Shown: positions 1 to 64,000 of the stretch, piece after piece
Layout: each line of letters opens with the position of its first letter
Position numbering within the stretch: the stretch's first letter is position 1
Assembly: GCF_023015985.1 (NCBI RefSeq)
Contig: NZ_JALKAO010000002.1
Span: 62,001-126,000, forward strand
Reading direction: 5' to 3'
DNA: 64,000 nt
From: Marivita sp. S6314
GTDB lineage: Bacteria; Pseudomonadota; Alphaproteobacteria; Rhodobacterales; Rhodobacteraceae
Position numbers and translations under genes: made by a program
The notes under the pieces: model-generated
What the model was told of the DNA's origin: nothing
Databases searched by the model: none
What the model saw: only the letters and a program-made list of their open reading frames with translations

Positions 1-1
1 G

Positions 2-2800
2 GATCTGGTCGGGATTTTTGGATCGAGCCTTCTGAACGGCACGCCATTGTCGTCCGTTCAGACGCTGGACGTACAGTTTGTTGGCGACGACAGCACCTCC
101 TATTTCACACCACGATCTGCCGGAGACTTCTTTATCGGCGTTCAGGATCAGTTCGGCGGTGTCGGCACTTACGCCGTGACGGTGAACGATATCGGGATCC
201 GGGATGATTTTTCGGCGGACATCGAGACAACCGGGTCAATCACGTCTGGCGGAACAGCTGCGGGTCGCATCGACTTTATTCAGGATGAGGACTGGTTCGA
301 GGTCAATCTGGCTGCGAACCGGCTCTATGAAATCGAACTCGTGCCCACCGGTGGCGGCAACGCGCTGGCTGATCCGTTCTTCCGCGGCGTGTATGACAGC
401 GATGGCATCCTGATCCAGAACACGGAAAACGATGATGGCGGTCCGGGCACCAGCAGCGCGCTGCAATTCGTGACCGACGTTCCCGGCACGTTTTATCTTG
501 CCGCTGGCGGCTTCGGAGACACGACAGGGCAATATCGGCTTGAACTGAATGATCTTGGCCCGTTGGATGACGGCCGGTTCGACATCACGATTGAATTCAC
601 CTCTGACGACACGCCGAGCGCGTATGTGAACGCGTTCGAGGATGCGGTCGAACGGTGGGAAGACGTAATAACCGGCGATCTCGATTACGGATTTGTCCAA
701 GGCTACGGGTTTGTCGACGACGTTCTGATCGAAGTGTCGGTGCAGGACATCGAACTTCTGTTTGCCGGGGTGGAACAGACCATCTTTGCCATTTCGAGCG
801 TTCTTGATCAGCGATCGGATGCTCTGATCGGCACCGGCGCGCTTCCGACCTATTCGCGGATCGTGCTGAATTCAGAGGAAATCGGCACCCTTCTCAACCT
901 CGATGAACTTGCGCAGAACACCATCGGTCGGGCGCTTGGGTTCGGCTCGCTTTGGGAAGAATTCGGGTTGGTCCGTGATATTGACGGGATCGCAACCTAC
1001 ACCGGACCGAACGGGCTGCGCGAAATCGAGGAGCTTTCGGACGACCTCAATGGCCAGAACGTTCTTGAAGACGGCGAAGATGGCGCGCTGGCGGCAGAGT
1101 ATTGGAGCGAAGCAAACCTTAACGCAGAGCTTATGACGCCGCGCATTGAATCGCGTCGCCCGGAAGACGGGCCTGCGCAATTCGGCCGTCCGGACAACCC
1201 CATCAGCGCACTGACCATCGCGGCGATGCAGGACCTTGGCTACCAGGTCGACTACGACGAGGCAGACGCGTTCTTTCTGCCGCCCGGCCCTTTGACGCGC
1301 AAAGCCGCAAACATCAATGCGTCTGACCAGCCATCGCAAGAAGCATCCGCCGCCTCCGCGAAACGGGTGGTTGCGGATCTCGCCGACAGCGAAGAGATCC
1401 CGAACGGCGCGGCGCTCATCTATGTCCGACCAAATTCACTATCGGAAAACCCGGCAAGCTTTGCCATCAACAATGGCAATAGCGAGTTGTTGATCGCGAC
1501 AGGGACAAACGCTGTCTTCCTTGAAGGCGTCACGGGCGAAGGCCTAAGCGTCGAACTCAAGGGAACTTTCACCAAGAACAACCCCACATCCGTCAATCAA
1601 TTGTCGGGGACCGTGGACTCGATGGATGTTTACTCATTGACGGGCCTGTTGCTCTTTAGTGTGGACTATTCGCAAAGCCCCGTCCCGGTGGGCCAGGTGA
1701 TGTCGCAATGGCCAAACTATCCGATGGACGGCGAGAACGTGATCATTGTCGACACGTTGGACGGCGCATCCGCCCGGATCAATCCAAACGGTGGATCACC
1801 AGACGCCAGCCGCATCTTCACAGGCGCAAGCGACGACTATGTGCGCGGCGGAGAAACTGCCGAATTCATCAATGGCGGTGCCAACAATGACAGCCTTCAG
1901 GGTGAGGCTGGAAATGACACGTTGATCGGCGAAAGTGGCAACGACGTGCTGGAAGGCGGTCGCGGCAATGACCTTGTCAATGGCGGCGGTGGCACGGATA
2001 CGGCGCAGTTCTCGGGCGCACAATCCTCTTACACGCTGACGCTAAGCCCACAATCCACGGTCATCGCGGACCGTCGGGGCGGCGAGAACGGCACCGACAC
2101 GCTGGCCAATATCGAATTCCTCGACTTCGATACAAACTTTGGCGGCGGCGGAGCCTTCAATCTTCAGATCTTCGGCGGGCCGACCGGTTTGGGCGTGTCG
2201 GAATTCGAAAGCTTCATTGAGCTTTACATCGCGTATTTCAATCGCGCGCCAGATGCCGTGGGTTTGTATTTCTGGGGCACGGCCTTTTCCAAGGGCACCT
2301 CATTGGAGCAGATCGCAACCCAGTTTGTCGGCCAACCTGAAACGCAAGCCGCTTATCCGGCGGGCACGTCTTCGGTCGTGTTTGCAGAGACGGTCTATAA
2401 CAACGTATTGGGCCGCACCCCGGATCAGGCCGGGATCGATTTCTGGGTCAACGCACTGGATACAGGGCGCGTGACGCGGGACCAGTTTATCCTTGATGTG
2501 CTCAGGGGTGCCAAGTCAGATCTGAAACCCGAAGAGGGTCAGGCCTTTGTCGATCAACAACTGGCGGACCGCGCATATCTGGAGAACAAGACCGATCTTG
2601 GGGCCTATTTTGCCGTCCACAAGGGCATGTCCGACACAGACAACGCGGCGGCTGCGATGGCGCTCTTTGACGGCTCACAAGGAAGCATCAACAGCGCGGT
2701 CGCGGCGATTGACACCTTCCATGATGCGGCGCTGAACCCGAATAACGGTGAGTTCCTCATGCCTTTGGTCGGGGTGCTGGACGATCCGTTCGCGGGCTGA
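2..2800 (+). CDS. RTX-type secreted protein with degenerate metalloprotease domain and DUF4214 C-terminus (5' partial)
   Basis: The reading frame is open to the left window edge, so the true N-terminus lies outside; a TTG at 47 is only an internal codon. In order I see a pre-peptidase C-terminal (PPC)-like beta domain (nt ~220-550), a leishmanolysin/matrixin-like region starting around AFEDAVERWEDVITGDL, and a conserved tail PISALTIAAMQDLGY. These are followed by glycine/aspartate-rich RTX nonapeptides (GGANNDSLQGEAGNDTLIG, nt ~1870-2000) and a DUF4214 region with the repeated 'YFNRAPD..GLYFW' and 'LGRTPDQAGIDFW' signatures (nt ~2200-2600). RTX proteins of this kind usually leave the cell by a type I system. 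The zinc-binding HExxH is replaced by NTIGR (nt 917-931) and the third-ligand region HW by YW (nt 1100), so catalysis is not expected. Probable surface or matrix protein. Confidence 0.75.
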   Translation, partial: DLVGIFGSSLLNGTPLSSVQTLDVQFVGDDSTSYFTPRSAGDFFIGVQDQFGGVGTYAVTVNDIGIRDDFSADIETTGSITSGGTAAGRIDFIQDEDWFEVNLAANRLYEIELVPTGGGNALADPFFRGVYDSDGILIQNTENDDGGPGTSSALQFVTDVPGTFYLAAGGFGDTTGQYRLELNDLGPLDDGRFDITIEFTSDDTPSAYVNAFEDAVERWEDVITGDLDYGFVQGYGFVDDVLIEVSVQDIELLFAGVEQTIFAISSVLDQRSDALIGTGALPTYSRIVLNSEEIGTLLNLDELAQNTIGRALGFGSLWEEFGLVRDIDGIATYTGPNGLREIEELSDDLNGQNVLEDGEDGALAAEYWSEANLNAELMTPRIESRRPEDGPAQFGRPDNPISALTIAAMQDLGYQVDYDEADAFFLPPGPLTRKAANINASDQPSQEASAASAKRVVADLADSEEIPNGAALIYVRPNSLSENPASFAINNGNSELLIATGTNAVFLEGVTGEGLSVELKGTFTKNNPTSVNQLSGTVDSMDVYSLTGLLLFSVDYSQSPVPVGQVMSQWPNYPMDGENVIIVDTLDGASARINPNGGSPDASRIFTGASDDYVRGGETAEFINGGANNDSLQGEAGNDTLIGESGNDVLEGGRGNDLVNGGGGTDTAQFSGAQSSYTLTLSPQSTVIADRRGGENGTDTLANIEFLDFDTNFGGGGAFNLQIFGGPTGLGVSEFESFIELYIAYFNRAPDAVGLYFWGTAFSKGTSLEQIATQFVGQPETQAAYPAGTSSVVFAETVYNNVLGRTPDQAGIDFWVNALDTGRVTRDQFILDVLRGAKSDLKPEEGQAFVDQQLADRAYLENKTDLGAYFAVHKGMSDTDNAAAAMALFDGSQGSINSAVAAIDTFHDAALNPNNGEFLMPLVGVLDDPFAG

Positions 2801-2835
2801 CACCACCCGTCATCAGCCCAGAAACACAAACGAAA

Positions 2836-2860
2836 AAGGCATCCCAAAGCGGGATGCCTT
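2836..2860. terminator. Bidirectional terminator hairpin
   Basis: A perfect 10-bp stem AAGGCATCCC / GGGATGCCTT with a 5-nt loop lies between the convergent RTX gene and the OmpA-family gene. Five A residues precede it, which read as a T-run on the minus strand, so it suits the OmpA-side transcript best. Confidence 0.8.
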
Positions 2861-2900
2861 AATCGTTTCGGCGCATTGTCTGCACCGTTTTGCTGTGGCC

Positions 2901-3959
2901 TTAATTCACCGCTGTGAATTCGATCCGACGGTTCCGCGCACGGTTCTCGGCGGTGTCGTTGTCGACGATGGGACGCGTTTCGCCATAGCCAACCGCGCGC
3001 AGACGGTCCGGCGAAATGCCCTTGTCACTCAGCCATTTGCGCACTGATGAGGCCCGACGTTCGCTGATCACCTGATTTTGCTGGTTGCTGCCAATCGAGT
3101 CCGTGTGACCCGCGATTTCAAGCCGGAAACCGGGGCAGCGATTGACAATGTCGTAGATGTTTTCAAGCAACGGAACGCTTTTGTCATCCAGACGTGCACT
3201 GCCGGACGCAAAGAAGATGTTGCCGGTCTTGGACAGGATCTCGAACCGGCCAAGGCAGGCTTCTTCCGACATTTCGCCCTGGGTTTCCAACGCGACCGAA
3301 GCTGGCAGGAGCATCGCTTCGGGCATATCCGGCGGTGTGCCCTGCTGGGCGCGGTCAAACACGAAATTGAAGCTCACCACACCCAAAGGCGTAATGTCGA
3401 CATTTGCGGCTTCCTGAAGCTTCATGCGCCCTTCTTCAAGGTCAAGTTCTTCGAGCGTAAACGCCAGCGGCGTGATCGACGACACAACAACCCGGTCATT
3501 GTCGATCAGGGTCACGGCCACATCAGTGGTTTTTTCAAGTGTCACACCTCGCAGCGTGAAGGTGTAGGACAGATCAATTTCCTTGCGCCGTGTCACGTGC
3601 AGATCTGTCAGCAGTGCTGGATCCAGCTGCGCCGTGATGATGGCTTCGGGGTACTGAAAGGTTTCAAAGAAAAGAAAACGCATCCGCACGTTGCGCAGGT
3701 CCACCTTGGTGTCGACCGAGTCGAGCAAAACCCGGACTTGCGCTTGTCCCTCTTCGGTGATCACGCCCGACAGCGTCGCGAAAGAGCTGGATTCAGCAAT
3801 TTTTGACTTTTTGACTGACAAAAACCTCAATTCAGACGCGTCGGCATCCAAATTCCAGCCATACTCGAACGGGTCGGCGCTTTGTGCAGATGCGGGCGTG
3901 CTGACCCATGGAAGCAAAAAGGCACAGAGGAAAAAAATGTGGATAACTGCAGTTCTCAT
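2901..3959 (-). CDS. YceI-like / OmpA C-terminal fusion protein, periplasmic
   Basis: The ~352-residue protein has an N-terminal signal peptide (hydrophobic core then STPASAQ). A YceI-like lipocalin domain follows (roughly residues 30-215, beta-rich, with 'DVAVTLIDNDRVVVSS'). The C-terminal third is an OmpA/Pal peptidoglycan-binding domain with the hallmark 'AGHTDSIGSNQQNQVISERR' and 'VGYGETRPIVDNDTAENRARNRRIEF'-type segments. ATG at 3959 is preferred over an upstream GTG at 3965 because GAGG sits five bases before the ATG. Likely anchored to peptidoglycan non-covalently. YceI domains bind isoprenoid or lipid ligands in characterised members; the ligand here is unknown. The gene is divergent from the caspase-like gene with about 190 bp between starts. 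Confidence 0.85.
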   Translation of the reverse strand: MRTAVIHIFFLCAFLLPWVSTPASAQSADPFEYGWNLDADASELRFLSVKKSKIAESSSFATLSGVITEEGQAQVRVLLDSVDTKVDLRNVRMRFLFFETFQYPEAIITAQLDPALLTDLHVTRRKEIDLSYTFTLRGVTLEKTTDVAVTLIDNDRVVVSSITPLAFTLEELDLEEGRMKLQEAANVDITPLGVVSFNFVFDRAQQGTPPDMPEAMLLPASVALETQGEMSEEACLGRFEILSKTGNIFFASGSARLDDKSVPLLENIYDIVNRCPGFRLEIAGHTDSIGSNQQNQVISERRASSVRKWLSDKGISPDRLRAVGYGETRPIVDNDTAENRARNRRIEFTAVN

Positions 3960-4153
3960 TGTCACCTCGCTGTTTAAAATACAAGATTAGTCGGTTGACC
4001 GCGCTAAATTCGGATACGGTGATAGTTATTAATAGCAGAAAACTTGCATGGCTGACCATGAAAAGCGATAAAAAAAGATTAGTACTAAAAACACATTTTG
4101 ACGCGCCACGTTCGGCGCGTGTCCGATCTGGTGAAGTTTTAGAGGAGCCGTCC

Positions 4154-5659
4154 GTGTTGGGACCGTTTAAGACGTCGCGTAAATCCTTCTCAATGAGCAC
4201 TTTTTTGTTTCTGGCAATGTCGCTGCTTTGGGTGACGGTCGCCCATGCCCAAGATCGCCTTGCGCTTGTGATTGGCAATTCGAATTACAGTTCGGTGTCG
4301 CCGCTCGACAATCCGACGCGCGATGCGCAGCTTATCGCAACAACGCTTCAAAGCATTGATTTCGAAGTGACCCTGCTGATCGACGCCACACAGGAACAGA
4401 TGAACCGCGCCTTGTCGCAGTTCGGGCGGAGCCTGCGCGAGAAAGGCCCCGATACAACCGGCCTGTTCTATTACGCGGGCCACGGTGTTCAAAGTTTTGG
4501 CAGCAACTACCTGCTGCCGGTCGATGTGTCCTTGCGGGATGCGGCGGACCTTGACCTTGAAGGGGTCGAGGCGCAGTCGGTGTTGCGCCAGATGGCGTCT
4601 GCCCGCAACCGGACAAACTTTGTGATCCTGGATGCCTGTCGGAACAACCCCTTCGAGAATATCGCTGAATTCGATGATCCCGGCCTGGCCGAGATGAAAG
4701 CCCCAACCGGCACTTTCTTGGCCTATGCGACCGCTCCCGGCGCGGTGGCGCTTGATGGAACCGGACAAAACAGCCCGTTCACCACCGCGTTGGCGCAGGA
4801 AATGGTCAAGCCCGGTCTTGCCGTGGAGCAGGTGTTCAAACAGGTGCGGGTGTCGGTTCTGGACAAAACTGCAGGCCAGCAGACACCATGGGACACCTCG
4901 TCCCTGACCAGCAATTTCCAGTTCGTAAACGCGCCCGCAGAAGATCCCGAAGCGCTGGCCGCGCGCCAGCTTTGGGAATCGGTGCAGGCCACCCGTGACC
5001 CGGTCCAGATCATGTTGTTCCTGAGGGGCTACCCCGGGAGCGTGCACGCCAATGAGGCGCGCGAGTTGCTGGCGGCGGTGATCGAGGAAGAGCTGACATC
5101 GCCGGAACCGCAGGCCCCGGCCGCTGTGACCGCGGGCCCCTCTGCCGAGGAACAGCAACTTTTCGAGACCGCGCAATCAAACCCGACGGTCGCAGGCTAC
5201 CAAGCCTATCTGGACAGCTATCCCACCGGGACATTTGCCGAATTCGCCAAACAGGAAATCGCCGCGCTTTCAACAAACACAGGCGCCGATCCGGTAGGTG
5301 AAGGGGTCACCGAAGAGGAAGAAAACATCGAAGTGGCCGCCGTACAGGAACGTGCCGCAGCACCAAATGCCGTCACGTTTGGCGGACCGCTGCAAGCGCC
5401 CGGATCCCCGATTGACGGAGTCTCAATCGCCGACCTGTTTGATATGTCTCCACAATTTCCGCCCATCCCGGAACTGCCGGAGGAACTTTGGAAATCCGCG
5501 ACCTGCGCAAGCTGCCATGAATGGAACCGGGACCGCCTGTGCGAGCAATCCAACAACTACCTGACGCTGAGCGGGCAGAAGTCACTAGAAAAGCCGCATC
5601 CGTTCGACGGCGCGCTCAAGCGCAATCTGCGTCAGTGGGCGGCTGGGGGTTGTCAGTAA
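4154..5659 (+). CDS. Secreted caspase-like (peptidase C14) protein with C-terminal CxxCH motif
   Basis: I start it at GTG 4154, preceded by AGAGGAG at six-base spacing; this gives a good signal peptide (basic n-region, hydrophobic core, VAHAQ). ATG at 4193 is the alternative. Residues ~35-270 are a caspase/metacaspase p20-like fold beginning LALVIGNSNY, with the catalytic His in YAGHG (H110) and Cys in DACRNNPF (C162). A variable Ala/Glu-rich middle follows. The last ~60 residues carry CASCH (C451-C454-H455), a c-type heme-binding pattern, then a further Cys in RDRLCEQ and a terminal GGCQ. As an exported protein it could acquire heme c, but the same cysteines could bind zinc or form disulfides. 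Full-length for bacterial caspase-like proteins (501 aa). Role unknown. Confidence 0.85.
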   Translation: MLGPFKTSRKSFSMSTFLFLAMSLLWVTVAHAQDRLALVIGNSNYSSVSPLDNPTRDAQLIATTLQSIDFEVTLLIDATQEQMNRALSQFGRSLREKGPDTTGLFYYAGHGVQSFGSNYLLPVDVSLRDAADLDLEGVEAQSVLRQMASARNRTNFVILDACRNNPFENIAEFDDPGLAEMKAPTGTFLAYATAPGAVALDGTGQNSPFTTALAQEMVKPGLAVEQVFKQVRVSVLDKTAGQQTPWDTSSLTSNFQFVNAPAEDPEALAARQLWESVQATRDPVQIMLFLRGYPGSVHANEARELLAAVIEEELTSPEPQAPAAVTAGPSAEEQQLFETAQSNPTVAGYQAYLDSYPTGTFAEFAKQEIAALSTNTGADPVGEGVTEEEENIEVAAVQERAAAPNAVTFGGPLQAPGSPIDGVSIADLFDMSPQFPPIPELPEELWKSATCASCHEWNRDRLCEQSNNYLTLSGQKSLEKPHPFDGALKRNLRQWAAGGCQ

Positions 5660-5700
5660 TCTTTAGCTGATGTGACGCTTCGGGCACTTCGCAGGACAGG

Positions 5701-6438
5701 TCAGCACGGCTCGAGCAGACGACCTAAACCCGCTCGCCTCAGGGGCTGCCCCGCAAGCCTGACCAGGTGCCATGCCAGCACCTGATTGCTCGACAAAACC
5801 GGCTTGTTGATGTCCGCCTCTACGGCGCGCAGAACGCGCAAGGTCCTCAGGTTTGTGCAGGACAGGAAGACCGCGTCACAAGACGTCGTGCGCCCGATCT
5901 CAATCGCAGCCGCAGCGACCGAATCTTGCGCGATCCGCACAACCTTGGCCTCGACCGGTTCTTCAAAGCTCGAAAACGCGGGAACGGAAATGCCCGCGTC
6001 TACCAGAACCGCGAACAGCTTTTGCGATACCTCTTCGACATAAGGACTGATCACCGCCAGCCGCGTCACGCCAAGATGCCGACAGGCAGCAATCAGAGCG
6101 CTGACAGGCTCGGTCACATGGGGCGTCTCGACCCCCACTTTGATCAGCTCGGCAATCCTGTCCGGCCCAATTTCCGCACTGGCAGAGGTGCAACCGTACC
6201 CCACTGCCGAAAACGCGGCACCGCGCGGCAGAAGCTGTGCCGCCTCGGTCAAGCGCATTTCCATCGCACGGAGGCTGTTCGATGACACGACGCTGGACGA
6301 TGCCACCCGCGCCACAAGGTATTCCAGCTTGGGCGGCATCAAGACACGAAAGTCGGGTTCTAGCGTTTCATCTGATTGCAGAACAATCATACCAATCTGG
6401 GTGGGTCGATCCGCTTCGAATTCATAAGACAATCGCAT
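5701..6438 (-). CDS. Asp/Glu racemase-superfamily protein (maleate isomerase / arylmalonate decarboxylase / EutA-like)
   Basis: The 245-residue protein has the two-cysteine active-site pattern of this superfamily: C in GYGCTSAS (N-terminal half) and C in FLSCTNLRT (C-terminal half), each in a Thr/Ser-rich loop. These enzymes move a proton or isomerise a double bond with a Cys pair and no cofactor. The start ATG overlaps the stop of the upstream M24 gene by one base (TGATG), so it is the last gene of a three-gene operon. The arrangement recalls eutA in ectoine-utilisation clusters, but eutC and eutE partners and an ectoine transporter are not present here, so the substrate is open. Confidence 0.8.
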   Translation of the reverse strand: MRLSYEFEADRPTQIGMIVLQSDETLEPDFRVLMPPKLEYLVARVASSSVVSSNSLRAMEMRLTEAAQLLPRGAAFSAVGYGCTSASAEIGPDRIAELIKVGVETPHVTEPVSALIAACRHLGVTRLAVISPYVEEVSQKLFAVLVDAGISVPAFSSFEEPVEAKVVRIAQDSVAAAAIEIGRTTSCDAVFLSCTNLRTLRVLRAVEADINKPVLSSNQVLAWHLVRLAGQPLRRAGLGRLLEPC

Positions 6439-7598
6439 CAGATCACACGGATATCCGGGCCTTGCGCGGGTGACAAAAGCGCCGCGCCTTCGGCTTGGAT
6501 GACGATGTTTTCTTCGTGCACCATGATCTTCCCCTCGCGCACCTGCACAGACGGCTCCAACGTCAGAACCATACCCGGTTCCAGCACTGTGTGATCCGTC
6601 GGGATGATCGACGGCCATTCGGTAAGTTGCAGTCCCAGTCCATGCCCCAATCGACCTGCGTCCATCGCCGTGCGCTCTGGGTTAACAATAGCATCCATGG
6701 CGTGAAACAGGTCAGAGATCAAAACACCCGGCTTTGCCATGTCCAAGGCTGCCTGCGTCGCCTCAACCAGCCGCGCATGCGCGGACCGCACATCGTTGCT
6801 GGGTGTCGCGATTGAAAAATTGCGGTCGTAGTCGCAAAAGTAGCCATCCCACACCAACCCGGTGTCCAGCATCAGCACATCACCGGCCGCCAGCGGCGCA
6901 TCGGACGCGGGCGAGATGACATCGGCATATCCCCCCTGCTCTGCCGCACCGGCAAGATAAGGCACCCAATCCGCACCTTCCTCAAGACACACCATCTGGA
7001 ACGACCGAAACACCTGAGACAGCGATGTGCCGGGCATGGCAATCTCAGGCACCCGATCAAAGGCCCGGCCCGCGATGTCGGCGGCGAAACGGATCTTGTC
7101 GATCTCGGCTGCCGATTTGATCATCCGCAAGCGCCGGGTGATCGTCGCATCCCCCACGATTTGACGTTTCGCCAAGCGCGACGTCAGATCCCGCAGATGC
7201 GCAAGCGGCATCCGGGCGTGGCTTTCCATCTGATCGGCAAGCCCGATGCGCCCGCCATCCGGCACGCATGCGCACAGCGTTTCGGCCAGCAGGCCCACCC
7301 CGTCATCGTCATAATCCGGGGCCGCCCATGTCCGGATATCGCGCACCCAGGTCTGCCCCATCAAATGCGCTCCGATGGACGGGATGACGGCGATCGGATC
7401 ACCGGACAATGGCACAACAACAAACCAGGGGCGCGTCGGACTTTCCCAGAACCGCGTCAGAAACCCGGTGTAATACCGGACCTCCGGTTCGGTGGTCAGA
7501 AGCAGGGCCGCAAGGCCTGCGTTTTCCATCATGTGTTGGGCAGACCGGGTCCGGCGCTGGAACTCCTCATCAGGAAATCCACGCATCGGCGGTGTCAC
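6438..7598 (-). CDS. M24-family (Xaa-Pro aminopeptidase/creatinase/ectoine-hydrolase-like) hydrolase
   Basis: 386 residues with a creatinase-type N-terminal domain and a pita-bread C-terminal domain. Likely metal ligands are visible: Asp in LMLDTGLVWDGYFCDYD (two Asp), His in GRLGHGLGLQLTEWP, Glu in LTLEPSV and Glu in MVHEENIVI. The GTG start at 7598 overlaps the upstream stop (GTGA) and has GAGG seven bases before it. The family includes Xaa-Pro peptidases, creatinase, DddP and ectoine hydrolase (DoeA/EutD). The pairing with an EutA-like and a PLP lyase-like protein favours a small-molecule amidohydrolase over a peptidase, but that is inference. Confidence 0.85.
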   Translation of the reverse strand: MTPPMRGFPDEEFQRRTRSAQHMMENAGLAALLLTTEPEVRYYTGFLTRFWESPTRPWFVVVPLSGDPIAVIPSIGAHLMGQTWVRDIRTWAAPDYDDDGVGLLAETLCACVPDGGRIGLADQMESHARMPLAHLRDLTSRLAKRQIVGDATITRRLRMIKSAAEIDKIRFAADIAGRAFDRVPEIAMPGTSLSQVFRSFQMVCLEEGADWVPYLAGAAEQGGYADVISPASDAPLAAGDVLMLDTGLVWDGYFCDYDRNFSIATPSNDVRSAHARLVEATQAALDMAKPGVLISDLFHAMDAIVNPERTAMDAGRLGHGLGLQLTEWPSIIPTDHTVLEPGMVLTLEPSVQVREGKIMVHEENIVIQAEGAALLSPAQGPDIRVI

Positions 7599-8638
7599 GT
7601 GGCAGCCTCGCTCAGGACAACCAGCACTCTTGAGTCACTGGTCAAACCCAGTTGCAGTCCCGATTGCGTCGCGCAGATCAGCCCGGACAGCCCCCCGGCA
7701 CCGGACGGTGTGGTGGGCATATCAAAACGCGCACAGATCTCGCTGCCCGCAGCCCCTTCGTCTTCTGTGATCAGCATGAAGTCATCTGCATCCAGCGCCA
7801 GACCCTTCAGGGCAATCAGCGACGGTTCCTTGCAGTCCAGCCGTCCCATCGCGGAACTTGGCCCTTCGGTGACCTGGGGTGTACCTGCTTGAACCGACGC
7901 AAAAAGCGCCGGGGCCACTTCGGGTTCGACAACGACGATCCGCGGCTCGGACCCCCACGCCTTCCGTGCGTAGGCGGCACAAGATGCGGCCAGCCCACCG
8001 ACTCCGGCTTGCAAGAAGATATGTGTGGGGACATGCGGCATCTGGTCGACCGCTTCCTGCATCAGAACAAGATACCCCTCCATCAGCGTGTGGGGCCGGT
8101 CGAAATACCCGGGCCAGGAACTGTCCGACAGCAAGACCCACCCGTGGTCTTCCGCCGCCCTAGCCGCGCCGGCCATCGCCTCTTCGTAGATCGCGCCGTC
8201 GCGCCGGACCTCTGCCCCGATCCCGCGAAGACGGTCCGCAAAACTTTCGGGAACGGTATCGGCCAGAAACACAACCGCATGTGCGCCGAACGCTTGTGCC
8301 CCTGCAGCGACCGACAAGCCGTGATTGCCCGCACTGGCCGTCACGTAGGTCTGTCCCTTGGCGCGGCCCTGTTCGGCGTCCTGCGCGATGACATAGGCCG
8401 CGCCCAGCGCCTTGAAACTGCCAAGCCCCATGCGTTGCCGTTCGTCTTTGATGTGCAGATGCGCCACCCCGAGATGGGCCGCCAGGGCATCCGCCGTGAC
8501 CAAGGGTGTCGGGGACGCCGCGGGACATCGCTGCAAGAGAGTTGCAGGACGGTCCGCATCAACGCTGGGCTCCGGAACATCGCGCAGAGCCGTTTGCAGG
8601 CTGTCTGGAACGGGTTTGGGTGTCGCAAGAATTTTCAT
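7595..8638 (-). CDS. PLP-dependent ammonia-lyase-like enzyme (diaminopropionate ammonia-lyase / threonine dehydratase fold, EutB-like)
   Basis: 347 residues of the beta-family PLP fold. The Schiff-base lysine lies in GLGSFKALGAAY, after the substrate-side motif HIKDERQRM; ASAGNHGLSVA is the PLP-phosphate/substrate loop; QAGVGGLAAS is the glycine-rich phosphate-binding loop. The 'KDERxRxGLGSFKALG' stretch is characteristic of diaminopropionate ammonia-lyases, though the length is nearer EutB and threonine dehydratases. First gene of the operon; the start ATG is at 8638. Likely reaction: alpha,beta-elimination of ammonia from a (di)amino acid, feeding the other two enzymes. Confidence 0.85.
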   Translation of the reverse strand: MKILATPKPVPDSLQTALRDVPEPSVDADRPATLLQRCPAASPTPLVTADALAAHLGVAHLHIKDERQRMGLGSFKALGAAYVIAQDAEQGRAKGQTYVTASAGNHGLSVAAGAQAFGAHAVVFLADTVPESFADRLRGIGAEVRRDGAIYEEAMAGAARAAEDHGWVLLSDSSWPGYFDRPHTLMEGYLVLMQEAVDQMPHVPTHIFLQAGVGGLAASCAAYARKAWGSEPRIVVVEPEVAPALFASVQAGTPQVTEGPSSAMGRLDCKEPSLIALKGLALDADDFMLITEDEGAAGSEICARFDMPTTPSGAGGLSGLICATQSGLQLGLTSDSRVLVVLSEAAT

Positions 8639-8806
8639 ACGATCTTGTAGCGACTCTCAAAGCGCTTCCAAAGATGGAAACGCGCAATTGGTCAAGAAAC
8701 TTGACGATGCTCAAGCCACCGCGCGCCGCGTATTGCCCGTCGCGGTGTGGTGCCGCGCTTTAATCCCGTGGCACCCAATCCATGTGAAGGCACCGTGAAA
8801 ACCGGA

Positions 8807-8983
8807 TCAGTTTTGCAGATCTGCGGGACCCACCCGATCCATGATCAGGATCATCGTTTCAAGCAGTTCGGCTTCCTCGTCCGTCAGGGATTTGGTTTTG
8901 ACAACGGCCATCAGTTTTTGCCGTTCCTCCGGCCAACGATCAAAAAAATCAACAAGATCGAGAAACCCCTTACCTGATGCCAT
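8807..8983 (-). CDS. Small hypothetical protein (58 aa)
   Basis: An ATG-initiated frame preceded by AAAGG at about six bases encodes 58 residues beginning MASGKGFLDLVDFFDRWPEE and ending in an acidic, probably helical segment (SLTDEEAELLETMILIMDR). It is divergent from the regulator gene that starts at 9115, with an 8-bp perfect inverted repeat between the two. Charge pattern and amphipathic helices look protein-like, not random, but I do not recognise a family. It lies upstream of and in the same orientation as the PLP-enzyme operon, 168 bp away. Confidence 0.5.
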   Translation of the reverse strand: MASGKGFLDLVDFFDRWPEERQKLMAVVKTKSLTDEEAELLETMILIMDRVGPADLQN

Positions 8984-9020
8984 GTCACGCCTTTCCCGGT
9001 CCGATACACTGGTCTCAGGC

Positions 9021-9043
9021 TACCCGTCCGACGCCGACGGGTA
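9021..9043. promoter_or_regulatory. 8-bp perfect inverted repeat between divergent genes
   Basis: TACCCGTC and GACGGGTA flank a 7-nt spacer, located between the small ORF start (8983) and the regulator start (9115). The position suits an operator for the adjacent regulator or a cruciform; no T-run follows, so a terminator is less likely. Confidence 0.45.
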
Positions 9044-9114
9044 CTGTGAAATCAGTGTGAATCCCTTGGCGGAGCAAAGGCCCGGTGCTAGCGTTGACGT
9101 TAGGAAAGGCGCTC

Positions 9115-10755
9115 ATGCAAGCCAGTTTGGAAATCAATTTGTTCGGCACATGCTCGGTCCGGCTTAGCGGGGACGACCCTCTGGATGTGCGCGGCGCGAA
9201 ACACCGGGCGTTGATTTGCATGCTGGCCACCGCGCCGTTGGGGCGGCGGACCCGCACCTATCTGCAGAACACGCTGTGGGGGTATTCCGGATACGATTGC
9301 GGACATCAGAATTTGCGTCGTGCGCTGGCCGACCTGCGCAAACAGTTCGGTCGCGATTTCGATTTCTTCTTTCATACCACCAATTCCGACGTCGAACTGG
9401 ATCTCGAACATGTCCGGTTTGTCGGCGATGTGAACGCCGGCCTGTTTCTGGAAGATCTGAACGTCAAACAACGCGATTTCGAAGATTGGGTGGCCTCGAT
9501 CCGGGCAAATCCCGCGCAGATCGCAGCATTGCACCGCTCCCCTGCGGCAAGCGCTGTGCGCCGCCCGCGGCCCCGGGTTGTGGTTCTTCCCCTGAATTAT
9601 CTGGGGGATGATCCGGTCTTGCGTGCCTTGGGCGACTGGATTGGAGAACAGACCTGTCGCATCCTGTCGCGCTCAAAACTGTTGAGTGTGATCTCGCATC
9701 TGTCTGGCCGTGCGATGGTCCAGAACCCCATTGTCATTTCTGACGTGCGACAGACGCTGGATGTGGATTATCTGGCCAATGGCACGATCCGGCGGTCAGG
9801 CAAGGGTGTTGTCTGCGATATTGATTTTATCGCTGCGGCAACCGGTCAGGTGCTCTGGACCCGGGAGCTGTATCTTGAGGATGCGAACCATCTCGACAAA
9901 CTCAACGAGTCCCTCAATGCGATTGCCTTTTCCATCGCTCGGTCCATCGCCCATTCGGCAGTGGCCGCCGTGCAGGCGCAGCAAATGGATGATATCGAGG
10001 ATCACAACCTGACCATCGCCGGGGCGACCCTGATGCACCGGCGCACGTTGCGCGATTTCCTGAAGTCCCGCGATTATCTGATCGAGGCGCAAACGCGCAT
10101 GGACGGGATTGCCGAACCTTTGACGTGGCTTGGCAAATGGTACGTGCTGAACGTGATGAAAGGCTATTCGCTTGACCGTGCGCGCGACGCGCAGATGGCC
10201 GTTGAGTGTTGCGCCCGCGCGCTCGACATTGACCCGGAATCCAGCCTCGCCCTGACAATTGACGGGTTCGTTCACACGATCCTAGACCACAACGTCGAAA
10301 CGGCAGAGCGACGGTTTGATACGGCCCTTCAGATCAACCCCAATGAAAGCCTTGCCTGGCTGTTGAAAGGATCGCTCAAGGCATTTACCGATGACGGCGC
10401 GGCGGCAGTTGATGCCACCACCCGCGCGCGCCGGTTGTCGCCGATTGATCCGTTTGGGTACTACTATGACAGTCTCGCCAGCACCGCGCATCTGGCGGCC
10501 GAGAATTACCAGAACGCGCTGGATTACGCCGACAAGTCCCTGCGCACAAATGATCGCCACTTGTCGACACACCGCGCCCGCATCGTTGCTTTGCACCATT
10601 TGGGACGCGGCGAAGACGCGCGCAAAGCGGCGCAGATGTTGATGAAGAATTTCCCCACATTCAGCCTTGCGCAATATCGCAAGAGCCACCCGGCCACCAA
10701 TTACAAGCTTGGACAACAGGCCATTGCGGCCCTGTCTGCATCCGGGATCGACTAA
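9115..10755 (+). CDS. Transcriptional regulator: winged-helix (OmpR/BTAD-like) + TolB-like + TPR
   Basis: ATG 9115 follows AGGAAAGG at good spacing, giving 546 residues. Residues ~1-95 form an OmpR/SARP-type winged helix (LEINLFGTCSVRL..., VRGAKHRALICMLA, NLRRALADLRKQFG). Residues ~155-290 match the TolB-like module found in CadC/adenylate-cyclase-type regulators (VVVLPLNYLGDDPVLRALGD, GTIRRSGKGVVCDIDFI, TGQVLWTRELY). The rest is tetratricopeptide-like helices (for example ALDIDPESSLALTIDG, ALQINPNESLAWLLKG). No transmembrane segment is seen, so it is cytoplasmic. It lies 24 bp upstream of the GGI-repeat gene on the same strand and probably controls that cassette. Confidence 0.8.
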   Translation: MQASLEINLFGTCSVRLSGDDPLDVRGAKHRALICMLATAPLGRRTRTYLQNTLWGYSGYDCGHQNLRRALADLRKQFGRDFDFFFHTTNSDVELDLEHVRFVGDVNAGLFLEDLNVKQRDFEDWVASIRANPAQIAALHRSPAASAVRRPRPRVVVLPLNYLGDDPVLRALGDWIGEQTCRILSRSKLLSVISHLSGRAMVQNPIVISDVRQTLDVDYLANGTIRRSGKGVVCDIDFIAAATGQVLWTRELYLEDANHLDKLNESLNAIAFSIARSIAHSAVAAVQAQQMDDIEDHNLTIAGATLMHRRTLRDFLKSRDYLIEAQTRMDGIAEPLTWLGKWYVLNVMKGYSLDRARDAQMAVECCARALDIDPESSLALTIDGFVHTILDHNVETAERRFDTALQINPNESLAWLLKGSLKAFTDDGAAAVDATTRARRLSPIDPFGYYYDSLASTAHLAAENYQNALDYADKSLRTNDRHLSTHRARIVALHHLGRGEDARKAAQMLMKNFPTFSLAQYRKSHPATNYKLGQQAIAALSASGID

Positions 10756-10779
10756 CAGCTCAACTCAAAAGGACATTAT

Positions 10780-11895
10780 ATGGCACAGTACGGCGGGATC
10801 GGCGGCATTGGGGGAATTGGCGGCATCGGAGGGATCGGCGGTATTGGTGGCATCGGAGGCATAGGCGGGATAGGCGGGATCGGGGGTTTCACCGGTCTGG
10901 GCGGTTTCCTGGGCGCAGAAGACACCGGCGGATATGACGGCACCACAACCTACGGGCTGCAAACCACGGCGGACGGCCTGCAACACCTCAACAGCACGGG
11001 CCCGGCCCCGGCTGGGACGGCACTGCCCTTCAATGACACGTCGAACAACGACCGGTGGGCCAGTTGGGTCCGGGGCTCATTATACCTGTCAGAGTTCCTG
11101 ACCTGCATCGGCTATGAAGCGGTAAAAAGCGCACACGAGAAATCCGTGCGCCTGACGTTCGGGGGCGACGCGCTGGCCCATATCGTGCTGCCCGGCAATG
11201 ATCTGTTGGCCAGCCAATGCACCCTGGTCAGGAATTACGCCGACCTGCGCGCCGACCGCACCGCAGAAATCACGTCGCAGCTTGGCTTCCCAACCGAATA
11301 CTTCGCGATGATCCTCGGGATGCATCTGGGTCAGCACAAGAATACGTTCGAACTGATCACGGCGACGCAGGTGATGGCCGCGCATGTCGCAATGATCGTG
11401 AAACACGCCCTGGCCGTTCGCCGCCCGGACCAGATTGACGGACGCATCCTGCCGATGATCCCGACGCCGGGCCATGGCAGTTTCCCATCCGCCCATGCAA
11501 CCGAAGCCTACGCTGTTGCCACGCTGTTATCTGGGTTGGCCACCGAATGGGGCGGATTTAACGATCTGGACAACAGGCTGGCGATGTTGCGCGGTCTGGC
11601 GGAACGCATCACGGTCAACCGCACCGTTGCGGGCGTCCACTATCCGATTGACAGCTGGGCCGGGGCCAGCCTCGGCGTGGCGCTTGGCCAAGTGATCCTG
11701 AAAATGTGCGGTCACAGTGCCACGGTCGCGCAAGCCATCAAGTACGAGCCTGCCGACCACGATTTCAACGACTACGATCTGGTGCATTCCGCGTCGGACA
11801 AGGGCGTGCAGATCACCGGCACCGTGAACGTCCCGAAGACCGATCATTTCAGCTGGATCTGGAAAAAAGCGTTAAAAGACACGCAGAGCGTGTGA
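10780..11895 (+). CDS. PAP2 / vanadium-haloperoxidase-fold protein with N-terminal Gly-Gly-Ile repeats
   Basis: 371 residues. After MAQY come ten consecutive GGI triplets (residues 5-34), then a Gly/Phe/Leu stretch (GGFTGLGGF). The C-terminal half carries all three PAP2 signatures: K208-x6-R215-P216, P236-S-A-H239 in GSFPSAHATEAY, and R281-x5-H287-x3-D291 in NRTVAGVHYPID. The family holds acid phosphatases, lipid phosphatases and vanadium haloperoxidases. Absence of a hydrophobic multi-span pattern and of a signal peptide makes a soluble haloperoxidase- or phosphatase-like enzyme more likely than membrane PAP2. An AAAGGA sits before the ATG. The stop is followed two bases later by the S8 peptidase start, implying coupled translation. 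Function unknown. Confidence 0.8.
   Translation: MAQYGGIGGIGGIGGIGGIGGIGGIGGIGGIGGIGGFTGLGGFLGAEDTGGYDGTTTYGLQTTADGLQHLNSTGPAPAGTALPFNDTSNNDRWASWVRGSLYLSEFLTCIGYEAVKSAHEKSVRLTFGGDALAHIVLPGNDLLASQCTLVRNYADLRADRTAEITSQLGFPTEYFAMILGMHLGQHKNTFELITATQVMAAHVAMIVKHALAVRRPDQIDGRILPMIPTPGHGSFPSAHATEAYAVATLLSGLATEWGGFNDLDNRLAMLRGLAERITVNRTVAGVHYPIDSWAGASLGVALGQVILKMCGHSATVAQAIKYEPADHDFNDYDLVHSASDKGVQITGTVNVPKTDHFSWIWKKALKDTQSV
10792..10881 (+). repeat. In-frame 9-bp repeat x10 encoding (Gly-Gly-Ile)10
   Basis: Ten tandem 9-mers encode GGI, and an eleventh unit diverges to GGF. Synonymous positions vary between units (GGC/GGG/GGA/GGT for Gly and ATC/ATT/ATA for Ile), so the protein repeat is kept while the DNA repeat has drifted. 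Confidence 0.95.
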
Positions 11896-11897
11896 TC

Positions 11898-14021
11898 ATG
11901 GCACATGTTGAGCAACACTGCATTGACCGCTACGCTGGCCCCTACGAACGATGGGTGTTCACCAAGGAACTGGGCCGCCCCTACGCATTCCCACTGATCG
12001 CGCGGGGACCGTCCAAGCGCTACACCGCCTTGATGGAGGGCGGCGCGGTGTCCGCGCTGAACGGCGTGGTAAACGTGCGCGTGCCGCCCCTGTGGGAGCC
12101 CGACAAAACGACCCGACACATCACACCGTTTGTCTTTGAAGACGACGCACCGCAGAACGATACGGACGCACACGAAGACACCAGCCTTGCGCGCTGTCTG
12201 GGGTCGCTGCGCACGTGCATGGCAGCGTCACAAGACGCCGCATCCACCCTGCCCGCCCGGTTTCGCGTCAACTTTCCGGTGGTGGATGAAACCTGGGTCC
12301 AGAACTACGATCCGGACGGCACAAATACATCTTGGTCCAAACCGCTGACACAGCCCAAAGCAATCATTGCGGTCATTGATGACGGCCTCCCCTTTGCGCA
12401 TCGCGCCTTTCTTGACAGCCACGGACACAGCCGGATGAGCTATTGCTGGCTGCAATCGGGCATCGCGGCGGATACGGCAAACGTGCCGTTCGGACGTGAA
12501 TACACCAACGCTGAAATCGACCAGTTGCGCCGCACATATGGTCGGGACGAAACCGCGCTGTATCGCGCGGCGGCCGCCATCGATTCAGGCGTTTCCGAAC
12601 TGGGGGATCACTTGCGTCGGAGCGCCACCCACGGGTCGCACATCCTTGGCCTTGCAGCCGGGAATGACAGCCTGTTTCTGGATCACATTTTGGGTGATGA
12701 CATCCAGATCATTGCGGTGCAGTTGCCCAATACGATTGCCTGGGACACGTCCGGGTTTGGCAAAGAGATGTATATGCTGTCGGCCATGCACTACGTTTTT
12801 GAGCGTGCCAGCCGAATTGCCTGCGCGTTTGGCATCGGCGAACTCCCTCTGATCCTGAATTTCTCCTATGGCTGGAGCGCAGGCCGCCACGATGGCGCGT
12901 CCGAAATGGAGATCGCGGTGCGCGATTTGCTTGACGCGCGGCAGGCCATACAACCGGTGACAGAAATCGTCATGCCCACGGGCAATAACTTCGCATCTGA
13001 CATGCACGCCCGGATGGACGAAACATCGTTTCATGATCACAGTGCGCGGATCCATTGGCAGATCCAGCCGGATGACCAGACTTCGAGCTATCTGGAACTG
13101 TGGTTTCCTGCAGGGTTTGATCCGTCCGATTACCATCTGTCTCTGACCCCTCCGGCTGGCACGTCACTGGACCAACCGGTCGACATCGCCTTTGTGGCGG
13201 ATCCCGCTCTCGACGATGACGGCGATCCGCGCCGCTTTGTCGAGGTGATATCAGGCGGCAAGATCATCGGTCAGATGTCAGTCGACAAACACCGCCGCGA
13301 CCGATGGCGCGGCATGATCGCGGTGATCCCGACCGTCTACACCCGCCATCAGGACCGGCGGTTGGCATCCGGGGCCTGGACCGTCACTCTGTCGCGCTCA
13401 GAGAACGCGATGCCCCTGAGTGACGATCAGGATATCCTGATCTGGGTGCAGCGCGATGATGACCCAAGCGATCTGAAATCCAACGGACGGCAAAGCTACC
13501 TGGTCGAAATTCAGGACGCTGCCGTGCTCTTACCTAAACCGCCGCAATCACCGGTTCAGGACATCCCGGAAAATATTGCACAAGTCGCCGGATATGGCGC
13601 TCTGAATGCTGTGGCGTCCACGCCAAGCACAACCCGTGTGGCCGGCTACACCGCGCAAACCGGACGCATATCCCCCTATTCCGGGGCGGGCGGTCTGCGT
13701 ACACGGGTCGATGGCACGGTCGAGGTCTGGGGCGCGCAGGCAGATCTTACCGCAGTTTCGGATCACAGCCCCACTCTACCGGGAATTTCCTCAATCGGAG
13801 TGCTGTCGGGTGCCCGCGCCCGTCTGGTGGGCACCAGTTGCGCCGCACCCAGCGCCGCGCGGATCATGGTGTGCAATGCCGCCGCCGGTCGGGACGTGTT
13901 TGACGGGTTCGGTGATCCGCTGGACTTGTATCGCACGGAGTCTTCGTCTCCTTCGGTCGAATCCCAGCACAAGGCCCGTGTCGGTCATCGCACCGCGCCG
14001 CCGGTGTCCAAGGGCGGTTGA
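11898..14021 (+). CDS. S8 subtilisin-like serine peptidase, no signal peptide
   Basis: 707 residues from ATG 11898, two bases after the upstream stop. The catalytic triad is intact: Asp161 in IAVIDDGLPF, His245 in ATHGSHILGLAAG, Ser647 in GTSCAAPSAAR; the oxyanion Asn is N363 in MPTGNNF. About 400 residues separate His and Ser, much longer than in minimal subtilisins, with a beta-rich insert (residues ~380-560). I see no signal peptide or transmembrane helix, so the enzyme is cytoplasmic or exported by an unconventional route. The N-terminal ~140 residues could be a prodomain. Coupling to the GGI/PAP2 gene suggests that protein, or its repeat tail, as a partner or substrate; this is inference. 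Confidence 0.85.
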   Translation: MAHVEQHCIDRYAGPYERWVFTKELGRPYAFPLIARGPSKRYTALMEGGAVSALNGVVNVRVPPLWEPDKTTRHITPFVFEDDAPQNDTDAHEDTSLARCLGSLRTCMAASQDAASTLPARFRVNFPVVDETWVQNYDPDGTNTSWSKPLTQPKAIIAVIDDGLPFAHRAFLDSHGHSRMSYCWLQSGIAADTANVPFGREYTNAEIDQLRRTYGRDETALYRAAAAIDSGVSELGDHLRRSATHGSHILGLAAGNDSLFLDHILGDDIQIIAVQLPNTIAWDTSGFGKEMYMLSAMHYVFERASRIACAFGIGELPLILNFSYGWSAGRHDGASEMEIAVRDLLDARQAIQPVTEIVMPTGNNFASDMHARMDETSFHDHSARIHWQIQPDDQTSSYLELWFPAGFDPSDYHLSLTPPAGTSLDQPVDIAFVADPALDDDGDPRRFVEVISGGKIIGQMSVDKHRRDRWRGMIAVIPTVYTRHQDRRLASGAWTVTLSRSENAMPLSDDQDILIWVQRDDDPSDLKSNGRQSYLVEIQDAAVLLPKPPQSPVQDIPENIAQVAGYGALNAVASTPSTTRVAGYTAQTGRISPYSGAGGLRTRVDGTVEVWGAQADLTAVSDHSPTLPGISSIGVLSGARARLVGTSCAAPSAARIMVCNAAAGRDVFDGFGDPLDLYRTESSSPSVESQHKARVGHRTAPPVSKGG

Positions 14022-14061
14022 TGGGGACCGCCTTTGCGATAAGCAGCCCCGCTTTGAGATC

Positions 14062-14097
14062 GTCAGCGCGCTTGGATTTGCAGCCAAGCGCGCTGAC
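14062..14097. terminator. 14-bp perfect hairpin between convergent genes
   Basis: GTCAGCGCGCTTGG and its exact complement CCAAGCGCGCTGAC flank an 8-nt loop, placed between the convergent S8 peptidase and glycosyltransferase genes and ending four bases before the latter's stop. No T-run follows, but position and stem strength favour a bidirectional transcription barrier. Confidence 0.7.
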
Positions 14098-14100
14098 ATC

Positions 14101-16623
14101 TCAGCCAGCTTTTGCCTTCTTCAACGACTTCTCCAGGTGCCGACGAACAACATGACGATACCGGGAATCCTGCCCCAGATTTGCCAACAGGCCCGCGATT
14201 TCATCGAAACTGGTGTCGTCAAACTCCTGCTCTTTGAAGGCGCGCATCGCATGGCTGATCGCCCGCTCGTAGCCTGCGATCGTGTTTTCCGGCGCAAACA
14301 TGTCCTGCGCGATGGTTGCCGCCGCGGTGCGCGTCGCCCTTTGATCACAGTCGAACAATGTCCATGCCAGACCGTCGGCAAGATCATCGGTGTCAAACGC
14401 CCGGGCGGTGTATCCATTGACCTTGTGATGGATAAAACAAGCCAGACCGCTGGTTTTGAAACAGGTTACCGGCGTGCCGTTGCGAATGGCGTCAGACGCG
14501 ATCACGGACAGCGATTCCTGAAGCGACGGGACAAGACACACATCCGCCGCCTTGTAGATTTTCGCTTTCTGCTCTTCATCCGAAATGAACCCCAGGGGGA
14601 CGACCTTGAACGGAAGCGCCAAGTCCGACAGCGCGTTCTTGTCGACACTCCCAAGTATCGCGACACAGATATCCGCCCGGTCGGCATGTGACACCGCCAG
14701 TTTTGCCAGCGCCTGTGCGGCCAGAGAAAACCCTTTTCGCTTGTTTGACGCCTTGTGCACCGCAAGCAGAATGACCTTGGTCTGCGGGTCGATGCCAAGC
14801 TCTTCGCGGCACGTTGCCCGTGGCGGCACAGATGCAGTGGGGATCGGGTTGTTTACGGTAAAGATCGCATGGTCCCGCGTCAAAGGCGCATCCCGAAGCA
14901 TCTGTGAAATCCACTCCGATATGCCGCAAAACACGATGTCCGGACGTCGTCGGTAAACCATCTGGCGCAACATGTAAGAGGCCGAAACCTTTGAGTTTTC
15001 CCGCTTGTCGATCACAGACGGGCAATCTCCACATCCCAGCTTGAACTGGTCGCAGGTCAGCGAGGCCAGAAACTCTTTCTGATGGTCGGGGTATTCATCA
15101 ATTTGTGTGTCATCGAGCTTGAACAAACACCCGCCGGTATGCAGCCAATTGTCCCGCGCTATCCAGACGATCGGAAACTTCAGTTTCAGCAAGTCTGGAA
15201 TGGTCAGAATGCTTCGGTCGATTGCGCCCATCACGATGCAGTCGGGGCGATAGCGCGTGACATCCTCGACCACATTTTCGGAAATACTGGTGCTGCCCAG
15301 GGACACCCAGGTGGGCAGATGTACGCCCTTGATTGGCTGATCACTCGATTCCGTTCCAACAACCGGATAATCATCAAGCGAAAACGTCCGAATGTCATAC
15401 CCGCGTGATTTGAACAGGTCTCTGAGCCGGGAAGACGAGGCCGCCGCCCCGGCACCGCGTTTGACATTGAAACTGGTGCCGATCATGGCAATGCGCAGCG
15501 GTTTGGTTTGCCCGCTTGTTGGCAAGCTGATCACGTTCGACCGAGGAGCCCGATGCGCCCCTTCAACCAACCGCGCCTGTTGAAACGGGGTTTTTACCGG
15601 CTTGGGCTTGGGTTTGTTCGGCAAATACGTGTCGACCCAGTTAATCGGGTCAAACTGAGTTTCGCTCAACAGCACGGCGGCGTCTTTCAACTGTCGCCGC
15701 AGAATGTGATTTTCGTTCGCCAGCAACGTGGCACTGTGCACATTCGTCAGACTGTTCGCGGCGTCCGACTTTCCGTAGAAAAACGTGTCCGTGTCCGTGC
15801 AGATCGTACATTTGTCGGTTTCCAAAGCAATGTCACAGGCCTGACGATGATTGCTTTCAACAAAGAGAATATCGTCACGCCCGGCAAAGACGCTTGCCTT
15901 GAACGGCGCATGCGCTTTCAGGCGCCGCCGTTCTTCGGCTGACGGCAAGTCCAGCATGATCAGCTCTTTATAGGCGACCCCATGCGCGTCGAGCCATTCA
16001 ACCGTTGGCGCGCGGTATTTCTCAAGCCGGGACGTGACAATGGCGCTGATCTGTTTTTGCGGGATGAACAGCGGCTGCGCCGTGCGCAGAAACTCCAGAT
16101 AGCGCGGTCCGTCGTCATTGTCTTCGGCGGTGGGATCGACGCACAAGACGCCGTCCATATCAAAACACGCGCTTTCGGCGATGATGTGGTTCCGGTAATT
16201 CCACTGGAACACCCGAGGCTGCGCAATCCGGTCAAGCACCACATGCCTGGGGGCGTTCTTTGTCCGGTCCGGCAGGCCGAAAATGGCGCAGAAGGTGACA
16301 TCGAAATCCTGCTCCAACGTGCCCAACCGCCGCTGCACGCGGCGAAACTCTGCGCCGGTATTGACCGAGTCGTCGACAATCAGCACCTTTTGGATTTCTG
16401 CCAGTGACCGATCCGACTGCGCCCTGCGGCCCTTTCGCCGCGATTGGGTGAAGAGAAACGAATCCAGATCTAGAAAGGTGACGTTCTTGATCGTGGCGAT
16501 CATGGTGGCTGGCACTATGCCCGATTTCGGGATGCCCACCACGTAGTCGACATCCGGAAGGTGATGAATGTTCTCCGAAATGATCCGGGACATATCGGCA
16601 TAGGAGCGATAACTCAGCGTCAT
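14101..16623 (-). CDS. Trifunctional fusion: phosphoribosyltransferase-like + HAD-like + GT4 glycosyltransferase
   Basis: 840 residues with three recognisable modules. Residues ~1-130 are a type I phosphoribosyltransferase fold with the PRPP loop KVLIVDDSVNTGAEF (about 79-93). Residues ~150-290 start with the HAD nucleophile motif FDMDGVLC (Asp155, Asp157). Residues ~380-825 resemble GT-B family 4 glycosyltransferases: an N-terminal Rossmann half with WLHTGGCLF and CGDCPS cysteines, and a C-terminal half with LLAVHKASNKRKGF, FISDEEQKAKIYKAADVCLVPSLQES and the E-x7-E-like region ESLSVIASDAIRNGTPV. A proline/lysine linker separates HAD and GT. Probably cytoplasmic, building a surface glycan or modifying a nucleotide-linked sugar. 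The FkbM gene 47 bp upstream is likely co-transcribed. Confidence 0.8.
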   Translation of the reverse strand: MTLSYRSYADMSRIISENIHHLPDVDYVVGIPKSGIVPATMIATIKNVTFLDLDSFLFTQSRRKGRRAQSDRSLAEIQKVLIVDDSVNTGAEFRRVQRRLGTLEQDFDVTFCAIFGLPDRTKNAPRHVVLDRIAQPRVFQWNYRNHIIAESACFDMDGVLCVDPTAEDNDDGPRYLEFLRTAQPLFIPQKQISAIVTSRLEKYRAPTVEWLDAHGVAYKELIMLDLPSAEERRRLKAHAPFKASVFAGRDDILFVESNHRQACDIALETDKCTICTDTDTFFYGKSDAANSLTNVHSATLLANENHILRRQLKDAAVLLSETQFDPINWVDTYLPNKPKPKPVKTPFQQARLVEGAHRAPRSNVISLPTSGQTKPLRIAMIGTSFNVKRGAGAAASSSRLRDLFKSRGYDIRTFSLDDYPVVGTESSDQPIKGVHLPTWVSLGSTSISENVVEDVTRYRPDCIVMGAIDRSILTIPDLLKLKFPIVWIARDNWLHTGGCLFKLDDTQIDEYPDHQKEFLASLTCDQFKLGCGDCPSVIDKRENSKVSASYMLRQMVYRRRPDIVFCGISEWISQMLRDAPLTRDHAIFTVNNPIPTASVPPRATCREELGIDPQTKVILLAVHKASNKRKGFSLAAQALAKLAVSHADRADICVAILGSVDKNALSDLALPFKVVPLGFISDEEQKAKIYKAADVCLVPSLQESLSVIASDAIRNGTPVTCFKTSGLACFIHHKVNGYTARAFDTDDLADGLAWTLFDCDQRATRTAAATIAQDMFAPENTIAGYERAISHAMRAFKEQEFDDTSFDEIAGLLANLGQDSRYRHVVRRHLEKSLKKAKAG

Positions 16624-16670
16624 TGTGAAAATCCGATTTCAAAGGGAAAGAAGCGGGGTGGAAGCCGTCA

Positions 16671-17618
16671 TCAGTGCGTTTTTGGCAAAGCGATCACGGC
16701 ATGTTCTTTGAACAGGTTCGGTGCGACTTTGCGGACCTGAAATTCATAACCGGGCAGCGTTTCGATCATGAATGGAAGCGTGTCGCGAAATTCGTCCGGG
16801 GTATGGTAGAACGAAACGATCAGCACCGGTTGGTGCGCGCGGATTGTCCGGAGCGCTCCGCGCAAGACCGGCACCGCATCGCCTTCAACGTCAAGCTTGA
16901 TCAGGCCGATATTGGCCTGCGGATGCGCCTGCATCACCGCATCGAGTGTCGCGGTTTCCACAACGATTTTCGGCTCGAACGCCAACTCTGCTTTTGCCCG
17001 TGATGTGCCTACGCCCGCAGATTGCATGGTGGCCAGCCCCTCGTGATCTGACAGGGCAATGTTTGCATCTAGGATTGCGCCCGAGTCCCTCTCGGCCTGC
17101 GTGTTGACGCGCAGCATCTGGTAATTGACCGGATCCGGCTCAAAGCAAAAAACGCATGACGGAGAGTACGTCTTTAGAAAGAACTGCGCGGATGCGCCGT
17201 CGTAACTGCCTGCATCCACAATATCCGTGTGACGCAGTTTGCGCGTCTGTGCATCGCTCAGGTATCGCAGTCCGTAGTGGCTGAGCGTCTCGTCACTCTC
17301 TTGTACAGACGAAGTGCCCGTACCGTCCGTCTGGGCGAGATCGTATCCAAACTCATGCAGGGCGTTGCGGGTGTCTTCCGGCAAAAGCGCCATTGCTGTT
17401 TGCGTTTCACATTGCAGAAACGGGCTCAAATTCGGGTCGGACACGTATCGGGACAGATCCACCGAAAGCTTGAGAAGCGCGCGCGACTGGTCGTCTAGCC
17501 GCGATAAGATCCGTTCGGTCAAAAGCGACGCAAACCCCTGACGCGCCTCTGCGTCCTGGGCCCAAACGGCGCGGTACGCCTGGCTTAACCCGATCACCTG
17601 ATCAAGGGACATGAGCAT
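16671..17618 (-). CDS. FkbM-family methyltransferase
   Basis: 315 residues from ATG 17618, chosen because GGAAGG lies six bases before it; TTG 17621 and ATG 17612 are alternatives. The C-terminal ~200 residues show the FkbM/SAM-dependent Rossmann pattern: DIVDAGSYDGASAQFF (SAM loop), VFCFEPDPVNYQML (acidic residue after beta2), and IGLIKLDVEGDAVPVLRGA (post-II motif typical of FkbM). The N-terminal ~110 residues are helical and unrecognised. FkbM enzymes commonly O-methylate sugars in surface polysaccharides, which fits the downstream glycosyltransferase fusion. Confidence 0.85.
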   Translation of the reverse strand: MLMSLDQVIGLSQAYRAVWAQDAEARQGFASLLTERILSRLDDQSRALLKLSVDLSRYVSDPNLSPFLQCETQTAMALLPEDTRNALHEFGYDLAQTDGTGTSSVQESDETLSHYGLRYLSDAQTRKLRHTDIVDAGSYDGASAQFFLKTYSPSCVFCFEPDPVNYQMLRVNTQAERDSGAILDANIALSDHEGLATMQSAGVGTSRAKAELAFEPKIVVETATLDAVMQAHPQANIGLIKLDVEGDAVPVLRGALRTIRAHQPVLIVSFYHTPDEFRDTLPFMIETLPGYEFQVRKVAPNLFKEHAVIALPKTH

Positions 17619-17776
17619 CAAGTACCTTCCTTCGTATCAGTTCCTGTTCGATCACTGCGCACGGCTTTCCGCGTGTCGGAAGTGATTTGAATATGACCTA
17701 AATCGTATTCGTTTACGGTTCATTAAAACGGCTGCGCCTATACCCGCTTCATCGAAAATGTTTGGAGCGCTCTCAC

Positions 17777-18121
17777 ATGAAGAAGCTGAAAATCGTCCTG
17801 CTATCCTCTGTCCTTGCCATCGGATTGGGACAAGCGGCTCACGCGGTCTATTCGCAGGATGACCTGACGACCCTGCAAAACCTGGTCGAAGCGGGCGACA
17901 CGCAAGGCGTGCTTGCCTTTATCAACGCAAATCCAGAGGTGATGGTCGGAATCGATCCGCTGGCCGAAGCCCTGCGTGAGTTCGTTGCCAGCCGCGAAGG
18001 CCTGTTCGGCGGCTTCTTTGGCCCGCGTGTCCCTGAAATTTCGGGCGTGCCTTCACTGCCGGACGGTGTGTCATCGGAGGATGTTTTCGTTTCGGGATCG
18101 CTATCCGATTTCGGGTCGTAA
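17777..18121 (+). CDS. Small secreted protein of unknown function
   Basis: 114 residues from ATG 17777 (GGAG about nine bases upstream). Residues 1-23 are a clear Sec signal peptide: MKKLK, a hydrophobic core, then AAHA. The mature part is acidic and short-helical (DDLTTLQNLVEAGDTQGVLAFINANPE), then Gly/Phe/Pro and Ser/Asp-rich at the C-terminus. The helical part faintly resembles a single ankyrin- or TPR-like hairpin, but I do not assign a family. Divergent from the FkbM gene (158 bp between starts), so possibly linked to the same surface function. Confidence 0.65.
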   Translation: MKKLKIVLLSSVLAIGLGQAAHAVYSQDDLTTLQNLVEAGDTQGVLAFINANPEVMVGIDPLAEALREFVASREGLFGGFFGPRVPEISGVPSLPDGVSSEDVFVSGSLSDFGS

Positions 18122-18169
18122 CCCCCGGAAAGCGGAACGTTATCCTCAACAGATCGCTTTGAAACGGCG

Positions 18170-19168
18170 CTAGCTGGAGTCGCGTTTGACCAGCGACACC
18201 GGCGTGCGCCGTTCAGGTGGCGGCACAATCCCGTCTTGCAGCCAATGCAACATGTTTTGGGACACGGTCTGCGCAAAATCCGGGATTGCGCAGCTGATGG
18301 ACGAGAGGGATGGAAAGCTTTGCTGACATCCTTCGATGTCATCAAATCCAACAACCCGAAGTCCGGACCCAACTTGTCGGCCTCGCGCCGTGCTGCCCGC
18401 CACAAGACCCAGCGCAACGAGGTCATTGAAGCAGAGCACACCATCAACATCCGGGTGATGCAGAACCAAAGTCTCCGCAGCCTCCACTCCGAAGCGGTGG
18501 CTGGCTTCACCGGTCAACAGGATCGGGTCCTGCGCTGCCCTATCGGTCATCTCGAGATATCCGGACATGCGTTCGCGGGTGACCGCCCGTCCGTCAAGAC
18601 CACCGACAAAGGCGATCTTCTTGCAGCCACGGCCCCTCAGATGCTCCATCGCCAAACAGCTACCAGCGAGGTAATCCGGTGCCAGAAACGGAAACAGGTC
18701 GCTTCGTGGATCGACTTTTCGGAACACCTGCAGCGCGGGCAATCCCGCGTTTGCGATCAATTGAAGCGGCGCTTCATCAGGACCGTAAGCCGGGGAGACA
18801 ATGAACCCGGACACACCATGTTCGATCAACGCATTGATCATGTTGGACTGAAGCGCCGGGTCTTCGTTGATATTGGCAAGGACAACGGCGTAGCCCTGAT
18901 CGGCCAGAGCCATCTGCAGACGCGCGGCAAATTCAGTGAAAAACGGATTGCGCAAGTCATTGATGATCAGGCCGATCAGCCCTGTCGACGTTGACCTGAG
19001 GTTCGCGGCGGACCGGTTATACACATAACCAATCCGCGTCATCGCGTCCTGCACCTGTTGGCGCGTGCTGTCTTTGACCAGCGCGCTGCGTTGCAACACC
19101 AAACTGACCGTGGATTTTGACACCCCGGCCTCTTTGGCCACATCCTTGATCGTGGGTCGGCGGTCCAT
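18170..19168 (-). CDS. LacI-family transcriptional regulator
   Basis: 332 residues with an N-terminal HTH (TIKDVAKEAGVSKSTVSLVL, residues ~6-25), a hinge around NRSAANLRSTSTG, and a periplasmic-binding-protein-like sensor domain (FVGGLDGRAVTRERMSGY, VVGFDDIEGCQQSFPSLSSI). It is the last gene of the minus-strand sugar operon, six bases after DUF993. A second LacI regulator sits at the other end of the operon, so this one may sense a pathway intermediate instead of the transported solute. Confidence 0.92.
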   Translation of the reverse strand: MDRRPTIKDVAKEAGVSKSTVSLVLQRSALVKDSTRQQVQDAMTRIGYVYNRSAANLRSTSTGLIGLIINDLRNPFFTEFAARLQMALADQGYAVVLANINEDPALQSNMINALIEHGVSGFIVSPAYGPDEAPLQLIANAGLPALQVFRKVDPRSDLFPFLAPDYLAGSCLAMEHLRGRGCKKIAFVGGLDGRAVTRERMSGYLEMTDRAAQDPILLTGEASHRFGVEAAETLVLHHPDVDGVLCFNDLVALGLVAGSTARGRQVGSGLRVVGFDDIEGCQQSFPSLSSISCAIPDFAQTVSQNMLHWLQDGIVPPPERRTPVSLVKRDSS

Positions 19169-19174
19169 CAGCCG

Positions 19175-20338
19175 TCACGCAATCCCGTGGCAGGCCAGCA
19201 GCGCGCTCATACGCGCTTCGGCAAGATCAGGCTGGGACAGCAGACGCGCCTGATCGGCCAGGCGATATACGTTGGCGTAGTGTGTGATGTCTCGACTGGA
19301 GTGAAACCCACCAGGCATGATGAAATGAGACTGCGACCCGTTCAGCCAGGCGAGAAACGCAATCCCCGCCTTGTAATACCGGGTTGGCGCCTTGAAGATC
19401 TCTCGGCTTAACGGAACGGTGGGCGCCAAAAGCGCATGAAACGTCTCTGTGTCGTCTTGCGCCAGCGCGTCCAGCGCCTGTGACGCGGCCGGGGCGATGG
19501 CGGCAAAGATCCCAAGCAGGGCGTGGGAATAATGCGTACCGTCTCCGGCAATCAGGTCCGCATAATTGAAGTCATCCCCGGTATAGAGCCGAACCCCCGT
19601 TGGTAGCCGCTTGCGAAACGCTTCTTCATGTGCCTGATCCAGCAGGGAAATCTTGATCCCGTCCACTTTGCCGGGGTTTTCGGCAATCAAATCCAGCACA
19701 AAATCGCTTGCGCCCTCTAACTTGCTGTGCCCCCAATACCCCGTCAATGCCGGGTCAAACATGTCCCCCAGCCAATGCAAAATGACGGGTCGAGCCGCCC
19801 CGTCGATCAGCTTGCGATAGACACGATGGTAAAGGTCGGGTGTGGCTTGGGTGGCAGGAAACGCCCGGGAGGCCATGAGGATCAATTGCCCGTCAGCGGC
19901 CTCGATTGCCTCGGCCTGTTCCTCGTAGGCGTGAAAAATGGCGTCCGGCGTCAAGAGCGTTTCGGGAGACGTGTGATCCGTCCCGGCCCCGCAGGCCACC
20001 CTTGGTTTGCGCGGATGCGCCTTGGCCGCCTGCATTGTGCGTTCGATCAATTCACGCGCGGTCGGCCAATCCACGCCCATCCCGCGCTGCGCGGTATCCA
20101 TCGCTTCGGCCAGATCAAGGCCCTGATCCCATAAACCCTGCCGGAAAGACAGTGTCGCATCCCAATCCACCGCAGGACGGGAATTCCATGGATCGCGTTC
20201 GCGCAAAGGGTCCGACACGACATGCGCCGCCGCAAATGCCGTCCGCGTCAAAACCCCTTTTGGCGCACGGGGGACCAAAGGGTCCCCTGTCAGGCTGTAG
20301 GGAACGATCTGCCCGTCATCGGTTGGAAGTTTCAACAT
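19175..20338 (-). CDS. DUF993 family protein (dihydrodipicolinate-synthase-like TIM barrel)
   Basis: 387 residues beginning MLKLPTDDGQIVPYSLTG. The conserved features of DUF993 proteins are present: VACGAGTDHT, an aldolase-like KISLLD with a candidate Schiff-base Lys in GKVDGIKISLLD, then RLYTGDDFNYADLI. Proteins of this group look like class I aldolases/DHDPS relatives and sit in sugar or cyclitol gene clusters; the reaction is not one I can name. Lies between the LacI gene and the Dabb gene in the operon. Confidence 0.8.
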   Translation of the reverse strand: MLKLPTDDGQIVPYSLTGDPLVPRAPKGVLTRTAFAAAHVVSDPLRERDPWNSRPAVDWDATLSFRQGLWDQGLDLAEAMDTAQRGMGVDWPTARELIERTMQAAKAHPRKPRVACGAGTDHTSPETLLTPDAIFHAYEEQAEAIEAADGQLILMASRAFPATQATPDLYHRVYRKLIDGAARPVILHWLGDMFDPALTGYWGHSKLEGASDFVLDLIAENPGKVDGIKISLLDQAHEEAFRKRLPTGVRLYTGDDFNYADLIAGDGTHYSHALLGIFAAIAPAASQALDALAQDDTETFHALLAPTVPLSREIFKAPTRYYKAGIAFLAWLNGSQSHFIMPGGFHSSRDITHYANVYRLADQARLLSQPDLAEARMSALLACHGIA

Positions 20339-20342
20339 GGCA

Positions 20343-20663
20343 TTATCCCGGAACTGAACAGTCGATATCGAGGACCAGCACCCCGTCTAATCCGCCTTCG
20401 GCATGTGCGACGATCTGGCCGCCCAGCGCCTTGTGATCTTCATTTTCAGAGTAGCTTTGCAGGTCAGACCACGTGTCAAAGTCCATCGTGAACCCGTGCA
20501 GATACCCGCGTTCGATCTGCTCGGGGCTTTGGGATCGCCCCCCGACAAACCCATTCGCCCCTGGCATGGTGGCGGTCAAACGGGCCAGACCCGCGTAAAT
20601 CTGGGCGATTGTGTCCTCGGACACGTCCGGACGAAACCGCGTGAGTACGATATGGCGGATCAT
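20343..20663 (-). CDS. Dabb (stress-responsive A/B barrel) domain protein
   Basis: 106 residues. MIRHIVLTRFRPDVSEDTI, GRSQSPEQIERGYLHGFTMDF and HKALGGQIVAHAEGGLDGVLVLDI match the dimeric alpha/beta-barrel Dabb fold used by small cyclases and isomerases and by proteins of unknown role. The start overlaps the stop of the GMC oxidoreductase gene by four bases. In this operon it may act on an oxidised sugar intermediate; that is inference. Confidence 0.85.
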   Translation of the reverse strand: MIRHIVLTRFRPDVSEDTIAQIYAGLARLTATMPGANGFVGGRSQSPEQIERGYLHGFTMDFDTWSDLQSYSENEDHKALGGQIVAHAEGGLDGVLVLDIDCSVPG

Positions 20664-22255
20664 ATGTGATATCCTTGGTCCTGTTTGATCATGTCGGCGG
20701 CTTTTTCACCGATCATGATGGTGGGGGCATTGGTGTTCGATGACACAACCTTGGGCATGATGGACGCGTCCACGACCCGCAGATTGTCGATGCCGTTGAA
20801 CCGTAGGCGAGGGTCCAGGACGGCGCCGGGATCAGTGCCCATTCGGCACGTGCCTGCGCAATGATGGGATGTCTTGGAATGCTGGCAGATAAAGTTGAAA
20901 TAGTCGTCCTCTGTGTGCACATCCGGTCCCGGCAGACGTTCGGCCAGAATGTACGGTTTGAGCGCGTCCTGTGACAGGATCGTTTGAACCAGCTTCAAGC
21001 CCCGAATGGACATTTCGCGGTCGTACGGATCCTCCAGATAGTTCGGATCAATCAACGGCATATCAGCAGGATTGTCGGATTGGAGACGCACGGTGCCACG
21101 CGACCGGGGACGCAGGAAACAGGCGTTGAGCGTCACCCCCCCGTTTGGCATCGCCGCGACACCGGCTTCGATCCCGGTGCCAAGGCCCAAATGCATCTGG
21201 ATGTCCGGTGACTGTGCAGTGTCATCCGCGTACCAGAACCCGCCGGTTTCAAACAGGCTGGAGGCGACGGGCCCTTTGCGCGTCAGCACATATTGAAGCG
21301 CGGCGAGACCCGACAGATGCAGCTTGGCAAAGCGGTCATAGGTGTAAGGCCCCGACACCTCGCTGATGGCGTAAAGGTCAAGGTGGTCCTGAAGATTGGC
21401 ACCGACATTCGGCTGGTCCAGCACGACGTCGATGCCGAGCCTGGACAGTTCGTCCGCCGGTCCGATCCCGGATAGCTGCAACAATCGTGGTGACCCGATG
21501 GCACCCGACGACAGGATCACGTCGCAATCAGCGGATATCACACGGCCATCGGCCAGTTCGACACCCGTAGCCCGCCCCGCCTGCACCACGATACGCCTGA
21601 CCTGCGCATTGGTATGCACGGTCAGGTTCGGGCGTGCCTTGTTCGGCGCGACAAAGGCCATCGCCGCCGAGGAGCGGCGGGCCTTGCGTTGGGTGAGTTG
21701 GTAGTAGCCTGCACCCTCTTGCACCCGGCCGTTGTAGTCTCCCATCCGGGGAATGCCCAACTGACCCGCGGCCTCGATATAGGCGTCACAGATCGGCAAT
21801 GGGGCGGCGGGTTGGCTGACGCCAAGGGGGCCTCCTTTGGCATGATAGTCATTGTCGTAGGTGTCGTTATCCTCGGTTTTTTTGAAATAGGGCAGAACGT
21901 CCTCATACCCCCAGCCCGTGCAGCCCATCTGCCGCCAGTCATCGTAATCCTGCGGCGTGCCGCGTGTGTAGATCTGTGCATTGATCGACGACCCACCACC
22001 GATGACCTTGGCTTGCGTGTAGGTGAACACTTTGTTCTGCATGTTGCGCTGCGGGACGGTGCTCCAGCCCCAGCTACCGATCCCCTTGGTCATTTTGGCA
22101 AAGCCTGCGGGCAAGTGGTAGAAGGGATGCCAGTCGCGACCACCGGCTTCCAACAACAGCACACGCGCGCTGTCGATTTCGCTCAACCGCCCGGCCAGAA
22201 CCGATCCGGCCGATCCGCCGCCAATGATGATGAAATCGTACCCGTCACGCATCAT
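20660..22255 (-). CDS. GMC-family FAD oxidoreductase (choline-dehydrogenase-like)
   Basis: 531 residues. FAD dinucleotide motif DFIIIGGGSAGSVLAGRLSE at the N-terminus, the GMC signature QAKVIGGGSSINAQIYTRG, DCDVILSSGAIGSPRLLQLSG (second signature), and a C-terminal catalytic His region HHCAGTCRMG with SNTNAPTIMIGEKAADMI. No signal peptide. Two adjacent ATG codons are possible starts; AGGA lies 4 or 7 bases ahead. Oxidises a primary or secondary alcohol; given the sugar ABC transporter in the operon, the substrate is probably a carbohydrate or polyol. Confidence 0.88.
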   Translation of the reverse strand: MMRDGYDFIIIGGGSAGSVLAGRLSEIDSARVLLLEAGGRDWHPFYHLPAGFAKMTKGIGSWGWSTVPQRNMQNKVFTYTQAKVIGGGSSINAQIYTRGTPQDYDDWRQMGCTGWGYEDVLPYFKKTEDNDTYDNDYHAKGGPLGVSQPAAPLPICDAYIEAAGQLGIPRMGDYNGRVQEGAGYYQLTQRKARRSSAAMAFVAPNKARPNLTVHTNAQVRRIVVQAGRATGVELADGRVISADCDVILSSGAIGSPRLLQLSGIGPADELSRLGIDVVLDQPNVGANLQDHLDLYAISEVSGPYTYDRFAKLHLSGLAALQYVLTRKGPVASSLFETGGFWYADDTAQSPDIQMHLGLGTGIEAGVAAMPNGGVTLNACFLRPRSRGTVRLQSDNPADMPLIDPNYLEDPYDREMSIRGLKLVQTILSQDALKPYILAERLPGPDVHTEDDYFNFICQHSKTSHHCAGTCRMGTDPGAVLDPRLRFNGIDNLRVVDASIMPKVVSSNTNAPTIMIGEKAADMIKQDQGYHI

Positions 22256-22261
22256 GTGATC

Positions 22262-23020
22262 CTAAAGGCGGGGGATTGAGAGGCCGCCGTCAACTGGAAT
22301 GGTCGCGCCGGTGGCGAACTGCATGTGACCGTTTGCCAAAGCTGCGGACACCTGTCCAATGTCGCTGGGTTCCCCCCAGCGTTTGGCGGGGACAAGACCC
22401 TCCTTGATGCGGGGCGCATATGTGTCCTGCACCGGCTTGGTCATATCGGTTGCGATGATGCCCGGGCGCAGTTCAAAAACACCGATGCCGCTCTCGGCGA
22501 GACGTACCGCGAACAGGCTGGCCATCATCGCCGCGCCCGCTTTGGAAACGCAATACTCGGCGCGGGAGATGGAGACCATCTCCGCGCTCACCGAGGTTAC
22601 GAACTGAATCGAACGGTAATGCGGGCTGCTGTGTTCCAGCATCCGGCGCGCGACTGCTTGGGTCAGGAAAAACGCACCGCGCAGGTTGACGTTGTGGACA
22701 TGATCCCAATTGCCCGGTGTCACGTCCAGAAGATCCCCCCGCTCCGGCGCGCCGATGCCTGCGTTGTTGATCAAGGTCGTGACCGGGCCCAGGTCGGCCT
22801 CGATTTGATCGAGCACGGCAGAGTGGTCTTCGATGTCGGTCACGTCATGCTGATAGTATCGGGTATTCGGGCCAAGATGGGCCAAGGCTTTTGCAACCGA
22901 AGTGTCGTCTGCCTTGGGCAAAGAAGCTATCGCCACGGCAAATCCTTCGGACTGTAACGCGCTGGCAATGGCAAGTCCGATCCCTTGCTGCCCCCCTGTG
23001 ACAAGCGCAACCCGGCTCAT
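22262..23020 (-). CDS. Short-chain dehydrogenase/reductase (SDR, classical)
   Basis: 252 residues with the classical SDR motifs: TGGQQGIGLAIA (cofactor loop, TGxxxGxG), NNAG in LINNAGIGAPERGD, catalytic Ser in FVTSVSAEMVS, and YCVSKAG (YxxxK). NAD(P)-dependent oxidation or reduction of a sugar or polyol is likely. The start overlaps the stop of the second GMC gene by four bases, so the two are translationally coupled. Confidence 0.9.
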   Translation of the reverse strand: MSRVALVTGGQQGIGLAIASALQSEGFAVAIASLPKADDTSVAKALAHLGPNTRYYQHDVTDIEDHSAVLDQIEADLGPVTTLINNAGIGAPERGDLLDVTPGNWDHVHNVNLRGAFFLTQAVARRMLEHSSPHYRSIQFVTSVSAEMVSISRAEYCVSKAGAAMMASLFAVRLAESGIGVFELRPGIIATDMTKPVQDTYAPRIKEGLVPAKRWGEPSDIGQVSAALANGHMQFATGATIPVDGGLSIPRL

Positions 23021-24513
23021 GCGGCGAACTCCGTCTCTTGAATGTGCCGCGCCGTTCGGATGGCCAGCGCAGCAATCGTCAGCGCCGGATTGACCGCTGC
23101 GGATGTGGGCAACACCGACGCGTCGACGACAAAGAGGTTGGGGTGATCATGCGCACGGCAAAACGTGTCCACAACGCTTGTGCTGCGATCCTGCCCCATA
23201 CGCGCCGTGCCACATTGATGTGACGGGGTGCGACGGTCGAAAGGGCGTGAGAAAACAATGGGAAAGCCCGCCTTTTTAAGGCAGGCTTTCAACTTTCGAA
23301 CCAGCCCATCATGGGCATCCCAGTTTGACCGCTTCCAATCCAGCCGGATCTGCCCGTCTGACACCGTCACGCGACTGTCGGGGTTGGGCAGGTCTTCGGA
23401 CATTGCGTAGAAATCAAAAGACCGGGCGGCAATCAACCCGGCCAGCCATTCCGGCACAGCCGAAGTTGCCGCAAGGATCGGTCCAGAAATCTTGCCCAGC
23501 AATTGAACGTTGCCCAAAGGTGGCCCACCTGCCCCGTCCGACAGATAGAAATCGTTGATCATCAACGTTTTCTGATAGACCGCCCGGTTTCGACGCAGCG
23601 GATGAAGCGCCAGCACGGCCGAGCAATTGTGGTTCATGAAATTGCGTCCCACCTGATCAGAGCGATTGGCCAGCCCTGTTGGGCAATTGTCATTCGCTGA
23701 GCTGAGCAAAAGCGCGGCGGATTGCACCGCTCCGGCGGACAGGATGACCAGCGGAGCGTTCACCGTGAACGTTTCCTGCCCGCGCGCGCACCGGATTTCG
23801 GTGATGCGCCCGTCAGCATCAGATAGCAGCTGCGTCGCGCGGCAGCCGGTCATCAGTTCAACATTCGGAAACGCCAAAGCCGTTTTGATCCCAATCGTTT
23901 CGGCATCCATTTTGCCGCCACATGTATCGGGATGCGCGTCCCACGGGTGATGGCCTGCACCGAGCCAACGATCAAGATCAACGCCCAGCGGCAAGGATGC
24001 GGGGGTCAGGCCGGCCTTCTGCAAACGCCGCCGCAAATCCACGATATCGGGTTCATCCGGAACCGGTGGAAACGCAAAACCCCCTGATCTGGGTGGATCG
24101 GTCGGGTCTTCGCCCGGAACACCGCGCACCTGGTAAAGTTGCTCTGCCGCAACGTAATCTGCTTCAAGGTCATCATAGGAGATTGGCCACCCCGGCGTGC
24201 GGCCCCCCTTGTGCTGGATGGGTGAGAAGTCCTCTGCCCGATACCGAAGCAACACCGCGCCGTAGAATTTTGAATTCCCCCCGACATTGTAGTAATTGCC
24301 CGGATTGAACGGACGATCACAGCCATCCAGCCAAATCTCGTCGGGTCGGAAGACGCCATCGCGGAAAATCGCCTGTGGGTCGCGATCGTGAACCGTTGGA
24401 TACAAGGCCTCCCCGCGTTCAAGGATCAGGATCTTACGGCCAGACGGCGCAAGCGCCGCCGCCAGTGTAGCGCCGCCCATCCCCGAGCCGATGATGACGA
24501 CGTCGGGGGCCAT
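23017..24513 (-). CDS. Second GMC-family oxidoreductase (sugar-oxidising type)
   Basis: 498 residues. VVIIGSGMGGATLAAALAPS is the FAD loop; NVGGNSKFYGAVLLRYR and WPISYDDLEADYVAAEQLY are typical of the GMC subgroup related to gluconate/glucoside dehydrogenases; the C-terminal HQCGTARMG and VNPALTIAALAIRTA hold the catalytic His/Asn. It is clearly a different subgroup from the neighbouring GMC enzyme at 20660, so this is not a recent duplication. It overlaps the ABC ATPase gene by one base (TGATG). Sugar C3 or C2 oxidation is a reasonable guess, not shown by sequence. Confidence 0.87.
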   Translation of the reverse strand: MAPDVVIIGSGMGGATLAAALAPSGRKILILERGEALYPTVHDRDPQAIFRDGVFRPDEIWLDGCDRPFNPGNYYNVGGNSKFYGAVLLRYRAEDFSPIQHKGGRTPGWPISYDDLEADYVAAEQLYQVRGVPGEDPTDPPRSGGFAFPPVPDEPDIVDLRRRLQKAGLTPASLPLGVDLDRWLGAGHHPWDAHPDTCGGKMDAETIGIKTALAFPNVELMTGCRATQLLSDADGRITEIRCARGQETFTVNAPLVILSAGAVQSAALLLSSANDNCPTGLANRSDQVGRNFMNHNCSAVLALHPLRRNRAVYQKTLMINDFYLSDGAGGPPLGNVQLLGKISGPILAATSAVPEWLAGLIAARSFDFYAMSEDLPNPDSRVTVSDGQIRLDWKRSNWDAHDGLVRKLKACLKKAGFPIVFSRPFDRRTPSHQCGTARMGQDRSTSVVDTFCRAHDHPNLFVVDASVLPTSAAVNPALTIAALAIRTARHIQETEFAA

Positions 24514-25625
24514 CAGGGAAGGATGCGGGCTTCGGTTTCAGGATCGAACGCCACGGCTTTTTCCATATTGACCATGAAGTCGAAATCCTGACCCGGGCGC
24601 ACCTCTGCGTCTGACCGCATTCGCGCAATGACGTCCTTGCCTCCCAACGACATCGACACAAACGTGTCCGATCCGGCCGGTTCGGTCACGACGATGCGGT
24701 TGTTGAGCGGCGCGATATTGGCGGATTTGCGATCCGCACCATCGGTGTCGGTGATGGTTTCGGGGCGGATACCGAGCAGAATCTCGCGCCCGTCCCATGC
24801 GGCCAGATTTGCCTGACTGAAAGGAAGATGCGCCAATGATCCGTCATGCCGCGTGATCTCGGCCTGTGGGACCCCGCTTTGCAGGCGCACTATCGCCGGG
24901 ATCACGTTCATTGCAGGGGAGCCCATAAAGGTGGCCACAAAGATGTTTGCCGGGCTGTCGTAGATTTCTTGCGGCGTGCCCAGTTGCTGAACATACCCGC
25001 CGTTCATGACCGCGATGCGTGTCGACAGCGTCATTGCTTCGATCTGGTCGTGAGTCACGTAGACGATTGTGGTGCCCAGCTTCTGGTGCAGTTTCTTGAT
25101 CTCGGTCCGCATGTCGACGCGCAGCTTCGCATCAAGATTGGACAACGGTTCGTCAAACAGAAATACATCCGGATTGCGCACAAGCGCGCGCCCCATCGCC
25201 ACCCGTTGCCGTTGACCACCGGACAATTGGCCCGGTTTGCGGTCCAGCAACTGTTCGATCTGAAGAAGCGTGGCCACCTCCTGCATCGCCTTGTCGCGTT
25301 CGGGTTTCGGCACGCCATGCATCTCAAGGCCGAAGGTGATGTTCTTTCCGACCGTCATATTCGGGTAAAGCGCGTAGCTTTGAAACACCATGGCGATGTT
25401 GCGCTTTGACGGATGGACACCGTTCATCACGTCGCCCTTGATCCGGATCTCTCCGCTGGTGATTTCCTCAAGCCCGGCGATCATATTGAGCAACGTGGAC
25501 TTGCCGCAGCCGGACGGACCAACCAGCACAAGAAATTCACCTTCTTCGACCGAGATGTCGACATTGTGCAGGACCTGAACCGATCCGTAGGCCTTGGTCG
25601 TGTTGTCGATATCAAGAAAACCCAT
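24513..25625 (-). CDS. ABC transporter ATP-binding protein (UgpC/MalK-type, CUT1)
   Basis: 370 residues with Walker A GPSGCGKST, signature LSGGQRQRVAMGRALV, Walker B VFLFDEPLSNLD and switch His in VYVTHD. A C-terminal TOBE/MalK regulatory domain follows (EILLGIRPETI, DTFVSMSLGGKD). This is the energising subunit for the two permeases upstream. The family often powers disaccharide, glycoside or glycerol-phosphate uptake. Confidence 0.93.
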   Translation of the reverse strand: MGFLDIDNTTKAYGSVQVLHNVDISVEEGEFLVLVGPSGCGKSTLLNMIAGLEEITSGEIRIKGDVMNGVHPSKRNIAMVFQSYALYPNMTVGKNITFGLEMHGVPKPERDKAMQEVATLLQIEQLLDRKPGQLSGGQRQRVAMGRALVRNPDVFLFDEPLSNLDAKLRVDMRTEIKKLHQKLGTTIVYVTHDQIEAMTLSTRIAVMNGGYVQQLGTPQEIYDSPANIFVATFMGSPAMNVIPAIVRLQSGVPQAEITRHDGSLAHLPFSQANLAAWDGREILLGIRPETITDTDGADRKSANIAPLNNRIVVTEPAGSDTFVSMSLGGKDVIARMRSDAEVRPGQDFDFMVNMEKAVAFDPETEARILP

Positions 25626-25630
25626 TGCGA

Positions 25631-26515
25631 TTATCCCTTCACGGAACCCGCCATCAGGCCGCGGACGAAGTAACGCCCCGCGACGATGTAGACGAGCAGA
25701 GTTGGCATGGCGGCTAGGATCGCGCCGGCAAAATGAACGTTGTATTCTTTGACGCCTGTGGATGACTGAACAAGGTTGTTCAGCGCCACCGTCATCGGCT
25801 GACTGTCCGCCCCGGCAAACGACGCGCCGAACAGGAAGTCATTCCAGATATTGGTAAACTGCCAGATCACCGACACCACGGCGATCGGGCCGGAGGATGG
25901 CAGCAGGATACGCCAGAAAATCTGGAAAAACCCGGCCCCGTCGATCTGCGCGGCGCGGATGAGTTCGGTCGGAAACACCGCATAGTAGTTGCGGAAATAC
26001 AGCGTGGTGAATCCGATCCCGTAGACGATATGCACCAGCGCCAGCCCCCATGTCGTGCCCGCCAAGCCCATCAGTCCCAGCATCCGTGCCATTGGGATGA
26101 GCACGATCTGAAACGGGATAAAGCAGGCAAACAGCATCAGGCCAAAGATGATCGTGTCATATTTGAACCGCCACTTGGTCAGAACATATCCGTTGAGGGC
26201 ACCAAGAACCGTCGAAATGATCACCGCCGGAACGACCATCTTGATCGAATTCCAGAAATACGGCGCAAGCCCGGTCGGATCGACGCCGATTTGCGCCGTC
26301 GACCACGCCTTGAGCCATGGCTCTATGGTGAACTCCTGCGGCAGGTTCATCATGCCGCCGCCGGTGATTTCATCCAGCGGTTTCACCGAGTTCACCAGCA
26401 TCACGTAGAGCGGCAACATGTAGAACAGGGCGAACAGGATCAGCACCAGATAGATCAGCGTGCGCGTCACGCGACCGGTGCGGATGGCGGTATCCTGAGT
26501 GGCTGCGGACATCAC
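25631..26515 (-). CDS. Carbohydrate ABC transporter permease (MalG-type)
   Basis: 294 residues, six predicted membrane segments beginning LIYLVLILFALFYMLPLYVM. The EAA-loop equivalent is ELIRAAQIDGAGFFQIFWRI. It ends in a MalG-like tail (YFVRGLMAGSVKG). The start overlaps the stop of the other permease gene by four bases, and the stop is five bases before the ATPase start. Confidence 0.92.
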   Translation of the reverse strand: MMSAATQDTAIRTGRVTRTLIYLVLILFALFYMLPLYVMLVNSVKPLDEITGGGMMNLPQEFTIEPWLKAWSTAQIGVDPTGLAPYFWNSIKMVVPAVIISTVLGALNGYVLTKWRFKYDTIIFGLMLFACFIPFQIVLIPMARMLGLMGLAGTTWGLALVHIVYGIGFTTLYFRNYYAVFPTELIRAAQIDGAGFFQIFWRILLPSSGPIAVVSVIWQFTNIWNDFLFGASFAGADSQPMTVALNNLVQSSTGVKEYNVHFAGAILAAMPTLLVYIVAGRYFVRGLMAGSVKG

Positions 26516-27405
26516 TTCTTCTCCCGCAGTTCGGAATACAGATAGGGGATCATGATCGCGGCTATTGTCATCAGCATGATTGTTGCCGACGCAGCACCGA
26601 TCCCCATCTGGTTCCGGGTGAAGGTATAGGAATACATAAACGTCGCGGGCAGTTCGGTTGCCCGCCCCGGCCCGCCACCGGTCATTGCGATGACAAGGTC
26701 AAAGGTCTTGATGGCCAGATGTGACAGGATCACAAAGGCTGACAGGAAAGCGGGACGCAATTGCGGGATGATGATCCGGCGATAGAGGTTCCAGTTGCTG
26801 GCCCCGTCCATTTGCGCCGCCTTCAGAATTTCATTGTCGATGCCCCGCAGACCCGCAAGGAACATCGCCATGACAAACCCGCTGGTTTGCCAGACCGCCG
26901 CCAGAACGATGGTGTAAATCGCGTAGTCGCGGTTCTTGATCCAATCAAAGCTGAAATTCACCCAACCCCAGCTTTGCATGATGTTCTCAAGCCCGATGCC
27001 GGGATCCAGAAACCATTTCCAGGCGGTCCCGGTAACAATAAAGCTGAGCGCCATCGGATAGAGATAGATCGGACGCAGAAAGCCCTCGCCACGAATTTTC
27101 TGATCAAGGAAAATTGCCAGCGTCAGTCCGATTGCGGTGCAGATCAGGATATAAAGCGCTGCGAATATGCCCATATTCGTCAGCGACACCTCCCAATGGC
27201 TGAGGCGCCAAAGCTTTGAGTAGTTTTCGAACCCGACCCACCCAAAGCTGGGCAGCAATCGACTGTCGGTAAAGGACAGATACACAGAGAATAGGATAAA
27301 GCCGTACACGAACACCGCCATCATGGCGATGGTGGGCGACAGGACGAGCTTGGGAATCCAGTTCTGCAGACGTGTCTTGAAATCCGCGTCGGCTGTGCGA
27401 GCCAT
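26512..27405 (-). CDS. Carbohydrate ABC transporter permease (MalF-type, glucose/mannose-like)
   Basis: 297 residues, six membrane segments; the EAA motif region is DNEILKAAQMDGASNWNLYR followed by RIIIPQL. The YLSFTDSRLLPSFGWVGFEN loop resembles the glucose/mannose (Gts-type) permeases. It heads the permease pair, separated from the binding-protein gene by an 87-bp gap that contains a stable hairpin. Confidence 0.92.
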   Translation of the reverse strand: MARTADADFKTRLQNWIPKLVLSPTIAMMAVFVYGFILFSVYLSFTDSRLLPSFGWVGFENYSKLWRLSHWEVSLTNMGIFAALYILICTAIGLTLAIFLDQKIRGEGFLRPIYLYPMALSFIVTGTAWKWFLDPGIGLENIMQSWGWVNFSFDWIKNRDYAIYTIVLAAVWQTSGFVMAMFLAGLRGIDNEILKAAQMDGASNWNLYRRIIIPQLRPAFLSAFVILSHLAIKTFDLVIAMTGGGPGRATELPATFMYSYTFTRNQMGIGAASATIMLMTIAAIMIPYLYSELREKK

Positions 27406-27456
27406 CGCGTGTCCTCCTCATTCGCTGGACAAGATATACGCGGCGATGCGCAAGAT

Positions 27457-27482
27457 GGTGGGGCAGCACATGCCGCCCCACC
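27457..27482 (-). promoter_or_regulatory. Intercistronic stem-loop between binding-protein and permease genes
   Basis: GGTGGGGC and GCCCCACC form a perfect 8-bp GC-rich stem around a 10-nt loop inside the gap between the binding-protein stop (27493) and permease start (27405). Such hairpins commonly stabilise the upstream message or attenuate read-through, keeping binding protein in excess over membrane parts. Confidence 0.65.
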
Positions 27483-27492
27483 GAGGGGAGGA

Positions 27493-28740
27493 TCACTTTG
27501 CGATCGACACCGCGTCGACAAGTTCCTGCACAGCGGTTTCGCTGTCGTACTCGCCGTTAAAATGTGCGGTGACAACGTCATAGACCGCGTTCTTCACCGA
27601 TGCGGGGGCTGCGTGGCCGTGCGCCATTGACCCGAACAGGTTGCCGGATGCAGCTGCTGCCGCAAGGTCTTTCATACCTTGCTTACCGCAGGCGTCGAAA
27701 TCCGCATCGCTCACATCTGTCCGTGCCGGGACAGAGCCCTTGACCACGTTAAACGCGGACTGGAAGGACGGCGACAGGATCGCAGAAGCCAGCTTGGCCT
27801 GCTCGTCTGACACCGATCCGCCCTGATCGAACATCATAAACTGGTCGGCGTTAAAGGTCACCTGGTCCTGTGTCCCGGGGAACCGGAAGCACAGGAAATC
27901 TTCGCCCGGCACCTTGTTCGCGTTCAGGAATTCGCCTTTGGCCCAGTCACCCATCATCTGGAAACCGGCTTCACCATTGATCACCATCGCGGTGGCAAGG
28001 TTCCAATCGCGACCCGAGAAGTTGTCGTCCACATTGGCACGGATCACCGCCATGCGATCAAACGCTTCTTTCATGGCATCAGAGCCAAGCGTGTCTTCGT
28101 CAAGATCGACAAATGCGGCCTTGTACCCATCCGGGCCAAGCACCGACATCGCGACGGCATCAAACACGGTTGCGTCCTGCCACGCCTGACCACCATGTGC
28201 GATGGGCGTCACGCCTGCCGCCTTAAGCGTTTCCAGCGCGGCCGTGAACTCTTCCCAGGTTCCCGGCACACCGATTCCATTGGCATCCAGAACAGCCTTG
28301 TTGGCCCAGACCCAGTTTGTGGAGTGGACGTTCACAGGCGCGGACACCCATTTGCCGTCAACTTTGGCAAACGCCTTGAGCGCATCTGGAACCACCTCGT
28401 CCCAGCCCTCTTGCGCGGCCACTGCGTTCAGGTCTGCCAGTGCGCCCTGATTGGCCCAGTCCAGAATATCAAACCCAAGACCCTGCACCGCGGTTGGCGC
28501 GTTGCCTGCCGTCACACGCGCGCGCAGAACAGTCATCGCCTGTTCACCGCCGCCACCTGCAACCGGCATATCCGTCCAGCCAACGCCCTGACCTTCCAAA
28601 TCCTGCTTCAGAACATTCAAGGCAGCCGCTTCGCCACCTGATGTCCACCAGTGCAGAACTTCGACATCCGCCGCCTGCGCCGCACCTGCGGACAGGGCTA
28701 CAGCAGCAGCCGTCATCTTGAGCGATTTCATAATTGTCAT
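27493..28740 (-). CDS. Carbohydrate ABC transporter periplasmic binding protein (glucose/mannose-type)
   Basis: 415 residues from ATG 28740 with GGGAGG five bases upstream. Signal peptide residues 1-23 (hydrophobic stretch then GAAQAADVE). The mature N-terminus [20 protein letters not shown] is typical of glucose/mannose and related sugar-binding proteins (family 1). Other family features: [36 protein letters not shown]. First gene of the operon; delivers the sugar to the permease pair downstream. Confidence 0.92.
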
Positions 28741-28782
28741 TGTTGCCTCCCTAGCAAAGTGTCCCTTTTCGGACTGGTCAAA

Positions 28783-28796
28783 TTAAAACGTTATAA
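28783..28796. promoter_or_regulatory. LacI-type operator-like site 1
   Basis: TTAAAACGTTATAA is an imperfect palindrome centred on CG, 43 bp before the binding-protein start. It shares TTAAAACGTT and the final AA with site 2 (28913-28926) read on the opposite strand. LacI-family operators are typically CG-centred, and a divergent LacI gene lies next door. Confidence 0.6.
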
Positions 28797-28912
28797 ATAA
28801 TCATCTTGTCAACTCGCAATTACGACCACCACATCAAGCATCTGTAATTGCATATATTTTTACGATTCACCACTGCGCCTTCAAGGCAAAACTCCGCAAT
28901 CAAACAAAAGTG

Positions 28913-28926
28913 TTGCAACGTTTTAA
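28913..28926. promoter_or_regulatory. LacI-type operator-like site 2
   Basis: On the minus strand this reads TTAAAACGTTGCAA, identical to site 1 at 12 of 14 positions. It lies 51 bp before the ATG of the divergent LacI gene. The two site centres are 130 bp apart, compatible with looping by a tetramer or with control of each divergent promoter separately. Confidence 0.6.
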
Positions 28927-28977
28927 ATTGTCGCAATACTGCATGCCCGAACCAACAAACACTGGATCTTGTGTCGA

Positions 28978-29997
28978 ATGTCACCCCAACGCACCCGTGA
29001 AAGACCGACCCTTCGCACCATTGCCGAAGAAACCGGTTTCGCCGTCACAACGGTGTCGCGTGCGCTGAAGGATGACCCAAGAATTGCAGCCAAAACGCGG
29101 AAAGCCGTTGCCGAAGCTGCTGAAAAGCTGGCCTATGTTCCGGATCGCGCGGCGCAGCGCCTGCGCACCGGGCGCACCAAGGTGATCAGCGTTCTTTTGA
29201 ATCTCGAACATGAATTCATCGGGTTTGCAGACGAGCTTCTGGGCGGGATCATCGAATCCCTTCACGGCACCGATTTCGCCATCAGCATCAATCCCGACCT
29301 CAACAATCCCGACCGTCTGGACACGATTCGCAATGTCCATCGCAACAAGCTGGCGGACGGCGTGATTCTGACCCGAACGGAACCGTTCGACGACCGCGTA
29401 CGGCTGCTGCACGAGGCAGGATTGCCGTTTGTCACCCACGGGCGGACCGAATTCACCACCCCGCATGCCTGGGTGGACTTCGACAACGAGATGTTCGCGC
29501 GAAACGCCGTTCAAAGGCTGGCCGAAAAAGGGTGCAAGCGCGTGCTCATGGTGATGCCGGACACGCGGTACACCTTCGCCCAACACCTGCGCTACGGGTT
29601 CCAGAGCGCCGCCCGCGACGCCGGACTGGCCTTCGAGATCCCAGAGGCGGTCAACCTTGAATCCCCGTCCGAGCAGATCGCGGAATTTCTGAAGACCCGT
29701 TACAGCACCGACAATCCGCCTGATGGGCATGTTTGCGTGGGTGAAGTGGTCGCAATGGCGACCTTGTCCGCACTCTATGACAGCGGACTGACGCCCGGAC
29801 TGGACGCGACGGTTCTGGCCAAACAGGCGTCTCCAACCTTTAAACACGTACGTCCGCGGATCGAGACAGTGTCCGAGGACCTGCGCGAAACGGGGCGGCA
29901 TCTCGGGGCTTTGCTGCTGCGCCAGATCAATGGCGAATCCCCGGAAGGTCTGCATGCGCTGATGCAGCCCGACCCGGTTTTCCGAATATCTGGCTAG
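28978..29997 (+). CDS. LacI-family transcriptional regulator (local regulator of the sugar operon)
   Basis: 339 residues from ATG 28978 (a TTG nine bases earlier is possible). HTH region TLRTIAEETGFAVTTVSRAL, hinge AAQRLRTGRTKVISVLL, then a sugar-binding-type sensor domain (ADGVILTRTEPFDDRVRLLH, VSEDLRETGRHLGALLLRQI). Divergent from the sugar operon, with two matching CG-centred operator-like sites between. Expected to repress the operon until the imported sugar binds. Confidence 0.92.
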   Translation: MSPQRTRERPTLRTIAEETGFAVTTVSRALKDDPRIAAKTRKAVAEAAEKLAYVPDRAAQRLRTGRTKVISVLLNLEHEFIGFADELLGGIIESLHGTDFAISINPDLNNPDRLDTIRNVHRNKLADGVILTRTEPFDDRVRLLHEAGLPFVTHGRTEFTTPHAWVDFDNEMFARNAVQRLAEKGCKRVLMVMPDTRYTFAQHLRYGFQSAARDAGLAFEIPEAVNLESPSEQIAEFLKTRYSTDNPPDGHVCVGEVVAMATLSALYDSGLTPGLDATVLAKQASPTFKHVRPRIETVSEDLRETGRHLGALLLRQINGESPEGLHALMQPDPVFRISG

Positions 29998-30002
29998 GCC
30001 GG

Positions 30003-31523
30003 TCATCCGCGATCTTTCACCCAGTTTTCACGACTGCGTCCAACGCGCATGACAACCGATTTGACCTCGAAGTACTCTTCAAACCCATATTTCCCGATCT
30101 CGCGCCCCTGCCCGGATTGCTTCATTCCGCCAAAGGCCAGTTCGGGGAACCCGTCCATCCAGGTATTTGTCCAGACCGTGCCCACTTCGGCGCGGCGCGC
30201 AAACTCAAGGCAGGTGTGCACGTTCTCGCTCCAGACACCGGCGGACAGCCCGTAGGTGGACGCATTGGTCAACGCGATGGCGTCCTCCATGCTGTCAAAG
30301 CGCAGAACGCTCAGCACGGGCCCGAACACCTCGTCGGTTGCAATCGCCATGTCCGGGGTCACATCCGTCACGATGGTCGGCTGGTAGAACTGGTCTCCCA
30401 AACCGGGCACTGCCAGCCTGTCGCCCCCCAACACAACACTGGCGCCTTCGGCTTGTGCGGCTTTGACATATCCATCAATCTTGGCGTTGTGATCTGGAGT
30501 GACGATCGCGCCGACCTGCGTTTCAGGGTCAAGCGGATCGCCGAACTTTACCTTCCGCGAAAGCGTGACAACGCGCGCCACAAAGTCATCGGCAATGTCG
30601 GCGTGTACGATGATCCGGCTGGAGGCGTTGCAGCACTGACCGACGTTGAAATAGACGCCAAACACCACCGCATCGACGGCACTGTCGATATCGGCATCGG
30701 GAAAGATCACTTGCGCGTTCTTGCCCCCAAGCTCCAATGCGACCTTCTTGAGAGTCCCGGCAGAGGCCTCGGTGATCTTTTTGCCCACGGTCGTTGAGCC
30801 GGTGAACGTCACCATGTCGACATCGTCATGTGTCGACATAAGGCTTCCCACGGGATCACCGTAGCCCAGCACGATATTGCACACGCCCGCGGGCAATTCG
30901 GCCTCTACCAGAAGTTCTCCCATCATCACGGTCGACGACGGCGTGACCTCGGAGGGTTTGACAACCACGCTGCATCCCGCCGCCAAAGCAAACGGCAGTT
31001 TCTGGCTTAAAATCCAGAACGGGAAATTCCACGGCGTGATGATCGACACGACGCCGATTGGCTGCTTAAGCACGACACCCAGCATATCTTGGCCAAGCGT
31101 GTTGTGGCTGTCGCCATGTGTGCTGCGCGCCAAAGACGCCGCATAGCGCCAAAGATCGGCCGCCCCGCCAACCTCGCCCCGCGATTGGGAAATCGGTTTG
31201 CCGCTTTCCAGCGTCTCGAGAACCGCAATCCGGTCGACATTGGCCTCAATAAGATCCGCAACCCGAAGCAGCAGCGTCGCCCGCTCTTTACCGGAAATGC
31301 GGCTCCAGACACCGGTATCGAATGACCGGCGCGCTGCGCCGATGGCGGCGATGGTTTCGTCTGCTCCACCTTCGGCCGACTTGCTGACGACCACGCCATG
31401 CGACGGCGAAACACGCTCGAACGATCCGGGGCTCGTCACCCATTGTCCGTCGATCAAATGACGCCCCGTGAACAGGTCGGGCAGTTCCGCATTGATCGAA
31501 CCGGTGATGGTCAGGTCTTTCAT
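30003..31523 (-). CDS. NAD(P)-dependent aldehyde dehydrogenase (ALDH superfamily)
   Basis: 506 residues. Visible ALDH hallmarks: PWNFPFWILSQKLPFALAAG, FTGSTTVGKKI (coenzyme site), catalytic Glu in VALELGGKNAQV, catalytic Cys in NVGQCCNASSRI, and the C-terminal GGMKQSGQGREIGKYGFEEY. Closest by eye to betaine-aldehyde/lactaldehyde-type ALDHs. Last gene of the Gfo/CoA-transferase operon; ATG is four bases after the hydratase stop. It converges with the LacI gene, with only a five-base gap. Substrate unknown. Confidence 0.92.
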   Translation of the reverse strand: MKDLTITGSINAELPDLFTGRHLIDGQWVTSPGSFERVSPSHGVVVSKSAEGGADETIAAIGAARRSFDTGVWSRISGKERATLLLRVADLIEANVDRIAVLETLESGKPISQSRGEVGGAADLWRYAASLARSTHGDSHNTLGQDMLGVVLKQPIGVVSIITPWNFPFWILSQKLPFALAAGCSVVVKPSEVTPSSTVMMGELLVEAELPAGVCNIVLGYGDPVGSLMSTHDDVDMVTFTGSTTVGKKITEASAGTLKKVALELGGKNAQVIFPDADIDSAVDAVVFGVYFNVGQCCNASSRIIVHADIADDFVARVVTLSRKVKFGDPLDPETQVGAIVTPDHNAKIDGYVKAAQAEGASVVLGGDRLAVPGLGDQFYQPTIVTDVTPDMAIATDEVFGPVLSVLRFDSMEDAIALTNASTYGLSAGVWSENVHTCLEFARRAEVGTVWTNTWMDGFPELAFGGMKQSGQGREIGKYGFEEYFEVKSVVMRVGRSRENWVKDRG

Positions 31524-31527
31524 AGTT

Positions 31528-32295
31528 TCAGCGCCCCGAAAATTCTGCTGGTCGTTTGTTCAGGAAGGCGGCGACGCCTTCCGCGCGGTCCTCTGATGCA
31601 GCGATCGCCGCACTGCCCAGCGCTTCGATCATTGCGGCGCGGTCTTCGTCTTGGGCGGCGTGGATCATCGCTTTGGCCGTTTCCGTCGCGCGCGGCGACA
31701 ATGCAGTCAGGTCTGCAAGAATGCTGGTTCCGCTGGCTGTCACGTCTTCGGAAACCTCGGCCACGCAACCAAGACCAAAGGCCCGTTCCGCGCTGATGCG
31801 TCGTCCGAACAGGGCCATTTCCTTGACAACGGGCTCCGGCATCAGGCGCAACGCCCGTTGCGTCCCGGACCAACCGGGGACAATGCCAACCCGCGCCTCG
31901 GGCAAGGCCAGCGTGGCACGCGGGGCCATGATCCGCATGTCGCAAGCCGCTGCCAGTTCAAACCCACCGCCAAAGGCATGGCCGTTCACGGCTGCCAGCG
32001 TGGGAAGATGCAACCGCGCAAGCCGGTCAAAGACCCGGTGCCCTTTGCGCACCCAATGACGGGCGAAATCAGCCGGTGACAAGGGCCCCCATTCGGAGAT
32101 ATCCGCACCACAGCAAAACGCTTTTGGTCCAGCCCCGGTCACAAGCACACTGCGAACCTCTGGATTGACCTCAATCGCATCCAGATGCGCCGCAAGCTGA
32201 TCCAGCATGCCCACCGTCAGCGCATTCAGCTTGGCTTCGTTCTCAAGGGTGATCTGGGCAATACCCGACGCAACCCGCAATGACACATGGCTCAT
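31528..32295 (-). CDS. Enoyl-CoA hydratase/isomerase family protein
   Basis: 255 residues of the crotonase fold. Oxyanion-hole segments are CCGADISEW and AFGGGFELAAACDMRI; in the second position the catalytic Glu is placed in ALPEARVGIVPGWSGTQRAL, as in hydratases. The start overlaps the CoA-transferase stop by four bases. It likely hydrates or isomerises the acyl-CoA made by that enzyme. Confidence 0.9.
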   Translation of the reverse strand: MSHVSLRVASGIAQITLENEAKLNALTVGMLDQLAAHLDAIEVNPEVRSVLVTGAGPKAFCCGADISEWGPLSPADFARHWVRKGHRVFDRLARLHLPTLAAVNGHAFGGGFELAAACDMRIMAPRATLALPEARVGIVPGWSGTQRALRLMPEPVVKEMALFGRRISAERAFGLGCVAEVSEDVTASGTSILADLTALSPRATETAKAMIHAAQDEDRAAMIEALGSAAIAASEDRAEGVAAFLNKRPAEFSGR

Positions 32296-33863
32296 AACAC
32301 CAACCCCATTGGGCCTTCGGACAACAACGACCTGTCCATCAGGCTTGCAGTCTCGGCCACCCGCACACGCCCGTCCGAGGCCGCCACGATGTCCTCGGCC
32401 GGTCGGATGCCCGGCATGATTTCGGTCGCGACCAGCCCGTCATCGGTTGATCGCATCACACATCGCTCGGTGACATAAAGCACATTCTGGCCCAGTTGCC
32501 GCGCCCGACTGCCCGCAAAGGTCACGTGCTCGACCGCCTCCACCATCTTGGTAAAGCGGCCCGGTTCGGCCACGGTGATGCCGTCTTCGGTCAGATCGAT
32601 CTTCGCCCCGGCTTCGAACCAGCCGGAAAACACGATGTTCCTGGCGCGTGCCGTGATGTCGACAAACCCGCCGCATCCGGCAGTCAGATACGGTTTCTTG
32701 CCAAGCTTTGACACGTTCACATTACCCTCGATGTCGACCTCAAGGAACGACAGGAAGGACACGTCAAACCCTGCGCCCTGGAAGTAGATGAACTGCTGTG
32801 GCGACGGCACAAACGCGTCCGCATTCGAAGCACATCCGAAGGCAAACCCGGTCAGTGGCACGCCACCCACGGCACCTTGCTCAATCGCCCAGGTCACGGC
32901 ATCGCGATGCCCTTCCTCAAGCAGAATACGCGGGACCATCGCGCTGATGCCAAAACCCAGATTGGCGGTCATGCCCGCTTTCAACTCTTGCGCAGCGCGA
33001 CGCGCGATCACCTTTTCGACGCCGTGTTCGGCCAGGGCAAAACTGTCCCAAGGCCGCATGACCTGACCAGAGATCGCAGGATCGTACGGTGTTTCGCAGG
33101 TCTGTTTCTGGTCCGGGTCGATCACAACCACGTCCACCAAATGGCCGGGCACCCGCACATCATGGGGCCGCAAACTCCCGGTCGCGGTGACCCGTTCGAC
33201 CTGCGCGATCACCACCCCACCGTGGTTGCGCACGCAAATCGCCTGTTCCAACCCGCCCAGATACGCGCCTTCGTGTTCATAGGTCAGATTTCCACGGTCA
33301 TCTGCCGTCGTCGCGCGCAGAATGCACACATTTGGCACAACATTCGGGAAATGAAGCCAAGTATCCCCGGCAAACTCGACCCGCGACACAATCGGCGCTG
33401 CCGCGCCGCGCGCATTCATGGCACAGCCCTCGCGCAGCGGATCGACAAAGGTCTCCAACCCGATCTGCGTCAACACCCCCGGCCGACGCGCCGCCGCTTC
33501 GCGATGCATGTCGAACAGGATGCCGGACGGCACGTTGTAGGCGGCCACACGGTCATCAACGATCATCTTCCAGATTTCCGGCATTTCAAGGCTGGACGGA
33601 CCGGACGGGTATGACCCCGCAAGAACGCGCGACAAAAGCCCGTCCTGCGCAAGGTGGTCCATACCTTTCACACCGTACATATCACCTGCCGCAATCGGAT
33701 GAAGCGATGTGATGTTCCTGGGATGACCTTCTGCAGCGAACCGCTCTCCAATGGCCTTCAGCACGAAATCCGGGCACCCAAGAGACGAAGACGACGAAAC
33801 GGTCACCACCGCTCCGTCCGGGATTCGCGCAGCGGCGTCGGCGGCGGATACGACCTTGCTCAC
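32292..33863 (-). CDS. Family I CoA-transferase (acetate/propionate/3-oxoacid type), alpha-beta fused
   Basis: 523 residues, with both family I halves in one chain as in propionate CoA-transferases. The likely catalytic Glu is in WAIEQGAVGGVPLTGFAFG, and the N-terminal glycine-rich region is GAVVTVSSSSSLGCPDFVLK. Moves CoA from an acyl-CoA donor to a free acid. The start overlaps the Gfo/Idh stop by four bases, so a dehydrogenase, CoA activation and hydration are produced together: a catabolic route through a CoA-activated organic acid. Confidence 0.9.
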   Translation of the reverse strand: MSKVVSAADAAARIPDGAVVTVSSSSSLGCPDFVLKAIGERFAAEGHPRNITSLHPIAAGDMYGVKGMDHLAQDGLLSRVLAGSYPSGPSSLEMPEIWKMIVDDRVAAYNVPSGILFDMHREAAARRPGVLTQIGLETFVDPLREGCAMNARGAAAPIVSRVEFAGDTWLHFPNVVPNVCILRATTADDRGNLTYEHEGAYLGGLEQAICVRNHGGVVIAQVERVTATGSLRPHDVRVPGHLVDVVVIDPDQKQTCETPYDPAISGQVMRPWDSFALAEHGVEKVIARRAAQELKAGMTANLGFGISAMVPRILLEEGHRDAVTWAIEQGAVGGVPLTGFAFGCASNADAFVPSPQQFIYFQGAGFDVSFLSFLEVDIEGNVNVSKLGKKPYLTAGCGGFVDITARARNIVFSGWFEAGAKIDLTEDGITVAEPGRFTKMVEAVEHVTFAGSRARQLGQNVLYVTERCVMRSTDDGLVATEIMPGIRPAEDIVAASDGRVRVAETASLMDRSLLSEGPMGLVL

Positions 33864-34864
33864 GTCACATCCCCGTAATCGACTGTGACCCGCCTCCCCG
33901 TCTGCGCCGCCTCGCGAACAGCCAAGGCAACGGCCAGCGACTTCACTCCGTCCAAACCATCCGCTGCGGGCCGTCCCTGCCCCGCAATGGCCGCGACGAA
34001 ATCCGCCACGCCCTGCTCGTAAAGCGAATGATCCGAAAACGAGAGCGCTTCGCGACCCACATCTGTCACCAATTCAATCTCGCCGACGGGCTCCTGTGTC
34101 ATGACACCGCGCGCGAAAATAGAGCCCTTGTCGCCATGAACCTCGACACCGCTGCCCGCATAGGGATGGGTAAAGCTTTCATGTGACATAACCATCGCGC
34201 CGGATGGCATGGACCAGACCGACATGGCGGAATCCTCAACACCATCGCCCATACCTGACACCCCCATCTGCGCGACCACATCAACGGGGTCCTCCCCCAG
34301 AAGGAACCGTGCGACATCGGCATCGTGGACGGTGATATCGGGAATAACACCACCCCCCGCACTCGCATCATTGATGCGCCAGCCCTGAAGATGTGGCGGC
34401 AAATGCACCGCATGAAAAATGCGCAGAGACAAAACCCGCCCGATCCGTCCGTCGGCAATGACGTCCCGCATCGCGCGATGCGCACCTGAACACCGAAGGT
34501 GATGATTTGTCCCGAACACCAGACCGGCGGTCTGCGCCGCGCTCATCATGTCCTGAGCTTCGGCAACCGACATACCCAACGGCTTTTCACACAAGACATG
34601 CTTGCCCGCCGAAATCGCCGCCAGCGCCTGTGGGTGGTGTTTTTCATTGGTCGACGAGATGTAAACCGCAGAGACCCTGTCATCCGCCAGCGCCTGAGCC
34701 AAATCCGTGGTCGCATTGGCAATGCCATGCGCATCTGCCCAGCCCCGACCCCGCTCGGCCGAACCGCTCACAACCCATGTGACATCATTCCCGTCCTGCG
34801 CTCTGACCGCCTCAAGCACATATTGAGACGCGATGGTACTGGCTCCGACAAATGCCCAATTCAC
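33860..34864 (-). CDS. Gfo/Idh/MocA-family oxidoreductase
   Basis: 334 residues from GTG 34864, with GGAGG six bases upstream. The N-terminal Rossmann loop is somewhat degenerate (WAFVGASTIASQYVLEA); the family lysine is in CEKPLGMSVAEAQDM, and GGGVIPDITVHDADVARFLLG holds the conserved D-x3-H. NAD(P)-dependent oxidation of a sugar, inositol or hydroxyacid-type substrate. First gene of the operon; nested inverted repeats begin ten bases upstream of the start. Confidence 0.9.
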   Translation of the reverse strand: MNWAFVGASTIASQYVLEAVRAQDGNDVTWVVSGSAERGRGWADAHGIANATTDLAQALADDRVSAVYISSTNEKHHPQALAAISAGKHVLCEKPLGMSVAEAQDMMSAAQTAGLVFGTNHHLRCSGAHRAMRDVIADGRIGRVLSLRIFHAVHLPPHLQGWRINDASAGGGVIPDITVHDADVARFLLGEDPVDVVAQMGVSGMGDGVEDSAMSVWSMPSGAMVMSHESFTHPYAGSGVEVHGDKGSIFARGVMTQEPVGEIELVTDVGREALSFSDHSLYEQGVADFVAAIAGQGRPAADGLDGVKSLAVALAVREAAQTGRRVTVDYGDVT

Positions 34865-34873
34865 GACTCACCT

Positions 34874-34899
34874 CCAAATTTGGATCGTTCCAAAATTGG
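34874..34899. promoter_or_regulatory. Nested inverted repeats overlapping the ribosome-binding site of the Gfo/Idh operon
   Basis: Two near-identical 10-bp palindromes, CCAAATTTGG (34874-34883) and CCAAAATTGG (34890-34899), flank the further palindrome TTGGATCGTTCCAA (34880-34893). The cluster overlaps the Shine-Dalgarno of the first operon gene, so a bound repressor would block the promoter or start region. No regulator gene lies beside it on this operon's side. Confidence 0.6.
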
Positions 34900-35007
34900 T
34901 AGAACAACATTTCAAACCAAGCAAGACTTCTTTGTCTGGTCGACCATGACAACCATCGCTCCGCAGCGAAGGGCGCGGTCGAATATCATCGTTTTCTATG
35001 GTGTTAG

Positions 35008-35097
35008 TGGCGGAGGCTCAGGGATTCGAACCCTGGGGACGCTCTCACGCCCAACGGTTTTCAAGACCGCCGCATTCGACCACTCTGCCAAACCTCC
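35008..35097 (-). tRNA. tRNA-Ser(UGA)
   Basis: On the minus strand: acceptor GGAGGTT pairing with AGCCTCC, discriminator G and encoded CCA. The anticodon loop CTTGAAA gives anticodon TGA, inside the stem CGGT/ACCG. There is a long variable arm (GGGCGTGAGAGCGTCC region) typical of class II tRNAs, and the T-loop is GGTTCGAATCC. 90 nt. Confidence 0.95.
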
Positions 35098-35282
35098 GGT
35101 TCCTGCCAAATAGCCGCAGTTTTGCGATTCTGAAAGCGTCAGATTGGGAAAATCTGCGCAGACCTGTCGTCGGACTTTTCTTGTGACCCTCAAGACTGTA
35201 AGCTTCGCTGCAAAACAAGAGTGGCGGTGGGCCTTTTGGCCAAGTCGGCACCGGATGTGGCGAAGCAGAAGGTAAGCAGGCA

Positions 35283-36164
35283 ATGGATTTTAGAATGACG
35301 ACTCCGCAAGCATGGCGGCGCTCCGTTTCGGCACTGGCGGCTGGCGCGGCAATCCTCGCGCTGTCAGGGTGCGAAGGCGCGAACCTTCCTGCATTTCTGC
35401 AAGGGGGCGGCGCATCTGCAAGCGCGGATGGGGCAGCGGCGGGCACGCAACGGGCGACCCGGCTGGTCGAACGCGATGTCGAAGCGCCGGAAGTCTTCCA
35501 GATTGCCGAGCCCGGTTTGTGGGATGGTCGCCCCTCTCTGGGCGGGGTCTGGGCGGCACATCCGACAGTATCGGAACCAGAGCGCGTGATCATCCGCAAT
35601 GACGCGAACGGAAAGTTCGTGATTGGTGCGTTGTTCCGCAAGGAGCGTGAAACGCCCGGCCCGCGCCTTCAGATCTCGTCGGACGCTGCGGCGGCTTTGG
35701 GGGTTTTGGCCGGTGCGCCAACCGACCTGAATGTGGTGGCGTTGCGCCGCGAAGAGGTGCCCGACGACGCGGTCGCGGCCCCGACCCAGGATGCGCCGAC
35801 GACAGACACAACGCTGGCCGCGCCAGCAGACGTGGCCGAGGCAACGCTGGACCCGATTGCCGAAACTGCCGCCGCCGCACTGAACGACACGCCCGCGGCG
35901 GCCCCACCGGCGCGGCCTGCGACGTCGTCCTTGGAGAAGCCCTTTATCCAGATCGGCATCTTCAGCGTTGAGCAGAACGCCAACAACACGGCGACCGCGA
36001 TGCGCCAGGCCGGCATGATCCCTACGGTGCTTGAGCAATCCTCCAGCGGCAAGAAATTCTGGCGCGTGGTTGTCGGACCGGCGCAGACCCGCGCAGAGCG
36101 CAGTTCGCTTCTTGCGAAGGTCAAAGAGACGGGCTTTACAGACGCCTACGCCGTCACGAACTGA
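35283..36164 (+). CDS. SPOR-domain lipoprotein
   Basis: 293 residues. The N-terminal signal ends in a lipobox LALSGC (Cys30), so an outer-membrane or periplasmic lipoprotein is expected. The middle is Ala/Pro/Asp-rich and low complexity; the last ~75 residues are a SPOR peptidoglycan-binding domain (FIQIGIFSVEQNANNTATAM through the C-terminus). SPOR domains bind denuded glycan at division sites. It precedes dacC by 32 bp in a block typical of Rhodobacteraceae and may assist septal wall processing. Confidence 0.85.
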   Translation: MDFRMTTPQAWRRSVSALAAGAAILALSGCEGANLPAFLQGGGASASADGAAAGTQRATRLVERDVEAPEVFQIAEPGLWDGRPSLGGVWAAHPTVSEPERVIIRNDANGKFVIGALFRKERETPGPRLQISSDAAAALGVLAGAPTDLNVVALRREEVPDDAVAAPTQDAPTTDTTLAAPADVAEATLDPIAETAAAALNDTPAAAPPARPATSSLEKPFIQIGIFSVEQNANNTATAMRQAGMIPTVLEQSSSGKKFWRVVVGPAQTRAERSSLLAKVKETGFTDAYAVTN

Positions 36165-36196
36165 TCCTCCGGACGAGGTATGACAGGAGACCTGCC

Positions 36197-37369
36197 ATGT
36201 TCCGCCACTCCCGTTCCCTGATTGCCGCCAGTGCTGCGGCCCTGCTGCTTGCGGCCAACCCGCTTGCAGCCTTTGACACAGATGCAACCGCTGCCTTTGT
36301 GCTGGATGAAAAGACCGGCACCGTGCTGCTGGCCAAGAACGCGGACATGGCGTTGCCGCCCGCGTCCATGTCCAAGCTGATGACGTTGTACATCGCGTTT
36401 GAGGCGGTCCGCGACGGGCGGCTGAAGCTGGACGAACGGCTGCCCGTGTCCGCGCATGCAAATTCATTTGGCGGGTCAACGCTGTTCCTGCGAGAAGGCG
36501 AACGCGTGTCGGTGGAAGACCTTATTCGCGGCGTCATTGTTTTGTCGGGCAACGACGCCTGCGTTGTGTTGGCCGAAGCGTTGTCGCCGGATGGCAGCGA
36601 ACGGGGCTTTGCGCGCATGATGACACAACGCGCACAACAGCTCGGCATGACAAATTCGACCTTCAAGAACTCCAGCGGTTGGCCCGCGGATGGGCACCGC
36701 ATGTCGATGCGCGATCTGACGCTGTTGGCGCAGCGCATCATTGAGGACTTCCCCGAGTTCTACCCGATGTTTGCGGAAAAAGAGTTTCTGTTCGATGAAC
36801 AGGAATCTCAGAACCGCTTCAACCGCAACCCATTGCTGGGACTGGGCATCGGCGCCGACGGTCTGAAAACCGGCCATACCCAAGAGGCCGGTTACGGGTT
36901 GGTCGGGTCCGCAAAACAGGGCGACCGGCGCGTGATCTTCACGATCACCGGCCTGGGCACAGCCGCCGCGCGCGCGCAGGAATCGGAGTCGATCGTCAAC
37001 TGGGCGTTCCGGCAATTCGCCGAACGTACCGTCACCAAGGCCGGTGCTGTGATCGCCGAGGCCGATGTCTGGATGGGGGCGCAAGACACGGTTGGACTGG
37101 CCGCAAAAGACGACGTCACCTTGCTGTTGCCCAACACGCCGGGAAGCTCCGTCAAGGCAGAAGTGGTTTATACCGGCCCGATTGAGGCACCGATTGTGCA
37201 AGGCCGCCAACTGGCTGAACTGATCATCAGCCCCGAAGGGCTGCCCGAACACCGCATCCCGCTTTTTGCGGCAACGGAAGTTCCGGCAAGCGGCTTTGTG
37301 GCCCGCATGATGAATGTCTCTCAGGTTTTGTTGGGACGGATGCAAACATCCCCCGAGGATACGATGTGA
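36197..37369 (+). CDS. dacC: D-alanyl-D-alanine carboxypeptidase (PBP5/6 type)
   Basis: 390 residues with signal peptide (LIAASAAALLLAANPLAAF). Active-site motifs of S11 DD-carboxypeptidases: S57-x-x-K60 in PPASMSKLMT, S117-G-N119 in VLSGNDA, and K224-T-G226 in LKTGHTQEAGYG. The C-terminal ~120 residues fit the PBP5 C-domain, and the extreme C-terminus (FVARMMNVSQVLLGRM) could be the amphipathic membrane anchor. Trims terminal D-Ala from peptidoglycan stem peptides. The stop overlaps the GTG start of tmk. Confidence 0.92.
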   Translation: MFRHSRSLIAASAAALLLAANPLAAFDTDATAAFVLDEKTGTVLLAKNADMALPPASMSKLMTLYIAFEAVRDGRLKLDERLPVSAHANSFGGSTLFLREGERVSVEDLIRGVIVLSGNDACVVLAEALSPDGSERGFARMMTQRAQQLGMTNSTFKNSSGWPADGHRMSMRDLTLLAQRIIEDFPEFYPMFAEKEFLFDEQESQNRFNRNPLLGLGIGADGLKTGHTQEAGYGLVGSAKQGDRRVIFTITGLGTAAARAQESESIVNWAFRQFAERTVTKAGAVIAEADVWMGAQDTVGLAAKDDVTLLLPNTPGSSVKAEVVYTGPIEAPIVQGRQLAELIISPEGLPEHRIPLFAATEVPASGFVARMMNVSQVLLGRMQTSPEDTM

Positions 37370-37992
37370 GCCAAACCGGGCTGTTCATCAGTTTCGAGGG
37401 CATCGACGGATCGGGCAAGTCCACACAAGCGCGTCTTCTGGAAGACCGCCTGCGCGCATTGAACCACGACGTGATCGCCACGCGGGAACCCGGTGGCAGC
37501 CCCGGGGCCGAAGAAATCCGCGCCTTGGTGTTGCAAGGCGATCCGGATCGCTGGTCTGCCGAAACCGAGCTTTTGCTGTTCACCGCGGCGCGCCGGGATC
37601 ATCTGGAACGCACGATCCGCCCGGCGCTTGACGCCGGAAAAGTTGTGATCTGCGACCGCTTCGCTGACAGCACGCGGATGTATCAGGGATTGTCGCGGGG
37701 CGATCTACGGGCGCAGGTGGACAAGTTGCACGCGTTGATGATCGGCATCGAACCGGATGTGACGATCCTGATCGATATGGACCCGGAAACCGGGCTGCGC
37801 CGGGCGAAATCGCGCAACACGGTGGAAGAACGGTTCGAAGATTTCGGTCAGGACCTGCAGGTCGCCATGCGCAACGGATTCCTGTCTCTGGCCGATGAAT
37901 TCAAAGACCGGTTTCGCGTGATCGACGGTGCGCAGCCCCCAGACAGTGTTGCAGAGGATGTCTGGGCTGCGATAAGCCCTCATCTGAAATGA
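37366..37992 (+). CDS. tmk: Thymidylate kinase
   Basis: 208 residues from a GTG start that overlaps the dacC stop (GTGA). P-loop FEGIDGSGKST at residues ~9-19, the DR-(F/Y) substrate motif CDRFADSTRMYQGL, and a LID region around GLRRAKSRNTVEERFEDF. Phosphorylates dTMP to dTDP. Coupling to holB by a four-base overlap puts DNA-precursor and replication genes in one transcript. Confidence 0.95.
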   Translation: MSQTGLFISFEGIDGSGKSTQARLLEDRLRALNHDVIATREPGGSPGAEEIRALVLQGDPDRWSAETELLLFTAARRDHLERTIRPALDAGKVVICDRFADSTRMYQGLSRGDLRAQVDKLHALMIGIEPDVTILIDMDPETGLRRAKSRNTVEERFEDFGQDLQVAMRNGFLSLADEFKDRFRVIDGAQPPDSVAEDVWAAISPHLK

Positions 37993-39113
37993 GCGACACA
38001 CAGCTTCCAGAACCAGATCGTCTTGATGGTGCCCCACATCCGCGCGAAACAGCCCAGCTGTTTGGACAGGACGCGGCGCAGGCAGATTTTCTGCAGGCCT
38101 TCACCTCGGATCGGTTGCATCACGGTTGGCTGATTACCGGCCCGCGTGGCGTGGGCAAGGCCACACTGTCCTGGCGCATCGCGCGGTTTCTGCTGGCGAC
38201 ACCACTGGATCAGGATGATGGCCTGTTCGGCGCGCCCCCGCCGCCAACGGATCTGGAGATTGATCCCGAACATCCCGTGGCGCATCGCCTTCTGGCCGGG
38301 TCCGAACCGGGCCTGTTTGCACTGAAACGTCCCTATGACGACAAGGCAAAGCGGCTCAAGGCGCAGATCACGGTGGACGAAGTGCGCAAGCTCAAGAATT
38401 TCTTCGCGCTGTCCGCGACTGACGGGGGACGTCGCGTGGTGATTGTGGATGCGGCCGACGACATGAACGTCAACGCCGCCAATGCGATCCTGAAACTGCT
38501 GGAAGAACCCCCTGCCCGGACAACCCTGCTGCTGGTCAGCCATCAACCGTCGCGCCTGTTGCCGACCATCCGGTCGCGCTGCCGCGAATTGCGTCTGGAT
38601 CCCTTAAGCAGTGAGGATTTGTCCCGCGCTTTGCAGGCAGCCGGGATCGACGCGTCTGACGCAGACCCCAACGCGCTCGCCGCGTTGTCGGGCGGGTCCA
38701 TTGGCGAGGCCGTCCGGCTATTGCAGCAGGATGGGCTGGAACTCTACGAAGATATCGTCAAGCTCTTCTCCACCCTACCCGACCTGAGCCGCCCGCACGC
38801 CATCGCCCTCGCCGAAAGCGCGGCGGGGCGCGGCAAGGAAAACCGGTTGGATCTTGTGCTGACGCTGCTTGATCGGGCGCTTGCCCGTTTGGCCCGCACG
38901 GGCGCAATGGGTGCCGCGCCAGAGCCGCCCACATCCCCCGCCGAAGCCGAGACCTTTTTGCGGTTGTGCCCGTCGCAACACGCGGCGCAAAAATGGGCGC
39001 ACCTTGCCCAAACCGAAGGCGACAAGCTGCGCCATGGTCGCGCGGTGAACGTGGAAGCGGGATCGCTGTTGCTGTCCAGTTTCCTTGCCCTGCGGGACGG
39101 CTGCCCGCGCTGA
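37989..39113 (+). CDS. holB: DNA polymerase III delta' subunit
   Basis: 374 residues. Clamp-loader AAA+ features: GWLITGPRGVGKATLSWRIA (P-loop region), DAADDMNVNAANAILKLLEE (sensor/Walker-B region) and the SRC motif in TIRSRCRELRLDPL. The C-terminal collar is helical. A component of the clamp loader. Starts inside the last codons of tmk. Confidence 0.93.
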   Translation: MSDTQLPEPDRLDGAPHPRETAQLFGQDAAQADFLQAFTSDRLHHGWLITGPRGVGKATLSWRIARFLLATPLDQDDGLFGAPPPPTDLEIDPEHPVAHRLLAGSEPGLFALKRPYDDKAKRLKAQITVDEVRKLKNFFALSATDGGRRVVIVDAADDMNVNAANAILKLLEEPPARTTLLLVSHQPSRLLPTIRSRCRELRLDPLSSEDLSRALQAAGIDASDADPNALAALSGGSIGEAVRLLQQDGLELYEDIVKLFSTLPDLSRPHAIALAESAAGRGKENRLDLVLTLLDRALARLARTGAMGAAPEPPTSPAEAETFLRLCPSQHAAQKWAHLAQTEGDKLRHGRAVNVEAGSLLLSSFLALRDGCPR

Positions 39114-39160
39114 CGCCGGGATGTCTTGACGCCCCTGCCCGCATCCCCGATACCACGCGC

Positions 39161-39964
39161 ATGTCTATACCTCGGATCACCGACAGCCATTGTCATCTGG
39201 ATTTCCCGGACTTCGACGAAGAACGCCCGGACGTTGTCAGCCGTGCGCTGGAGGCAGGCGTGCATCGCATGGTCACAATCTGCACCCGGCTGCGCCTCGA
39301 ACCCCAGGTCCGTGCGATTGCCGAAGCGCATGACCCGGTTTTCTATGCCGCCGGAACCCACCCGATGAGTGCCGCAGACGAACCGCTGGCCACCGTGGAT
39401 GAATTGATTGCGCTGGCGCAGCATCCGAAATTCGTGGGCATCGGCGAAACCGGGCTGGATTATCACTACACCGCCGAAAGCGCCGATATTCAGAAACAGT
39501 CCCTTCGGGTTCATATCGAAGCGGCGCAAGCCACCGGGCTGCCGCTCATCATCCACGCGCGTGCGGCGGATGATGACATGGCGACCATCCTGCGTGACGG
39601 CTACGCGACCCAACCCTATTCTTGCGTGATGCACTGCTTTTCGTCGTCAGCCGACCTTGCCCGTGCCGCATTAGACCTTGGGTTTTACCTGTCCATGTCC
39701 GGCATCGCCGCGTTTCCCAAAAGCCAGGACCTGCGCGATATCTTTGCCGACGCCCCGGTCGACCGGATCCTGGTGGAAACCGACAGCCCGTACCTTGCCC
39801 CGCCGCCCCATCGCGGCAAACGCAATGAACCGGCCTATACCGCACATACCGCACGCGTTGGGGCCGACGTGTTTGGCATGGACTACGAGGCGTTCGCCCG
39901 TCAGACTGAAGCCAATTTCGACCGCCTGTTCTCCAAGGCCGCCCAGTACAAGGCTGCGGCGTAA
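39161..39964 (+). CDS. tatD: TatD-family metal-dependent DNase/hydrolase
   Basis: 267 residues from ATG 39161. Metal ligands of the TatD TIM barrel: D-S-H-C-H in ITDSHCHLDFPDF, Glu in GIGETGLDYHY, His in PLIIHARA, His in MHCFSSS and Asp in ILVETDSPYLAPPPHRGKRN. The group removes nucleotides from DNA 3' ends or processes RNA. Shares its last base with the start of the following gene (TAATG). Confidence 0.93.
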   Translation: MSIPRITDSHCHLDFPDFDEERPDVVSRALEAGVHRMVTICTRLRLEPQVRAIAEAHDPVFYAAGTHPMSAADEPLATVDELIALAQHPKFVGIGETGLDYHYTAESADIQKQSLRVHIEAAQATGLPLIIHARAADDDMATILRDGYATQPYSCVMHCFSSSADLARAALDLGFYLSMSGIAAFPKSQDLRDIFADAPVDRILVETDSPYLAPPPHRGKRNEPAYTAHTARVGADVFGMDYEAFARQTEANFDRLFSKAAQYKAAA

Positions 39965-40764
39965 TGGCTGAACTGCGCTTCACAATCCTGGGCTGCGGGT
40001 CATCCGGCGGCGTGCCACGTCTGGGAGGCATCTGGGGTGCATGTGATCCCAACAATCCCAAGAACGTGCGACGCCGCTGTTCCATGCTGGTCGAACGGGT
40101 GACGGATAGCGGCACCACACGGGTTCTGATTGACACATCGCCAGACATGCGGGCCCAGCTTTTGAGCACGGGTGTCGGAGAACTGGACGCGGTGGTCTAC
40201 ACCCACAGCCACGCAGACCATGTTCACGGTCTGGACGACCTGCGGATGATCGTTTTCAACATGAAGAAACGGCTTCAGGTTTGGGCCGATGGCGATACGC
40301 AAAACGATCTGTTCTCGCGGTTCGGCTATGCCTTTGTGCAACCCTCCGACAGCCCCTACCCGCCAATCTGCGAAATGAACACGATCCGTGGCTCGTTCAC
40401 CGTAGACGGCGCCGGGGGCACGCTGACGCTGACCCCGTTTGAAGTGAACCACGGCAGCATTGACGCGCTGGGGTTCCGTATTGGCGGCCTGGTCTACCTG
40501 CCCGATGTCGCCACGATCCCGAACGAGGTCTGGAACACCCATTTGCAGGATCTTGATGTCTGGGTGCTGGACGCTCTGCGCCGCGACCCCCACCCCACCC
40601 ATGCGCATCTTGCCAAGTCGCTGGAATGGATGGAGCGCGCCAAGCCGCGACGTGGCGTGCTGACGAATATGCATGTTGACCTTGATTATGCCACCGTGGA
40701 TGCCGAAACGCCGGACCACATCACACCTGCATATGACGGCATGGTGATCACCCTGCCCGCCTGA
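39964..40764 (+). CDS. MBL-fold metallo-hydrolase (PhnP-like phosphodiesterase)
   Basis: 266 residues. The metallo-beta-lactamase motif HSHADHVHGLDDLR (HxHxDH) provides the dinuclear metal site; FEVNHGSIDALGF and LPDVATIP hold later ligands. LGCGSSGGVPRLGG and CDPNNPKNVRRRCSMLVE are the N-terminal features of the PhnP-like subgroup, where cyclic phosphodiesters are substrates; the actual substrate here is not shown. Last gene of the SPOR-dacC-tmk-holB-tatD block. Confidence 0.9.
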   Translation: MAELRFTILGCGSSGGVPRLGGIWGACDPNNPKNVRRRCSMLVERVTDSGTTRVLIDTSPDMRAQLLSTGVGELDAVVYTHSHADHVHGLDDLRMIVFNMKKRLQVWADGDTQNDLFSRFGYAFVQPSDSPYPPICEMNTIRGSFTVDGAGGTLTLTPFEVNHGSIDALGFRIGGLVYLPDVATIPNEVWNTHLQDLDVWVLDALRRDPHPTHAHLAKSLEWMERAKPRRGVLTNMHVDLDYATVDAETPDHITPAYDGMVITLPA

Positions 40765-40847
40765 CAGGATGTGTTTGCGCCCGGCTCCCATTCTAATACA
40801 GTCTGCCGGTATGCGCCCGATTTCTTACTTCCGCCGATCCCTTTGAC

Positions 40848-41783
40848 ATGCAGGCGCTGATTGACGTCATCCTGCCCGTTTTTATCGTCATCGGCTTTGG
40901 CTATCTCGTGGCGTGGCGCGGTTTGGTAAGTGAGTCCGTTGTCGACGGGGTGATGGTTTTTACGCAAAAAATCGCCATCCCCTGCCTGCTCTTCCGCGCG
41001 ATCTGGATGCTGGATCTTGGCGACAGCTTTTCGATCCCGCTTTTGATCAGCTTTTACACCGGGTCGCTGACCTGTTTCTGCTGCGGCCTGTTTGGGGCCC
41101 GATACCTGTTCAAGCGATGCTGGGAAGATTCGGTTGCCATTGGCTTTTGCTGCCTCTTCGCAAATGCCGTTCTGCTGGGGCTTGCCATCACCGAACGCGC
41201 CTATGGTCCTGACGCGCTGACGGCGAATTATGCGCTGATCGCTCTGCATTCGCCCTTCTGCTATGGGCTTGGCATCACCGTGATGGAATTCGTGCGTGCG
41301 CGCAGTTCCGGCACATCGGATCGTGATGTGCCGCTGATCGTGATCAAGGCCATGTTCCGCAACGCGTTGGTCATTGGCATTGTCCTGGGCGCAGTGTTCA
41401 ACGTGTTCGGGGTGACCCTTCCAACCCCATTTGGCACGGCGCTGGACATGATGGTGCGCACGGCTTTGCCTGCCGCGTTGTTTGCTTTGGGTGGGGTTCT
41501 GTATCGTTACCGGCCCGAAGGTGACATGCGCGTCATTCTTTTTGTCTGTGCAATCAGCCTTGTGCTGCACCCAACGATCACATGGACACTGGGCACCCAG
41601 TTTGCGCTGGATGACGACGCCTTTCGCAGTGCTGTCATCACGGCCTCAATGGCACCCGGCGTAAATTGTTACGTGTTTGCAAGCATGTACGGTCGGGCCA
41701 AACGTGTCGCCGCCTCCTCGGTTCTTTTGGCAAGCGCCCTGTCGATTGTCACTGCGTGGCTGTGGCTGGGAACGCTTCCCTGA
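40848..41783 (+). CDS. AEC-family (auxin efflux carrier-like) transporter
   Basis: 311 residues, about ten hydrophobic segments in two halves, N-terminal LIDVILPVFIVIGFGYLVAW and the conserved VFTQKIAIPCLLFRA. Family members export organic acids or malonate-like anions by secondary transport. It is 69 bp upstream of a GntR gene whose start has a palindromic operator, and it may belong to that regulon. Confidence 0.88.
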   Translation: MQALIDVILPVFIVIGFGYLVAWRGLVSESVVDGVMVFTQKIAIPCLLFRAIWMLDLGDSFSIPLLISFYTGSLTCFCCGLFGARYLFKRCWEDSVAIGFCCLFANAVLLGLAITERAYGPDALTANYALIALHSPFCYGLGITVMEFVRARSSGTSDRDVPLIVIKAMFRNALVIGIVLGAVFNVFGVTLPTPFGTALDMMVRTALPAALFALGGVLYRYRPEGDMRVILFVCAISLVLHPTITWTLGTQFALDDDAFRSAVITASMAPGVNCYVFASMYGRAKRVAASSVLLASALSIVTAWLWLGTLP

Positions 41784-41831
41784 TTCCTCGTATCCTGCAC
41801 TTTGACAGCCGGACCATACTGGCCTAAAGGA

Positions 41832-41851
41832 TTGTATCCAAACGGATACAA
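41832..41851. promoter_or_regulatory. Perfect inverted repeat operator at the GntR gene start
   Basis: TTGTATCC and GGATACAA, an exact 8-bp inverted repeat with a 4-nt AAAC spacer, ends one base before the ATG of the GntR gene. Size and symmetry fit a GntR/FadR-subfamily dimer. A bound protein would cover the translation start, so autoregulation is expected. Confidence 0.75.
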
Positions 41852-41852
41852 A

Positions 41853-42503
41853 ATGACACACTCTTCCCTATCCGCGAAATCCAGCGGCAATGCCGCCTAC
41901 GATGCGTTGCTTGATTTGCTACGCAGCGGGGCGATATCCCCCGGGGACCGCCTGCGGGAAGAGGATGTTGCCCAGCAGTTGAACCTGTCGCGCACGCCGG
42001 TCCGCGAAGCGCTGCGCAAGCTGGAAGCAGGTGGCATCGTTGAACATCGCCCCCGCATCGGCGCCGTGATCCGAAGCCTGTCGCACACCGAAATCGTCGA
42101 GCTTTACGAGATGCGGATCGTGCTGGAGCGGACCGCCGCCCGCATGGCGGCGCAGCACGGATCGGACGCCGAATTCGACACGCTCGACGCCATGAACCGG
42201 GAAATCGACACCCGCCGCGATGCACCGTCCGTCGGAGCAGCGATCAATCAGGATTTCCATCGCACGCTGTATCTGGCGGCGCGCAACAGGTTCCTGCTGT
42301 CATCCGCCCAGACCATCAACAGCGCGTTGCTTTTGCTGGGGCGCACGACCTATCTGGACCCGGACCGAATGTCCGTTGTGGTGGACCAGCACAACGACAT
42401 CATCACCGCGCTGCGCAATCGCGATGGCGCCGCCGCAGAAGCCGCTGCCGAAGCGCATTTGCAAACATCCCTGCGCTACCGACTGCGGGGCCAGTCGCGT
42501 TGA
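41853..42503 (+). CDS. GntR-family (FCD/VanR-like) transcriptional regulator
   Basis: 216 residues from ATG 41853. N-terminal winged helix (PGDRLREEDVAQQLNLSRTP then VREALRKLE) and an all-helical FCD effector domain with candidate metal-binding residues (DFHRTLYLAARN, and His in VVVDQHNDIITAL). It overlaps the next transporter gene by four bases (TTGA), so regulator and transporter are co-translated. No Shine-Dalgarno is evident; the operator palindrome occupies that position. Confidence 0.9.
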   Translation: MTHSSLSAKSSGNAAYDALLDLLRSGAISPGDRLREEDVAQQLNLSRTPVREALRKLEAGGIVEHRPRIGAVIRSLSHTEIVELYEMRIVLERTAARMAAQHGSDAEFDTLDAMNREIDTRRDAPSVGAAINQDFHRTLYLAARNRFLLSSAQTINSALLLLGRTTYLDPDRMSVVVDQHNDIITALRNRDGAAAEAAAEAHLQTSLRYRLRGQSR

Positions 42504-43519
42504 TCCCCGTCGCCACCACGTTTGCAAGCGCTGCCTTCGGTGTCGCTGTGTTTCACGTTTTGGCACTGCCGCTGCCGTGGTTGCTGGGCCCCATCGCCGC
42601 GTGCCTGATCACGGCACTGGCCGGGTTCGACATGGGCGGAATCCGGCTCTTGAACGAAAGCATGCGCACCATCCTTGGTGTAGCGGTGGGTGCCACGCTC
42701 ACTCCTGCCGTTCTGGCAACCTTTCCGGCGATGTGGCCAACCCTGATGCTGGTTCCGGTCATGATCGCCTGCATTGGCGTCATCGGCGTGCCCTATTTCC
42801 AGCGCATCTGCGGCTTTGATTTTCCCACCGCCTACTATTCCACCATGCCAGGCGGTCTGCAGGACATGATCGTCTTTGGCGAAGAAGCCGGTGGCGATGT
42901 CCGCGCCATCAGCCTGATCCACGCGACACGGGTGATGGTGATCGTTGTGGCCCTCCCCTTTCTGCTCATTGGCGTCTGGGACGCGGATTTGTCCAATCCT
43001 CCGGGCGAACCGGTAACGGACATCCCGTTGCACGAACTGGGCTTGATGTGCATCTGCGGCCTTGTTGGCTGGCGCGTCGCGAAACGCATTGGCTTGTTCG
43101 GAGCGTCCATACTAGGCCCGCTGATCCTGACCGCGCTGTTGACCCTCGCCGATGGCCTGCATCATCGCCCGCCTGCCGAGGCCATTTGGGCCGCGCAGTT
43201 CTTCATTGGCATGAGCATCGGCACAAAATACGCAGGAATCACGCTAGACGAGGTCCGCCGAGACCTGACGGCGGGATTGGGCTTCTGCCTGATCCTGATC
43301 GTCCTGACATTGATTTTCGTCGAAGCGATTTATGCCTTGGGTCTCGCGTCGGGCATGGAGGCCCTGCTGGCCTTCGCGCCCGGCGGGCAAGCAGAGCTCA
43401 CCGTTCTGGCGCTGATCGTCGGTGCGGACATCGCGTTTGTTGTGGCCCATCACATCCTGCGGATCTTCGCAGTCATCATCGGCGCACCATTGGCCGCACG
43501 CATCTTCGACAGATGGTAA
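42500..43519 (+). CDS. AbrB-family membrane protein (putative transporter)
   Basis: 339 residues starting at TTG 42500, inside the GntR stop. About ten membrane segments in two homologous halves; each half carries the family repeat, LGPIAACLITALAG and LGPLILTALLTLA, and TMPGGLQDMIVFGEEAGGD / APGGQAELTVLALIVGAD. This AbrB group (distinct from the DNA-binding AbrB) is presumed to transport small molecules. Control by the coupled GntR regulator is likely. Confidence 0.87.
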   Translation: MIPVATTFASAAFGVAVFHVLALPLPWLLGPIAACLITALAGFDMGGIRLLNESMRTILGVAVGATLTPAVLATFPAMWPTLMLVPVMIACIGVIGVPYFQRICGFDFPTAYYSTMPGGLQDMIVFGEEAGGDVRAISLIHATRVMVIVVALPFLLIGVWDADLSNPPGEPVTDIPLHELGLMCICGLVGWRVAKRIGLFGASILGPLILTALLTLADGLHHRPPAEAIWAAQFFIGMSIGTKYAGITLDEVRRDLTAGLGFCLILIVLTLIFVEAIYALGLASGMEALLAFAPGGQAELTVLALIVGADIAFVVAHHILRIFAVIIGAPLAARIFDRW

Positions 43520-43550
43520 CGCCGCAATCTTAGCCAGCTTTTCAGGAAAA

Positions 43551-43637
43551 TGGTGCGGTCGAGAAGACTCGAACTTCCACGGGAGTTACCCCACAGCGAC
43601 CTCAACGCTGCGCGTCTACCAATTCCGCCACGACCGC
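43551..43637 (-). tRNA. tRNA-Leu(GAG)
   Basis: On the minus strand: acceptor GCGGTCG paired with CGACCGC, discriminator A and encoded CCA. Anticodon stem CAGCG/CGCTG with loop TTGAGGT gives anticodon GAG. A class II long variable arm and T-loop AGTTCGAGTCT are present. 87 nt. Confidence 0.95.
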
Positions 43638-43709
43638 ACTGTCTTGACTTGGTACGCGGCTCATTAGCGAATGGGACAAACAGGGGCAAGCACAAAAATG
43701 CGGGTTCTC

Positions 43710-44201
43710 TCATGTGCGCAGACCAAACCCGATGCGCGGTCCGAAGACACGTATGGCAACCAAACCAAGAAGCCCCGCGATCACCAGCCAGCCAAGGTGT
43801 GACGGCTCACCAAAGACCATCTGATTGATCGTGCGCCCGGGAAGAAACGTGAACGCGCCCGCGATGATCAACCCGTTGGTATACAGGCTGCGAAAGACCG
43901 CCTGATGCGCATCGAAATCGCGCTGTATCGCATAGCGCACCCCTGTCCAAAGCGACCAGAGCGTGATCATCGCAAATAGATGCAGCGGCCCGATCCCGAT
44001 GGGCGTGAAAAACGAAGGGATGGCGAAAGAGCTGATCGCAAGCACCGCCATCGCGCTGACCCAGACATAGCCCAGGACCTTGTGGACCCTATCGCGCCGA
44101 CTGCGGTACAAAACGAACGGTCCAAGGCTTAACCCTATAATGGCACAGACCATATGAACCTGAATCTCGAACGGTGCGGAAAGAAACGGTGTAAGCGTCA
44201 T
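43710..44201 (-). CDS. DUF2306-family membrane protein
   Basis: 163 residues from ATG 44201 with GAGG five bases upstream. Four to five membrane segments; the conserved cores are EIQVHMVCAIIGLSLGPFVL and RRDRVHKVLGYVWVSAMAVL (His residues in membrane context), then HLFAMITLWSLWTG and DAHQAVFRSLYTNGL. Function unknown. It is divergent from a LytTR regulator with a 95-bp shared control region. Confidence 0.82.
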   Translation of the reverse strand: MTLTPFLSAPFEIQVHMVCAIIGLSLGPFVLYRSRRDRVHKVLGYVWVSAMAVLAISSFAIPSFFTPIGIGPLHLFAMITLWSLWTGVRYAIQRDFDAHQAVFRSLYTNGLIIAGAFTFLPGRTINQMVFGEPSHLGWLVIAGLLGLVAIRVFGPRIGFGLRT

Positions 44202-44296
44202 GGCGTCCTCTTGTTGTTTTGCCGGGGATACGGCACCACCTTTTTCAAAACGCAGACGGCGAACAGAGGAGATGCGCCAGTGACAGGAATGCGTTC

Positions 44297-45076
44297 GTGA
44301 CCAACGGCCCATTGCAGCTCACGCTTCGTGAATGGCGGCAGCATTTATTGCATCCGCTGACGCTTACGGCGCAGGCCGGGGTCACCGCTGTGCTGGCATT
44401 GGTGGGCCCTTTCGGAACACTCCTGTCGCTGTCCTTGCCGGAACGCGCTGCCTATTGGGGCCTGCTCGTGGTGGCGGGCTATGTGGTCGGATACGCGATC
44501 AGCTACGCCTTGCTGCGCAATTCCACCGATTCTTTTGCCCGGATCATGCGCGTGTGCATCGCCGGCGTGTTGACCGGCATCGCAATGAGCACACTGGTCA
44601 TCCTTCTGAACGCGGTTGTCTTCGGATTGCGGCCCACGTTGCCTGACCTGCCGATCAGTGTTGGAACCACGGTTGCGATCTCGATGATCGTCATGGCGGT
44701 GATTGATCTGTTTAACCGCCACCTGTCCGTCGCCCCGACACCGCCCCCGGCCCGCGACGAGGTGCCCCCGCTTCTTGATCGGCTGCCCTTTGACAAACGC
44801 GGGGCGCTGGTGGCGCTGTCTGTAGAAGATCACTACGTCCGCGTGCGGACGACAAACGGCGAAGACATGCTATTGATGCGACTGGCCGATGCGATCCGGG
44901 AAGTGGGCACAACCCCCGGCACACAAGTGCACCGGTCGCATTGGGCGGCGTTCGACCAGATCGCCAAAGTCACGAAACACAATGACCGCGCGACGCTAAC
45001 GATGAAAACCGGGCTTGATGTGCCGGTCAGCCGGTCAAACCTACCGAAATTGAAAGAGGCAGGGCTTTTGCCCTGA
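44297..45076 (+). CDS. Membrane-bound LytTR-type DNA-binding regulator
   Basis: 259 residues from GTG 44297 (AGGA eight bases ahead). Four membrane helices ([78 protein letters not shown]) are followed by a C-terminal LytTR domain: [63 protein letters not shown] membrane-anchored regulator without a receiver domain. Its divergent partner is a DUF2306 membrane protein. lipB follows five bases after its stop. Confidence 0.87.
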
Positions 45077-45081
45077 ATGAC

Positions 45082-45774
45082 ATGGTTGAATGGCGAATCT
45101 CTGACGGTCTGACGGATTACGACGACGCGGTCGCAACGATGGAGGCGCGAGTCAACGCGATTGCGGCAGGTGAGGCGGACGAGCTGATCTGGTTGCTTGA
45201 ACATCCGCCGCTGTACACTGCGGGCACCAGTGCAGACCCGCAGGACCTCAAAGACCCCGACCGTTTTCCCGTTCACGCCACGAAACGCGGTGGGCAATAC
45301 ACCTATCACGGGCCCGGCCAGCGGGTGGTGTACACGCTCTTGAACGTCCGCGAACGCGGGCATGATGTACGGTGCTTCGTGCAGGATCTGGAAAACTGGG
45401 TGATTGCCACCTTGGGAGAGTTCGGCCTGACCGGCCATATCCGAGATGGTCGCGTGGGTGTCTGGATCGAACGCCCTGATCGGCCCAAACTTCCAAACGG
45501 TCAGGTTGCCGAAGATAAAATCGCAGCAATTGGCATCCGGATGCGCCGCTGGGTAAGCTTTCATGGCCTGTCGATCAATGTCGAACCGGATCTGAGCCAC
45601 TTCGACGGGATCGTGCCCTGTGGAATCACCGACTACGGCGTAACATCATTGGTCGATCTGGGCATGCCCGTGACGATGGCGGATGTGGACGTCGCCCTCA
45701 AGCGCAGTTTCGACACAACCATGCGCAGGACCACTGGTCAGCCACTGGCGTGTGACACGTCTCCACCAGCTTAG
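45082..45774 (+). CDS. lipB: Octanoyl-[acyl-carrier-protein]:protein N-octanoyltransferase
   Basis: 230 residues. LipB signature [19 protein letters not shown], catalytic Lys146 in [11 protein letters not shown] and Cys180 in [12 protein letters not shown] form the expected Lys-Cys dyad. Transfers octanoate from ACP to lipoyl domains in the first step of lipoate assembly. The short gap after the LytTR gene suggests at least partial co-transcription, although the functions are unrelated. Confidence 0.95.
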
Positions 45775-46175
45775 CCCTTCACAGATTTGCGACGCGACGT
45801 GGGTCCCGTAAGGGTCGAAAAAGCCTCCGGGCATGGAACGGAGGGGCGCCTGACGCTTTGAATCACCGCAAGAAAAGATGTTGCGGCAGGACGTGGATGG
45901 CCCCGTAAAGGGCAGAAAAATTGCTCCTGCCAGACCCACAAAATTTTGGTCAAATTCACGATTTTGCATGAATAATCATAGTCAAATAATTGAAATAGTT
46001 CGAACAATTCCTACAAGTAGTCGCCTGCTGCAACTTTCGAACTGCGACAATAAAGTTTGATCTACGTCAATTACATCCGTTGCTGACAACACGCCGACCT
46101 CTTACAACGGCGTGGGAACAAAGGTGCAGCCTGTAAGAGCTGTGCCTTATCGACAGTCACATTCAGGAGGCAGAT
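45775..46175. other. 401-bp intergenic region upstream of ctaD
   Basis: No convincing coding frame on either strand. A weak hairpin (CCTCCG / CGGAGG, 45824-45844) follows lipB. The region from about 45940 is AT-rich compared with its surroundings. An FNR-like box (46057-46070) and the ctaD ribosome-binding site AGGAGG five bases before ATG 46176 are present. Likely the ctaD promoter and leader. Confidence 0.6.
46057..46070. promoter_or_regulatory. FNR/FnrL-like box upstream of ctaD
   Basis: TTGATctacGTCAA matches the CRP/FNR consensus TTGAT-N4-ATCAA at nine of ten positions. Its centre is about 113 bp before the ctaD start. In related alphaproteobacteria FnrL adjusts terminal oxidase genes to oxygen, so a role in oxygen-dependent ctaD control is plausible. 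Confidence 0.6.
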
Positions 46176-47849
46176 ATGGCAGACGCCGCCATTCACGGCC
46201 ACGAACACGAGGACAACCGCGGGTTCTTTACGCGCTGGTTCATGTCCACAAACCACAAAGACATCGGGATTTTGTACCTGATTGCAGCCGGTCTTGCCGG
46301 TTTCATCTCGGTTGCCTTCACCGTTTACATGCGCATGGAGCTGATGAACCCCGGGGTTCAGTACATGTGTATGGAAGGTGCACGTTTGACCGCCGCTGCG
46401 GTTGGCGATTGTACGCCGAACGGCCACCTTTGGAACGTTTTGATCACCGGTCACGGCATCCTGATGATGTTCTTCGTGGTGATCCCGGCCCTGTTCGGGG
46501 GTTTCGGCAACTACTTCATGCCCTTGCAGATCGGCGCGCCGGACATGGCGTTCCCGCGTCTGAACAACCTGTCTTTCTGGCTCTTTGTTGCGGGTACGAC
46601 GCTGGCGATCTGTTCGGTTTTTGCACCGGGCGGCAACGGTCAGCTTGGCTCTGGGGTGGGCTGGGTGCTCTATCCGCCGCTGTCGACCAATGAAGGCGGC
46701 ATGTCGATGGACCTTGCGATCTTCGCGGTCCACGTGTCGGGTGCCTCTTCGATCCTTGGTGCGATCAACGTCATCACCACCTTCCTGAACATGCGCGCAC
46801 CGGGCATGACGCTGTTCAAGGTGCCGCTGTTCGCATGGTCGATCTTTGTCACAGCCTGGCTGATCCTTCTGGCTCTGCCGGTTCTGGCGGGTGCGATCAC
46901 CATGCTGCTCACCGACCGTAACTTCGGGACAACCTTCTTTGACCCCGCAGGCGGTGGTGACCCGGTTCTCTACCAGCACATCCTGTGGTTCTTTGGCCAC
47001 CCGGAAGTGTACATCGTGATCCTGCCGGGCTTTGGCATCATCAGCCACGTGATCGCAACCTTCAGCCGCAAGCCGGTCTTTGGCTACCTGCCAATGGTCT
47101 GGGCGATCATCGCGATTGGTGCTCTGGGCTTCGTCGTGTGGGCGCACCACATGTACACCGTGGGTATGTCGCTGACACAGCAGTCCTACTTCATGTTGGC
47201 CACCATGGTGATCGCGGTGCCAACAGGGGTGAAGATCTTCAGCTGGATCGCCACCATGTGGGGCGGCTCGATCGAGTTCAAAACGCCGATGCTCTGGGCC
47301 TTTGGGTTCCTCTTCCTCTTCACCGTTGGTGGTGTGACCGGCATCGTTCTGTCACAGGCTGGCGTGGACCGTGCATACCACGACACGTACTACGTGGTTG
47401 CCCACTTCCACTACGTGATGAGCCTGGGTGCGGTGTTTGCGATCTTTGCGGGGATCTACTTCTACTTCCCGAAGATGACCGGCAAGATGTACCCGGAATG
47501 GGCAGGCAAGCTGCACTTCTGGACCTTCTTCATCGGCACAAACATCACGTTCTTCCCGCAGCACTTCCTGGGCCGTCAGGGTATGCCACGGCGCTATATT
47601 GACTACCCTGAAGCATTTGCCTTCTGGAACTATGTCTCAAGCTGGGGTGCGTTCCTGTCCTTTGCATCGTTCCTGTTCTTCATCGGTGTGATCATCTGGA
47701 GCCTTGCCAAGGGTCGTGCGGAAACCGCGAAGAACCCATGGAATGAGTACGCGGACACGCTGGAGTGGACCCTGCCGTCCCCTCCCCCGGAGCACACCTT
47801 CGAGCAGCTTCCAAAGCGCGAAGACTGGGAAAAGACACACGCGCACTAA
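46176..47849 (+). CDS. ctaD: Cytochrome c oxidase subunit I (aa3 type)
   Basis: 557 residues, twelve membrane helices. Heme-copper motifs: HGILMMFF (heme a ligand helix), [20 protein letters not shown] (CuB His and crosslinked Tyr), [13 protein letters not shown] (CuB His pair region) and [10 protein letters not shown] (heme a/a3 His pair). The N-terminus [13 protein letters not shown] is standard. Reduces O2 to water with proton pumping in the inner membrane. It stands alone here: subunits II and III are not adjacent, which is common in Rhodobacteraceae. A strong terminator follows. Confidence 0.97.
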
Positions 47850-47870
47850 ACGGCGTGATCTGAACTCCGA

Positions 47871-47904
47871 AAAAGGCCCCAGCACAGTTCTGGGGCCTTT
47901 TTTT
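47871..47904 (+). terminator. Rho-independent terminator of ctaD
   Basis: AAAAGGCCCCAG pairs with CTGGGGCCTTTT around a 7-nt loop, followed by a run of T to 47904. A strong intrinsic terminator 21 bp after the ctaD stop. Confidence 0.92.
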
Positions 47905-47948
47905 CATCGCCAGGCGCATTACCATCCTGTTCACCCGTCAACACCGAT

Positions 47949-48446
47949 ATGCACATGCCCTACACCTGGACCAAAGACGCGGCCGATACGTCCGAACTTC
48001 GGCTGTGGCCTCACAGATCTCTGCCCGCCCACGGGTTCGCCGCGACCATTCTGGGCATCTTCACGCTCTCCACGATCCCGCTTTATGGTTTGATTGGGAC
48101 GGTTCTGCTGTGGGGGGTGCTGCCTTTCATGCTGCTTGCCTTGGGTGCGATGTGGTACGCGCTGCAACGCAACAACCGCGATCTGGACATCATCGAGGTG
48201 CTTACCCTGACACCTGACGATCTGCACCTGACCCGTCAGACCCGCAAAGGCGACGCGCAGGAATGGCGGTGCAACCCCTATTGGACGCAGGTGAACATGC
48301 ATCAAAAGGGCGGCCCCGTGCCCCATTATGTCACGCTGTCCGGTGCCGGAAGAGAGGTTGAGATCGGCGCGTTTCTGAGCGAAGACGAACGTAAGTCGCT
48401 TTACGCAGAGCTCGATGAAAAGGTTCGGCGCATCGCCCGCCCCTGA
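47949..48446 (+). CDS. DUF2244 integral membrane protein
   Basis: 165 residues. LWPHRSLPAHGFAATILGIF and the two hydrophobic segments (about residues 28-75) are followed by a soluble domain with LTLTPDDLHLTRQTRKGDAQEW and CNPYWTQVNMHQKGGPVPHYV, the DUF2244 pattern. Often found near respiratory or ctaD genes in alphaproteobacteria; function unknown. ATG 47949 and ATG 47955 are both possible starts. Confidence 0.82.
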   Translation: MHMPYTWTKDAADTSELRLWPHRSLPAHGFAATILGIFTLSTIPLYGLIGTVLLWGVLPFMLLALGAMWYALQRNNRDLDIIEVLTLTPDDLHLTRQTRKGDAQEWRCNPYWTQVNMHQKGGPVPHYVTLSGAGREVEIGAFLSEDERKSLYAELDEKVRRIARP

Positions 48447-48457
48447 TCCGAGGCCCC

Positions 48458-49360
48458 ATGGCACAGGTACCCGCCGTTCCAAAGCTCAAACGCGCGCAGC
48501 ATTTGCTGCGGGCCTCCGTGTTCGGCAATCATGCCCCAACCCCGGATATGGTCGCGTCTGAAAAAACCGCGCTTGCACTGCGCGCAATCGGCATCGAACA
48601 GCAAACGTCCGAGCAGGTCACCTTCCTCATTCCGCTTGTCGGACCGCATCATGTGGGCGACTGGCCCGCCGTCGTGGCACGGCTGGCAACCACGCTTCAA
48701 ACCTTTATCATGCAGGACAATCCGAACTGGATCGCGGCGGTGTGTTGTCAGGAGAAACCGGATCTTCCCGACGATCCGCGTATCGTGTTTGTCCCGTTTG
48801 ACGACCCTGCGCCCGGAAATGACAAGTGGCGCAAGCTGCGGGTCCTGGGCGAAACGCTCCGACGTTTGGTTCAGCGTCCGGGTTACGTGATGTCCTTTGA
48901 TGCCGACGATCTGTTGCGGCAAGGCGTCGTGTCCGAAATGCTCCGGCGGCAAAAACCGGGGGGGTACCTTGTGCAATCCGGGCTTGTGATGGATGTCAGC
49001 ACCGGTGACATCGCTCTTGCCGATAGGCGCAGTTTCAGCGCGCCGATGCGCAAACCGTTCTGGAAGCTCTGCGGAAGCTGTGCCGCGCTCTACCATGCGC
49101 CAAATGAACACGCCTCAACCCGGTTCCTCACCGAGATGACCCAGCACGAACACAGGATGTTTCCCTATCTGGCCAAATTGGCCGGGCAATCGCTTGCTCC
49201 GCTCTCGCAACCCAGTGTGCTTTACATGCTGAACCACGGCGAAAACTTTGGCGCGCGGCGTGGGCGCGTGGGATACAAGACGCGGTTTGTCCAACGTTAC
49301 AAGATCACCGATGACGACCGGCTACACACCATTCGAGCCGATTTCGCGCTTGCGCCTTAG
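48458..49360 (+). CDS. Putative GT-A-fold glycosyltransferase
   Basis: 300 residues. VTFLIPLVGPHHVGDWPAVV begins a nucleotide-binding Rossmann-like core, and YVMSFDADDLLRQGVV contains a DxD-type metal/nucleotide-sugar motif (DADD). No membrane segment or signal peptide. Strict family membership is not clear: the acceptor-side half (SFSAPMRKPFWKLCGSC...) is not one I recognise. Starts 11 bp after the DUF2244 gene on the same strand. Confidence 0.65.
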   Translation: MAQVPAVPKLKRAQHLLRASVFGNHAPTPDMVASEKTALALRAIGIEQQTSEQVTFLIPLVGPHHVGDWPAVVARLATTLQTFIMQDNPNWIAAVCCQEKPDLPDDPRIVFVPFDDPAPGNDKWRKLRVLGETLRRLVQRPGYVMSFDADDLLRQGVVSEMLRRQKPGGYLVQSGLVMDVSTGDIALADRRSFSAPMRKPFWKLCGSCAALYHAPNEHASTRFLTEMTQHEHRMFPYLAKLAGQSLAPLSQPSVLYMLNHGENFGARRGRVGYKTRFVQRYKITDDDRLHTIRADFALAP

Positions 49361-49366
49361 GCTCCG

Positions 49367-49831
49367 CTAGGCGTTCGCCAACCGGTCCTTGACCATCGGG
49401 CCCACGGCCCCGAAATCCATCTGACCAGTGTATTTCGCCTTGAGCGCGCCCATCACGCGGCCCATGTCGCGGATCGAAGACGCGCCCGTTTCCGACACAG
49501 CCGTGTCGATGGCACTGACGACCTCGTCATCCGACAGTTTTCGCGGCAGAAACTCTTCTATGATGGTGATCTCGGACAGTTCGCGTTCTGCCAGATCAAG
49601 CCGCCCCGCCTCTTCATAGGTCTTGGCCGTGTCCTTGCGCTGCTTTACCATTTTGCCAAGAATACCAAGCACTTCATCGTCGCCGACACCATCCTCAACG
49701 CCCTCCCCGCGGGCGGCAATGTCGCGGTCCTTGATCGCCGCATTGATCAGCCGAAGCGTCGAGAGACGCGCGCTGTCCTTGTCGCGCATGGCCTGTTTGA
49801 TCGACGAAGTGATCCGAGTGCGAAGGTCCAT
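49367..49831 (-). CDS. GatB/YqeY domain protein
   Basis: 154 residues. MDLRTRITSSIKQAMRDKDS, LRLINAAIKDRDIAARGEG, EITIIEEFLPRKLSDDEV and DMGRVMGALKAKYTGQMDFG are the YqeY-family landmarks. It resembles the tail domain of GatB that contacts tRNA, but as a free protein its role is unsettled. Divergent from carA, an arrangement common in Rhodobacteraceae. Confidence 0.92.
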   Translation of the reverse strand: MDLRTRITSSIKQAMRDKDSARLSTLRLINAAIKDRDIAARGEGVEDGVGDDEVLGILGKMVKQRKDTAKTYEEAGRLDLAERELSEITIIEEFLPRKLSDDEVVSAIDTAVSETGASSIRDMGRVMGALKAKYTGQMDFGAVGPMVKDRLANA

Positions 49832-49951
49832 GATGTCCCATCCTCATGGTTAAACGAGCGGGCACAGTACGAAAGCTGGCTGCAAGACGCAAGCTCTTGC
49901 AGGAACAGCTAAACCACTGAATTCAAACAATAACGCAATTTCAACCTTCCC

Positions 49952-49980
49952 TTGACCGCAGGCCGACACAGCCGTAGGTT
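49952..49980 (+). promoter_or_regulatory. Candidate sigma-70-type promoter for carA
   Basis: TTGACC (49952-49957) and TAGGTT (49975-49980) with 17-bp spacing, 30 bp upstream of the carA ATG at 50011. A reasonable match to alphaproteobacterial housekeeping promoters, found by eye only. Confidence 0.4.
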
Positions 49981-50010
49981 CCGGCAGATTTTACCCATCG
50001 GAGTCGCGCC

Positions 50011-51180
50011 ATGTCCCAGCTTTCAAACGACACACCGACGGCATGCCTCGCGCTGGCGGATGGCACGGTTTTCTACGGTCAGGGCTTCGGGGCCACGGGC
50101 ACATCGGTGGCCGAACTGTGCTTCAACACCGCGATGACCGGCTATCAGGAAATCATGACCGACCCGTCCTACGCCGGACAGATCGTCACCTTCACATTCC
50201 CCCATATCGGCAATGTTGGCGTCAATCCGGACGACGATGAAACGGCCGATCCTGTGGCCGAAGGCATGGTGGTGAAATGGATGCCGACGCAAAGTTCGAA
50301 CTGGCGCGCCGTGCAGGAACTGAGCGATTGGCTGGCCGCCCGTGGACGGATCGCAATCGGGGGGATCGACACGCGCCGCCTGACCCGCGCAATCCGGCAG
50401 CAGGGCGCGCCGCATGTCGCGTTGGAGCACAATCCGGACGGTAAATTCGACATCGCCGCGTTGGTCGAAAAAGCCCGCGGATTCCCTGGGCTGGAAGGCC
50501 TGGACCTTGCCAAGGACGTCACCTGCGCGCAGTCCTATCGCTGGGACGAAATGCGGTGGGCCTGGCCTGAAGGCTACAGCCGCCAGACAAACCCGCAGCA
50601 CAAGGTCGTCGCCATCGACTATGGTGCGAAACGCAACATCCTGCGCTGCCTTGCCAGCGCCGGATGTGATGTCACGGTTCTGCCCGCCTCCGCGACGGCG
50701 GAAGAGGTTTTGGCCCACAACCCGGACGGTGTATTCCTGTCCAACGGCCCAGGCGACCCGGCCGCAACCGGCGCGTATGCGGTGCCGATGATCCAGCACA
50801 TCCTGACCGAAACCAACCTGCCGATGTTCGGCATTTGCCTGGGCCACCAGATGCTGGCGCTTGCTTTGGGCGCAAAGACAATCAAGATGAACCACGGCCA
50901 CCACGGGGCGAACCATCCGGTCAAGGACATGGACACCGGCAAGGTCGAGATCACGTCGATGAACCATGGCTTTGCGGTCGACAGCCAAACCCTGCCTGAC
51001 GGCGTTGTGGAGACCCATGTGTCGCTGTTTGACGGGTCCAATTGCGGGATCCGCATGTCGGACCGCCCGGTGTTTTCGGTTCAGCAACACCCCGAAGCCA
51101 GCCCCGGTCCGCAGGACAGCTATTACCTGTTTGAACGCTTCGCCGCGTCGATGGCCGACGCGAAAGCCGTGTCCGCCTGA
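50011..51180 (+). CDS. carA: Carbamoyl-phosphate synthase small (glutaminase) subunit
   Basis: 389 residues from ATG 50011 (GGAG seven bases upstream). N-terminal CarA domain: CFNTAMTGYQEIMTDPSYAG. The C-terminal class I glutamine amidotransferase has the nucleophile Cys276 in FGICLGHQMLALALG and the catalytic His/Glu in FSVQQHPEASPGPQDS. Hydrolyses glutamine and channels ammonia to CarB for arginine and pyrimidine synthesis. carB is not adjacent. Confidence 0.97.
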   Translation: MSQLSNDTPTACLALADGTVFYGQGFGATGTSVAELCFNTAMTGYQEIMTDPSYAGQIVTFTFPHIGNVGVNPDDDETADPVAEGMVVKWMPTQSSNWRAVQELSDWLAARGRIAIGGIDTRRLTRAIRQQGAPHVALEHNPDGKFDIAALVEKARGFPGLEGLDLAKDVTCAQSYRWDEMRWAWPEGYSRQTNPQHKVVAIDYGAKRNILRCLASAGCDVTVLPASATAEEVLAHNPDGVFLSNGPGDPAATGAYAVPMIQHILTETNLPMFGICLGHQMLALALGAKTIKMNHGHHGANHPVKDMDTGKVEITSMNHGFAVDSQTLPDGVVETHVSLFDGSNCGIRMSDRPVFSVQQHPEASPGPQDSYYLFERFAASMADAKAVSA

Positions 51181-51199
51181 CCCGCGTTAACAACCGCTT

Positions 51200-51214
51200 A
51201 ACCGTTTAACGGTT
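51200..51214 (+). terminator. Weak hairpin after carA
   Basis: AACCGT / ACGGTT with a 3-nt loop, followed by TATTAC, 20 bp downstream of the carA stop. The stem is short and the T-run poor, so read-through into the glycosyltransferase gene at 51245 is possible. Confidence 0.25.
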
Positions 51215-51244
51215 TATTACCCCCGGACCGCATCCGAGGGGCTT

Positions 51245-53026
51245 ATGGCGCAGAACACATCACCGATCGCTGATTTGCCCTTCGTGCAACCGCGTCGGTC
51301 TACACCTGCAAGCGACCCCACCGAACGCACGGTGCAAAGCGCAACACGTCTGGCCGTCAAGGCCCGACGGCTTGATCCGATCACCAACCCGCCTGATCCT
51401 GATGTGTGCGATCGCTTGCCACCAGAATTCTGCATCGAACACCGGGTCCTGCCATGGGGACGGCTGGGACAGGCGCTGCTTGTTGGTACAGCCCATGAAG
51501 GTGACCGCACCCAATTGCGGGATATGTTGGAACATCAACTGGGCCCGATCCTGTTTGGCGATGCAAGCGAAGCGGATATCCATGACTTTGTCACCGCGCG
51601 CCACGCCGACAGGCTGGCCGAATTGGCGGAACGCCAGGTGCCCGATGATCTGAGCTGCCGGGACATCAACAAGCTCACCTGGCGGCGCGGGATCATGGCC
51701 AGCCTGTTCTTTGGCGTGTGCATCGGCATCTTCTACGTCTTTCCGAATGCGTTTTTTGTCGGCATCACAGCCGTCGCTGTCACCAACCTGATTGCCTGCC
51801 TGATCTTCAAAATCTGCGTTTTTCTGGCGGGCTACAAGAAACCTCCGAAGATCGTCGTTGATGTCCCCTTGTCAGAGCGACCGGTGGTCAGCCTCATGGT
51901 GCCGATGTTCCGCGAAGCGGCCATCGCCAATACGCTGGTCCAGCGCCTGTCGCGCCTGACCTATCCCAAGTCCTTGCTGGACGTGGTTCTTGTGCTCGAA
52001 ACCAAGGACACGCAAACCAGACAAATGTTGGCCGCGCAATCTTTGCCAAGCTGGATGCGCGTGATCGAAGTGCCGGATGCCGATCTGAAAACCAAACCTC
52101 GGGCGCTGAACTATGCACTGAAATACACGCGCGGCGATATCATTGGCATTCTGGATGCCGAAGATGCCCCCGCCACCGACCAGATCGAACGCGTGGTCGA
52201 TGCCTTTCACGCGGCCCCCAAGGACGTGGTCTGCGCGCAGGGCATTCTTGATTTCTACAACCCGCACGCAAACTGGGTCTCCAGGTGCTTTACCATCGAA
52301 TACGCCACATGGTTCCGCATCGTGCTGGCCGGGGCTGCGCGCCTTGGCTTTCCCATCCCGCTTGGCGGCACAACCGTGTTCATCCGCAGGTTTGCGCTTC
52401 AGCATGTCGGCGGCTGGGACGCTCACAACGTCACGGAAGACGCTGATCTCGGCATCCGGCTGGCGCGGTTCGGGTATAAAACGATCCTCTTGCCGACCGT
52501 CACCCGCGAAGAAGCCAACAACCGCGTGATCCCGTGGATCAAGCAACGGTCCCGCTGGCTCAAGGGGTATATGATCACCTACCGTGTCCACATGCGGCGA
52601 CCCTGGCGCTTGCTTAAGGATCTTGGCCCACGCAAGTTTCTGGGGTTTCAGTTCTTCTTCCTGACCACGATTTTGCAATTCACCCTGGCGCCGGCGCTCT
52701 GGTCTTTCTGGTTGGTCTGTTTCGGCATCGCGACGCCCTTTACCGAAATCCTGCCAAACGGGGTGACAGGAGGCCTTCTGGGCCTCTTTCTTTTTGCCGA
52801 ACTGGTTTCCTTGCTGATCGGATTTGTGGCCGTCGCCCGCACGCAGCATGACAAGCTGATGCAGTGGGTGCCAATGATGATGTTCTATTTTCCGCTCGGG
52901 GTCTTTGCTGTCTACAAAGCCCTGTCAGAACTGGTGATAAAGCCATTCTACTGGGACAAGACCCAACACGGCGTGTCAGAACCCGACGTTATCGGCGGCG
53001 ACATTCACACGACGCACGAACCCTAA
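51245..53026 (+). CDS. Processive family-2 glycosyltransferase (cellulose-synthase-like) with N-terminal T2SSE-like domain
   Basis: 593 residues. Residues ~50-140 look like the N-terminal domain of GspE/PilB-type proteins (PPEFCIEHRVLPWGRLGQALLV). Two membrane helices follow (~155-200), then the GT2 core: VSLMVPMFREAAIANTLVQR, IGILDAEDAPATDQ (first DxD-type), HNVTEDADLGIRLARFGY (TED base) and IKQRSRWLKGYM (QxxRW). Four or so C-terminal membrane helices come last. QxxRW marks processive, beta-linked polymer synthases, so it probably makes an exopolysaccharide at the inner membrane. No synthase partner (BcsB, PilZ) is adjacent. The stop overlaps the convergent GntR gene. Confidence 0.85.
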   Translation: MAQNTSPIADLPFVQPRRSTPASDPTERTVQSATRLAVKARRLDPITNPPDPDVCDRLPPEFCIEHRVLPWGRLGQALLVGTAHEGDRTQLRDMLEHQLGPILFGDASEADIHDFVTARHADRLAELAERQVPDDLSCRDINKLTWRRGIMASLFFGVCIGIFYVFPNAFFVGITAVAVTNLIACLIFKICVFLAGYKKPPKIVVDVPLSERPVVSLMVPMFREAAIANTLVQRLSRLTYPKSLLDVVLVLETKDTQTRQMLAAQSLPSWMRVIEVPDADLKTKPRALNYALKYTRGDIIGILDAEDAPATDQIERVVDAFHAAPKDVVCAQGILDFYNPHANWVSRCFTIEYATWFRIVLAGAARLGFPIPLGGTTVFIRRFALQHVGGWDAHNVTEDADLGIRLARFGYKTILLPTVTREEANNRVIPWIKQRSRWLKGYMITYRVHMRRPWRLLKDLGPRKFLGFQFFFLTTILQFTLAPALWSFWLVCFGIATPFTEILPNGVTGGLLGLFLFAELVSLLIGFVAVARTQHDKLMQWVPMMMFYFPLGVFAVYKALSELVIKPFYWDKTQHGVSEPDVIGGDIHTTHEP

Positions 53027-53667
53027 TCTGACGTTTGCGAATCCAGCTTCAAACGGGTCACAAAGGCCACAGAAATGTGGTCACGCAGCGCTTGGTAAGC
53101 CGCGTCTTCGTCGCGCGCGGCGATCGCGTCCACGATTGCCTGATGCTCTGCCAAGGCAATCTCTCCCCGGCCATCTGCTGCCAGTGACGTGGTCGCCATC
53201 AGCGCCATGGAGCGGTGCACCAAATCTAGTTGCTGCACTAGAAACCGGTTATGCGACGCCAGATGTATCTGCTTGTGGAACCGTCGGTTGGCGCGCGCCA
53301 AAGCTGACGGGTCGTCCAGCAAGGCGCGATCATCGTCGACCATGCTGCGCAGCACCTCAACCTCTTCTTCGGTGGCGTGACGGGCCGCCAAACGCGCGGC
53401 CAGGCCTTCAAGTTCGGTGCGCACGACGTAGAGTTCCGCCATCTGGTTGTGGTCCAGCGATGCCACGATCAGTGACCGTCCGTCACGTGTGAGCAAAGAC
53501 TGCGTCTCCAGCCGTTGCAGCGCTTCGCGGATCGGCGTGCGCGACATGCCAAACCGTTCCGCCAGATCGCTTTCAACCAGCCGATCCCCGGGGCGGTACA
53601 CACCGACATCAATCGCCTCAAGGATCGAGGAATACGCGTCTTTCTGAGGCGCTTTTGCATCTTTCAT
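53023..53667 (-). CDS. GntR-family (FCD) transcriptional regulator
   Basis: 214 residues from ATG 53667, with AAAGGAAG upstream. Winged helix PGDRLVESDLAERFGMSRTP then IREALQRLE; the FCD domain has the usual metal/effector residues (RRFHKQIHLASHNRFLV, EHQAIVDAIAARD). It stands alone between convergent and divergent genes, so its target is not evident; the divergent pyrimidine nucleotidase-like gene is a candidate. Confidence 0.9.
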   Translation of the reverse strand: MKDAKAPQKDAYSSILEAIDVGVYRPGDRLVESDLAERFGMSRTPIREALQRLETQSLLTRDGRSLIVASLDHNQMAELYVVRTELEGLAARLAARHATEEEVEVLRSMVDDDRALLDDPSALARANRRFHKQIHLASHNRFLVQQLDLVHRSMALMATTSLAADGRGEIALAEHQAIVDAIAARDEDAAYQALRDHISVAFVTRLKLDSQTSD

Positions 53668-53769
53668 GTCGCGGCTTCCTTTCTGATTTGAAGAACGATA
53701 GCGCCCTCGGGACAAAAGACGCAAGCAACCCCATTGCCGCGCCGGTGTCGCGACCCTAGGTTGCCACGC

Positions 53770-54417
53770 ATGGTAAAAGAAGCTTTCGATCACGTCCGTC
53801 ATTGGGTGTTTGATCTCGACAACACTCTGTATCCCCCTGCGGTGCGTCTTTTCGATCAGATCGAGCTGCGCATGACCCAATACGTCATGGACTCCGTCGG
53901 GGTGGATCGGGATGAAGCCGATGCGCTGCGTGTAAAATACTGGCACGCATACGGGACAACCCTTGCCGGACTCATGCGCGAACACGACGTCGACCCTGCA
54001 CCGTATCTGCATGATGTGCATGACATCGACTTTTCGGTCCTTCCCGAAGACCCGCATCTGGCTGAGCTGATCAAAGACCTTCCGGGCCGCAAGATTGTCT
54101 ATACCAACGGGTCAGCCCCCTATGCCCAAAGCGTGCTGCGCGCGCGCGGGCTGGATGGGCTGTTCGATGCCATCTACGGCGTGGAACACGCGGACTTTCA
54201 CCCAAAGCCGGAACGCTCGGCGTTTGAAACGGTGTTTGGCAAGGACGGCGTGACGACGTCCGAAGCGGCCATGTTTGAGGATGACCCGCGCAATCTTGCG
54301 GCCCCCCACGAGATGGGGATGCGCACGGTGCACGTGGCCGACGAAGCGGTTAAGGCACCTCACATTCATCACCACACGGATGACCTGAACAATTTTCTTG
54401 AACGGCTGATGCGATAA
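53770..54417 (+). CDS. HAD-superfamily pyrimidine 5'-nucleotidase (SDT1-like)
   Basis: 215 residues. HAD motif I VFDLDNTLYPP, motif II IVYTNGSAPYAQ (T-N-G-S), motif III Lys in HPKPERSAFETVF, and motif IV MFEDDPRNLAAPHEMGM. The DNTLYP start and length match the pyrimidine 5'-nucleotidase/Sdt1 group, which dephosphorylates UMP/CMP-like nucleotides. Divergent from the GntR gene (102 bp between starts). Confidence 0.87.
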   Translation: MVKEAFDHVRHWVFDLDNTLYPPAVRLFDQIELRMTQYVMDSVGVDRDEADALRVKYWHAYGTTLAGLMREHDVDPAPYLHDVHDIDFSVLPEDPHLAELIKDLPGRKIVYTNGSAPYAQSVLRARGLDGLFDAIYGVEHADFHPKPERSAFETVFGKDGVTTSEAAMFEDDPRNLAAPHEMGMRTVHVADEAVKAPHIHHHTDDLNNFLERLMR

Positions 54418-54422
54418 CAATC

Positions 54423-54437
54423 TGCCGCATTGCGGCA
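54423..54437 (+). terminator. Short hairpin after the HAD gene
   Basis: TGCCGC / GCGGCA stem with a 3-nt loop, starting six bases after the HAD stop. No adjacent T-run, so termination would be weak; it may be only an incidental dyad. Confidence 0.35.
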
Positions 54438-54499
54438 ATTTGACAGTTTTTGTCAGGCATTTCGAACTTACCTCCCAAGTACATAAAGAGGAGTTTCAA

Positions 54500-54730
54500 A
54501 TGTCTGTTTCCGATCCCAACCTGACCACCACGCGCACGCCGATATTTGCAGACGCGCTTAAGGCGGTAAAAGACGGCACACCGGGTGCCATCTACCTCCT
54601 GCTGGCCGCGTTTCTGTCGCTGCTTGTCATGGCCGTTATGACATGGGGCGTGGTGGCGTTGGCGATGACCGCGCTGGCCTTTGTGCCAATTGTCATGGTG
54701 ACCCTGATCCTGATCACGGTCGGAAAGTAA
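54500..54730 (+). CDS. Small membrane protein (76 aa)
   Basis: ATG 54500 has an excellent Shine-Dalgarno (AGAGGAG at 54487-54493) and a TTGACA element 55 bp upstream. After a soluble ~28-residue N-terminus come two hydrophobic segments: AIYLLLAAFLSLLVMAVMTW and a second one to the end (VVALAMTALAFVPIVMVTLI). Only GK follows the second helix, so both termini are probably on the same side. No family recognised. The strong start signals argue for high expression. Confidence 0.75.
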   Translation: MSVSDPNLTTTRTPIFADALKAVKDGTPGAIYLLLAAFLSLLVMAVMTWGVVALAMTALAFVPIVMVTLILITVGK

Positions 54731-54814
54731 GCCACCGGGAAACCTGCCGCATCGCCCTTCCCCCGCGTTCGCGCTAAATCAGGTATCAACGACGCGCTAC
54801 ATCCGAGGACAGAC

Positions 54815-56005
54815 ATGGACTACGACATCGTTGTTTCAGGAGGCGGCATCGCCGGGCTTGCGGCGGCCGCCGCGTTTGGTGCCGAAGGATACACGGTGCT
54901 GTGCCTTGACCCGGCCCCACCGGTGACACGCCGCGATGACGACGGCGCGGATTTGCGGACAACGGCGTTCCTGCAGCCTGCGCGCGATTTTCTGGACGAG
55001 ATCGGCCTTTGGGCGCGTCTGGAACAGCATGCCATGCCCTTGCAGGTGATGCGGATCGTCGATGCAGGCGGCGAAACGGCAGAGCCACGGGTGACAAAAG
55101 CGTTCAACGCCTCTGACATTTCTGACCTGCCTTTCGGTTGGAACTTGCCGAACTGGCTGCTGCGCCGCGAATTTGTCGCGCATCTTGACGCACTGCCCTC
55201 CGTGACCTTCCGCCCCGGAACAGGCACCACGGCGCTGTTCACGCGCAACGCCGAAGCGCGGGTCACGCTCAGCGATGGCTCAAAGGTCAGGTGCCGACTG
55301 GTGATCGCCGCAGACGGGCGCGGCTCCCCGATGCGCCGCGCTGCGGGGATCGACGTGCAAACCACCCGTTTCGGTCAAAAAGCCCTGGCCTTTGCGGTAA
55401 CGCACCCGATCCCGCACGAAAATGTTTCGACTGAAATCCACCGCACCGGAGGGCCGTTTACCTTTGTACCTTTGCCAGACTTGGATGGATCCCCCTCGTC
55501 TGCCATCGTCTGGATGGAAGAAGGCCCCAAGGCCGACGCACTTGCCGCACTCGACGTGGACGCGTTCGAAGACGCAATGAACCAGCGGTCCTGTCACCTG
55601 TTCGGCCCCCTGAAACTGGCCTCGCGGCGCACAATCTGGCCAATCATCAGCCAGCAAGCCGACCGTTTGAGCGGCGAACGGATCGCGCTTGTCGCCGAGG
55701 CCGCGCATGTCGTGCCGCCCATCGGGGCACAGGGTCTGAACATGAGCCTGACAGACATCCGCGTTCTGCGCGATCTTGCGCGCCTCGACGGTGCGGAGCT
55801 TGGATCGCGCAAGATGCTGGATGCCTACCACCAGAAACGCATTGCCGATATCCGGGCGCGGGTTGCCGGGATCACCTTGCTAAATCGGACGTCCATGCTC
55901 AGCGCGCAACCGCTGCGGGATCTGCGGGCCAAGGGTCTGGACGCATTGTACACGCTCAAACCTGTCCGCAAGACGCTGATGCAGCTGGGACTGGGCGCGC
56001 GTTAA
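54815..56005 (+). CDS. UbiH/UbiF-type FAD-dependent monooxygenase (ubiquinone biosynthesis hydroxylase family)
   Basis: 396 residues. FAD loop VVSGGGIAGLAAAAAFGAEG, the second FAD motif DG in RLVIAADGRGSPMRRAAG, and the conserved RIALVAEAAHVVPPIGAQGL with GLNMSLTDIRVL (GD-type motif is AE here). These match the UbiH/UbiF/VisC/COQ6 group that hydroxylates the ubiquinone ring. The D of the usual GDAAH is replaced (VAEAAH), as in many alphaproteobacterial members. Convergent with msrB, stops overlapping. Confidence 0.85.
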   Translation: MDYDIVVSGGGIAGLAAAAAFGAEGYTVLCLDPAPPVTRRDDDGADLRTTAFLQPARDFLDEIGLWARLEQHAMPLQVMRIVDAGGETAEPRVTKAFNASDISDLPFGWNLPNWLLRREFVAHLDALPSVTFRPGTGTTALFTRNAEARVTLSDGSKVRCRLVIAADGRGSPMRRAAGIDVQTTRFGQKALAFAVTHPIPHENVSTEIHRTGGPFTFVPLPDLDGSPSSAIVWMEEGPKADALAALDVDAFEDAMNQRSCHLFGPLKLASRRTIWPIISQQADRLSGERIALVAEAAHVVPPIGAQGLNMSLTDIRVLRDLARLDGAELGSRKMLDAYHQKRIADIRARVAGITLLNRTSMLSAQPLRDLRAKGLDALYTLKPVRKTLMQLGLGAR

Positions 56006-56475
56006 GCCGCGCGAAAGGTCAGGCTGACGCCATTGATGCAATGCCGCTTTCCGGTCGGTTGCGGGCCGTCGTCGAAGATATGGCCAAGATGACTGCCGCA
56101 TCGGCGACAATGGCACTCGGTCCGCAACATGAAAAACGACCGATCTTGCTTGGTGCCAATCGCATTGGCCTGCGCCTGCCAAAAGCTGGGCCAGCCCGTG
56201 CCGCTGTCGAACTTGTGTTCCGAGGAATACAGGGCCAAGTCGCACCCCTTGCAATGAAACATGCCGCGGCGGGTTTCCCGGTCGAGCGGCGAACTGAACG
56301 CGCGTTCGGTGCCGTGTTCGCGCATCACTCGGTACTCAGCCGCGTTCAGCATCGCCTTCCACTCCGCGTCCGAGCGTGTGATCTCGAAAGACCCTTTGGA
56401 TGCGGACACCGCCTTGGCGGATGCCGAAAAGCCCAAAGCGGCGGCGGCGGTTTGCAAAAACTGGCGTCTGATCAT
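56002..56475 (-). CDS. msrB: Tat-exported peptide-methionine (R)-S-oxide reductase
   Basis: 157 residues from ATG 56475, AGGAGG five bases upstream. The N-terminus MIRRQFLQTAAAALGFSASA is a twin-arginine signal (RRQFLQ). The MsrB fold follows: zinc Cys pairs in CKGCDLALY and CHCRRCGSHLGH, substrate motif GTGWPSFW, and catalytic Cys146 in KRHCINGVSL. Repairs methionine-R-sulfoxide in periplasmic proteins. Located 90 bp downstream of the fused sigma/anti-sigma gene on the same strand and likely in its regulon or transcript. Confidence 0.93.
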   Translation of the reverse strand: MIRRQFLQTAAAALGFSASAKAVSASKGSFEITRSDAEWKAMLNAAEYRVMREHGTERAFSSPLDRETRRGMFHCKGCDLALYSSEHKFDSGTGWPSFWQAQANAIGTKQDRSFFMLRTECHCRRCGSHLGHIFDDGPQPTGKRHCINGVSLTFRAA

Positions 56476-56565
56476 CGGATCCTCCTGTGGCAGGTCCAAC
56501 ATGGGTGCTGCGCCCCCGTGATCGCAAGCAAACCCTGCACACAATTGCGCGATCTGAACCGGTGG

Positions 56566-57435
56566 TCACTGCAGCGGAACAAGCACATCCGTAGACACCG
56601 CGAACCACAACACGAGCGCAGCAATAATACCGCCAATGGCATAGGGCCAAAGCTGCTGCCAAAGCGTTTCGCGCCGCTCGCTGAACAGGCTGGCCTGCAA
56701 CCTGCGCGCCAATTGCGCCGGAGGAGGCGTTTCCGGGATTGAAGCCCGAAGATAATCGGACAGGCCCGCGTGCCAAACCGCCACCTGCCTGGCCAGATCC
56801 GCGTCATCGGACATCTGCGCTTCAAACATGACCGCCTCGTCCTCCGGAAGCAGACACAGCGCGTATTCCGCGGCTGGAACAGACGGCTGATCTTCGGTCA
56901 TCAAAGAACACCCAATGGTCTGCAGCGCTTTTTGCAACGACCGCCGCACCGTGGGCGCGTCCACGTCGGACGCCCGCGCCAGATCGTCATACCCGTCCCC
57001 GTTCAGACACACCCGCCGCAACAGCGTGGCGCGGGCCGGTTGCAGCGCCGAAATGCTGGCTTGAAGGCTGTTGTCTTGCTCTGTCGGAGCATCCGAAAGT
57101 CCCGCCACACCAAAAAGTTCGCGCGTATCGACCCGGTCTGGCGCGCTATAGCGCACACGCTTTCTTGCGATCGCCGCTGCCCGGATATCGGTCACCACCC
57201 GCGCCATTGGCGACAGGTCCGGGCTGCGAAACAGGTCGGCATCGTCCCAGAGGGCTGTAAACAATTCGTGCAGACAATCCTCTGCCTCGGTGTGATCCCC
57301 CAGAACGCGCAGCGCCACGGCGAAGAGCTGCGGCGCGGTCAGGTCATATAATTGCTGAAACGCCGACCGGTCGGCCATCGCCACCCGTGCCATCAGCGCG
57401 TCAATCTGGTCCGGCAAGTTCATGAGTGAATTCAC
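56566..57435 (-). CDS. Fused ECF sigma factor / RskA-like anti-sigma membrane protein
   Basis: 289 residues from GTG 57435 (AAAGGG just upstream; ATG 57423 is the alternative). Residues ~20-95 are ECF sigma region 2 ([33 protein letters not shown]). Residues ~125-178 are a region-4-like HTH ([31 protein letters not shown]). Residues ~183-260 match anti-sigma K/RskA N-domains ([36 protein letters not shown]), followed by one membrane helix ([17 protein letters not shown]) and a ~10-residue tail. There is no extracytoplasmic sensor domain. The reading frame is continuous with no internal stop. Divergent from cobS by 80 bp; msrB lies downstream. Either a membrane-tethered sigma factor or a remnant of a two-gene system. 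Confidence 0.75.
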
Positions 57436-57515
57436 GCGCCCTTTCCCTTGCTCCTTCCGCAATTATGTTGCACCACACACGCGCAACACGCCCAGTACAG
57501 AAGGATGTCCGCAAC

Positions 57516-58502
57516 ATGGCCGACGGGACGATCGACATCAACGCCAAACCGACCGAGGAAATACTGGCTCGCGAGGTCTTTGGCATCGATACGGATATGA
57601 TTGTGCACGGCTTCCCCGAGCGCACAGAGCGCGTGCCGGATATCGACAGCACCTACAAGTTCGACCCCGACACGACGATGGCGATCCTGGCCGGTTTCCG
57701 CAACAACCGCCGCGTGATGATCCAAGGCTATCACGGCACCGGTAAGTCGACCCATATCGAACAGGTCGCCGCCCGCCTGAACTGGCCCTGTGTGCGCGTC
57801 AACCTCGACAGTCACATCAGCCGCATCGACCTGATCGGAAAGGATGCGATCAAGCTTGTGGATGGCAAACAGGTCACCCAGTTCCAGGAAGGCATCCTGC
57901 CCTGGGCGCTGCGCAACCCCACCGCCATCGTGTTCGACGAATACGACGCCGGCCGCGCCGACGTGATGTTTGTGATCCAGCGCGTGCTGGAAACCGACGG
58001 CAAGCTGACGTTGCTCGACCAGAACGCCGTTCTGACCCCGCACAAGTACTTCCGCATCTTCGCCACGGCCAACACCGTGGGCCTTGGGGATACGACCGGC
58101 CTCTATCACGGCACCCAGCAGATCAACCAGGGCCAGATGGACCGCTGGTCGCTGGTGGCTACGCTGAACTACCTGTCGATTGACGCCGAAACCTCGATCG
58201 TGCTGTCCAAGGCACCGCATTACAACACCGAGAAGGGCCGCAAGACCGTACGCCAGATGGTGACGGTCGCGGACCTGACCCGGACCGCGTTCATGTCGGG
58301 CGATCTGTCCACGGTCATGAGTCCCCGGACGGTGATTGCCTGGGCACAGAACGCCGAGATTTTCCGCGATGTGGGTTATGCGTTCCGCGTGTCCTTCCTC
58401 AACAAATGCGACGAGCTTGAGCGCCAGACCGTGGCGGAGTTCTACCAGCGATGCTTTGACGAAGAACTGCCCGAAAGTGCTGCCAGCCTGAGCATCGCCT
58501 GA
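57516..58502 (+). CDS. cobS: Cobaltochelatase subunit CobS (AAA+)
   Basis: 328 residues from ATG 57516. N-terminal [20 protein letters not shown], Walker [16 protein letters not shown], Walker [21 protein letters not shown], sensor segment [20 protein letters not shown]. It forms the AAA+ ring that, with CobT and CobN, inserts Co2+ into hydrogenobyrinate a,c-diamide in aerobic B12 synthesis. Length matches the family. cobT follows 154 bp later, after an unusual double hairpin. Confidence 0.96.
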
Positions 58503-58510
58503 TGGGCGTC

Positions 58511-58556
58511 GGATCGGCTGCGCCGATCCGATCCGCGCGCGCCTGCGGCGCGCGCG
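58511..58556. repeat. Double perfect hairpin in the cobS-cobT gap
   Basis: Two back-to-back dyads, both with loop TGC: GGATCGGC/GCCGATCC (8-bp stem, 58511-58529) and CGCGCGCGCC/GGCGCGCGCG (10-bp stem, 58534-58556). They are followed by ATATGCATAT and TTTGGAAAAAGAAGATG. The last part resembles intergenic repeats I associate with Rhodobacteraceae genomes; copy number elsewhere in the genome cannot be seen. Confidence 0.75.
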
Positions 58557-58656
58557 ATATGCATATTTGGAAAAAGAAGATGCACTGCAGCGATCCATTG
58601 GGGATGGCTGAACTTGCGTCTTGTGGCGCTGCCTGCTTTGCGAAACGATACCCGTT

Positions 58657-60534
58657 ATGAACAAGCCAACAGACAATCCCGCCGATCCGTTCAAAAAGGC
58701 ATTGGCCGAGGCGACCAAGGTTCTGGCGGACGATCCTGAACTCAGCGTCAGCTATTCGGTGGATCCATCCGGCCTGTCGGGGGATGCCATGCGCCTGCCG
58801 CAGGTCAGCCGACGGCTGACCCGTGACGAGGTGATGCTGGCCCGCGGCACCGCTGACGCGCTGGCGATGAACCGTCGCTACCACGATGCAGGCACACATG
58901 CGCGTTATGCGCCGCAGGGCGACATGGCCCGAGAGCTGTATGAAGCGATGGAGACCGCCCGTTGCGAGGCGATGGGCGCGCGGGATATGCCCGGCACGGC
59001 TGGCAATATCGATGCCAAGATCGGCCACGACGCGCTGCGGCGGGGGTATGACACCATCAAGGAGGCCTCCGAAGCGCCGCTATCGGCGGCTGCCGGATAT
59101 CTGGTCCGGCATCTGGCCACCGGACGCGACCTTCCTGACGGCGCACAGAACGTGATGGAGCTGTGGCGCGGCTTTATCGAAAACCAAGCGGGTGGAACGC
59201 TTGAAAACGTTCAAGACGTACTGGACGATCAGGCCGCCTTTGCCCGCTTCACCCGCGCTGTGATCACCGATCTGGGTTATGGCGATCAGCTTGGCGATGA
59301 TCCGGACGAACTGGATGACGAGGCCGAGGATCAGGCCGAGGACGGGGCTGACGACGAACAGGAACCTGACAGCACCGGTCAGGATGACGATCAGGATCAG
59401 GATGCCGAAGCCAGCCCCGAATCGAGCCAGGAAGACACACAGGATCCGTCGCAGGCACAGGTCTCGATGGACGAGATGGCCGATCAGGAGATGGGCGAAG
59501 AAACAGAAATGCCCGAGGGCGAAGCGCCGCTTGAACCGCCGCCCCCTGCCCCGGTCTCTGAGGCCGATCCGGACTACAAGGTGTTCGACGCCACCCATGA
59601 CGAGGAAATCCTCGCCGAAGATTTGGCCGAGCCGGTCGAGTTGGAACGCTTGCGCGCCTATCTTGATCAGCAGCTTGAGCCCTTGAAGGGTGCTGTGAGC
59701 CGATTGGCGAACAAACTTCAGCGTCGTCTACAGGCGCAGCAGAACCGATCCTGGGAGTTTGATCTTGAGGAAGGTATTCTGGATGCCGGGCGACTGGCGC
59801 GCGTCGTCGCCAACCCGACGACGCCGCTGTCGTTCAAGGTCGAGAAAGACACCGAATTCCGCGACACGGTTGTGACGCTGCTGCTGGACAATTCCGGGTC
59901 CATGCGCGGGCGCCCGATCTCGATTGCCGCCATCTGTGCCGATGTTCTGGCACGCACGCTGGAGCGGTGTTCGGTCAAGGTGGAAATCCTTGGCTTCACC
60001 ACCCGTGCTTGGAAAGGTGGACAGGCGCGTGAGAAATGGCTGAACGAAGGCCGCGAACAGCAACCCGGACGCCTGAACGACCTGCGCCACATCATCTACA
60101 AAGGGGCCGACGCCCCGTGGCGGCGCACGCGGCCCAATCTTGGGTTGATGATGAAAGAAGGTCTGCTCAAGGAAAACATCGACGGCGAAGCGCTTGAATG
60201 GGCGCATAAGCGGATGATCCACCGTCCCGAGGCGCGCAAGATCCTTATGGTGATTTCGGACGGTGCGCCCGTAGATGACAGCACATTGTCGGTGAACCCG
60301 GCCAATTACCTTGAGAAGCATCTGCGCGATGTGATCGCCATGGTGGAACGCCGCAAACAGGTCGAGCTTTTGGCCATCGGGATCGGCCATGACGTGACCC
60401 GGTACTACGAACGCGCGGTCACCATCACTGATGTCGAACAACTTGCGGGTGCCATGACCGAACAGCTTGCGTCGCTCTTTGACAGCGATCCCCGCGCCCG
60501 CGCGCGTCTGATGGGGATCAAGCGCGCCGTCTGA
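58657..60534 (+). CDS. cobT: Cobaltochelatase subunit CobT
   Basis: 625 residues from ATG 58657. Layout: an N-terminal helical domain with [20 protein letters not shown], a long acidic linker (residues ~205-300, Asp/Glu/Gln-rich), and a C-terminal VWA domain with the MIDAS motif [15 protein letters not shown] and [13 protein letters not shown]. It partners CobS and CobN in cobalt insertion. The acidic linker is usual for CobT. No cobN in this window. Confidence 0.96.
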
Positions 60535-60606
60535 GACACCGGTTCCGTGGGTGTGCGACCTCTGATGCTGTGACCGGCAAAAGGAATGACGAAAAAGGCC
60601 ACCGCC

Positions 60607-62388
60607 ATGTTTCAAAGCTTTTCGGAAACCTCCTCTCCCGCCCAGGGCCCGGCCCGGCTGGCCGCATTGCGGGCTGTTCTGACAGACGAAGGTCTTGACG
60701 GGTTCATCATCCCCCGCGCCGATGCGCATCAGGGGGAATACGTGGCCCCAAGGGACGAACGTCTGTCCTGGCTGACAGGATTTACCGGATCGGCCGGGTT
60801 TTGCGTGGCGCTGCGTGACAAGGCCGGCGTGTTCGTCGACGGGCGCTACCGCGTGCAGGTGCAGGCCCAGGTGGCCGATGTCTATACCCCGGTCCATTGG
60901 CCCGAAACCGGTCTGGGCGAATGGATCGCAGACAACGCGCCGTCAGAGGGGGTGGTCGGGTTCGACCCATGGCTGCATACCGTCAGCCAGTTGCGCGAGC
61001 TGGAAAAGACCTCCGGCTCGGTGAGCTTGCGGCGGGTCGACAACCTGGTGGACCGGATCTGGCAAACCCAACCCGCGCCGCCACGCGCGCCGGCCTTTGT
61101 GCAACCTGTTGAACTGACCGGCGAGGCCCATGATCGCAAGATCGCGCGTCTGGCGAACGACTTGGGCAAAGCGCAGCACTCTGTTCTGACACTGCCTGAC
61201 AGCATCTGCTGGCTGCTCAACATCCGCGGCGAAGATGTGCCGCGCACGCCGTTCATGCACGGGTTTGCAATCCTGCATGCCACGGGGTCGGTTACATTGT
61301 TTGCGGATCCTAAGAAATGCGAAGGGCTGGGGGATCACTTTGGGTCCTCAGTGACCCTGCAGCCGATTGCAGATTTTCTCCCCGCGCTGGTTCAGCTTGA
61401 AGGCACAGTGCAGATCGACCCCGCCAGTTGCCCCGTGATCGTTGCGGACACGCTTTCTGCGGCGGGGCTTGAGATCAAGGAAGCGCAAGACCCGTGCGCG
61501 TTGCCGAAAGCCTGCAAAACAGCCGCAGAGTTGCAGGGCGCGCGCGAAGCACATCTGCGCGACGGGGCAGCCATGGCGCGGTTCCTGCACTGGCTTGACA
61601 CGCAAACCCCGGGCACATTCAGCGAAATTGACGTTGTGACCAAACTGGAAGCCGAGCGCACCGCAACAAATGCGCTGCGGGACATCAGCTTCGACACGAT
61701 CTCGGGCGCAGGGCCGAATGGCGCAATCGTCCATTACCGTGTGACGGAAAAGACAAACCGCACGGTCGAGGACGGGCTGCTGTTGGTCGATAGCGGCGGG
61801 CAGTATGTCGACGGCACGACCGACATCACCCGCACCATTGCCATTGGAACCGTGGGTGACGAGGAACGCCGCGCTTTCACGCTTGTGTTGAAGGGCATGA
61901 TCGCCATTTCGTGCCTGCGCTGGCCCGTGGGCCTTGCCGGCCGTGATCTGGACGCGCTGGCGCGGGTTGCGTTGTGGGCGCATGGCATGGACTACGCCCA
62001 TGGCACAGGGCACGGCGTCGGTTCGTATCTGAGCGTACATGAAGGCCCACAGCGGCTGGCGCGCGCGGGCACCGTGCCGTTCATGCCGGGTATGATCCTG
62101 TCCAATGAACCCGGCTTCTACAAAGAAGGCGCGTTCGGCATCCGGATTGAAAACCTGATCGTGGTCGAAGAAGCCCCCCGGCTCGACACCCAATCGGTTC
62201 CCGAAATGCTGCGGTTTGAGACGATCACCTTTGCCCCGATCGACACGCGTCTGGTCGACGTTGCGCTTCTGACGCAGGACGAACGGACCTGGCTCAACGC
62301 CTATCACGCGCAGGTTCTGGACCAGATCGGTCCGCTGGTTGACGGTGCCGTGCACCGCTGGCTGGAAAGCGCCTGTGCCCCGATCTGA
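60607..62388 (+). CDS. Aminopeptidase P (M24B)
   Basis: 593 residues from ATG 60607 (AAAAAGG eight bases upstream; ATG 60586 lacks spacing). Three-domain long aminopeptidase P: two creatinase-like N-domains (GFIIPRADAHQGEYVAPRDE, and SICWLLNIRGEDVPRTPFMH) and the catalytic domain with metal ligands Asp in LLVDSGGQYVDGTTDITRT (two Asp), His in HGTGHGVGSYLSVHEGP, Glu in ILSNEPGFYKEG and Glu in IRIENLIVVEE. Removes an N-terminal residue before proline. Cytoplasmic; no signal peptide. Confidence 0.93.
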   Translation: MFQSFSETSSPAQGPARLAALRAVLTDEGLDGFIIPRADAHQGEYVAPRDERLSWLTGFTGSAGFCVALRDKAGVFVDGRYRVQVQAQVADVYTPVHWPETGLGEWIADNAPSEGVVGFDPWLHTVSQLRELEKTSGSVSLRRVDNLVDRIWQTQPAPPRAPAFVQPVELTGEAHDRKIARLANDLGKAQHSVLTLPDSICWLLNIRGEDVPRTPFMHGFAILHATGSVTLFADPKKCEGLGDHFGSSVTLQPIADFLPALVQLEGTVQIDPASCPVIVADTLSAAGLEIKEAQDPCALPKACKTAAELQGAREAHLRDGAAMARFLHWLDTQTPGTFSEIDVVTKLEAERTATNALRDISFDTISGAGPNGAIVHYRVTEKTNRTVEDGLLLVDSGGQYVDGTTDITRTIAIGTVGDEERRAFTLVLKGMIAISCLRWPVGLAGRDLDALARVALWAHGMDYAHGTGHGVGSYLSVHEGPQRLARAGTVPFMPGMILSNEPGFYKEGAFGIRIENLIVVEEAPRLDTQSVPEMLRFETITFAPIDTRLVDVALLTQDERTWLNAYHAQVLDQIGPLVDGAVHRWLESACAPI

Positions 62389-62450
62389 TCACAACCGCTT
62401 ACAATTGCTCTGTAACTCCGCTACATCGCACAGAAATAGGGGGTGGAACT

Positions 62451-62795
62451 ATGCATAAACACATAACAATCAGACCAGCCGACGGCACATGGGTCGTGCG
62501 CGCTGGCGGTGCCGTGATTGCAGAAAGCAAGAACGCCCTTGAACTGACCGAAGGCGACCGTCCCGGCGTCATCTACTTTCCGCGCGGGGATGTGGCGATG
62601 GCGTTCCTCGACACTTCGGATCACAGCTCGGAATGCCCCCACAAGGGCACAGCCAGCTACTACGATATCGTCTCCAAAAGTTCGACCTACGAGAACGCCG
62701 TCTGGAGTTACGAGTCCCCCAAGGACGACGTGTCAGAGATCAAGGGCCACCTTGCCTTTGCTCTGCAGGATGGGGTCGCCGTCGAACAGGTGTAG
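62451..62795 (+). CDS. DUF427 domain protein
   Basis: 114 residues. HITIRPADGTWVVRAGGAVI, PGVIYFPRGDVAMAFLD, SECPHKGTASYYDI and NAVWSYESPKDDVSEIKGHL are the DUF427 landmarks. A compact beta-fold of unknown function, common as a single-domain protein in alphaproteobacteria. Stands alone, 62 bp after aminopeptidase P. Confidence 0.88.
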   Translation: MHKHITIRPADGTWVVRAGGAVIAESKNALELTEGDRPGVIYFPRGDVAMAFLDTSDHSSECPHKGTASYYDIVSKSSTYENAVWSYESPKDDVSEIKGHLAFALQDGVAVEQV

Positions 62796-62812
62796 CGTCG
62801 CGGCGTTGTTCC

Positions 62813-64000
62813 TTAGCTGTGTTCTTCCTCAGCGGTGGCTGCCAGCGCGCGGTTATAGGCCTTGAGCGCATCCACATGGAACAACGCCCCTTGCAGCACC
62901 GGAGTGTCGTCGGGGCCTTCCAGCCGAACAACCGGCAGGAACGCGACCCCGGATTTGTCAAACAACGGCAAAGCGGTTTCCAGCGTTGCCTGCGCTTGCA
63001 CGTATAGTCCCTGTTCAATCATCGTGAGGCACGCTGCCTCGTCTGCGGCATGGGCATCGGTTGGCTTGCGCATCACCCCCTGCACCCGGAACATCGCCAA
63101 CAGATACGCCTGCGGTCCGGCGGCAAGATGGACGTTCCGCCGTTCCAGTTGCGTCAGAAAGAACGACCGATCCACCAGTCGCGCCGACACCGCTGTCGAC
63201 ATCGACACCGACACCATCACCGCAAGCCCGGTTTGCCAGTCACCTGTGAGTTCAAACACGATCAGCGTCGTGGATATCGGCGCACCCAGCACAGCGGCCG
63301 CCACAGCGCCCATGCCTGCCAATGCGTAAAGCGTCGATGCCCCCGAATTCTCCGGAAACAATCCTGTCGCAATCAGGCCAAAGGCCAGCCCGGTCAACGC
63401 GCCCAGCATCAGCGAGGGCGAAAACACCCCGCCACCCATGCGCCCGCCCAGCGTGATTGCCACAGCCACAACCTTGAGCATCGCAAACACAATCGCCTCG
63501 TGCCACAGCAGCGCGCCGGTCAGCGCGCGCGACGTCGTTTCATACCCGACGCCGATAATATGCGGGAACCAGATCGCCAAGGCGCCCAGCATCACACCCG
63601 CCACCGCCGGGCGCAGCAGATGCGGCAGATCAAGCCGGTGTTGCACCCGCGACCCCAGATCATCGGCAAGGAACACGGCGCGCATCATGGCAACCGCCAC
63701 CAATCCACAGACAAGGCCAAGGAGGAAAAATGCAGGCAGTTCCAGATAGAATTCCACCGTTGTTGTGCCCGGCAGGGTAAACTCGGTCACGTCTCCGAAA
63801 ATCAGCCGGTTGATCACTGTCCCGGCTGCACTGGCCACCACGATGGGCGCAAAGGCATGCACCGCAAAGTGCCGCAGCACCACCTCAAGCGCAAACAAGG
63901 CCCCGGCGATGGGCGCGTTGAAGCTGGCCGACACCGCCGCCGCCACGGCGCATCCCAGCAGATCGCGCCCGGTGATCCCATCCGCGCGGATCACGTTCGA
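62813..64000 (-). CDS. ClC-family chloride channel/antiporter with C-terminal CBS domain (5' partial)
   Basis: The frame is open to the right window edge, so the N-terminus is missing; about 395 residues are visible. ClC landmarks: SASFNAPIAGALFALEVVLRH, GGRMGGGVFSPSLMLGALTG (anion-selectivity helix region), GMGAVAAAVLGAPISTTLIVFELTGD. A CBS-like region follows (about 100 residues at the C-terminus: FRVQGVMRKPTDAHAADEAA, VAFLPVVRLEGPDDTPVLQG). Whether the gating Glu is present lies outside the window. An inner-membrane channel or Cl-/H+ exchanger. Confidence 0.9.
   Translation of the reverse strand, partial: SNVIRADGITGRDLLGCAVAAAVSASFNAPIAGALFALEVVLRHFAVHAFAPIVVASAAGTVINRLIFGDVTEFTLPGTTTVEFYLELPAFFLLGLVCGLVAVAMMRAVFLADDLGSRVQHRLDLPHLLRPAVAGVMLGALAIWFPHIIGVGYETTSRALTGALLWHEAIVFAMLKVVAVAITLGGRMGGGVFSPSLMLGALTGLAFGLIATGLFPENSGASTLYALAGMGAVAAAVLGAPISTTLIVFELTGDWQTGLAVMVSVSMSTAVSARLVDRSFFLTQLERRNVHLAAGPQAYLLAMFRVQGVMRKPTDAHAADEAACLTMIEQGLYVQAQATLETALPLFDKSGVAFLPVVRLEGPDDTPVLQGALFHVDALKAYNRALAATAEEEHS

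Follow-up and report, generated by a model that had tools for sequence, protein, structure and literature searches.

The window analyzed here is the whole 64,000-nucleotide stretch of Marivita sp. S6314 DNA. It contains three consecutive genes on the same strand, A, B and C, separated by gaps of 24 and 2 bp, and a hairpin 3′ of C. Verification of the open reading frames confirmed this arrangement, which had been described in an earlier note on this DNA. The features are:

9115..10755, + strand: gene A, 546 aa, TPR regulator (open reading frame; TPR_2, E 5.5e-7)
10015..10752, + strand: C-terminal part of A, residues 301–546, with the TPRs (PGLS; PDB sequence matches)
10780..11895, + strand: gene B, 371 aa, headed PAP2 protein, predicted to be class A acid phosphatase-like (Pfam, AF2, Foldseek)
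10792..10881, + strand: tandem head (GGI)10 of B, 9-nt units with varied synonymous codons
11898..14021, + strand: gene C, 707 aa, S8 subtilase with a Csp-like fold and a long insert (triad D161/H245/S647)
14062..14097, no strand assigned: hairpin between C and the convergent gene (fold energy against shuffles)

The hairpin has the 14-bp stem noted earlier (14062–14075/14084–14097). The surrounding segment (14045–14110) folds with −40.1 kcal/mol, a z-score of −7.5 relative to shuffled controls, and is possibly a shared terminator of C and the convergent gene.

The proposed TPR domain of A is supported by the Pfam match listed above, and the C-terminal part of the protein matches designed and natural TPR sequences in the PDB. 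TPR models were also matched in 14 of 16 A homologues scanned (E≤0.01). The N-terminal matches of these 16 homologues are to Trans_reg_C, BTAD or Guanylate_cyc, with a class III cyclase in seven, and none matched an Xre-type HTH. The winged helix that the earlier note assigned to A is found in a homologue (L248; Trans_reg_C, E 9e-15), but not in the window's own A protein, while its "TolB-like" label is not established: A itself has no such match and the only one, in homologue L326, is below threshold (E 0.0098). Judged by these sequence matches, the output domain of A is exchangeable and is predicted to be either a winged helix or a nucleotidyl cyclase.

B is a PAP2 protein (Pfam, E 4e-11), as previously suggested. 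Its AF2 model has a pLDDT of 88, with residues 1–38 below 50, and matches PDB 7f17 in Foldseek (E 7.6e-6). The PAP2 signature (K-x6-RP, S-[GA]-H, R-x5-H-x3-D) is present in the aligned B proteins; K208, R215, P216, H239, R281, H287 and D291 are kept in all 52, and S237 in 51. B is predicted to be a soluble-looking class A acid phosphatase-like protein. It shares its fold and signature residues with class A acid phosphatases and other PAP2 proteins (7f17, PhoC, PhoN), but differs from them in having a repeat head and fixed neighbors. Eight weak PAP2 relatives are without the head, and without A or C inside their 3.4-kb loci; several of them begin with a signal-peptide-like stretch. Viral contigs gave 35 matches, partial PAP2 ones. 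Phage cargo was rejected as an explanation of the cassette, with no match to C in the phage collection.

C is a subtilase whose catalytic triad is intact, as the earlier note had read it; D161, H245, S647 and N363 are invariant in all 53 aligned C proteins. Pfam gave no match to C up to E 0.1. Among solved structures, its closest relatives are the Csp germination proteases, with CspB (4i0w) the best structural match in Foldseek (E 1.7e-22; TM 0.66 by target length). C resembles them in the fold, the Asp-His-Ser triad and the oxyanion Asn; however, sequence identity is 13–17%, and the host is not known to form spores. By eye, no signal peptide was seen on B or C.

In loci gathered with B or C queries made from headed members, A and a C-type S8 gene accompany B within 5.7 kb in 160 of 177 non-redundant B loci, so that the adjacency is conserved, contrary to the independent occurrence that the earlier note had allowed for. 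Sampling was partial (the best 80 of at least 376 matches; other draws covered 195, 292 and 398 genomes), and genes in the fetched loci were called with our own simple scripts. Complete cassettes have a median span of 5.0 kb and occur in seven arrangements. Of the other 17 B loci, 14 carry a different peptidase gene, and L136, L046 and L154 are truncated by contig ends. Among 36 regions fetched for holding C, all three genes are present in 32; L046 and L066 are truncated by contig ends, and in L052 and L064 C is present and no B was found, the contig of L052 ending 1.6 kb past C. A text search of one library of open-licence papers found no description of this cassette, which is apparently a widespread, undescribed system.

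The 14 loci with a different peptidase (L326–L339) contain an S8 gene of type c3 (6 loci) or type c4 (5 loci), an A4 peptidase (2 loci), or a trypsin-like gene near A (1 locus). By these assignments the peptidase family in the cassette is exchangeable, with at least two unrelated predicted folds, S8 and A4. No peptidase was recognized in L344, L353, L354, L355 and L358, and the sole candidate in L340 is a sub-threshold papain match. L356 has A, a B without the head and, in place of C, no more than a short C-like fragment.

The unusual part of B is its N-terminus, where MAQY is followed by (GGI)10, as noted earlier. The ten units are spelled by nine different 9-nt sequences, and a chance origin was rejected. 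The AF2 model suggests that the head is disordered. A degenerate (GGI)3 pattern has no second match anywhere in the Marivita sp. S6314 genome, which rejects a second tag of this kind as a partner elsewhere. At least three tandem units of 2–5 residues are found at the start of B in 174 of the 177 loci (including, by its visible units, L143, where masked sequence hides part of the head and which was excluded from the array and association statistics), and a head is present in 19 of 20 further divergent loci. The 177 loci have 96 different units, (GGI)10 being one case, with heads of about 12–57 residues; in the loci examined, the repeat is fused to the PAP2 protein. Many of the 96 units are without Gly at every third residue, and a collagen-like helix was rejected.

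The units are nearly perfect at the protein level (20 of 1645 imperfect, in arrays delimited by the perfect run, with imperfect end units uncounted). Adjacent codons of residues with at least fourfold degeneracy differ in 2507 of 3199 cases, and adjacent-unit similarity is 0.736, compared to 0.772 after shuffling, with none of 2000 shuffles as low. Near-perfect protein units, combined with neighboring codons that differ beyond the shuffled expectation, argue for selection on the protein repeat. Slippage phase variation was rejected, since codons are varied and DNA units are not identical, except in the arrays of L136, L114, L137 and L134, which have near-identical DNA units. At lags 2, 3 and 5 similarity is in excess, a sign of block duplication. 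In Phaeobacter, the same unit occurs in eight plasmids of three species, with a copy number of 5, 6 or 7. Close relatives may differ in their unit, as in L116 (GGI) and L113 (GGT), at 11% B-core divergence. Copies in the same genome differ in all 21 pairs, which is uninformative because about 0.4 matches are expected by chance, and codon-pattern alignment between heads of sister loci reached p<0.05 for the nearest pair only.

Association between head-unit traits and the three proteins was tested by PGLS, with phylogenetic correction, in 157 loci, using a TPR register and domain borders that we assigned from sequence. Tests at p<0.001 account for 3.6% in A-TPR versus 0.2–1.25% in each other region. 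At the same threshold, 12 simulated traits gave 0.05–0.23%, and in A-TPR none of eight control traits exceeded 0.83%; in C-protease, C length as a control trait gave 7.5%, indicating that clade effects can pass the correction. A-TPR is highest for four of the six head traits; it is exceeded by C-protease for Gly count (2.9% versus 3.3%), and for N/Q/S/T count the C-insert (2.6%) is level with A-TPR (2.5%). Within the TPRs, in the register assigned, the signal is stronger in helix A than in helix B and loops (p 5.8e-6), and at presumed groove positions than at other TPR positions (p 2.3e-3). Net charge of the groove and unit charge showed no complementarity (p 0.73).

Swapping units within 47 sister pairs lowered the A-TPR signal from 3.40% to 2.47% (P 0.003), leaving most of the excess in place. 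B-core also lies above the sister-swap null in mean −log10 p (P 0.015), while C-protease, at about 1% in the full set, does not (P 0.27). In 52 loci with a divergent A, the signal is low (TPR parts 0.5–1.3%, C-protease 0.99%). Extra divergence of whole A or C in sister pairs with different units was looked for and not found. Some columns of C show associations with unit length and with Gly content, those with unit length being probably clade effects. Overall, head-unit chemistry shows its strongest association with the TPR domain of A.

Our preferred reading, held tentatively, is that the TPR groove of A binds the head of B, that the peptidase controls this contact, and that the three proteins form a regulatory system. 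In this scheme, in which we infer the binding, the cleavage, the direction of regulation, the substrate of B and the mode of unit replacement, the head would be an unstructured ligand of identical 2–5 residue units ahead of a class A acid phosphatase-like domain, and the TPR superhelix would bind it, perhaps with one unit per TPR. The neighboring peptidase would cut the head off B, or into unit oligomers, thereby setting how far the groove is filled, and occupancy would switch the output of A, which would be DNA binding here and the synthesis of cyclic nucleotides in some relatives. Tandem DNA amplification may occasionally create new units, after which codons would diverge with the amino-acid unit kept. 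Designed repeat proteins bind tandem tripeptides by superhelical matching (PMC10115654). The pairing of a repeat protein with a repeat peptide, the tripeptide units and the one-to-one idea are similar; however, those proteins are engineered, whereas here it is the association that suggests binding. That A is a natural receptor of this type, with one unit per TPR module, an arbitrary but self-consistent code rewritten by DNA amplification with the groove following, and an exchangeable peptidase as the switch, is an unlikely elaboration.

RRNPPA receptors typically carry an Xre-type HTH at the N-terminus, though Rap has none. A, which has the C-terminal TPR domain characteristic of these receptors, differs in its predicted N-terminal winged helix or class III cyclase and in its occurrence in Proteobacteria. 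The RRNPPA members (Rap, NprR, PlcR, PrgX, Rgg, ComR, AimR) are described as cytoplasmic receptors of processed propeptides, some of which contain several pheromones, with maturation by proteases (PMC9765709, PMC11343458). A TPR receptor with a regulatory output and short variable peptides encoded nearby are common to both systems. Here, however, a conserved PAP2 enzyme without a visible export signal carries the peptide as its N-terminus, in place of a small exported propeptide, and the peptidase belongs to the cassette.

By analogy with these systems, the peptidase could cut the head into many oligopeptides of identical sequence, which the TPRs of A would sense as a pheromone specific to the lineage or as an internal messenger. 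Units identical within a gene and different between lineages, a peptidase gene in most loci, and a TPR protein with a DNA-binding or cyclase output are consistent with such a signal, and Bacillota offer a precedent in tandem pheromone propeptides that proteases process and TPR receptors sense (PMC11343458, PMC9765709). We nevertheless consider it unlikely, as inspection by eye showed no export signal, a conserved enzyme carries the peptide, an unsystematic look noticed no transporter as a constant neighbor, and the eight Phaeobacter plasmids share one unit across three species. The earlier suggestion that the protease clips its partner's head fits the predicted retention of a peptidase through changes of family. 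The same retention favors a degradation or tether tag read by the protease alone, in which C would recognize the unit and remove or activate B, with A merely controlling expression. The associations of C columns with unit length and with Gly content, and a protease domain as associated as the TPR parts in divergent-A loci, agree with this; yet across the full set the protease domain does not exceed the sister-swap null, and a similar tag would have to be followed by each of two or more unrelated peptidase folds, which makes it quite improbable.

The head might instead drive self-association of B through stickers and spacers, as a filament or condensate, with regularity alone being important. 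A head modeled as disordered, and a unit that is arbitrary yet regular, would suit this; however, units such as NR, SK, NK, DAR, GGA and VEA have no obvious common self-association chemistry, near-perfect identity seems stricter than condensates require, and the A-TPR association is left unexplained, so that we give it little credence. Least probable by far is a neutral or phase-variable minisatellite built by slippage under weak selection. The four arrays with near-identical DNA units, the variable copy number in Phaeobacter and the lag excess are in its favor, but it is hard to reconcile with near-perfect protein units despite wide codon variation, adjacent units less alike than shuffled ones, and a head in nearly all loci. 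The cassette may also be a stress- or defense-type effector pair under a dedicated regulator, as the earlier note offered; A, B and C matched no family among the PADLOC defense models (up to E 0.1).

A unit that is arbitrary between lineages and identical within a gene, with its DNA varied, poses a sharp puzzle as to the feature under selection. Should the repeat be read by the TPR domain, the cassette would provide a natural, rewritable code of repeat-on-repeat recognition, useful for protein design and for studying ligand–receptor co-change. It would then represent a class of peptide signaling or sensing in Proteobacteria with a rewritable code, and would add a regulatory circuit, composed of a phosphatase-like enzyme, a peptidase, and a TPR regulator or cyclase, that is present in many alphaproteobacteria, including cultured ones.

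The cassette comprises three consecutive genes on one strand, and the coordinates recovered for them agree with the arrangement described in the earlier note:

9115–10755, same strand as B and C: A, regulator gene, encoding TPR repeats
10780–11895, same strand as A and C: B, encoding a protein that starts MAQY(GGI)10 (the repeat head), followed by a PAP2 domain (Pfam E 4e-11)
11898–14021, same strand as A and B: C, encoding a protease nearest to Csp S8 proteases (phmmer, Foldseek)

The gaps are 24 bp (A-B) and 2 bp (B-C), and a strong hairpin (z −7.5) lies between C and its convergent neighbour; the reported (GGI)10 head and downstream hairpin are thus both present. A Pfam search gave no match for C of the window. 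Its model (mean pLDDT 92) matches CspB (E 1.7e-22), and the triad, previously described as intact, is invariant together with the oxyanion Asn in 53/53. The model of B (mean pLDDT 88; residues 1–38 below 50) matches class A acid phosphatases (7f17, E 7.6e-6), and its signature residues are invariant in 52/52, except S237 (51/52). Both proteins look competent as predicted enzymes. Beyond the cassette, 14101–16623 (−) encodes a protein of 840 aa that combines a GT4 glycosyltransferase part, also matching Pfam 'GT4-conflict', with an N-terminus resembling phosphoribosyltransferases (sub-threshold); an FkbM methyltransferase gene (16671–17618) adjoins it.

C is present in 36/195 relatives searched, and 32 of 36 regions fetched around C matches contain A, B and C together. 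Contig ends truncate two others, leaving B and C in L046 and C in L066; in L052 and L064, C is present and B was not found. Searching genome contigs with B as query yielded 80 named loci, the best 80 of 376, mainly from alpha- and betaproteobacteria (including Marivita, Roseibium, Bradyrhizobium, Bosea, Microvirga, Kiloniella, Hydrogenophaga and Polaromonas), with one gammaproteobacterial and one Oceanobacillus record title. All three genes occur in 77 of these best 80, while L136, L147 and L154 are each missing one gene where the contig ends. After near-identical B genes were dropped from all fetched loci, 177 non-redundant loci were left, with A in 175, a C-type S8 peptidase in 162 and both in 160, so that the co-occurrence proposed as a check in the earlier note holds among homologues. 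The 160 complete loci span at most 5.7 kb (median 5.0 kb) and show seven gene arrangements: A-B-C on one strand in 99, and A divergent, upstream of B, in 51. This is a real, widespread cassette, and one undescribed within the open-licence literature searched. In L256 (Phaeobacter inhibens M647 plasmid), the annotation splits A into two open frames and gives the gene after B as a shorter hypothetical protein, as though this copy were decaying or its sequence contained errors.

The repeat head is the rule for B. Arrays of at least three units occur in 174/177 non-redundant loci, with a median of nine copies and 96 different units (rotations merged), of length three in 146 arrays, four in 19, two in seven and five in two. 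The three loci without a counted array are L317 (two HAK units only), L046 (contig cut) and L102, where a GGF-like stretch before B lies in a different frame, which may reflect a sequencing error or a decayed copy. Nineteen of 20 further divergent loci also have a repeat head (e.g. NRG, LHKG, HGGT), irregular and GL-rich in L353, L354, L355 and L358; these four represent a longer B subfamily (∼480 aa, GL/GLGLGN-rich) with an A-type neighbour. The sole B without a head among the 20 is that of L356 (∼4836–5855, −), with an A gene and a short C-like fragment nearby; it may be a degraded or head-less variant. In eight weaker PAP2 relatives the head is missing, and their 3.4-kb loci contain neither A nor C.

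A peptidase gene is still close by in 14 loci with divergent B and without C (L326–L339):

S8 type c3 (distinct from C), directly after B: L330, L331, L333, L336, L337, L339
S8 type c4 (distinct from C), divergent from A in L326–L329, directly after B in L338
Peptidase A4, directly after B: L334, L335
Trypsin-like gene, ∼1 kb from A: L332, the weakest case of the 14

The 20 later divergent loci include S8 type c3 in 11, c4 in two, a sub-threshold papain match in L340 and the C-like fragment of L356; no peptidase was recognised in L344, L353, L354, L355 and L358. The peptidase A4 (eqolisin) proteins of L334 and L335 are without visible signal peptides; this family is known for secreted acid enzymes, and a signal-less copy in a bacterial cassette is unusual.

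The N-terminus of A is also variable. Among 16 homologues scanned, seven carry a class III cyclase domain (L327, L329, L330, L333, L334, L335, L338), two match above the Pfam cut-off (L248, Trans_reg_C; L332, BTAD) and two match Trans_reg_C below it (L331, L339); no N-terminal domain was recognised in the other five. TPR models match 14/16 at E≤0.01. The most constant parts of the cassette are therefore the TPR-bearing protein and the headed PAP2 protein, and for this reason the TPR domain was considered as a reader of the head.

The head is repeated as protein and diversified as DNA. In 172 arrays, neighbouring units share 73.6% of bases, vs 77.2% with unit order shuffled (0/2000 shuffles as low), and 61 neighbouring DNA units are identical, vs 96 expected. 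Where residues are at least fourfold degenerate, adjacent codons differ in 2507/3199 cases, and 20/1645 units are imperfect as protein, a count that imperfect end units escape since array limits were set by the perfect run plus interruptions. GC3 is 0.567 in heads vs 0.721 in the core. Across 159 longer arrays, units resemble each other little at lag 1 (z −15) and strongly at lags 2, 3 and 5 (z 6.2, 3.4, 3.5), a pattern expected if several units were duplicated as a block. L136 (seven DNA units identical), L114, L137 and L134 appear to be young arrays. Eight Phaeobacter plasmids (of 21 Phaeobacter records matched) have the unit NSF in common, in six copies in six P. inhibens, five in P. piscinae and seven in P. 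gallaeciensis. Together, these data suggest DNA amplification as the probable origin of new units, which then remain identical as protein while their codons diverge, the order of events being deduced.

Unit chemistry was regressed on each alignment column with phylogenetic covariance (157 loci). The share at p<0.001 was 3.6% in A-TPR, compared to 0.4% in A-wHTH, 0.9% in the A-linker/TolB region, 1.1% in B-core, 1.0% in C-protease, 0.4% in C-insert, 0.2% in C-N-domain and 1.25% in the short C-tail (80 tests). Restricting the analysis to three-residue units left A-TPR at 3.7%, with the next region at 1.4%. Twelve simulated traits gave 0.05–0.23%, and none of eight control traits exceeded 0.83% in A-TPR. 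Within TPR2–5 (register assigned by hand from sequence), helix A carries a stronger signal than helix B and loops (mean −log10 p 0.97 vs 0.56, p 5.8e-6). Helix A lines the inner face of TPR superhelices. Swapping units within 47 sister pairs lowered A-TPR from 3.40% to a mean of 2.47% (P 0.003, 400 swaps).

Several results count against this link. The control trait length of C gave 7.5% in C-protease, so the correction can let clade effects through. Among single traits, A-TPR ranked top in four of six; Gly count gave more in C-protease (3.3%) than in A-TPR (2.9%), and N/Q/S/T count placed C-insert (2.6%) level with A-TPR (2.5%). Most of the A-TPR excess survives the sister-pair swaps; in mean −log10 p, B-core too lies above its swap null (P 0.015). 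In 52 divergent-A loci, the TPR parts (0.5–1.3%) are similar to C-protease (0.99%), although the signal of helix A remains above that of helix B (p 4.9e-3). Residues 45–110 of B, directly after the head, gave 2.8% in the full set, which linkage or clade structure could explain, and 0.8% in the same-strand subset vs 1.5–2.5% for the TPR parts. Charge complementarity between TPR groove and unit was tested and not found, and sister loci with different units had no faster divergence of A or C.

Two tested features of RRNPPA systems, an N-terminal HTH that is Xre-type or absent and a small exported propeptide, do not apply to the cassette, which should not be filed in RRNPPA. In its working, the cassette most resembles a TPR-peptide receptor system, and we infer contact between head and TPR domain as its best-supported mechanism.
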